Below the pieces are notes generated by a model that saw only the letters and a program-made list of their open reading frames with translations, did no database searches and was not told where the DNA came from. This document shows positions 1 through 20,810 of a DNA stretch of 20,810 nucleotides, one piece after another; positions within the stretch are counted from its first letter, which is position 1; each line of letters starts with the position of its first letter. The position numbers and the translations under genes were made by a program. Origin of the DNA: a virus; IMG/VR virus record IMGVR_UViG_3300011116_000435, positions 1 to 20,810 of that record, one strand, 5' to 3'.

Positions 1-55
1 TCTTCGCTTTGAGTTTCTCGGAATAAATCCTCTGTGCAATTTCTCTATCACTCAT
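1..55 (-). CDS. Unknown protein, 5' fragment cut by the window edge
   Basis: Only the first 18 codons are visible, beginning MSDREIAQ and running off the left end on the minus strand. The ATG (55-53) shares bases with the TGA stop of the preceding gene (ATGA), the same coupling used throughout this phage, which supports a real start. The position, downstream of terminase and portal in the same direction, suggests a head-assembly gene such as a protease, scaffold or capsid protein. The visible residues are not enough to name it. Confidence 0.55.
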   Translation of the reverse strand, partial: MSDREIAQRIYSEKLKAK

Positions 56-483
56 AGAAGATTGGCCCGTAGTTGCCTTACATAGTTACGAAATGCCTGT
101 GATGATGTCGGAGAAGCAGCAACAACTTCTAGAGCTGGAAGATAAGAAATCATTCTGTCTCGATCTTCTTGTGTATCTAGATTGTTATTGATACCTAAAA
201 CTTCTGGTCCTGCACCTGCACCCATTGGGATACCAGTGGTAATTGGCTCATCTGGACGTTGTGTTGGTGCATACAATGGAGTTACTGGAGCACCTACTGC
301 AGCAGCGCGAACATCGGATGCTCTAGCGCTACGTACATCTGGAGTCTTAGCCATAGGTGCGCCTGCTTTATTAGCGGCGTTCTCTACGCCTGAACCGTAT
401 TCGGTTGATTCAAAAGACAAACCATCGGTTCTCTTGGAGAACTTGCCAGGACCTGATACGCCTGCCATTGGCCCTCTAGCCAT
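52..483 (-). CDS. Hypothetical protein of the head module, 143 aa
   Basis: Not recognised as a known family. The first 100 residues are rich in Gly, Ala, Pro and Ser with little predicted order. The last 45 or so, from about LDTQEDRDRM, look helical and end in a basic RNYVRQLRANLL tail. There is no signal peptide, membrane segment or cysteine pattern. The ATG at 483 follows GGAGG with a 6-nt gap and overlaps the upstream gene by 8 nt, so translation is probably coupled. Its place between portal and the truncated next gene suggests a virion or assembly role, perhaps a scaffold-like or minor head protein. That is inference from position only. Confidence 0.75.
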   Translation of the reverse strand: MARGPMAGVSGPGKFSKRTDGLSFESTEYGSGVENAANKAGAPMAKTPDVRSARASDVRAAAVGAPVTPLYAPTQRPDEPITTGIPMGAGAGPEVLGINNNLDTQEDRDRMISYLPALEVVAASPTSSQAFRNYVRQLRANLL

Positions 484-694
484 TGTTGTCCTCCATCTTC
501 TCTAAATCTGATGTGAATTGTTCCCACACTTTAGAAACTTTTGTTTTTCTATTTGCGTTATACACTGCTAAATCTAAAATCTCTGATGCGAGCATCTCTA
601 TGGCTCGGATTATATTTACTGCAAAACCTGATATAACTACTAAGAAATCGGCGAGAGTGATAGAACGCGGTACATAATCTTTATCATCGTCCAC
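476..694 (-). CDS. Small membrane-type protein, 72 aa
   Basis: Function unknown. The start is GTG at 694, preceded by GGAGG with 7 nt spacing; no in-frame ATG fits as well. Residues about 11-40 form one long, largely hydrophobic helix (ITLADFLVVISGFAVNII and onward) that could be a transmembrane segment. It is flanked by an acidic N-terminus (MDDDKD) and a charged C-terminal half with predicted amphipathic helix. It lies between the 44-residue gene and the 143-residue gene on the minus strand and is co-oriented with terminase and portal. A helical structural adaptor is an alternative to a membrane protein. Confidence 0.75.
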   Translation of the reverse strand: MDDDKDYVPRSITLADFLVVISGFAVNIIRAIEMLASEILDLAVYNANRKTKVSKVWEQFTSDLEKMEDNNG

Positions 695-715
695 GTTCTA
701 TCCTCCCAAATAACA

Positions 716-850
716 CTAAGCCTTCTTGCCTTTGCGTCCTGCTGGAGCATAGCCAAACTTTACATCTGACTTTGCTGGCTTCTTGGTATCCATCTTGCCT
801 TTTGTTGGCTGTTGCATTGGAGCAGCAGCGCGACCACCTTTTTTATTCAT
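716..850 (-). CDS. Small basic protein downstream of portal, 44 aa
   Basis: The ORF runs ATG (850) to TAG (716) and is preceded by GGGAGG about 8 nt upstream. The product is very basic: it starts MNKKGGRAAAPMQQ and ends in a Lys/Arg/Gly-rich tail (AGRKGKKA). No cysteines or hydrophobic segment are present. The high charge suggests contact with nucleic acid or with an acidic partner. It sits 11 nt after the portal stop codon and 21 nt before the next start, so it belongs to the same transcript. No family is recognised; strong ribosome binding site and tight packing are the main evidence. Confidence 0.7.
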   Translation of the reverse strand: MNKKGGRAAAPMQQPTKGKMDTKKPAKSDVKFGYAPAGRKGKKA

Positions 851-861
851 ATTACACCTCC

Positions 862-2589
862 CTACCCTGCAATAGATGCGAGTAACGTAGCAATGTCTGG
901 ACGAGCGCCAGCAGCAGGGGCCGCACCCATTTGTTCTGGAGTTGGCTGCGAGGCAGGAACGGGGGCCATACCTGCTGCTGGAACTTGTTCGCCCATTGGC
1001 ATTTCTGGTTGTGGCTCTGGCATAAATACCTTCTCCACAATAGTCTCTAGCTGTAATCCCTTTTGACGACCTTTGATTACCTCGGCGATTCGAGAAACAA
1101 TCTGAGAAGGATCCTGACCTTGTGCAGCAAGCGCTGGGATAGCTTGGGCATACTGAGCAACAGCAACGCGCAAAGAATCGCGCATCTCTTCAATGTCAAC
1201 ACGTTGTTCTTCTTGAGTAACATTCAACTCCATTGGAATTTCGCGGCGTACATAATCACGTGATACAAGTTTGTCAGAGCGCATCTGTAGCAAAGCAATG
1301 ATTGCGTTGTTTGGATTCATACCCGACATAATTCCGTAGCGCACATCTACGCCGTATTCACCAGCGATAGCCTTGCTTGGAATGTACTTCATATTGAATG
1401 GAGTACCGTCGTCAACGCCCTTGATTTCTTTCTGGATGCTGCCGAAAATCTTCTCGTCTACTTCAAAGCAGAGCGATACAAGTTCCATAAATAGGCGTGC
1501 AAACTGTGCTTGTGCTGCACGAACTTGTGTATCAAAGCCTGCTTGTAGCGCTTGAACTCCGCGACCTGTAATAATGGAGGCATCGATATTTCCAGAACGA
1601 ACTTCTGGGTAGCGAGCACCAAGACGAAGTTCACGTTCTAGAACGCTGGACTCGGTAAATACTCCAGGAGGTAGTTCTAGCGGTACACGACGGATTGCCT
1701 GTGGATTAGCAGAGCGCATAATGGAATCAGGGCCAAGTGCGAGTTCTTGGACATCCTGCGGAATAGCAATCGGTGCTTGAATGGATTTCTCTGCTGCTTG
1801 AATCTGCAATACAGCAAAGCGAGCACGAGCAAGTTGTACCGCTAGAATATCATCGAACTGACCACGTGCTTCGCCATCAAGAGATGAACGAACTGCAACG
1901 CGAGCCATACACTTTCCAACAGGATTAGGAATGTTAGATAGAACGAGGTTATTGCGTTCTGGGATAAATATTAGATCTTGGTCTTTGTCGTGGTAACGAA
2001 CCAAGGTGACTGCTTGTGCGCCAGATGCCAATGGCATACGTGGCATAATCTGTGTAGCAAACTCTGGATATTGCGCTGCTAGAGATTCAGCATCGCTAAT
2101 TGTAATCTGTGTAAGTGAGATGCAACGACCAAATCTATCAATCTCTGGATAAACACCGAATGGGTTGAGCAAGCGGATACGTGGATTGTTATTCTCGTAA
2201 TCCATCTCTACCATTGCTGGCAGCATTCCGTAGGTGTTGAACCAGTCAGCACCGTTGTACATTTGAATCTGTAGTTCAGAACCTGAGACGTAATAGTTAG
2301 CGATACGGGTACGAGTATCTGCAGCCTTGCGTGCTGAGTCTGAAACCATATTGGTAGCAGCGCAGTTGAAGGATGGAAGAGGTGCCATCACTTCTGCTAG
2401 GTCACGAGCGGCTACATCTACAAAGTTAGCAACAAGAGGCTTGGGGTATTCTTCTGAGAACATAGCAGGATAGACCTTGCTGATGTCTCCTTGACGTACC
2501 GATAGTACGTCGCGCATACGCTGATCGCGTGGTGCGTACTTCGTTTGAAGTCGCGCAACCTTAGCGATTACCTCTTTGACTGTAAGCAC
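862..2589 (-). CDS. Portal protein (probable), 575 aa
   Basis: The portal forms the dodecameric ring at one capsid vertex through which DNA enters and leaves and to which the terminase docks. The call rests on length (575 aa), position 8 nt after the terminase stop, and content: an N-terminal segment with YPKPLVANFVDVAARDLAE, then MYNGADWFNTYGMLPAMVEMDY and LLNPFGVYPEID, patterns typical of portal wing and clip regions in many actinophages. The long helical C-terminal half is followed by a flexible Pro/Gln/Met-rich tail of about 50 residues. The start is GTG at 2589 with TAGGAG 5 nt upstream. No enzymatic motif is seen. A different large head protein is possible but less likely at this position. 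Confidence 0.8.
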   Translation of the reverse strand: MLTVKEVIAKVARLQTKYAPRDQRMRDVLSVRQGDISKVYPAMFSEEYPKPLVANFVDVAARDLAEVMAPLPSFNCAATNMVSDSARKAADTRTRIANYYVSGSELQIQMYNGADWFNTYGMLPAMVEMDYENNNPRIRLLNPFGVYPEIDRFGRCISLTQITISDAESLAAQYPEFATQIMPRMPLASGAQAVTLVRYHDKDQDLIFIPERNNLVLSNIPNPVGKCMARVAVRSSLDGEARGQFDDILAVQLARARFAVLQIQAAEKSIQAPIAIPQDVQELALGPDSIMRSANPQAIRRVPLELPPGVFTESSVLERELRLGARYPEVRSGNIDASIITGRGVQALQAGFDTQVRAAQAQFARLFMELVSLCFEVDEKIFGSIQKEIKGVDDGTPFNMKYIPSKAIAGEYGVDVRYGIMSGMNPNNAIIALLQMRSDKLVSRDYVRREIPMELNVTQEEQRVDIEEMRDSLRVAVAQYAQAIPALAAQGQDPSQIVSRIAEVIKGRQKGLQLETIVEKVFMPEPQPEMPMGEQVPAAGMAPVPASQPTPEQMGAAPAAGARPDIATLLASIAG

Positions 2590-2597
2590 TTGTTCTC

Positions 2598-4472
2598 CTA
2601 AATGAACTGTCTGTCTTTTTCAGCAAGCAGTTCATCGATATTGATGACTTTACGTTTGCCTTGTTCGTATCGTGATAAGAATGGATTTCGCATATGGTGT
2701 GTTGTGTGGATACCTTGGTTGAGCCATTCACGTACTTTGATTTCACAGAACCAAAGAGCCATCACCATATCGGTCTTACCTTTGGTCGTAGGCGACCAGG
2801 TAATAAGTTGTTCTATAAGACTCTTGATATTTTCAGTTTGGTCTGATGGCAGATGAATTAGATTATCTCTATGATGCTTTCCATCTTGCTGCTTGGTACC
2901 AAAGAGGGTGGACATAGATGCCACACCGAAGCCTGCATCCCACTTGTTATTACCAGTGTGGTGCTCTCTTAGTACAGTTCCTTTGGATGCAAGGAATTGT
3001 CTAATTCCCTCATCTTGCGTGAGAAAAGATTGAAAGGCATTGCGCTCGACGATCCATTCCGAAGGCGCATATACGTTAGTCCAATCGGTAATGAGTTGTC
3101 TGATTTGTGCAGGCGTAGGACGTGTAATCTTGATAGCGTCAACAATGTAGCGCTTATGAGATATCCGATCAACCGCATAACAGACTGCCGCTGTGTCTCC
3201 GACCATTGCTGGGTCAAGTCCACAAACAAAACTGAAACCGTTGAGGTCTTTGGGATGACCTGGATTGCCAGGCACCAATCGACCTGCTCGTCGCATTCCA
3301 TCGATAGAGCCTTTCACACATACAGGGTCAAAGATTGCATCATCAGATATATCTTGCTGCTGATAAATCAAAGCCCACGTAGAGGCATCCATCGCTTGAC
3401 GCTCGTTGAAAAGGTTACGTCCATTCCAGCGGGGCCATAGACCCTCTTGCGTCTTCTGCTCTTCTGGTTGTCCATCAAAGGGTTGGTCTGAGTAAGGCCA
3501 GAGAGTGGTCCACTTGTCAGGGTCTTCATTAGATTCCAGCAGGGCTGGCATAGCCAGATAGGTCCAAGGGACCAGACCACCAGGGTATCTATCTTGAGAG
3601 CGTAGTTCTTTGTATAAATCTACTGCAGCTACGCGGGTACCGATAACGATGAGCTTGCCTGTCGGGTTGAGACGGGAGCGTACATCTTGGGTAAGCCACT
3701 TGATTTGTCGTTCAAAGTCATTTGCGTTAGACAGCGTTACTGCGTCGTCTATGAGAATCATATCGGCACGCTTACCGTAAATCTGACCACCGATACCAAC
3801 TGCCTCGATATTGGGGTCCTTCTCAGATGACTCTCTGAGTTCATCACCGAAGGTGACGCGGGTTTGCTGCCAAGAGGCAGTCTTAGATTTGAACCCAACC
3901 CCAGCGGCGTATGCCTGCTGTAGTTCTTCGTACATTGGATGCGTCAGTCGCTGCTTGATAGCATAAAGGAAGTCTGCGGCTAGACGCTGGGTTTGGGAAA
4001 CTATGAGAACTCTAAAGTTCGGGTTATTAACAATCTTGTAGGTGACATAATCCACCGTCACCGTAATTGACTTTGCGTGGTTGGGTGGGATGTTCAAGAG
4101 GATACGGTTATCTCCGATACCCTTTTCGTACTTCATAGCGGGGTGGAACCAGGAAGGTTCTCTACCCTCAATAACATCTATCAAATTCTTTTGGTGGGCA
4201 AATGTCTCTTGCTTGAGATACTTCTTGCGCCAGGTAACGAAATCTAGGCCAAGGGCTGCTTGGTCAGCAAAGTTCTTTTCTACTGCCCCAAGTCTGGTTC
4301 TATCGGCTAGGCTACGAAATACCTCATCAGACTTACGATAGTACTCGTAGGACTTGATGGATTTGCCAGCCACCTGACAGGCTTGTTCTACTGTCATACC
4401 CTCTGCCATACATTGGAGGATGACCTTCTTAGCCTTGTCTGCCTCTTTGGTCTTATTAGGTGTGACTGTCAT
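2598..4472 (-). CDS. terL: Terminase large subunit, 624 aa, with N-terminal HTH-like segment
   Basis: This is the packaging motor: an N-terminal ATPase pumps DNA and a C-terminal RNase H-fold nuclease cuts concatemers. Residues 129-136 (PPNHAKSI) form a degenerate Walker A with Ala in place of the usual Gly. Residues 236-244 (ADMILIDDA) are Walker B plus catalytic acid, and LIVIGTR (274-280) is the coupling motif. Nuclease acidic residues lie in CGLDPAM (D420), WIVERNAF (E476) and the C-terminal DMVMALWF. Residues about 12-50 resemble a helix-turn-helix (GMTVEQACQVAGKSIKSY), usual for a small terminase subunit. The open frame continues upstream to 4628, but that extension crosses strong hairpins and looks non-coding. 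I chose ATG 4472, which has AGGA upstream. Confidence 0.93.
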   Translation of the reverse strand: MTVTPNKTKEADKAKKVILQCMAEGMTVEQACQVAGKSIKSYEYYRKSDEVFRSLADRTRLGAVEKNFADQAALGLDFVTWRKKYLKQETFAHQKNLIDVIEGREPSWFHPAMKYEKGIGDNRILLNIPPNHAKSITVTVDYVTYKIVNNPNFRVLIVSQTQRLAADFLYAIKQRLTHPMYEELQQAYAAGVGFKSKTASWQQTRVTFGDELRESSEKDPNIEAVGIGGQIYGKRADMILIDDAVTLSNANDFERQIKWLTQDVRSRLNPTGKLIVIGTRVAAVDLYKELRSQDRYPGGLVPWTYLAMPALLESNEDPDKWTTLWPYSDQPFDGQPEEQKTQEGLWPRWNGRNLFNERQAMDASTWALIYQQQDISDDAIFDPVCVKGSIDGMRRAGRLVPGNPGHPKDLNGFSFVCGLDPAMVGDTAAVCYAVDRISHKRYIVDAIKITRPTPAQIRQLITDWTNVYAPSEWIVERNAFQSFLTQDEGIRQFLASKGTVLREHHTGNNKWDAGFGVASMSTLFGTKQQDGKHHRDNLIHLPSDQTENIKSLIEQLITWSPTTKGKTDMVMALWFCEIKVREWLNQGIHTTHHMRNPFLSRYEQGKRKVINIDELLAEKDRQFI

Positions 4473-4500
4473 TAGATCCTGTCGATGGATAGAACTATCC

Positions 4501-4652
4501 CCACTAAAAGTGGTGCAGCGCACCACACAACGGGGCTTAGCGCCCCGAAGCGACCTTAGGAGCAAGGGGGTAAGTTGGTAACCGTTATCGGGCGCGTAGC
4601 GTGAGCGCAGCGCCCTCTGTGGTCGCAAATGCTAGGGCTGGGTCGCATTTGC
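4501..4652. repeat. GC-rich multi-hairpin block in the terminase leader
   Basis: Perfect inverted repeats follow one another: CCACT/AGTGG (4501-4513), overlapping GTGGTGC/GCACCAC (4510-4526, 3-nt loop), CGGGGC/GCCCCG (4531-4547), GGGCGC/GCGCCC (4590-4615) with an inner GCG/CGC, and GCAAATGC/GCATTTGC (4625-4652). Read on the plus strand, the second and third are followed by GCGACC (4550-4555) and AGGAG, the same order as in the block near 16446-16500. If the -10 at 4658-4663 is used, the leftward RNA would start at about 4651 and carry the whole block as a leader of about 180 nt before terL. The inverted repeats are exact; any role (leader RNA, packaging signal, inserted element) is inference. 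Confidence 0.7.
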
Positions 4653-4657
4653 TCCCT

Positions 4658-4663
4658 ACTATA
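4658..4663 (-). promoter_or_regulatory. Possible -10 box for leftward terminase transcription
   Basis: On the minus strand the bases read TATAGT, five of six matches to TATAAT, inside an AT-rich stretch (TATATATA). The hexamer 17 nt upstream (TGCGCT) does not resemble TTGACA, so a -35 is lacking. A phage sigma factor, an activator at the nearby dyad (4698-4713), or chance are all possible. The predicted RNA start is near 4651, at the outer edge of the hairpin block. Confidence 0.3.
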
Positions 4664-4697
4664 TATAAGGCAGAAAAAATAGCGCATTTCTCTATTA

Positions 4698-4713
4698 TGT
4701 GACGAAAGTCACC
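4698..4713. promoter_or_regulatory. Crp/GlxR-like dyad TGTGA-N6-TCACC
   Basis: TGTGA, six bases, then TCACC differs at one position from the TGTGA-N6-TCACA consensus bound by Crp-family regulators, including actinobacterial GlxR and Crp. The same bases make a 5-bp hairpin (GTGAC/GTCAC, loop GAAA), so an RNA role is an alternative. It lies 35 nt upstream of the possible leftward -10 (4663), a distance at which a Crp-family protein could activate transcription. Confidence 0.35.
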
Positions 4714-4834
4714 TTATTCGCGGCATCTTTATATACAAAACGGACATAGTACCCCCGATTTAGGAGAGATATTTATAGTGGGAGTACAGGTACCGCCCGC
4801 GTGTTTTTTAGCATCACGGGGTCTGTTTTTGTGC

Positions 4835-4859
4835 GGGATACTCTTTAGAGAGTGTTCCC
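4835..4859. other. Hairpin in the control region
   Basis: GGGA-T-ACTCT (4835-4844), loop TTAG, AGAGT-GT-TCCC (4849-4859) forms a stem of nine base pairs interrupted by one small bulge. No T-run follows on the plus strand and no A-run precedes it, so it is not a typical intrinsic terminator. Its role is unknown. Confidence 0.4.
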
Positions 4860-4862
4860 TTG

Positions 4863-4877
4863 AGTGGTCAGACCACT
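4863..4877. promoter_or_regulatory. 15-nt dyad, operator-like
   Basis: AGTGGTC-A-GACCACT is a perfect 7-bp inverted repeat around a single central base. Such short-centred symmetry cannot form a stable RNA loop and is more typical of a binding site for a dimeric DNA-binding protein. No regulator can be assigned. Confidence 0.35.
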
Positions 4878-5009
4878 TACCCTATGAGGGCGGTCTAACC
4901 CATCGGCACCCTTGCGCCCCCTGCCCCCTGCCTCTTTCCAATATCTCTTTATTTAATAAACTCAGATAAATCTCAGACGATACTCAACCCTCAACCTATA
5001 CTTTAGATC

Positions 5010-5021
5010 GAACAACTGTTC
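5010..5021. promoter_or_regulatory. LexA/SOS-like box GAAC-N4-GTTC
   Basis: GAAC-AACT-GTTC matches the 12-bp core of the LexA box known in Bacillus and actinobacteria; the flanking TC on the left also fits the mycobacterial form (TCGAAC-N4-GTTCGA), while the right flank reads TA. A second, degenerate site shares the ten bases CAACTGTTCT and lies exactly 21 bp (two helical turns) further right, with GTTC at 5039-5042. The pair sits about 70-100 bp upstream of the rightward promoter, so host LexA or a phage repressor could control early transcription there. Binding itself is inferred. Confidence 0.45.
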
Positions 5022-5109
5022 TATTTCGCAACACAACTGTTCTGTAATTCCTATCCATTACGGGCTAAAGGTTTGACCGATTATGACCGCTTTATTTTCG
5101 TGTTTCGTA

Positions 5110-5139
5110 TTGACAAGTTAGATTAGCCTCACCTATCCT
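5110..5139 (+). promoter_or_regulatory. Rightward early promoter (candidate)
   Basis: A perfect -35 hexamer TTGACA (5110-5115) is followed after 18 nt by TATCCT (5134-5139), matching TATAAT at four of six positions including the key TA and final T. The expected RNA start is near 5146, giving a leader of about 38 nt before the ATG at 5184. It is the only consensus-like promoter seen upstream of the plus-strand gene block and would use the host housekeeping sigma factor. Confidence 0.55.
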
Positions 5140-5183
5140 TCTCTCATCGGCAACACCGCCGAACGAACCGAAAAGGGGCAAAA

Positions 5184-5315
5184 ATGAACTGCGAAAACTG
5201 CGGTCAATTCGGAAAAATCAAATACCAATACCAATGGGAAAATGTTCAAGAGGTAACAATTTTTTGCGAAGAGTGTTTTGACTTGATGGTAAAACTCAAC
5301 AGAGGAGAAAACTAA
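5184..5315 (+). CDS. Zinc-ribbon miniprotein, 43 aa, first gene of the early operon
   Basis: The 43-residue product has C3-x2-C6 and C28-x2-C31, a spacing typical of a treble-clef or zinc-ribbon fold that holds one zinc ion. The segment between is aromatic and polar (KIKYQYQWENVQ) and the C-terminus is short and charged. ATG at 5184 follows AAAAGGGG with a 5-nt gap. One base separates its stop from the next start, so the two are co-translated. As the first gene after the TTGACA promoter it should be expressed immediately on infection; a host-takeover or nucleic-acid-binding role is inference. Confidence 0.72.
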   Translation: MNCENCGQFGKIKYQYQWENVQEVTIFCEECFDLMVKLNRGEN

Positions 5316-5316
5316 A

Positions 5317-5520
5317 ATGACACGCAAAGACTACGAACTCATCGCAAAAGTTCTACGAGAGAATCAAGATTTTGACGGCGTAGTATCGCCACACGCTCAA
5401 ATTGCGGTGGCTCTCGCTACCGAATTACAAAAGGATAACCCTCGTTTTTCCCCTGCTAGATTTCTCGAAGCGTGCGAGGTTAGCCCCTTCGAGATAGCGT
5501 TCGAGGAAATCTTCGCCTAG
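5317..5520 (+). CDS. Hypothetical early protein, 67 aa
   Basis: A helical, acidic protein starting MTRKDYELIAKVLRE and including a PHAQIAVALATELQKDNPRF segment. This layout is common among small actinophage proteins of unknown function, from general familiarity rather than a search. There are no membrane segments; one cysteine lies in LEACEVSP. AGAGGAG lies inside the end of the preceding gene at a suitable distance. A structured 81-nt gap follows before the next gene. Confidence 0.8.
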   Translation: MTRKDYELIAKVLRENQDFDGVVSPHAQIAVALATELQKDNPRFSPARFLEACEVSPFEIAFEEIFA

Positions 5521-5521
5521 C

Positions 5522-5582
5522 GTCTGCCTATCGCTCACCCTCACGGGTGGGCGGTGGGGAGGTTCTAGCCGAACGAGCAGAC
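5522..5582 (+). other. Structured intergenic segment between early genes
   Basis: GTCTGC (5522-5527) pairs with GCAGAC (5577-5582), enclosing a hairpin CACCC/GGGTG (5536-5549, loop TCAC) and a G-rich stretch. The segment lies directly after one stop codon and directly before the CGAAAGGATAAG start module of the next gene. It could be an RNA processing or stability element; there is no terminal T-run, so a terminator is unlikely. Confidence 0.35.
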
Positions 5583-5584
5583 CC

Positions 5585-5596
5585 CGAAAGGATAAG
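5585..5596 (+). repeat. Start module CGAAAGGATAAG, copy 1
   Basis: This 12-mer recurs exactly at 6202-6213 and 6897-6908 on the plus strand, each time 3-5 nt before a start codon, and once on the minus strand at 9741-9752. AAAGGA inside it is a Shine-Dalgarno core, but identity extends beyond what a ribosome needs. Here it precedes the ATG at 5602 by 5 nt. Confidence 0.6.
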
Positions 5597-5601
5597 CAAC
5601 A

Positions 5602-5817
5602 ATGGACAGCAACGAACTACTAAAGGAGGCGTTAGAGGTTGCCGCTTCTAACTTTGACTTTGACGGCGACTACGAAAAGGCGGAAGCAACCCGAAAACTA
5701 GTCAATGAGTTCGCCTCTGGCGTTAGGTATGCCCTCGATTACCTCTCAGACCTTTACGAAGGAATCGAAGAAACAACCCTGTGGGCGGAGTTTATGAACG
5801 AAAAGGAGAACTCATAA
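5602..5817 (+). CDS. Hypothetical early protein, 71 aa
   Basis: Function unknown. The product is acidic and predicted mostly helical, with repeated Glu/Asp/Ala (MDSNELLKEALEVAASNFDF and onward) and no Cys, His clusters or membrane segment. It starts 5 nt after the CGAAAGGATAAG module. The final A of its TAA stop is the first base of the next ATG (TAATG), a coupling that recurs along this operon. Acidic small early phage proteins sometimes inhibit host DNA-binding proteins; nothing here proves that. Confidence 0.78.
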   Translation: MDSNELLKEALEVAASNFDFDGDYEKAEATRKLVNEFASGVRYALDYLSDLYEGIEETTLWAEFMNEKENS

Positions 5818-5966
5818 TGAAGCCCTCTAGTTTTGACCGATGGATTACCACAGACACTTACGGCGAGAGAGTTCAGGCAGAAACAGAGTTCAACGACACG
5901 GCACGGGCTTATTGTGGAAAGTGTCAAAAGTTCCACAACGGAAACTGTGGGAAGGAGGGCGCATAA
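5817..5966 (+). CDS. Small Cys/His protein, 49 aa
   Basis: A 49-residue product with C33-x2-C36, H40 and C44 near its C-terminus (AYCGKCQKFHNGNCGKEGA), a CCHC arrangement able to bind one zinc. The N-terminal 30 residues are polar (MKPSSFDRWITTDTYGE). The frame is open further upstream, but ATG 5817 is preferred because AAGGAG lies 8 nt before it and it overlaps the preceding stop as TAATG. The next gene overlaps its stop in the same way. Confidence 0.72.
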   Translation: MKPSSFDRWITTDTYGERVQAETEFNDTARAYCGKCQKFHNGNCGKEGA

Positions 5967-6130
5967 TGAAGGAGGTTATTTTCAACGCCGTGCGAAACCC
6001 TCAAAACGGCTCAATAGTCTGTTCTGGTATGTGTGATCAGGGCTATCTAGAAACGAAGGTGTATTACGGCTATACCATAAAAGAGGCGCGGAGATTATTC
6101 AGAGAATATTTGAGAGCCATCAACGCCTGA
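5966..6130 (+). CDS. Hypothetical early protein, 54 aa
   Basis: The short protein begins MKEVIFNAVRNPQNGSIVCSG and ends in an amphipathic helix (EARRLFREYLRAINA). It has two cysteines (C19, C23) and no membrane segment. The pattern of two strands, YYGYTIKEA and a helix is like small proteins found widely in actinophages and annotated only as hypothetical. A longer reading of the frame from 5840 exists, but the strong GAAGGAGG just upstream and the TAATG overlap fix the start at 5966. An 86-nt gap holding two hairpins follows. Confidence 0.75.
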   Translation: MKEVIFNAVRNPQNGSIVCSGMCDQGYLETKVYYGYTIKEARRLFREYLRAINA

Positions 6131-6141
6131 TGCTTGCCTCT

Positions 6142-6191
6142 CTCTCAGAGTTAGTCTAACCTCTGAGAGTGGGGGAAGGTATTAGACCTTC
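6142..6191 (+). other. Two adjacent hairpins in an intergenic gap
   Basis: CTCTCAGAG (6142-6150) and CTCTGAGAG (6161-6169) form a perfect 9-bp stem with a 10-nt loop; GAAGGT (6175-6180) and ACCTTC (6186-6191) form a perfect 6-bp stem with loop ATTAG. They sit between a stop codon and the second CGAAAGGATAAG module. No T-run follows, so partial termination, RNA processing or 3'-end protection of the upstream message are the plausible roles. Confidence 0.45.
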
Positions 6192-6201
6192 ACAACTACA
6201 A

Positions 6202-6213
6202 CGAAAGGATAAG
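6202..6213 (+). repeat. Start module CGAAAGGATAAG, copy 2
   Basis: This is an exact repeat of the 12-mer at 5585-5596. It lies 3 nt before the GTG at 6217 and is the reason for choosing that start over the in-frame upstream alternative at 6169. Confidence 0.6.
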
Positions 6214-6216
6214 AAA

Positions 6217-6789
6217 GTGGAAACAATACTAGCCTCTAATGAGTGGCAGATGACGCTTGACGGTGAACTCTACGGAGAAACTAAGCCCGTAGTGCTTGAG
6301 GTTGAGGCGCAACTAGTCAAGAGAGAGGGCAACTCTTACCCGTATTTTTCAATTACGGGCGAAATCAGAAAAACAGACAGACGGCACCGCGATCCTGTGA
6401 TTATGTGCGGGGCGATACACGATGAGATTTTGCGTTACTTTCCTGATCTCGCGCCTCTTGTAACTGTTCATCTCTCCGCACCTGACGGAGTGCCTATGTA
6501 TGCAGAGGAAAACGCTCGCTATTGGGCAGGGCTTACCAAATACGAACCGCACACGAACAACGGCGGAATTGAACTAGAGAAAGACGAAAACGGGGTGCGC
6601 TGGTCACCTAAAACTCTCGCCTCACACCTTCAATGTGACGAGAAAACCGCCCGTGAGGTTCGCGGGGCTATGGTGCGCGGGTTAGCGTGGGATTACATCA
6701 CACGCCACGCGGGGCTAATAGACCTATGGAGTGAGCAAGCGGGCAAGGCTCGCGCTCTGCTCGTATCACGCGAGAGAGTGGGCGCGTAA
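6217..6789 (+). CDS. Hypothetical early protein, 190 aa, possible DNA-binding C-terminal half
   Basis: This is the largest product of the early operon. The N-terminal half looks like a beta-rich domain (TKPVVLEVEAQLVKREG, then PYFSITGEIRKTDRR and an ILRYFPDLAPLVTVHLSAPDG segment). The C-terminal half contains SPKTLASHLQCDEKTAREVR, which reads like a winged or helix-turn-helix segment with LASHLQCDEKTAREVRGAMV as turn and recognition helix. A regulator or an accessory replication protein is therefore possible, but no family is recognised. The start is GTG 6217, 3 nt after the repeated start module. The TAATG stop/start overlap links it to the next gene. Confidence 0.8.
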   Translation: METILASNEWQMTLDGELYGETKPVVLEVEAQLVKREGNSYPYFSITGEIRKTDRRHRDPVIMCGAIHDEILRYFPDLAPLVTVHLSAPDGVPMYAEENARYWAGLTKYEPHTNNGGIELEKDENGVRWSPKTLASHLQCDEKTAREVRGAMVRGLAWDYITRHAGLIDLWSEQAGKARALLVSRERVGA

Positions 6790-6911
6790 TGTTTGAGGTT
6801 TCTACGAATTGGATCAACGGATTAGGGCAGGTCATCACCTACGCCCTGATAATCGGCGCGGTGTTGTGGCTCTTGAGCAAAATCAAAATCAACGAACGAA
6901 AGGATAAGTAA
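6789..6911 (+). CDS. Single-pass membrane miniprotein, 40 aa
   Basis: The 40-residue protein has one strong hydrophobic helix (about residues 12-29, GQVITYALIIGAVLWLLS) followed by a basic tail (KIKINERKDK), giving a predicted N-out, C-in topology. Its ATG overlaps the preceding stop (TAATG). Its last codons and stop overlap the third copy of the CGAAAGGATAAG module, so the module is read both as coding sequence and as the ribosome site of the next gene. Small early membrane proteins can act in superinfection exclusion or as holin partners; neither is shown. Confidence 0.65.
   Translation: MFEVSTNWINGLGQVITYALIIGAVLWLLSKIKINERKDK
6897..6908 (+). repeat. Start module CGAAAGGATAAG, copy 3
   Basis: This is the third exact plus-strand copy, 5 nt before the ATG at 6914. 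Copies 1 and 3 stay alike past the 12-mer: both continue N-AACAATGG, differing at one base. Here the module also encodes the last residues of the membrane miniprotein. Confidence 0.6.
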
Positions 6912-6913
6912 CA

Positions 6914-7327
6914 ATGGGCGCAGACTTACTGCTCAATTATGTGGAGATAGCCGAGCCGAGAGAGAAGGCGCAGGCGCGTTTAGATAAATTACAGATAACA
7001 AAGGAACACCTAGAAGCCTTTGAGAACTGCGGTGAATACCAATTTTCAGATGAGGAGTTTAGCGAGCAGGTTCAAAAGGATATGAGGGCAAGGCTTCAAC
7101 GGGCTTTAGATGTGGTCTATGACAACGATGAGAAACAGACAACCCGTGATGTAACGCGCCTTATCATAGACGGAAACCGAACCTTTCTATTCACAGGCGG
7201 TATGAGTTGGGGAGATGATCCAACTAATTCTTATACAGATTTTTGGATTTTCTTTGAATTCTTAGGCTATCCCTCACACGAAAGCCCTGATAGTGAGGCG
7301 GTTCGCAAGTGGAAAGTGGGCGAGTAA
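6914..7327 (+). CDS. Conserved-type phage protein of unknown function, 137 aa
   Basis: An acidic protein with an N-terminal helical segment (EPREKAQARLDKLQITKEHLE) and a C-terminal part containing TFLFTGGMSWGDDPTNSYTD, followed by FWIFFEFLGY. The Gly-Met-Ser-Trp-Gly-Asp-Asp signature is one I associate with hypothetical proteins in several actinophages. That is recollection, not a search result. No catalytic motif can be assigned. ATG 6914 lies 2 nt after the preceding stop and 5 nt after the start module. Its TAA overlaps the ATG of the first cysteine-rich miniprotein of the array. Confidence 0.8.
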   Translation: MGADLLLNYVEIAEPREKAQARLDKLQITKEHLEAFENCGEYQFSDEEFSEQVQKDMRARLQRALDVVYDNDEKQTTRDVTRLIIDGNRTFLFTGGMSWGDDPTNSYTDFWIFFEFLGYPSHESPDSEAVRKWKVGE

Positions 7328-7467
7328 TGAACGACTGCCTTTGCGGATTATGTTCTTGTGGAGGAGAGCAAGATTACGGACACCTCTGCGGATACTGCGA
7401 TAGCGCACACCCCGACTATCACAAGCACGACTGCGATGAGTGTAACTACGGAGAGGAGTTAGACTAA
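7327..7467 (+). CDS. Cysteine-rich miniprotein 1, 46 aa (8 Cys)
   Basis: Eight cysteines and four histidines in 46 residues: C4, C6, C9, C11, then C21-x2-C24 and C36-x2-C39, with H19, H28, H32 and H34 between. This could hold two zinc ions or more. There is no hydrophobic core outside the metal sites. Its ATG overlaps the preceding stop (TAATG) and its own stop overlaps the next ATG in the same way. It opens a run of eleven coupled small genes. Role unknown; protein or RNA binding is the usual job of such knuckles. Confidence 0.72.
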   Translation: MNDCLCGLCSCGGEQDYGHLCGYCDSAHPDYHKHDCDECNYGEELD

Positions 7468-7643
7468 TGTCTAACTACAACAGGAACAATGAGTGCGTGG
7501 GGTGCGGTGAGCATATATCTACCTATCACGGGCAGGGGTGCGTTTATGACCCCGATTTTGAGGATAGGTGGAGTGCTTGCGGTGCTTGCGGTGAATACAA
7601 CAATGGAGAACACAACTGTTCAGAGGAGGTTGTCAATGTCTGA
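7467..7643 (+). CDS. Cysteine-rich miniprotein 2, 58 aa (6 Cys)
   Basis: Cysteines at C10-x2-C13, C25, C38-x2-C41 and C51, with histidines at 16, 21 and 49. The pattern ECVGCGEH followed by CGACGEY looks like paired knuckles of a zinc ribbon. The start overlaps the previous stop as TAATG and follows GGAGAGGAG inside the previous gene. Another frame is open over the same bases (7489-7764) but only its end from 7636 is a plausible gene. Its 3' end overlaps the next gene by 8 nt. Confidence 0.7.
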   Translation: MSNYNRNNECVGCGEHISTYHGQGCVYDPDFEDRWSACGACGEYNNGEHNCSEEVVNV

Positions 7644-7764
7644 CAAGTGCGAGTGCCGATTAGATAACGATTACCTAACCTTATGTGATGAGCATAAGTT
7701 AGAACTAGAGAACCTAAAGAATAATCCGCCCTTATGGGCTATTAGAGCAAGGAGAGGCAAGTGA
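7636..7764 (+). CDS. Cysteine-containing miniprotein 3, 42 aa
   Basis: C5-x-C7 and C17-x2-H20 are the candidate metal ligands (DKCECRLDNDYLTLCDEHK). The motif CxC followed by a short loop and LC-DEH is common in small actinophage proteins. The second half is a charged helix with a basic end (AIRARRGK). ATG 7636 lies 6 nt after AGAGGAGG. An upstream in-frame extension to 7489 would overlap miniprotein 2 almost fully and is disfavoured. It overlaps the next gene by 4 nt (GTGA). Confidence 0.7.
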   Translation: MSDKCECRLDNDYLTLCDEHKLELENLKNNPPLWAIRARRGK

Positions 7765-7892
7765 AAGCGTTACAAGAACTAGATGAGGCTATGACTAGCC
7801 TTTGGTATCAGGCAGAAATTAGCGATGAGGCTAAGTTATATTGGAACGACCTAGTGGCAAAACTAAAAGAGGAGGAGAACGCTAATGCCTAA
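7761..7892 (+). CDS. Small helical protein, 43 aa
   Basis: Without cysteines, this member of the run is an acidic helical peptide (MKALQELDEAMTSLWYQAE and onward) that looks like one or two amphipathic helices able to form a coiled coil or helical hairpin. The start is GTG 7761, overlapping the preceding stop as GTGA and preceded by AAGGAG. Its end overlaps the next gene by 8 nt. Being short, it is supported mainly by coupling, ribosome site and a protein-like sequence. Confidence 0.62.
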   Translation: MKALQELDEAMTSLWYQAEISDEAKLYWNDLVAKLKEEENANA

Positions 7893-8013
7893 GTGCGAAG
7901 TATGTTGGGCAGATAGTAAGGAGACTTATATCTACCGCTACAAGGGAACTACCTATTGCGAGCAAGACTTAGAGAGAGCGCAACGGGAGGGGTGGCACAA
8001 TGACAACGCCTAA
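7885..8013 (+). CDS. Cysteine-containing miniprotein 4, 42 aa
   Basis: The protein starts MPKCEVCWADSKETYIYRYKG with C4-x2-C7, then C25 and H38, consistent with a small treble-clef-like knuckle. A YIYRYKGTTYC segment forms a likely hairpin. The start ATG follows GAGGAGGAG and overlaps the previous gene by 8 nt. The N-terminus MPKC-x2-C is shared with the product starting at 8157 and resembles the one starting at 8000, which suggests these three arose by duplication. Confidence 0.68.
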   Translation: MPKCEVCWADSKETYIYRYKGTTYCEQDLERAQREGWHNDNA

Positions 8014-8164
8014 ATGCCAATGGTGCGAAGGTGAAACGCGGATAGAGCCGCTTGACTTCTACCTTGAGGAGTTAGGGTGCGAAGTCACCTGCGAAGGGTG
8101 CGATACCCTGATCTGCTTAGAATGTGGGCAAGATGTGCCAAGTGAGGAGGAAGCCAATGCCTAA
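8000..8164 (+). CDS. Cysteine-rich miniprotein 5, 54 aa (7 Cys)
   Basis: Cysteines at C6-x2-C9, C27, C31-x2-C34 and C39-x2-C42 are enough for two zinc sites, set in a very acidic chain (many Glu). The N-terminal TPKCQWCEGE resembles the PKC-x2-C starts of its two neighbours. ATG 8000 follows GGGAGG and overlaps the previous gene by 14 nt; it overlaps the next by 8 nt. The C-terminal CLECGQDVP is typical of a zinc-ribbon knuckle. Confidence 0.68.
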   Translation: MTTPKCQWCEGETRIEPLDFYLEELGCEVTCEGCDTLICLECGQDVPSEEEANA

Positions 8165-8315
8165 GTGTGGTGTATGTGGGTGGTCTTTCTCAGATAGAAC
8201 GCTGATGAAACACGCTGAAACCCCGTGTGGGGAGGAGAGCGAGAAGGCAGGTAGATACCTGCCTGAAATAGATGATCTAATCAAGGAGATAGAGGAGGAG
8301 CAGGGCGATGAATAG
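8157..8315 (+). CDS. CCHC zinc-finger miniprotein, 52 aa
   Basis: C4-x2-C7-x11-H19-x4-C24 is a clear CCHC zinc-finger spacing with aromatic and Leu residues between (WSFSDRTLMKHAETPC), close to a classical finger in layout. A Glu-rich acidic helix follows (LIKEIEEEQGDE). The frame is open up to 8124, but ATG 8157 has GAGGAGG upstream and overlaps the previous stop by 8 nt. A DNA-, RNA- or protein-binding role is reasonable; the acidic tail could mimic nucleic acid. Confidence 0.72.
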   Translation: MPKCGVCGWSFSDRTLMKHAETPCGEESEKAGRYLPEIDDLIKEIEEEQGDE

Positions 8316-8409
8316 CGACTGCGTAAGAGGACATCACAACCAATGCGAGGACAGTATCAAGGACACTTACCTTTGTTCCTGCCCTTGCCACCTACAAGGA
8401 GGAAAGTAA
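8308..8409 (+). CDS. Cys/His microprotein, 33 aa (C-x3-HH-x2-C / C-x-C-x-CH)
   Basis: Only 33 residues, yet C5, H9, H10, C13, C23, C25, C27 and H28 are potential metal ligands. The pattern C-x3-HH-x2-C, then C-x-C-x-C-H is one I have seen in very short actinophage reading frames (from general familiarity). ATG 8308 follows GAGGAGGAG and overlaps the previous gene by 8 nt. Its TAA is immediately followed by the next ATG. Confidence 0.62.
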   Translation: MNSDCVRGHHNQCEDSIKDTYLCSCPCHLQGGK

Positions 8410-8550
8410 ATGAAGACCATCACAATTCAGTATAAGTTCCCCGAAGATTACGACCACGATGAAATCGTGACAACAATAAATGGGGCGATTACAGATATGG
8501 ATAGCGACCTCGCTACCGAATTGTCCTACAAAATCATAGGGAGGAAGTAA
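8410..8550 (+). CDS. Hypothetical small protein, 46 aa
   Basis: This has the look of a small alpha/beta fold: MKTITIQYKFPEDYDHDEIV as a strand, turn and helix start, then an acidic helix and a final strand (ELSYKIIGRK). No cysteines. It begins directly after the preceding TAA, with AAGGAGG at the right distance, and its own TAA overlaps the next ATG (TAATG). Function unknown. Confidence 0.68.
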   Translation: MKTITIQYKFPEDYDHDEIVTTINGAITDMDSDLATELSYKIIGRK

Positions 8551-8729
8551 TGAACAAGGAATACTATCAAGCGAAGGCAGACCTATGCCGTGACCTTGCT
8601 ATCAAGCAAATGGTCAATGGGGAAGCGAAGGAGGCAGGGGCTAACCTGATCCGTATGGTCAATGCCCTGAACGAAATCAACCTAATCAACTACAAGGAGG
8701 AGAAGGACAATGAAGTGCGATACAAGTAA
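8550..8729 (+). CDS. Hypothetical small helical protein, 59 aa
   Basis: A helical product (MNKEYYQAKADLCRDLAIKQ and onward) with heptad-like spacing of Leu, Ile and Met, so a helical hairpin or coiled coil is likely. One cysteine only. The start overlaps the previous stop as TAATG and follows GGGAGG. The last 20 nt overlap the start of the next gene. It resembles small phage proteins of unknown role that may bind a host partner, which remains inference. Confidence 0.68.
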   Translation: MNKEYYQAKADLCRDLAIKQMVNGEAKEAGANLIRMVNALNEINLINYKEEKDNEVRYK

Positions 8730-8811
8730 AGAGTGGTGCGATAGATGCTCTGTTGAGAGTATCTGTTGCGAGGAGAAGTTATGTGATTTCTGCGTGGAGG
8801 TATCAGTATGA
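8710..8811 (+). CDS. Cysteine-rich microprotein, 33 aa (7 Cys)
   Basis: Seven cysteines in 33 residues: C3, C10-x2-C13, C19, C20 and C25-x2-C28. Two C-x2-C pairs make a single zinc site possible, with C3, C19 and C20 as extra ligands or disulfide partners. ATG 8710 follows AAGGAGG and overlaps the previous gene by 20 nt; its stop overlaps the next ATG as ATGA. It is the last of the cysteine-dense members of the run. Confidence 0.62.
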   Translation: MKCDTSKEWCDRCSVESICCEEKLCDFCVEVSV

Positions 8812-9038
8812 AACTCATCAACTTTTATGAGGTAATGGATCGCAAAGGAGATATTGCGTGGGGAGGGGCGAGCGCAAGCGAGGCGGTGGAGTGGTTTAGA
8901 CGAGGCTTAGATAACTCTATCTTTGTATCGGTTTGGAATGAGGAAGATATTGAGGAACCTGTTCTCGTCACCGACAAGATAGAAGTGACCGCGCTGGTGC
9001 TGGCTACTATTACAAGCGAAAGGGAGAGAGGGCGATGA
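8808..9038 (+). CDS. Hypothetical protein, 76 aa
   Basis: A small acidic protein with an apparent alpha/beta fold: INFYEVMDRKGDIAWGG as a strand pair, ASEAVEWFRRGLD as a helix, then IFVSVWNEED and a C-terminal LVTDKIEVTALVLATI strand and helix. Such strand-helix-strand proteins of 70-80 residues are frequent in phage early operons without known function. It has GGAGG upstream and overlaps both neighbours by 4 nt (ATGA). No cysteines or membrane segment. Confidence 0.78.
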   Translation: MKLINFYEVMDRKGDIAWGGASASEAVEWFRRGLDNSIFVSVWNEEDIEEPVLVTDKIEVTALVLATITSERERGR

Positions 9039-9121
9039 TATTCTTAGGCGTAATACTGATGACCATAATTGCCTACCTGCTTATAGTGTGGGAGGATAAA
9101 CTCAATGAACCTAGAGGCTAA
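9035..9121 (+). CDS. Membrane microprotein, 28 aa
   Basis: The chain is almost one transmembrane helix (MIFLGVILMTIIAYLLIVW) with a short charged tail (EDKLNEPRG). It starts with ATGA overlapping the previous stop and follows GGGAGAG. It overlaps the next gene by 17 nt. At 28 residues it is below usual gene-calling limits; the coupling and the clean hydrophobic-then-charged design are the support. It could be an accessory to lysis, since a transglycosylase is encoded shortly downstream, but this is speculative. Confidence 0.5.
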   Translation: MIFLGVILMTIIAYLLIVWEDKLNEPRG

Positions 9122-9446
9122 ACGTAGAATGAAAGAGAAAGATAAGGCATTAGAAAAGCGTATGAGGAACGCTGAGAGGCGAGCCGTGTGGCTACGCAAC
9201 TATCAGCGAGCAAGAGGGCGAGCGCTCACACGCCTTGCTCAGCAATACCCCGACCAATTCAAGGAAATCTTGGAAGAAGAAAGGCTATCTGATGAGGCTC
9301 AAGGAAAGGCGTGGTTGGATATTAGTGGCACTACCCGTGATGACGCTGGTATTTACCTACCTCCACATAGACAAGACAGTTCATATAGATCTGGGCAAAC
9401 CAACGCAGATGAGCAGAACCAAAGCAACGTGGGAGCAGAAGAATGA
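9105..9446 (+). CDS. Basic helical protein, 113 aa
   Basis: The first half is strongly basic and helical (MNLEAKRRMKEKDKALEKRM, then RAVWLRNYQRARGRALTRLAQ), consistent with RNA or DNA binding or a coiled coil. The second half is polar and probably disordered, with SGTTRDDAGIYLPPHRQDSS. I recall similar basic proteins in actinophages without known function. ATG 9105 follows GGGAGG. The last 155 nt overlap the transglycosylase gene in another frame, so both may be constrained by dual coding. If the overlap is false, this gene would more likely be the shorter one. Confidence 0.72.
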   Translation: MNLEAKRRMKEKDKALEKRMRNAERRAVWLRNYQRARGRALTRLAQQYPDQFKEILEEERLSDEAQGKAWLDISGTTRDDAGIYLPPHRQDSSYRSGQTNADEQNQSNVGAEE

Positions 9447-9717
9447 GAACAGAGAATTAGCAAAACAATACGCGTGGGTTGCGTTTGGTTGGAGAGGGAG
9501 AGAATGGCTCTGCCTCCACGATCTTTGGACCCGTGAAAGCAGGTTTGACCACTACGCACAAAACCCAAAGTCAAGCGCTTTCGGAATTGCTCAACTCCTT
9601 GGAGAGAGAAGTAGAAAGCCTTCACTCCAAATACTGCGAGGCTTACGTTACATTGACGAGCGTTATGGATCACCTTGTAAGGCTTACAGGTTTGCTCTTA
9701 GAAAAGGACACTACTAA
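9292..9717 (+). CDS. Membrane-anchored SLT-type lytic transglycosylase, 141 aa
   Basis: Cleaves peptidoglycan glycan strands. Residues 9-23 form a hydrophobic N-terminal segment after MRLKERRG, a signal anchor that would place the rest outside the membrane. The catalytic domain shows WTRESRFD with Glu82 as catalytic acid, SSAFGIAQ (residues 94-101) as the SLT core, and a C-terminal ALRKGHY. This matches short actinophage SLT proteins in layout. ATG 9292 follows AAAGG by 7 nt; a start at M40 would drop the anchor. It ends the early operon, apart from the M15 endolysin and holin at 16808-17529, so it may serve in early wall remodelling or lysis. Confidence 0.82.
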   Translation: MRLKERRGWILVALPVMTLVFTYLHIDKTVHIDLGKPTQMSRTKATWEQKNENRELAKQYAWVAFGWRGREWLCLHDLWTRESRFDHYAQNPKSSAFGIAQLLGERSRKPSLQILRGLRYIDERYGSPCKAYRFALRKGHY

Positions 9718-9725
9718 GATAGAGA

Positions 9726-9762
9726 ACTACTGACCCGTTCCTTATCCTTTCGCGTCAGTAGT
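9726..9762. other. Inverted repeat between convergent operons
   Basis: ACTACTGAC (9726-9734) and GTCAGTAGT (9754-9762) form a perfect 9-bp stem around a 19-nt loop. The loop holds the reverse complement of the CGAAAGGATAAG module (9741-9752) and the stop codon of the FmdB-like gene. It lies where rightward and leftward transcripts converge, so a bidirectional termination or 3'-end stabilising role is plausible, but neither strand shows a T-run after the stem. Confidence 0.45.
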
Positions 9763-9921
9763 ATAGAAGCCCTTGCCTTTGAAAGATATGGCAGGGGCTT
9801 CATACTTTCTATTGACAGTTGAACCACATTGAGGGCAGTCATAATCCACCTCAATATCGTGGATAGATCTGATAATGAGGAGGACGTTGCCGCAGGAAGG
9901 ACACTCGTATTCGTATTTCAT
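9742..9921 (-). CDS. FmdB-type zinc-ribbon protein, 59 aa
   Basis: The protein reads MKYEYECPSCGNVL with C7-x2-C10, then C29-x2-C32 (DCPQCGS) and a C-terminal APAISFKGKGFYTTD. This matches the FmdB family of putative regulatory zinc ribbons, named after an amide-degradation regulator in Methylophilus; FmdB members end in a similar FKGSGFYxTD sequence. The role of phage copies is unknown, with transcription regulation or protein interaction as guesses. ATG 9921 overlaps the preceding stop as ATGA; an in-frame extension to 9951 is not needed. It is the last gene of the leftward replication operon. Confidence 0.82.
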   Translation of the reverse strand: MKYEYECPSCGNVLLIIRSIHDIEVDYDCPQCGSTVNRKYEAPAISFKGKGFYTTDAKG

Positions 9922-10400
9922 ACCTCTAATAACTCCACAGGTACGCGCCACCCTTCAATGGATAGGTCAGCGTATTCATCATTCATATAATCATCGGCTT
10001 GAAACTTGCCATAGATTTCAACGAGAGAGTAATACTCATCATCTAAAACCTTCGCACCTACGATAGTGCGACCAGCGTCTTTCTTCCAGAAAGGGATAGC
10101 ACTCTGCGTTCTGATAGTGCGAACCTCAAGGTCGCCCACGTCAGAGATGTTCTTGCGTGCTTTGTGTAAGTCGTTGGGATACCAAGGCATATTCCAGCCG
10201 AGGTTGTAGTGGCGAGCGACTGCCCACTCTGCCACGTTTGCTCTGATGTTTGCGTTGATCTCTGGCTCTAACTTACCGAACCTTTTTCCAGCAGCGTAGT
10301 TGGGTCTATCTTCCGAACCGAACTTGACTAGCCAACGTTCAACGGCGATGAGAGCGCATACTCTCACCTCCGCTTGGGAAAGTTGTATGACTATTGCCAA
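9918..10400 (-). CDS. Putative PD-(D/E)XK-type nuclease, 160 aa
   Basis: Candidate catalytic residues are E58 in RANVAEWAVARHY, then D87 and D90 with the E92-V-R94 element in SDVGDLEVRTIRTQ. This layout fits a restriction-endonuclease fold where Arg replaces the usual Lys. A later YSLVEIYGK and EGWRVPVELLEV complete an alpha/beta chain. No cysteine cluster. I chose TTG 10400 because AGGAGG lies 9 nt upstream and it overlaps the sigma-like gene only by 10 nt. An ATG further upstream (10451) lies deep in that gene. A DNA-end or host-DNA nuclease is likely; a non-nuclease member of the fold is the alternative. Confidence 0.7.
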   Translation of the reverse strand: MAIVIQLSQAEVRVCALIAVERWLVKFGSEDRPNYAAGKRFGKLEPEINANIRANVAEWAVARHYNLGWNMPWYPNDLHKARKNISDVGDLEVRTIRTQSAIPFWKKDAGRTIVGAKVLDDEYYSLVEIYGKFQADDYMNDEYADLSIEGWRVPVELLEV

Positions 10401-11026
10401 GGGCTGTCGCCTCCTATATTGTTTTGTAGTTTGCGTAGTGCTTGGGTACATTTACGATCAGCAGTAGAGATAGCACACTCCAGATACTCAGCGATGAGTT
10501 GGAGAGTCAGGTTATCGTGGTAGCGAAGGCGCAGTATCTCTTGGTCATACTTCTCTAACTTCTCGTAAGCCTTCTTGATATCTACCAGCATAGCCAGCAG
10601 GTTGCCACCCTCAGCAGGGGCAGAGGGCTTGCGTGGAGTACCATCATTGACAAGGATCTGACTCTGTTCTAAGGCAGTATCGCTAATAACGCTCTTGATT
10701 ACAAACGGCAGGAGTTGTGAGATAGTAACTGTGTCATAGTACGCCTCATCGTTGAGATGATAGCCAGACTTACTAGCCTTTTCTTTTCTAGCGTAACGCT
10801 CTAAGCATCTGCGTATCTGCCACGCTACTCGCTTCTCATTCCACTTACGCTGAACTTCATTCTCATCAGAGAGTAGTTCATTGAAGTTCTCAGCACGAGT
10901 CAGGACAAAAGCCCACGCCTCTTGGAGTAAGTCGCTTCGCTCTGTGTATGTTCTGAACCTGCGGTGAATGGTAGTTACCACAGAAGGAACAAGATCATCT
11001 AACGCTGGATGTAATTGGTTGGTCAT
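10391..11026 (-). CDS. Sigma-factor-like transcription protein, 211 aa
   Basis: Two parts fit a sigma-70-family architecture. An N-terminal region-2-like part includes RSDLLQEAWAFVLTRAENF and, after about 25 residues, WQIRRCLERYARKEK. A C-terminal region-4-like helix-turn-helix starts at LEKYDQEILRLRYHDNLT and continues through LIAEYLECAISTADRKCTQALRKL. A linker with PRKPSAPAEGG separates them. Such a protein would bind core RNA polymerase and direct it to phage promoters, most simply the late or terminase promoter. The start ATG follows AAGAGAG. Its homology to host ECF factors is likely distant; a region-4-only DNA-binding protein is the alternative reading. Confidence 0.72.
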   Translation of the reverse strand: MTNQLHPALDDLVPSVVTTIHRRFRTYTERSDLLQEAWAFVLTRAENFNELLSDENEVQRKWNEKRVAWQIRRCLERYARKEKASKSGYHLNDEAYYDTVTISQLLPFVIKSVISDTALEQSQILVNDGTPRKPSAPAEGGNLLAMLVDIKKAYEKLEKYDQEILRLRYHDNLTLQLIAEYLECAISTADRKCTQALRKLQNNIGGDSPWQ

Positions 11027-11051
11027 TGGCTCTCTTATTCATCGTATCTAC

Positions 11052-11273
11052 TTATCGGTCAGCCTTATGTCGTCTTTCTTCTTTAGTAAGCCATTCTATT
11101 TTTAGATGAGGCGCATCAGCACAAGTTCGTGCGTCTGGATGAACTGCCTGTCTGTCAATAGGATTTACTTTGTTGCCTATCAATATCATCTCACCAGCAA
11201 TCGGCTTAGAACAAAGCGCACAGAAAACTGCGTCTTTTGAACTTTGCTGTAACTTAGTTCTAATCGCTGGCAT
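11052..11273 (-). CDS. CCHC-type small protein, 73 aa
   Basis: C18-x2-C21 in FCALCSKPI, H45 and C51 in AVHPDARTCADAPH form a plausible CCHC zinc site; HPDARTC resembles knuckles of many small actinophage zinc proteins. The C-terminus is basic and helical (WLTKEERRHKADR), which could bind nucleic acid. ATG 11273 lies inside the last 14 nt of the upstream gene and is preferred over the upstream in-frame ATG (11315), which would add a hydrophobic stretch out of keeping with the rest. Function unknown. Confidence 0.7.
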   Translation of the reverse strand: MPAIRTKLQQSSKDAVFCALCSKPIAGEMILIGNKVNPIDRQAVHPDARTCADAPHLKIEWLTKEERRHKADR

Positions 11274-11682
11274 CAGGTAACTCAGGCCACTTCTTATCAA
11301 GCACCATAATTGCAATAGCGGAATAGTTGAGTAAATCTATGAAGGAGTCTCGGAGTGACTCGTTAGAGGGAGCGACCTTGCTATCAAGGAGGTTATTGAT
11401 TCGAGCCATCTTGTCCCACATTCGCACCCTGAGTCCGTTGAGTGGGCCACCTGGACTGTGAGCGATGTTCTTTGGGCCGTAATCTTTATGCTTGCGTAGA
11501 AGCAGATTTCCTGCTGTGTCGAGGATTCTCCAGACATCTTTTACAAACTCCTCATCTACTTTCTTGCTGGCATCGGCTGGCAAGTTATCGTCCCAGCCTT
11601 GTAATCTATCGAGACTATTATCATCCCCATATCCATCAATAATCTGGCTGCCTCTTGGAGATCCTTTTTCTTGCTCACTCAC
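11260..11682 (-). CDS. Nmad1/DUF1599-like protein, 140 aa
   Basis: The core LLLRKHKDYGPKNI, GLRVRMWDKMARINNLL and NESLRDSFIDLLNYSAIAI, followed by KKWPEL, matches the domain described as nucleotide modification associated domain 1 (formerly DUF1599). That domain is known from phage genomes near DNA- or nucleotide-modifying genes. The helical, Asp/Glu/Asn/His-rich face suggests an all-alpha nucleotide hydrolase-like fold, but I am not certain of the reaction. The N-terminal 40 residues are acidic and low-complexity. The start is GTG 11682, overlapping the TOPRIM gene stop as GTGA with GGAGG 6 nt upstream. No modification enzyme is evident nearby. Confidence 0.75.
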   Translation of the reverse strand: MSEQEKGSPRGSQIIDGYGDDNSLDRLQGWDDNLPADASKKVDEEFVKDVWRILDTAGNLLLRKHKDYGPKNIAHSPGGPLNGLRVRMWDKMARINNLLDSKVAPSNESLRDSFIDLLNYSAIAIMVLDKKWPELPDASD

Positions 11683-12323
11683 TTCACTCCTCCTAATAGG
11701 GTTGATAACTCTTGTGGTCCGTGCTGTAAATAAAACTCATTGATATCCATACCAAGCGGTAAGTTTACTATCTGAGAGTTGATAACTTCAGACGCAACAC
11801 GCTTGGAAAACTCTGCTCCTGGGTTAGTCCCATCCTCTTTCAAATCATTATCGCCTACCACATAGACGGTATCAAACCCCGTCAATAACTTGGTGTAGTA
11901 CGGCTTCCACGCTGCCACTCCTGGCACTCCCACTGCTGGGATACCCAAGATGCCAGAAATAATCACTGCATCTAACTCACCCTCAGTAATCACAATATGT
12001 GATGAGTCTACCGCTACATCAACCACGTTATACAGGTGCAACTTCTGCCCTGTTGGTTGCCCATACTTAGGCTTGCCATCATCTAATCTTCTAAACTTTA
12101 CGCTGACTGCAATACCAAGAGCGGTGATATATGGAATGGATAGCCACCCAACAAACTGTTCGTGACCAGGGGCAGGATCCACAACGGTTCCCAACATAAA
12201 CTGGTCTGCAACATCTTTAGATATTCCACGTCCTTCGAGATACTTTAGCGTTGCCTCGTCTATGCTTTGACTGTAACGTGTGACCGCTTCCAGTAACAAT
12301 TTCGACTGCTCGTTTGACTGCAT
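11679..12323 (-). CDS. DNA primase, TOPRIM catalytic part, 214 aa
   Basis: This is the catalytic half of a DnaG-like primase that makes RNA primers for replication. N-terminal residues 23-45 (EATLKYLEGRGISKDVADQF) are the helical lead-in usual in phage primases. The TOPRIM domain spans about 105-185: VITEGELDA with Glu114, then GDNDLKEDG with Asp158 and Asp160 as metal ligands, followed by PGAEFSKRVASEV and GMDINEFYLQHG. The zinc domain is on the separate upstream gene, which this one overlaps by 107 nt. ATG 12323 has GGAG 7 nt upstream, so independent initiation is likely; joining the two would need a +1 shift. Confidence 0.85.
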   Translation of the reverse strand: MQSNEQSKLLLEAVTRYSQSIDEATLKYLEGRGISKDVADQFMLGTVVDPAPGHEQFVGWLSIPYITALGIAVSVKFRRLDDGKPKYGQPTGQKLHLYNVVDVAVDSSHIVITEGELDAVIISGILGIPAVGVPGVAAWKPYYTKLLTGFDTVYVVGDNDLKEDGTNPGAEFSKRVASEVINSQIVNLPLGMDINEFYLQHGPQELSTLLGGVK

Positions 12324-12594
12324 CTTTGAACTCCAAGTTCTCCTTCTCCATCACAATAGCGACAGATGACCCACCCTTACCACAGGTATGACAGTAATAT
12401 AAGTTGTCATACGTATTCATTACTGCACTACGCCTTGAGTCATCGTGGATACAACACTTGACACTAGCGCTCTTACCCTCTCTTACTTCCCCACCATAGT
12501 AGGAAACGATTACTGCTACGGGGATTGCGTCTGCATCAACGGAGCCTTTACTCCTCTTCGGACGAACCACCCTGGACCAGTCTTGTGCTGGCAT
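12217..12594 (-). CDS. DNA primase, CHC2-type zinc domain, 125 aa
   Basis: This small protein equals the N-terminal zinc domain of DnaG-type primases. C47-x2-H50 (KCCIHDD) and C68-x2-C71 (YYCHTCGKGG) form the CHC2-type zinc site, and GKGGSSVAIVMEKENLEFKD is the typical following segment. The region after about residue 100 overlaps the TOPRIM gene in another frame and may be a low-constraint tail. ATG 12594 follows AAAGGAG with 7 nt spacing; an upstream in-frame start at 12612 is possible. The first 79 nt overlap the preceding 58-residue gene. Its partner is the TOPRIM protein encoded downstream. Confidence 0.82.
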   Translation of the reverse strand: MPAQDWSRVVRPKRSKGSVDADAIPVAVIVSYYGGEVREGKSASVKCCIHDDSRRSAVMNTYDNLYYCHTCGKGGSSVAIVMEKENLEFKDAVKRAVEIVTGSGHTLQSKHRRGNAKVSRRTWNI

Positions 12595-12692
12595 CCGCAG
12601 TCTCCTTTGCAATAGCCGTGTAGTTCTTCTGACTTCTCATACTTTCCTTGTGAGTTGAAGTCACCACCCACACTGCAGTCATTGCAGATCAT
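12516..12692 (-). CDS. Zinc-knuckle small protein, 58 aa
   Basis: C3-x2-C6 (MICNDCSVGGD), then H25, C28, C32, C34 and H36 (ELHGYCKGDCGCQHKTGPGW) give ample ligands for a zinc site. The layout of an N-terminal C-x2-C and a distal H-x2-C/C-x-C-x-H followed by KTGPGW is one I associate with small actinophage proteins near primase and helicase genes (recollection, not a search). The start shares bases with the preceding stop (ATGA). The 3' part overlaps the primase zinc gene by 79 nt. A role as a replication accessory is inferred from position. Confidence 0.65.
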   Translation of the reverse strand: MICNDCSVGGDFNSQGKYEKSEELHGYCKGDCGCQHKTGPGWFVRRGVKAPLMQTQSP

Positions 12693-12841
12693 TCTGCTTT
12701 CTTCTTTCGCTTAGGTTTTACATCAAGTGCTTCTTCCCTAACCTCTTCTTGTTCTTCAACTGCAGTCGGTTCTTCTGGAACAACTACCTCTGGTGTATTC
12801 CAACCTTCACTACTTGTTATCTGTCCTTGTGGTACTGGCAT
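12689..12841 (-). CDS. Small charged protein, 50 aa
   Basis: A short protein with an acidic middle (VVPEEPTAVEEQEEVREEA) and a basic end (KPKRKKKAE), probably disordered. No metal ligands. ATG 12841 follows AAAGGA by 6 nt and lies inside the last 32 nt of the resolvase-like gene; its stop overlaps the next ATG. The charge pattern resembles flexible tails that bind single-stranded-DNA-binding proteins or replisome parts, but this is only an analogy. Confidence 0.6.
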   Translation of the reverse strand: MPVPQGQITSSEGWNTPEVVVPEEPTAVEEQEEVREEALDVKPKRKKKAE

Positions 12842-13193
12842 TGCTTGTCCTTTCTACTAACCATTGATCTAAGTCTTGGATTACCCAAGCCTTCTCTACT
12901 CCGTGTTGTCTGCGTTTGACTATAACGAAGGCAGGAGGAGTCGCAACCATCCCCCGTGCCTTCGCATAGTTCTTTGCTTCTACCTGTGCTTCGTCCCAGA
13001 AGGCAGGAAGATTCAGTGACTTGCGGTTCTTACACTCTAGAATATAGGTCTGACCTGCGATTATGGTAACGATGTCACCTTCGTCATTAGAGCCAGCCTT
13101 AGCAAGCCTTTCAGCAAAGTGACCTAGTTTGCGTAGATACTTCATCACATCGGTTTCAAACTTGGAACCTTTGACTTTGTTGTAACTACTCAA
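12810..13193 (-). CDS. Holliday-junction-resolvase-like nuclease, 127 aa
   Basis: Has the PD-(D/E)XK pattern of archaeal-type Holliday junction resolvases and VRR-type nucleases: E13 in GSKFETDVMKYLRKLG, D40 in NDEGDIVTI, then E53-C-K55 in YILECKNRK. It lacks a fused domain, so DNA-junction or flap cleavage in recombination-linked replication is the likely role. The start is TTG 13193, overlapping the helicase stop as TTGA with AGGTGA upstream; no ATG fits. It follows the helicase and precedes the small charged gene, inside the replication cluster. A general nuclease is the alternative. Confidence 0.8.
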   Translation of the reverse strand: MSSYNKVKGSKFETDVMKYLRKLGHFAERLAKAGSNDEGDIVTIIAGQTYILECKNRKSLNLPAFWDEAQVEAKNYAKARGMVATPPAFVIVKRRQHGVEKAWVIQDLDQWLVERTSNASTTRTDNK

Positions 13194-14029
13194 TGTGTCA
13201 CCTGTAAGTTCTGATGTAAGTACGCCCGTCCTTGAGAGTCAGCATCACCTATCTGACACGCACCAAAGTTTGTAAATAGTGTTGCCCACCGTGAAGCATC
13301 AGCATAGTGAGGTCCAAACCGATTCTTCACGGCAGCAACCCGAAGCATTCCTTGGGAGGGGTCATAACCAAGGGTCAGAATGATGGCAGGTAATTGACTT
13401 ACCTTTCCGTGTATGGCACGACGAGGAGGGGGCATCGTGGGAGATCCATACTCACTCTGTTCTGATACGTGATGAAGCACTAGCACACAGGCTTCGGTCT
13501 TGCGTGCCATATCGTGTAACTCCATCATAATTGCACGTAGTCCAGCCCATTCATTATCTGTTTCGGCTGCTACATTCATTAGGTTATCTATCACTATAAG
13601 TTCAGGTGCAATTCCGTACAGTTCGATATACGCCTTTATCTCCATCTCGATATCATCGAGTGACGGACTGGAGTCAAAGACCCACTGTATGTTCTGCATC
13701 TTAGAAAGGTACTCTTGGTAGTGACGTGGATTCTTTTGTAGATTAGTTTCAACTGTCAGTTGTGAATGACCTGACAGATGAGCAGCAGTACGGATCATTA
13801 CAGTTGCAGTATCTGTATCTGCTGAGAAGAAGAGTGTTGGGATGTTGGCCTTTATCGCATAGACCAAAGCAAACATAGACTTACCTGCATTGGGTGCAGC
13901 AGCAACCATACAGACTTGTCCTCGTCTGAACTTTACATTGACATCAGTGGAGACAAGAGATTTCCATACATCGGGTAGGGGCGTAGCCTTGACGTTCGTG
14001 GATTGCCACGCACGAGAAAGTCTAAGCAC
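13190..14029 (-). CDS. RecA-fold/DnaB-like replicative ATPase, 279 aa
   Basis: A hexameric-helicase-type ATPase. Walker A is AAPNAGKS (residues 44-51), Walker B is PELIVIDNL (142-150) and VLVLHHVSE (182-190) is the motif 3 region with a sensor His pair. RRAIHGKVSQLPAIILTL then VKNRFGP form the later motifs of KaiC/DnaB-family proteins. It is short compared with full DnaB (about 450 aa), lacking the N-terminal primase-binding domain, and resembles the compact helicases or RadA-like ATPases of actinophages. The start is GTG 14029, overlapping WhiB by 8 nt. Together with the two primase genes it makes the priming and unwinding machinery. No DNA polymerase is in the window. Confidence 0.83.
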   Translation of the reverse strand: MLRLSRAWQSTNVKATPLPDVWKSLVSTDVNVKFRRGQVCMVAAAPNAGKSMFALVYAIKANIPTLFFSADTDTATVMIRTAAHLSGHSQLTVETNLQKNPRHYQEYLSKMQNIQWVFDSSPSLDDIEMEIKAYIELYGIAPELIVIDNLMNVAAETDNEWAGLRAIMMELHDMARKTEACVLVLHHVSEQSEYGSPTMPPPRRAIHGKVSQLPAIILTLGYDPSQGMLRVAAVKNRFGPHYADASRWATLFTNFGACQIGDADSQGRAYLHQNLQVTH

Positions 14030-14303
14030 TTCTCTCTTCCCTCTTTTCTGGTGGTGGTAAAACTATCCCAAGTTTTCTTCTTATTGTTTGACGCTGACGA
14101 GCAGTGAGTCCTCCCCACATACCGTAGCGTTCTTTATTGATTCCCCATTCAGCGCATTCAGTTCGGTGACGACAGTTTCCACAGATACGTTTAGCGAGAT
14201 TGACGTTCTCGTTTTTTCCGTAACCAGATAGATCTTCTGGGAACCAGTAGTCGCCATCAACTTCCGCACAGAGAGGACTTTCGTACTCTCGTGGGTCGCG
14301 CAC
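14022..14303 (-). CDS. WhiB-family Fe-S regulator, 93 aa
   Basis: Four cysteines with WhiB spacing: C12, C41-x2-C44 and C50 (CGNCRHRTEC) bind a [4Fe-4S] cluster; GMWGG (61-65) and a basic C-terminal helix (LTARQRQTIRRKLG) are the turn and DNA-binding region. WhiB proteins occur only in actinobacteria and their phages, so they identify the host. Family members bind sigma factor region 4 and alter host transcription. The start is uncertain: GTG 14303 lies just after the upstream stop but has a weak ribosome site, and the frame is open to 14393. All four ligands are included either way. It lies upstream of the helicase in the replication operon. Confidence 0.87.
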   Translation of the reverse strand: MRDPREYESPLCAEVDGDYWFPEDLSGYGKNENVNLAKRICGNCRHRTECAEWGINKERYGMWGGLTARQRQTIRRKLGIVLPPPEKREERSA

Positions 14304-14307
14304 TTGG

Positions 14308-14673
14308 TTATCGAACCCAGATTGCGTCGCACTTGTCAGGTGTGCCTTTAGGTGAAGCACACATCCAAGCCTTCCAAGGTCCTTTCGCGCCATTGCCAGT
14401 ACGGAATGACATCTGTCCGTGCTTGCATTCAGGTGTCTGTCCTTCGACTACCTGGGGTTTTGCTGGTGCTGGTGTAAATCCACCAGATGATACGGGCGCA
14501 GCAGAACGAGCGCCTGAGAATGCTTGACTAACGCTTCCAATGAGGGCGGAAAAGTCTTGCGCTGCGGTGAGCAGTGCTTCTAGTTCCTCCTTGTTTGCAG
14601 CGTAGAGATTGATAAGAGTTCCATCTGGTGATTTGAAATTCACTTGGAACTTGGTTGATTCACTTGCAGCCAC
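14308..14673 (-). CDS. Zinc-ribbon protein with disordered linker, 121 aa
   Basis: Residues 1-60 look like a small domain (TKFQVNFKSPDGTLINLYA, then a helix EELEALLTAAQDFSALIG). A Pro/Ala/Ser linker (about 54-80) leads to a C-terminal knuckle with C83-x-H85, C105 and C115 (ECKHGQMSF, then WKAWMCASPKG and KCDAIWV). This C-terminal piece resembles the topoisomerase/primase zinc ribbons that bind DNA. The start is GTG 14673 with GGAGG 6 nt upstream, sharing one base with the preceding stop. A single-strand-DNA-binding or nuclease-partner role is plausible from position beside the Cas4-like nuclease, but is not shown. Confidence 0.75.
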   Translation of the reverse strand: MAASESTKFQVNFKSPDGTLINLYAANKEELEALLTAAQDFSALIGSVSQAFSGARSAAPVSSGGFTPAPAKPQVVEGQTPECKHGQMSFRTGNGAKGPWKAWMCASPKGTPDKCDAIWVR

Positions 14674-15635
14674 TATTTACCTCCAGTATGTTTGACAGAA
14701 AGGCGCAGACTTTCTTTGCCTTCGATTGTAGGAACGAAGCCCAGAAGTTCTTGAACTAATTCCTTATTCACTTGTTTGGCACCAGCCACAGCAGACCAAC
14801 GAACCTCTACTCCTGTGTCTGTTACACCGACTACTCCAGATAGTTCTTCTTTCAAAAACTCTTTCTGTGCAGTCAATTCTTTTATTTGGTTATCTAATTG
14901 CAGATAAGTCAGCGCTTTGGTTGAGGCTTGCTTATCTTGGATCAACGGTAATTCAGTTTTTGTACGTTCTTTTTTTAGACCAACGCATCCCATCTCACCA
15001 GATGCGTCGTAGTATTTACAATAGAACTTACAGTAACTCTCATCCTTTTCTGGTTCTGGTGGAGTCTGTGACTCTTTGACACCAGCCAACCAAGATAGGG
15101 CTTCAAGCGCAATGGAAGAATCGTACTTCTCTGAGTGGACCTTTACATCGCGCTCGTCACCGTCTCGTGGAATAGCCACAAGATGCACATTGTGGACCTT
15201 CCCCAATCCACTTTGTTCTATGAGGTATCCGTAAGTATGAACTTGCCAGCGTTGTTGCTGGCTTGGAAAATAGGCAAGGTTCTTTACCTTGACAGTCTTC
15301 CAATCAACTACATCTCCAGAACCTGGGATGTAGAGATCTACGTGTGCTTTCATTCCGTTATGTTCAACGGTCTGCTCTATCAAAACTTCTTTGTTATCTT
15401 CTAGCGCTTTCTCAATAGCACCGTGAATGGCTGTACCCATAATGGCAGCCAACTTCATCTCATTCTCATTGGTCTCTGGCTGGTTATTCAACTTGTACCA
15501 GACCTTACGACGGCAACCACCTAACTCTGATGGTCCTATCTGAACCTGAGTAGAACGTGGTCGGTTATTCTCGCGCTCGTGTAAAGCCTTGATTAGTAGT
15601 TCTTTTGGATCTATCGCCACCGTGCTTTTTCCCAT
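14673..15635 (-). CDS. Cas4/RecB-like Fe-S exonuclease, 320 aa
   Basis: A PD-(D/E)XK nuclease of the Cas4/RecB type. Core residues: GTAIHGAIEKAL (residues 67-78, H71 and E74), HVDLYIPG with D100, DVVDWKTVK with D111 and K113, and RWQVHTYGYL with Gln131 and Tyr135 as motif 4. C41 (GGCRRK) plus C202, C206 and C217 (YCKFYCKYYD, then GEMGC) would hold an Fe-S cluster. It probably trims DNA ends with 5'-3' polarity during recombination or replication. The C-terminal 100 residues form a coiled helix (LQLDNQIKELTAQKEFL). ATG 15635 lies inside the last 25 nt of the previous gene with no clear ribosome site; GTG near 15620 is an alternative. Confidence 0.87.
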   Translation of the reverse strand: MGKSTVAIDPKELLIKALHERENNRPRSTQVQIGPSELGGCRRKVWYKLNNQPETNENEMKLAAIMGTAIHGAIEKALEDNKEVLIEQTVEHNGMKAHVDLYIPGSGDVVDWKTVKVKNLAYFPSQQQRWQVHTYGYLIEQSGLGKVHNVHLVAIPRDGDERDVKVHSEKYDSSIALEALSWLAGVKESQTPPEPEKDESYCKFYCKYYDASGEMGCVGLKKERTKTELPLIQDKQASTKALTYLQLDNQIKELTAQKEFLKEELSGVVGVTDTGVEVRWSAVAGAKQVNKELVQELLGFVPTIEGKESLRLSVKHTGGK

Positions 15636-15799
15636 CGTGTAATTGTAATGTTAAAGAATAGCAGGTCTAACTGACAAATTCTAGCCATTATCACAAACGG
15701 TGTTGATTCATATTCGTGGTAGTAGTTGATACCTAAGCCCCAATTTTGCAGGCTATTAGCATTAAAATATACAGTCCAATGCGACCAGTCTTGCCTCAT
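15611..15799 (-). CDS. Small hydrophobic/aromatic protein, 62 aa
   Basis: A 62-residue protein with many aromatic residues (SHWTVYFNANSLQNWGLGIN, then YYHEYESTPFVIMARICQ) and a strand-rich C-terminal part (LDLLFFNITITRWEK). This beta-type pattern without charge clusters suggests a small folded beta domain, not a membrane segment. I recall like-sized sequences beside nucleases in actinophages but have no function for them. ATG 15799 overlaps the preceding stop as ATGA. Its end overlaps the nuclease start by 25 nt. Confidence 0.7.
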   Translation of the reverse strand: MRQDWSHWTVYFNANSLQNWGLGINYYHEYESTPFVIMARICQLDLLFFNITITRWEKARWR

Positions 15800-16362
15800 C
15801 CCAACTCCTTCATCTGAGTAACCAACTGTATTGGAGGACAAGTATTGATGTCCAGCATTGAAGCAATCTGAACGGCTTTCTCGGCGTGTTGCTCTACATT
15901 ACCAATAGTGAGACGACCCATACGATCATAAAGATAACCGAGAGCATAAGCACCGCCACTGCCGATTCCATAAATACCGCCATCACTCTTGATGAACGAC
16001 AGGTCCGTCGCGATATGGAATACATTCCCATCAAACGCGACAATGTAGTCGAATCCTGATTCCTTATCCTTCGACGCTTCATACGGGTCATATCCATTCT
16101 CTTTGAATGCCGTGAGTATTGACGGCATTACTTTCTTACCCATCCACTGGACGGGATCTGCTCCTTTGTAGGTGGGCGGAGTCCAGTTATAGGCGAGGAT
16201 ATCTCCTGGCCTAGCATCTCCGACAAGACCTAGTAGATACTTGCTCACGTGAATAATCTTGGGAGTGGAACTACTAATAGTTCGCAGGTTATCTTCAGTT
16301 ATCTGACTATCTGCTGCTAGAACTGCTCTGTCTTCTAGTTCTATCGCTACGAGTGTGGTCAC
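15796..16362 (-). CDS. Proteasome/HslV-fold Ntn hydrolase, 188 aa
   Basis: A self-compartmentalising-peptidase fold. The start GTG at 16362 is followed directly by Thr (TTLVAIELED), so removing the initiator Met exposes Thr1 as nucleophile without a propeptide. Asp17 (LAADSQIT), a Lys at position 34 (TPKII) and GIGSGGAYALG match the Thr1, Asp17, Lys33 and GSGG residues of HslV and proteasome beta subunits. The length is close to HslV (about 175 aa). Upstream the frame stays open to 16629, but that extension crosses hairpins and an opposite gene and is rejected. No partner ATPase gene is visible. It heads the leftward replication operon; leaderless translation is possible. Confidence 0.85.
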   Translation of the reverse strand: MTTLVAIELEDRAVLAADSQITEDNLRTISSSTPKIIHVSKYLLGLVGDARPGDILAYNWTPPTYKGADPVQWMGKKVMPSILTAFKENGYDPYEASKDKESGFDYIVAFDGNVFHIATDLSFIKSDGGIYGIGSGGAYALGYLYDRMGRLTIGNVEQHAEKAVQIASMLDINTCPPIQLVTQMKELG

Positions 16363-16388
16363 TGGATAATGGTAATGGAAGATACGGC

Positions 16389-16406
16389 GTGTCGCGCCAG
16401 CGACAC
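16389..16406. other. 7-bp hairpin in the divergent intergenic region
   Basis: GTGTCGC (16389-16395), loop GCCA, GCGACAC (16400-16406). It is perfectly paired on either strand and lies 27 nt upstream of the peptidase GTG on the minus strand, and 13 nt upstream of the possible rightward -10 at 16420-16425. It could be an operator dyad or an RNA hairpin. Confidence 0.4.
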
Positions 16407-16419
16407 TCTGGTGGATTAT

Positions 16420-16425
16420 TACAAT
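16420..16425 (+). promoter_or_regulatory. Possible -10 box for the lone zinc-ribbon gene
   Basis: TACAAT matches TATAAT at five of six positions and lies 80 nt upstream of the GTG at 16505. No hexamer resembling TTGACA is found 16-18 nt upstream, so support is limited. An RNA started near 16432 would carry the whole hairpin block as its leader. Confidence 0.3.
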
Positions 16426-16445
16426 ATGAGCCGAAGGCGAATAAA

Positions 16446-16500
16446 CGGCACCTGGCGGTGCCGAGGCCGAAGGCCGAGAGGCGACCGACCTCAAGGAGGG
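16446..16500 (+). repeat. GC-rich double-hairpin element upstream of a zinc-ribbon gene
   Basis: CGGCACC/GGTGCCG (16446-16463, loop TGGC), GGCC/GGCC (16465-16475, loop GAA) and GAGG/CCTC (16478-16492) are followed by AGGAGG. GCGACC (16481-16486) lies in the last loop, the same order, hairpin-hairpin-GCGACC-AGGAG, as in 4510-4565. The third stem ends 1 nt from the ribosome site, so pairing could control access to it. Whether this is a transcribed regulatory leader or a small mobile palindromic element is open. Confidence 0.55.
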
Positions 16501-16504
16501 AGCC

Positions 16505-16744
16505 GTGCAGAGAATGTGGTTCCGTCTACTTCGGCTGCTGAAATATACACCGCTTCCACCCATCATTGCTGCTGACCTACGCACTCTTGGTCCAGTCCAC
16601 GCCTGTTCTTGTGGTTGCACTATCTTCAATATCTTTGCACAGTTTGATGACTATGAGATTGCGTGGTGGGCATTGGATGGTCAATGTGCAAACTGTGGCA
16701 ACTTAGTCAAGGTTCCCTGTCCAGTAGATAAGCAGGAAATTTAG
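16505..16744 (+). CDS. Lone zinc-ribbon protein, 79 aa
   Basis: The only plus-strand gene right of 9717. Ligands are C34, C36 and C38 (VHACSCGCTI) and C61-x2-C64 (QCANCGNLV), a zinc ribbon around a beta segment (FNIFAQFDDYEIAWWALDG), ending PCPVDKQEI. Other frames over this stretch are shadows. The start is GTG 16505, 5 nt after AAGGAGG. It lies between two leftward operons and right after a hairpin-rich leader, so it is probably transcribed alone. I recall similar single zinc-ribbon genes in actinophages with no known function; DNA- or protein-binding is inferred. Confidence 0.75.
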   Translation: MQRMWFRLLRLLKYTPLPPIIAADLRTLGPVHACSCGCTIFNIFAQFDDYEIAWWALDGQCANCGNLVKVPCPVDKQEI

Positions 16745-16752
16745 GCAACAAA

Positions 16753-16791
16753 AAAGAGGCCCCATCACCTTTCGGTGACAGGGCCATTGCC
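16753..16791 (-). terminator. Intrinsic terminator of the lysis/late operon
   Basis: Read on the minus strand, GGCCC-TG-TCACC-GAAA-GGTGA-TG-GGGCC folds into a stem with a GNRA loop, followed by TCTTTTTT. Stem arms lie at 16758-16762 and 16781-16785 (outer) and 16765-16769 and 16774-16778 (inner), with the T-run corresponding to the A-run at 16749-16755. This is a textbook Rho-independent terminator for leftward transcription, 17 nt after the holin stop. It also isolates the plus-strand gene ending at 16744. Confidence 0.9.
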
Positions 16792-16807
16792 TCGCGCTAT
16801 CTACAAA

Positions 16808-16993
16808 CTACTCTGCTCCGCGACCAAATTCTTTAGCCGTTGGATCGAGCCACTTGAGTACTGGACCTAAGAAGCCAGCAAGTGCTGCTGCTCCAAGGGT
16901 CTTTACATCAGTTTCTCCTGCTAGGTAAAGTGCAATAGCAGCGGAGGCTGCAGCACGAAACCACGTAAGCGATACTTGCTTGAGTGTTTCCAT
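16808..16993 (-). CDS. Holin (probable), 61 aa
   Basis: Two hydrophobic segments, about residues 10-25 (FRAAASAAIALYLAGE) and 30-47 (VKTLGAAALAGFLGPVLKWL), are separated by a short polar turn with charged ends (DPTAKEFGRGAE). This fits a small two-span holin that opens the membrane for endolysin release. Its place directly after the M15 peptidase and at the end of the late operon fits as well. The frame is open to 17038, but ATG 16993 overlaps the endolysin stop as TAATG and gives the usual short N-terminus. A terminator follows immediately. Confidence 0.75.
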   Translation of the reverse strand: METLKQVSLTWFRAAASAAIALYLAGETDVKTLGAAALAGFLGPVLKWLDPTAKEFGRGAE

Positions 16994-17529
16994 TAGTTGC
17001 CTTTCTTTCGTTTGCTGTGAACCTTGCAGCAGGTGCAAAGTGGTACCAAATTTGATACCAAATTAGCACCTTCTGCCACCTTCTTCTTGGGTTGAGGCTG
17101 TAGGGCAGCCTTGACCTGATTCACAACTTTAGGTTGATTCATCCACCAGAACCAAGGGCTAGTGTCATCAGCGCTATCAGCGTTGATAGAAATATGAAGA
17201 TGCTTAGAGTGTGAATTACTGCCAGTATAAACACGATTGCCAGCGCCAGCCTTGAGGCGTGACCAAATTTTCTTATTGAAGATAAGGTAAGAAACCCTTT
17301 CATCTTCTTTGAGTTTTTCAAATATCTCGGCACAGTCAATACCTGCCTTTGGATCGTGGGTCAGGTCTACTGCTAGGCCTGTGTTGTGATCTGAGTTAGG
17401 ACTTGCCTTGATGTGAGCCTTGCTTGGTAATAGTCCATCCGATGCTTTGTTGCGCTTCGGAGCAAGCGCAGTTGCCTGCCGAAGAACGGCAATAGCAGCA
17501 GGTGTTGCACGTTTTGCAACAGGTTTCAT
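16993..17529 (-). CDS. M15-family peptidase endolysin, 178 aa
   Basis: A VanY/L-Ala-D-Glu type peptidase of peptidoglycan stems. SDHNTGLAVDLTHD (residues 46-59) supplies H48 and D55 as zinc ligands and SKHLHISIN (108-116) supplies the catalytic H-x-H (H110, H112). The C-terminal 35 residues hold a basic, cysteine-containing tail (CTCCKVHSKRKKGN), possibly wall-binding or metal-linked. No signal peptide, so release depends on the holin. ATG 17529 lies after AGGAAG. It is flanked by a membrane protein upstream and the holin downstream, forming a compact lysis cassette. Confidence 0.87.
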   Translation of the reverse strand: MKPVAKRATPAAIAVLRQATALAPKRNKASDGLLPSKAHIKASPNSDHNTGLAVDLTHDPKAGIDCAEIFEKLKEDERVSYLIFNKKIWSRLKAGAGNRVYTGSNSHSKHLHISINADSADDTSPWFWWMNQPKVVNQVKAALQPQPKKKVAEGANLVSNLVPLCTCCKVHSKRKKGN

Positions 17530-17532
17530 TCG

Positions 17533-17736
17533 TCACTTCCTCAATGCTTCCTTGACTAGTTCGGTGAGTAAGTCCACCTTGTGTTCTAGAGCGTTTACTT
17601 TGTCTTTCATAGAACTACCGCCATTAGGCTTGAGTTCATATAAAAATGATTTGACTAACCAACGCAGTCCCATAAGAACTGTTGAGGCTATTCCAAGTAT
17701 GGTGGCAACGAGCATTGCCCAGTCTGTAGGTGTCAT
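17533..17736 (-). CDS. Membrane/coiled-coil protein next to the lysis genes, 67 aa
   Basis: One hydrophobic helix (residues 7-26, AMLVATILGIASTVLMGLRW) is followed by ELKPNGGSSMKD and a heptad-rich helix (VNALEHKVDLLTELVKEALR). This anchor-plus-coiled-coil form is common in actinophage lysis cassettes, where such genes are often called holin-like. It might be an antiholin or a second membrane component. It starts directly after the tail gene stop and has three nucleotides between its stop and the endolysin start. Direct evidence for a lysis role is position only. Confidence 0.75.
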   Translation of the reverse strand: MTPTDWAMLVATILGIASTVLMGLRWLVKSFLYELKPNGGSSMKDKVNALEHKVDLLTELVKEALRK

Positions 17737-19971
17737 TTATACGCTCCGTATTGTCACTACAAGTAAGCCTCCGAAACCAGAGAACTTCTTATCTTGTGGG
17801 GTTTTATTGATGAAGTCCATCTCTTCTATCAGGCCGATGTAGGACTCACCTGTTCTGAAGTCTTCTACACGGATGGTATCGCCTGCATTTTCTACTGCTT
17901 CGAGTTGCTGCATACGGTCCCAAGCAGAACTTTCATAGCCTACTTCCACGCCGAACTTATCGCTCTCGTGGTCGAAGCAGAATAATGGATACTGGATAAG
18001 TCTCTGGCGTGGTACTGCTGGCAGAGCCTTGAGTTGATAACCAGTAAACAGTGGACCCTTAGTATTGTCAGTAGAACTACGGGTCATTGTGAATTTGAAC
18101 CCTAGATACTCTTGCGCTCCTTGTGGGTATGGAATTCCAACTTCTTGCACAGTTCCATCTTCAGCAAAAGAAGCGATTGGGTACTCGGTATTATCATAAG
18201 AAATAGATTTGATGATAAGACCGCCATTGTCGGTATCAATACGTGGGGTAAGGAGTTTGAATATCTTACCTTCAAGGGTGTTGTAACGGACAAAGCCAGT
18301 CTGAATATAACCAGATGAAACTAATCTAGTCTCTGATTCAATATAGACAGAGCCATTACCGCCAGCAGTTGTGGCATTGGTTGTAAAGGCTAGGCGGTTG
18401 GTGCCATTGATGAAAGCACAGGCAGTTGTCTCACGAGTGGTATCACCTGATGCGTAGTAAGTGTCATAGGCATAGGGAAATACCAGTGGAGAAATCTGCG
18501 TAGATAGGTCAATGCGAATAGTTCCTGGCTCATCTTCTACACCAGTTGCAGCCCACGCAAACTTGTCACGGAATGCAAAGTCATAGACAGGTTGGCTGTT
18601 CTCCCAAATCAAAGGACCATAGGCTAGAGATCCATCATCAGATACTGCAGCCACTCGGATACCTTTAGTGGTACCGATGAGCATATAGCCAAGGTAGTAA
18701 GCAATCTTGTAGATGCGCTCGCCACTAGGCATTTCAGCAGCAGTAATAGCACTGGTCAAGGTAGGCATCGTTCCATTAGATGCTAGTGTGAACTTCTGGA
18801 TATTGGATTGAGTACCAGAAAAGCCAGTGACATAGATAGCAGCACCGCTTGATGTGATGCTGGTGTATACGAAGTTATCTACGGGGTGGGTATAGACAGC
18901 AGTAGGCAGAACGGTTGCTGTCGTAGAAATCTCATAAACTTTATTGTTGATACAGGCAACGATACGTTCTTTAGTGAACTCCATTACCGCATTGGTGACA
19001 GTAAGGCCAGTGGTGTCAAACATCTTAGTTGCAGCCACTGATGCGTATTCAGTGAGCAACTTCTTATACATTGTTAGTTTTGTGGTACCACCAGCAGTAA
19101 CGTTAGTAACCCAATAGCAGTAAACTCCATCGTCACACATTGCATATACTTTGTCATCTGTTCCAGCGTTGTAATCCACAAAGTGCTGGACATTGCTAGT
19201 CACAGTACCCGCTGGACTGACAGGTGTTGATGTAACATTGGCAGCAGTCTTGGCGTAAGTAAAGGTAGTTGTAGTAGGGACAGAGGCAATGGTGTAGGTA
19301 CCGTTGAAGGTAGCATCTACGCCTGTTACAGCAATTTCCATACCTACCGCAAGGCCGTGTGCAGCGCTGGTTGTCAATGTAGCCACATTTGATGTAAGTG
19401 CTTTGTTAGTAACAGATGCAGTAATGGTTGGATATATCTTGTCAATGTCATAACCATCAAGCATTAGGCAGCCAAGGAAGGTGTTATAGGTAGTAGCACC
19501 TGTATAGGCTAATTGTTGCCATTGGATAGAGCGTAGGAACTGTTGCGGTCTAAGGTTGTCATTGAGAGTAGCAGTGGTCTGATGGGTAGCATCTACATCA
19601 AGAATGAGTGATGCTTGTCCTTTGGTCCAGACATCTACACCTTTGGATTCGGTGTATTGGAATCGCAGTGATTCATCCTGAGCAGGCTCAAAGTATTTGA
19701 TGCCTTGACCTAGATGAAATGATGACTGCGATCTGAACCACCAGCCAGTGAGAGACTGTTCTCCAGCCTCACGGGTCTGGTCATACTGTTGCTTACGGTA
19801 CTGAGCCGTGACACGACGATAGGGTGAATCATCACTGGCAGCCAGAAAGAATGGCAAGCCGTTGATGGCTACATCGTAGGCAACACCTGTGGCTTGATAG
19901 TTAGTAGATCCAGCAGGGTTTGAAAGCACATAGGGAATGCCTTCGGTAATGTCATCACCATAAGGTGCCAA
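17737..19971 (-). CDS. Large tail protein, 744 aa
   Basis: A Thr/Ser/Gly/Ala-rich beta-structured protein. Residues about 190-255 (TNKALTSNVATLTTSAAHGL and onward, with VGMEIAVTGVDATFNGTYTI) form an Ig-like/bacterial beta module often inserted in phage tail and fibre proteins. The rest shows repeated strand pairs with Trp/Tyr/Gly, suggesting a propeller-like body, then a C-terminal domain (GFKFTMTRSSTDN, VEVGYESSAWDRM) of minor-tail type. It lies at the 3' end of the tail region, just before lysis. The start is TTG 19971 with AAGGAG 6 nt upstream. Minor tail protein or baseplate-linked fibre are the options; receptor binding is possible. Confidence 0.75.
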   Translation of the reverse strand: MAPYGDDITEGIPYVLSNPAGSTNYQATGVAYDVAINGLPFFLAASDDSPYRRVTAQYRKQQYDQTREAGEQSLTGWWFRSQSSFHLGQGIKYFEPAQDESLRFQYTESKGVDVWTKGQASLILDVDATHQTTATLNDNLRPQQFLRSIQWQQLAYTGATTYNTFLGCLMLDGYDIDKIYPTITASVTNKALTSNVATLTTSAAHGLAVGMEIAVTGVDATFNGTYTIASVPTTTTFTYAKTAANVTSTPVSPAGTVTSNVQHFVDYNAGTDDKVYAMCDDGVYCYWVTNVTAGGTTKLTMYKKLLTEYASVAATKMFDTTGLTVTNAVMEFTKERIVACINNKVYEISTTATVLPTAVYTHPVDNFVYTSITSSGAAIYVTGFSGTQSNIQKFTLASNGTMPTLTSAITAAEMPSGERIYKIAYYLGYMLIGTTKGIRVAAVSDDGSLAYGPLIWENSQPVYDFAFRDKFAWAATGVEDEPGTIRIDLSTQISPLVFPYAYDTYYASGDTTRETTACAFINGTNRLAFTTNATTAGGNGSVYIESETRLVSSGYIQTGFVRYNTLEGKIFKLLTPRIDTDNGGLIIKSISYDNTEYPIASFAEDGTVQEVGIPYPQGAQEYLGFKFTMTRSSTDNTKGPLFTGYQLKALPAVPRQRLIQYPLFCFDHESDKFGVEVGYESSAWDRMQQLEAVENAGDTIRVEDFRTGESYIGLIEEMDFINKTPQDKKFSGFGGLLVVTIRSV

Positions 19972-19981
19972 GACTTACTCC

Positions 19982-20206
19982 TTACTTTGAGAGTGCTGCG
20001 ATTTCTTCTGCGGTCAAACCAAGTGCTGCAAGTTTGGCTTCGGCTGCTGCCTTGGCTGCTGCCTTTGCTGCTGCTTCTGCTTCTTCTGCAGCCTTTGCAT
20101 CAGCGTATGCTTGAGCATCTGCTTGCATCTGAGCGATTTCTTCAGCGGTAAGTTCTACCTCTGAAGTCTGCCCTGTTGAGCAATCTACTACGAGTTTGGT
20201 TGGCAT
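19982..20206 (-). CDS. Small Ala/Glu-rich virion-associated protein, 74 aa
   Basis: Begins MPTKLVVDCSTGQTSEVELT and continues with a long helix of Glu/Ala/Lys repeats (AEEAEAAAKAAAKAAAEAK), ending ALGLTAEEIAALSK. This pattern of a short strand, ELTAEEIAQ and an Ala-rich helix is frequent in small proteins beside tail genes and is thought to be structural or chaperone-like. ATG 20206 follows AAGGAG by 6 nt; the upstream in-frame extension to 20284 would run into the HNH gene. It precedes the tail gene by 10 nt. Confidence 0.75.
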   Translation of the reverse strand: MPTKLVVDCSTGQTSEVELTAEEIAQMQADAQAYADAKAAEEAEAAAKAAAKAAAEAKLAALGLTAEEIAALSK

Positions 20207-20219
20207 TGTTTCTCCTTGA

Positions 20220-20768
20220 TTATGCGAGTTTTTCGGGTGCATATTGTCGTAATATCTGTAAAGCGTATTCAATTTTATCTTCAACTCGCTGTCCTGATGG
20301 TTGCGATGTGTTCCATATTTCTAAATTATTTATATGGTTATCTTGTCTGTTTCCATTCTTATGATGAACTTGTTCTGTAATCAATAAAGGTCTACCAATA
20401 AAATCCGACATAACCTTACGATGTTCTAGAACATAACCATCGCCATTAGCATTTGGATGCTCAGGTTCATATAGTTTTATGTACCCACCAACAGATACTT
20501 CAATTTTATTAGAAGTTCTTTTTCTTCCAGGTTTGCTATTAGCATCACCATAAAGATAATACCTTCTATAGTGCATACTACACATACCTTTGGCAAGGTG
20601 CTTTTTTGAGCAACTATCTATTTCGCAAGACTTAGTTATTCTTACAGCAATCCCTAAAGGATTCCCGTATTTCCTAAATCTAGCATTGTGAGTAGGGCAA
20701 TAGAGTTTAGTTCTACGTTTTCTACTGCAGTCTTCTACAGTGCAGTTGTAATCATTGCTATATGGCAT
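20220..20768 (-). CDS. HNH homing endonuclease, 182 aa, with N-terminal zinc repeats
   Basis: Contains an HNH nuclease core: ITEQVHHKNGNRQDNHINNLEIW (His pair, then Asn) preceded by YVLEHRKVMSDFIGRPL. Upstream lie two similar Cys/His units, C9-x4-C-x9-C-x2-H and C-x4-C-x9-C-x2-H (one in EDCSRKRRTKLYCPTH and one in DSCSKKHLAKGMCSMHYRR), probable zinc fingers for DNA binding. This architecture is that of free-standing or intron-borne homing endonucleases in phages. The gene is visibly more AT-rich than its neighbours, which suggests acquisition. ATG 20768 lacks a clear ribosome site. It sits between structural genes and stops 14 nt before the next start. Confidence 0.85.
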   Translation of the reverse strand: MPYSNDYNCTVEDCSRKRRTKLYCPTHNARFRKYGNPLGIAVRITKSCEIDSCSKKHLAKGMCSMHYRRYYLYGDANSKPGRKRTSNKIEVSVGGYIKLYEPEHPNANGDGYVLEHRKVMSDFIGRPLLITEQVHHKNGNRQDNHINNLEIWNTSQPSGQRVEDKIEYALQILRQYAPEKLA

Positions 20769-20783
20769 AGATCAATACTACCA

Positions 20784-20810
20784 TCAACTGGACTTGATTC
20801 CGTAAAGGGT
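20784..20810 (-). CDS. Possible 3' end of an upstream gene, cut by window edge
   Basis: One minus-strand frame reads TLYGIKSS before a TGA at 20786-20784, 15 nt upstream of the HNH start. A structural gene ending here would fit the direction of the late operon. Only nine codons are visible and two other frames are also open to shortly beyond the HNH start, so the choice of frame is weak. Confidence 0.25.
   Translation of the reverse strand, partial: TLYGIKSS

Follow-up and report, generated by a model that had tools for sequence, protein, structure and literature searches.

Variable regions filled with ORFans are common in phages, and what defines the unit that is exchanged within them is rarely visible. 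A row of overlapping miniature genes in IMG/VR virus record IMGVR_UViG_3300011116_000435 raises this question: is such a row kept together as one module, or are its genes exchanged singly? The window analyzed here is a stretch of 20,810 nt of that record, and all features given below lie on its plus strand. Positions 7327-8811 are tiled by eleven coupled open reading frames (ORFs) of 33-59 aa (in order 46, 58, 42, 43, 42, 54, 52, 33, 46, 59, and 33 aa). The overlaps at successive joints are 1, 8, 4, 8, 14, 8, 8, 0 (abutting), 1, and 20 nt, and the last mini-gene overlaps gene 8808 by 4 nt. Strong Shine-Dalgarno sequences (SD; 5-7 of the AAGGAGG core) were found at 10 of the 11 starts and a weak one at 7327; gene 7761 starts with GTG. 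This chain, with its coordinates, overlaps, and strong SDs before nearly all genes, had been described in an earlier sequence-only reading, and every ORF was present as described. Coupled SD-led joints numbered 10 in the real sequence, compared to a mean of 0.1 and a maximum of 2 in 200 dinucleotide shuffles run through the same gene finder, and zero on the reverse strand. The mini-genes are very probably translationally coupled through their overlaps.

The array belongs to a rightward gene block. Upstream of this block lies a candidate operon promoter (TTGACA-18-TATCCT, 5110-5139, 10/12 consensus matches), for which position is the sole argument, promoter-like matches in the region being no more numerous than expected by chance. 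The left anchor TM (6789-6911), a small hydrophobic protein, is kept in most relatives (58 contigs by tblastn) and is followed by a gene of 137 aa (6914-7327, family C057) that occurs only in the window, in contigs L001-L004, and in distant phages. On the right, the anchor END (8808-9038, 76 aa, 85 contigs) had no match in Pfam or PHROG, and a protein search with the same gene yielded none either. A transglycosylase-like gene (9292-9717; PHROG 12661, E 3e-16) is located downstream.

Short frames could tile a G+A-rich sequence with many SD-like strings by chance, and this strand is indeed purine-rich, with SD-like strings common. However, relatives exist for ten of the eleven mini-genes, and dN/dS was 0.06-0.17 in the eight that could be tested (the sequence pairs are not mutually independent, and relatives are too few for genes 7327, 8308, and 8410). 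The low ratios agree with the open frames that relatives retain between kept flanks, where broken copies are almost absent, and Cys columns are invariant within families. Together with the gap between shuffled and real joints, these data contradict a chance origin for at least eight of the eleven genes, and we consider it extremely improbable. On sequence evidence we take the mini-genes to be real genes, because the eight tested show such low dN/dS.

Mini-gene 1 (7327-7467, 46 aa, 8 Cys) has a sole relative, in contig L165 (57% identity). Mini-gene 2 (7467-7643, C026, 58 aa; dN/dS 0.17) has six Cys that are invariant in the family alignment; it shares the 8-nt overlap joint 7636-7643 with mini-gene 3 (7636-7764, C019, 42 aa; 0.12), which has three invariant Cys. 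These are followed by the Cys-free, GTG-started mini-gene 4 (7761-7892, C014, 43 aa; 0.08), mini-gene 5 (7885-8013, C040, 42 aa; 0.07), and mini-gene 6 (8000-8164, C041, 54 aa, 7 Cys, 14-nt overlap; 0.06). Mini-gene 7 is the second anchor, ZF (8157-8315, 52 aa, 59 contigs; 0.17), which combines a finger-like head, C-x2-C-x11-H-x4-C, with a PEIDDLI tail (codons 8262-8282) that relatives carry on five different heads. Mini-gene 8 (8308-8409, C079, 33 aa, 5 Cys) has two relatives with 97-100% aa identity, and the Cys-free mini-gene 9 (8410-8550, 46 aa) had no relative among the related loci compared and a weak match to PHROG 25254 (E 0.006). Mini-gene 10, the third anchor KEY (8550-8729, 59 aa, 81 contigs; 0.17), has its final residues EVRYK encoded inside mini-gene 11 (8710-8811, C118, 33 aa, 7 Cys, 20-nt overlap; 0.06), for which two relatives showed 97-100% aa identity.

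The large terminase gene terL, at 45-46% to the cultured Planktophila phages E7 and F5, together with the WhiB and sigma genes, indicates kinship of the source phage with cultured phages that infect freshwater Actinomycetota; a place among the phages of Nanopelagicales would follow from this relatedness only. Planktophila belongs to a freshwater order that is abundant. Nucleotide search of the array region against 50,697 phage records gave no match, and a search of genome contigs found no prophage relative, so prophages provided no host link. A related but smaller array is present in E7 and F5 (at about 22.5-26.0 kb in F5), whose records are without annotation, and it is also adjoined by the transglycosylase-like gene. 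The flanks of these two phages are 96% identical, while their arrays differ from each other, with family C039 shared. Both belong to the same broad phage group as the source phage. The available text of the E7/F5 paper (PMC10202952) reports high gene flux between the two isolates and treats two islands, one of 8 kb and the other a tail-fibre island; neither the array nor its joints were found mentioned in that text. We rejected the 8-kb island as the array, as the gap in the E7/F5 alignment lies at 8.6-16.8 kb and the array lies elsewhere.

In 66 related IMG/VR contigs, some of which may be metagenomic chimeras, the flanks were kept and the array content differed (465 genes in 109 families, 2-18 genes per array). 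Where flanks were 98-100% identical (seven pairs), the median Jaccard index of mini-gene content was 0.17, and 43% of the pairs shared no mini-gene. This bears on the view of the sequence-only reading that the array is a functional zinc-miniprotein module maintained as a unit. Overlapping genes under purifying selection and the invariance of individual Cys columns are what such a module would show. However, close phages share few or no mini-genes, neighbours differ for nearly every family, and many array genes are Cys-free, which makes conservation as a unit very unlikely; content changes gene by gene between fixed flanks. The Cys clusters described in that reading are present (C-x2-C or C-x-C in 8 of the eleven proteins), and Cys makes up 8.5% of array residues vs. 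0.8% across six large proteins that the window also encodes. In the wider pool Cys density is often high (at least 3 Cys in 190/465 proteins) but confined to part of it, 140/465 being without Cys.

Such patchy content might instead have arisen by differential loss, without horizontal exchange, if the ancestral array was large. Consistent with loss, relative order is mostly kept: 109 of 126 co-occurring family pairs were seen in one order only and 17 in both, hence shuffling is not free. Against it, 19 pairs from 9 families of single genes were 95-100% identical at the nucleotide level in phages whose END genes were 68-84% identical, which needs recent transfer, and no single array comes near the size of the pool, which exceeds 100 families. 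Loss as the main process is therefore improbable. Gain, loss, and exchange of single mini-genes between the anchors TM, ZF, KEY, and END outpace the divergence of the flanks. Shared blocks ended within -25 to +10 of a start in 56-57% of cases vs. 19% at random, and 479 of the 568 blocks containing whole genes contained exactly one; for family C046, in contigs L085 and L117, the match begins at the ATG. What is exchanged is a single gene, beginning at its start codon and reaching to the joint with its successor.

Where copies of a gene have different left neighbours, identity is 0.28 before the start codon and leaps to about 1.0 there; where the right neighbours differ, identity remains near 0.95 through the SD and drops to 0.3-0.4 just past the ATG. 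Each gene's own 3' end carries the SD for the following gene, and the joint logos read GAGGAG(G)n5-7ATG. In the 8-nt overlap, ATGnnTAA, the stop of the upstream gene is supplied by the downstream gene. This class accounts for 46% of array joints, compared to 9% of those between the larger genes that the same phages carry on the opposite strand (gene calls came from an SD-weighted finder, and the overlap classes are independent of its overlap bonus). The overlap class tracks the downstream gene (0.56 same vs. 0.31 shuffled; upstream 0.35), and the tail of KEY changes with its partner gene, KEEK being followed by DNA, VND, GNE, or DNEVRYK. The joint also bears on the PKC-x2-C starts noted earlier at 7885, 8000, and 8157. 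The motif is present in all three, but gene 8000 reads MTTPKC and not MPKC. The PK arises because the upstream stop TAA falls in codons 2-3 (ATG CCT AAG = M-P-K), as in the MPKCEVC start of mini-gene 5, partly set by the joint AATGCCTAA at 7884-7892. The joint thus determines these three starts at least in part, and we rejected the three genes as paralogues; they belong to separate families.

The GAGGAG(G) SD lies in the upstream gene, where it is often read as Glu-Glu near the C-terminus, and the downstream gene provides the ATG and often also the upstream stop, so that any two genes can be joined scarlessly and with coupling preserved. Crossovers may be guided by short joint homology, using the phage exonuclease and resolvase, with selection retaining in-frame, coupled recombinants. 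Among ten phage proteins scanned we found exonuclease, resolvase, sigma, and WhiB genes and no integrase. The same operon contains R1, a covarying hairpin of ~82 nt, in a short-loop form from the stop of gene 5317 to the start of gene 5602 (5519-5602; covariance model 59.3 bits) and a long-loop form whose end coincides with the GTG start of the next gene, 6217 (6129-6219; 71.8 bits). R1 has no Rfam entry and is a well-supported candidate for a structured RNA, and we read it as a second type of portable spacer or connector in the operon; R1 spacers carrying promoter-like motifs lie mainly in the operon's left half.

Boundaries at start codons could also arise if recombination were random and selection alone shaped the outcome. 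Illegitimate recombination everywhere, followed by selection for intact neighbours, is the standard account of actinophage mosaicism in the available text of PMC3203893, and it would make the joints good initiation sites only. SD and start codons are required anyway, compact coupled genes are selected, and unrelated joints were just 0.47 identical over 26 nt. Less easily accommodated are the nearly scarless joints (more than 90% at overlaps of 0-23 nt, with few gaps above 10 nt), the five-fold enrichment of the 8-nt class over other genes of the same phages, and shared runs of at least 8 nt in 10.7% of pairs of unrelated joints vs. 0.2% inside genes. We place this ordinary mosaicism at a little under even odds. 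Only tentatively, as a rather unlikely possibility, do we suggest that the overlapping SD-ATG-stop joint has been selected as a means of exchange, a natural standard for modular assembly that needs no dedicated site-specific recombinase. Phages of abundant freshwater Actinomycetota would by this means build new early polycistrons through joint-guided recombination, with the covarying hairpin-promoter spacers as a second type of connector. A strict joint pattern was found in only three IMG/VR contigs; therefore the joint is a loose standard and not a fixed sequence.

A literature search on such joints gave nothing useful, and several known systems resemble the array in part. It shares with shuffled ORFan regions small genes without annotated function, variable among close relatives between conserved flanks. 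In T4-type hyperplastic regions with PeSLs (Arbiol 2010, Comeau 2014, via the available part of PMC4503421), small ORFans likewise stand in clusters whose content is re-dealt between conserved flanks, with repeated elements at the boundaries, and the R1 spacers, with their embedded promoter-like motif, are similar to PeSLs. The array joints lack the early promoter plus stem-loop found at PeSL boundaries: the overlaps leave no space for them, no promoter or terminator stands between array genes, terminator-like signals do not exceed chance, and the boundary is instead a translational joint (SD with overlapping stop and start) in coding sequence. Cluster K mycobacteriophages, also actinophages, carry short RBS-like repeats (SAS) ahead of non-structural genes that are unrelated to one another, and an inverted repeat stands before some of these repeats (ESAS); according to the available sections of PMC3203893, SAS is one fixed 13-bp sequence, mostly before genes with gaps over 50 bp, and the ESAS repeats have little RNA pairing support. 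By contrast, the array joints are overlaps, the R1 hairpin covaries strongly, and the SAS sequence GGGATAGGAGCCC was absent from the array joint logos. The ORFanage of cyanophage S-PM2 is likewise a dispensable block of small ORFans with synteny rarely conserved in environmental relatives; the available part of PMC4503421 describes no standard joint for it and ascribes loss to packaging, whereas single array genes are exchanged between anchors. Integron cassettes differ in that the overlaps of the array leave no space for attC behind genes.

Neither Pfam nor PHROGs placed any mini-protein confidently in a family. In the ZF family C4, C7, and H19 are invariant and a fourth Cys is present in 35/43 sequences; the best profile match was weak (Aart, C2H2 fingers, E 3e-4), no single stretch passed, and the Pfam score fell below cut-off. 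AlphaFold2 models of genes 8157 and 8000 were of low confidence (pLDDT 67 and 62). About 40% of the products are probably zinc-binding, and the products as a whole are predicted to be small early effectors acting on host factors or defences. Different phages would profit from different effector sets, and the mini-array is most likely a shuffled early-gene arsenal against the host. Taken as a whole, we give a probability of roughly 0.7 to the reading that the array is a hypervariable mini-gene slot in a rightward operon, drawing on a pool of more than 100 families through joint-guided exchange and encoding early effectors.

More than 100 mini-gene families with one joint type, and a boundary resolved to a few bases, make it a directly testable question whether gene boundaries are set by RBS homology or by selection alone. 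The smaller array in two cultured Planktophila phages means that the small-protein pool can be expressed and tested against a real host, with PEIDDLI on its five heads and the invariant Cys patterns as concrete starting points. The mini-proteins probably form an unexplored toolset against freshwater bacteria that are very abundant.

The eleven frames that the sequence-only reading placed at 7327-8811 were recovered at the claimed positions, with lengths, overlaps and cysteine clusters as described, and the strong Shine-Dalgarno (SD) sequences claimed for nearly all starts were found at ten of the eleven (7327 is weak). The real strand contained 10 coupled SD-led joints, in which an SD is combined with an overlapping stop and start, compared with a mean of 0.1 and a maximum of 2 in 200 dinucleotide shuffles run through the same gene finder, which detected none on the reverse strand. 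Cysteine accounts for 8.5% of array residues, compared with 0.8% across six of the window's large proteins. Searches with tblastn of about 100 related loci revealed relatives for nine mini-genes; a tenth, 7327, has one relative (57% identical) in the more distant phage L165, and 8410 has none among the loci compared. Pooled dN/dS was 0.06-0.17 for the eight mini-genes with suitable pairs, internal stops were confined to 8157 (1/59 hits) and 8550 (8/81 hits), and cysteine columns were mostly invariant within families (6/6 in C026, 4/4 in each of C020 and C022). The stops in 8550 probably reflect the extended tail of the window's own copy. Given these relatives, the low dN/dS, the rarity of stops and the conserved cysteines, the outcome that the sequence-only reading had named as evidence against itself, frames broken by stops in related phages, did not occur.

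Its further claim, that the array is a module maintained as a unit, is rejected. Scans of IMG/VR yielded 88 distinct contigs, the window counted, and 66 of these have both anchors, TM (6789) on the left and END (8808) on the right, inside the analysed stretch. Between TM and END the 66 contigs hold 465 genes with a median length of 54 aa, belonging to 109 families, 39 of which are limited to a single array; array size ranged from 2 to 18 genes. The third anchor, KEY (8550), is present in 64 contigs and the second, ZF (8157), in 41, with a short tail-only gene standing in the ZF place in another 13. In seven pairs with downstream flanks 98-100% identical, the median Jaccard index for the other mini-genes was 0.17, and 43% of such pairs had no mini-gene in common. 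Contents are thus re-dealt between kept anchors despite near-identical flanks. Array order is not free, as both orders were seen for only 17 of 126 family pairs. In our best reading the array is a series of cassettes that turn over quickly and meet at translational joints, a variant of the known "shuffled ORFan region".

Where homologues had different left neighbours, identity stayed near 0.28 (background) to -20, climbed through the SD and reached about 1.0 from the start codon. Where the right neighbours differed, identity was about 0.95 through the SD (-8), faded from -5 to -2 and was gone just past the ATG. On these profiles, a gene that moves takes along its own start codon and the SD used by its downstream neighbour. 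The interval from -25 to +10 around a start codon captured 56-57% of shared-block ends against 19% of random positions. Among the 568 blocks holding whole genes, 479 held exactly one. Array overlaps, counted by a finder without an overlap bonus, were quantised (8 nt 46%, 4 nt 24%, 14 nt 9%, 1 nt 8%), whereas overlaps between larger opposite-strand genes of these contigs were 4 nt in 43% and 8 nt in 9%. The 8-nt joint is ATGnnTAA, with the upstream stop inside codons 2-3 of the downstream gene, which explains both the recurring M-P-K and M-S-K starts and the upstream proteins ending in EE-x-N-A and the like. Overlap class was better predicted by the downstream gene (agreement 0.56; 0.31 after shuffling) than by the upstream one (0.35). 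KEY is the clearest case, its end varying with the following gene (KEEK plus DNA, VND, GNE or ASE; DNEVRYK in the window). From the overlaps, the mini-genes would be translationally coupled through termination-reinitiation.

In 19 pairs from nine families, cassettes 95-100% identical sit in contigs whose END genes are only 68-84% identical. C046 in L085 and L117 is 99% identical from the ATG on and the match continues into KEY, with unrelated sequence upstream. Such patterns point to recent transfer of single genes rather than to loss alone. Exact in-register runs of at least 8 nt occurred in 10.7% of random unrelated joint pairs vs. 0.2% inside genes, and a joint and its best unrelated partner had a median of 12.5 nt in common (control 6). 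The phage also encodes candidate exchange machinery on the minus strand, a RecE/Cas4-like exonuclease (14676-15635) and a Holliday-junction resolvase (12813-13193). Because of these long shared runs and these enzymes, we favour a mechanism in which short homology of joints would guide recombination and selection would retain coupled, intact products, giving about equal weight to random recombination with boundaries set by selection alone.

The array belongs to a block of rightward genes (about 5.2-9.7 kb) with leftward neighbours on either side, and this block has a second connector type, the hairpin R1. This element of about 82 nt recurs in spacers of some 80 nt in the block's left half (5519-5602 and 6129-6219 in the window), where it fills the space from the stop of one small gene to the start of another, unrelated one; a few copies lie within the array itself, e.g. 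before C010. An exact-pattern scan found R1 in 66 IMG/VR contigs, many from this phage group, and a covariance model search placed it at 70 sites in 76 sources, 69 of them on the gene strand. A MAFFT alignment gave 16 pairs, 10 with compensatory changes. In the fitted alignment, which leans to the covariance model, pairing held in 97% of cells (74% in shuffles; all slid controls dropped to 50-63%), with changes on both sides in 13 of 16 pairs. In all 60 places checked R1 ended at an ORF start, and in 49 it began 2 nt within the stop codon of the preceding gene; the genes that follow come from many unrelated families. R1 had no match in Rfam 15. Since a loose promoter-like pattern (a TTGCCT-like box and a TAnnnT box 16-18 nt apart) lies within the hairpin in 48 of 66 sequences vs. 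7% on interior shuffling, R1 may combine promoter, hairpin and RBS, a possible likeness to PeSLs.

No mini-protein had a confident match to a known family, and the predicted structure models, of 8157 and 8000, were poor. The ZF head resembles a C-x2-C...H-x4-C finger, with a weak match to C2H2 finger profiles. By analogy with T4 ORFans such as 55.2 (PMC4396842), the mini-proteins may be effectors for host takeover or counter-defence, which would suit their small size, their high turnover under purifying selection on the individual genes, and a phage that has replication and regulatory genes of its own. An acidic tail, PEIDDLIKxxEE, occurred in five settings (on ZF, alone, on C039, on C102 and in a TM fusion in L136); it marks a second exchange point, one in the interior of a gene, and could serve as a docking peptide. 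In the L136 gene (~71 aa) the left-anchor membrane protein runs in frame into the ZF PEIDDLI tail, apparently through deletion of the intervening array. DNA cytosine methyltransferase-like genes, read from sequence, follow the array in some relatives (L003 2283-3005, L165 4775-6132) but not in the window. The phage genome also carries an HslV-like peptidase family match (15799-16395, minus strand; PHROG 1040).

The terL, DnaB-like helicase, WhiB and sigma factor genes, together with gene order, relate this 20.8 kb virus record to LanE43-AprE7 (E7) and LanE43-AprF5 (F5), phages isolated on Planktophila, a freshwater actinobacterium (PMC10202952). We infer the host of the window's phage from this relatedness to Planktophila phages. 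The flanks of E7 and F5 are 96-98% identical and enclose small coupled genes, some common to both at 42-93% identity and others in one phage only; both carry a C039 homologue. The covariance model found no R1 in either at the threshold used. Their public records carry no annotation in the collection searched, and their mini-gene region (about 22.5-26.0 kb in F5) seems to be undescribed. E7 and F5 open the array system to experiment.
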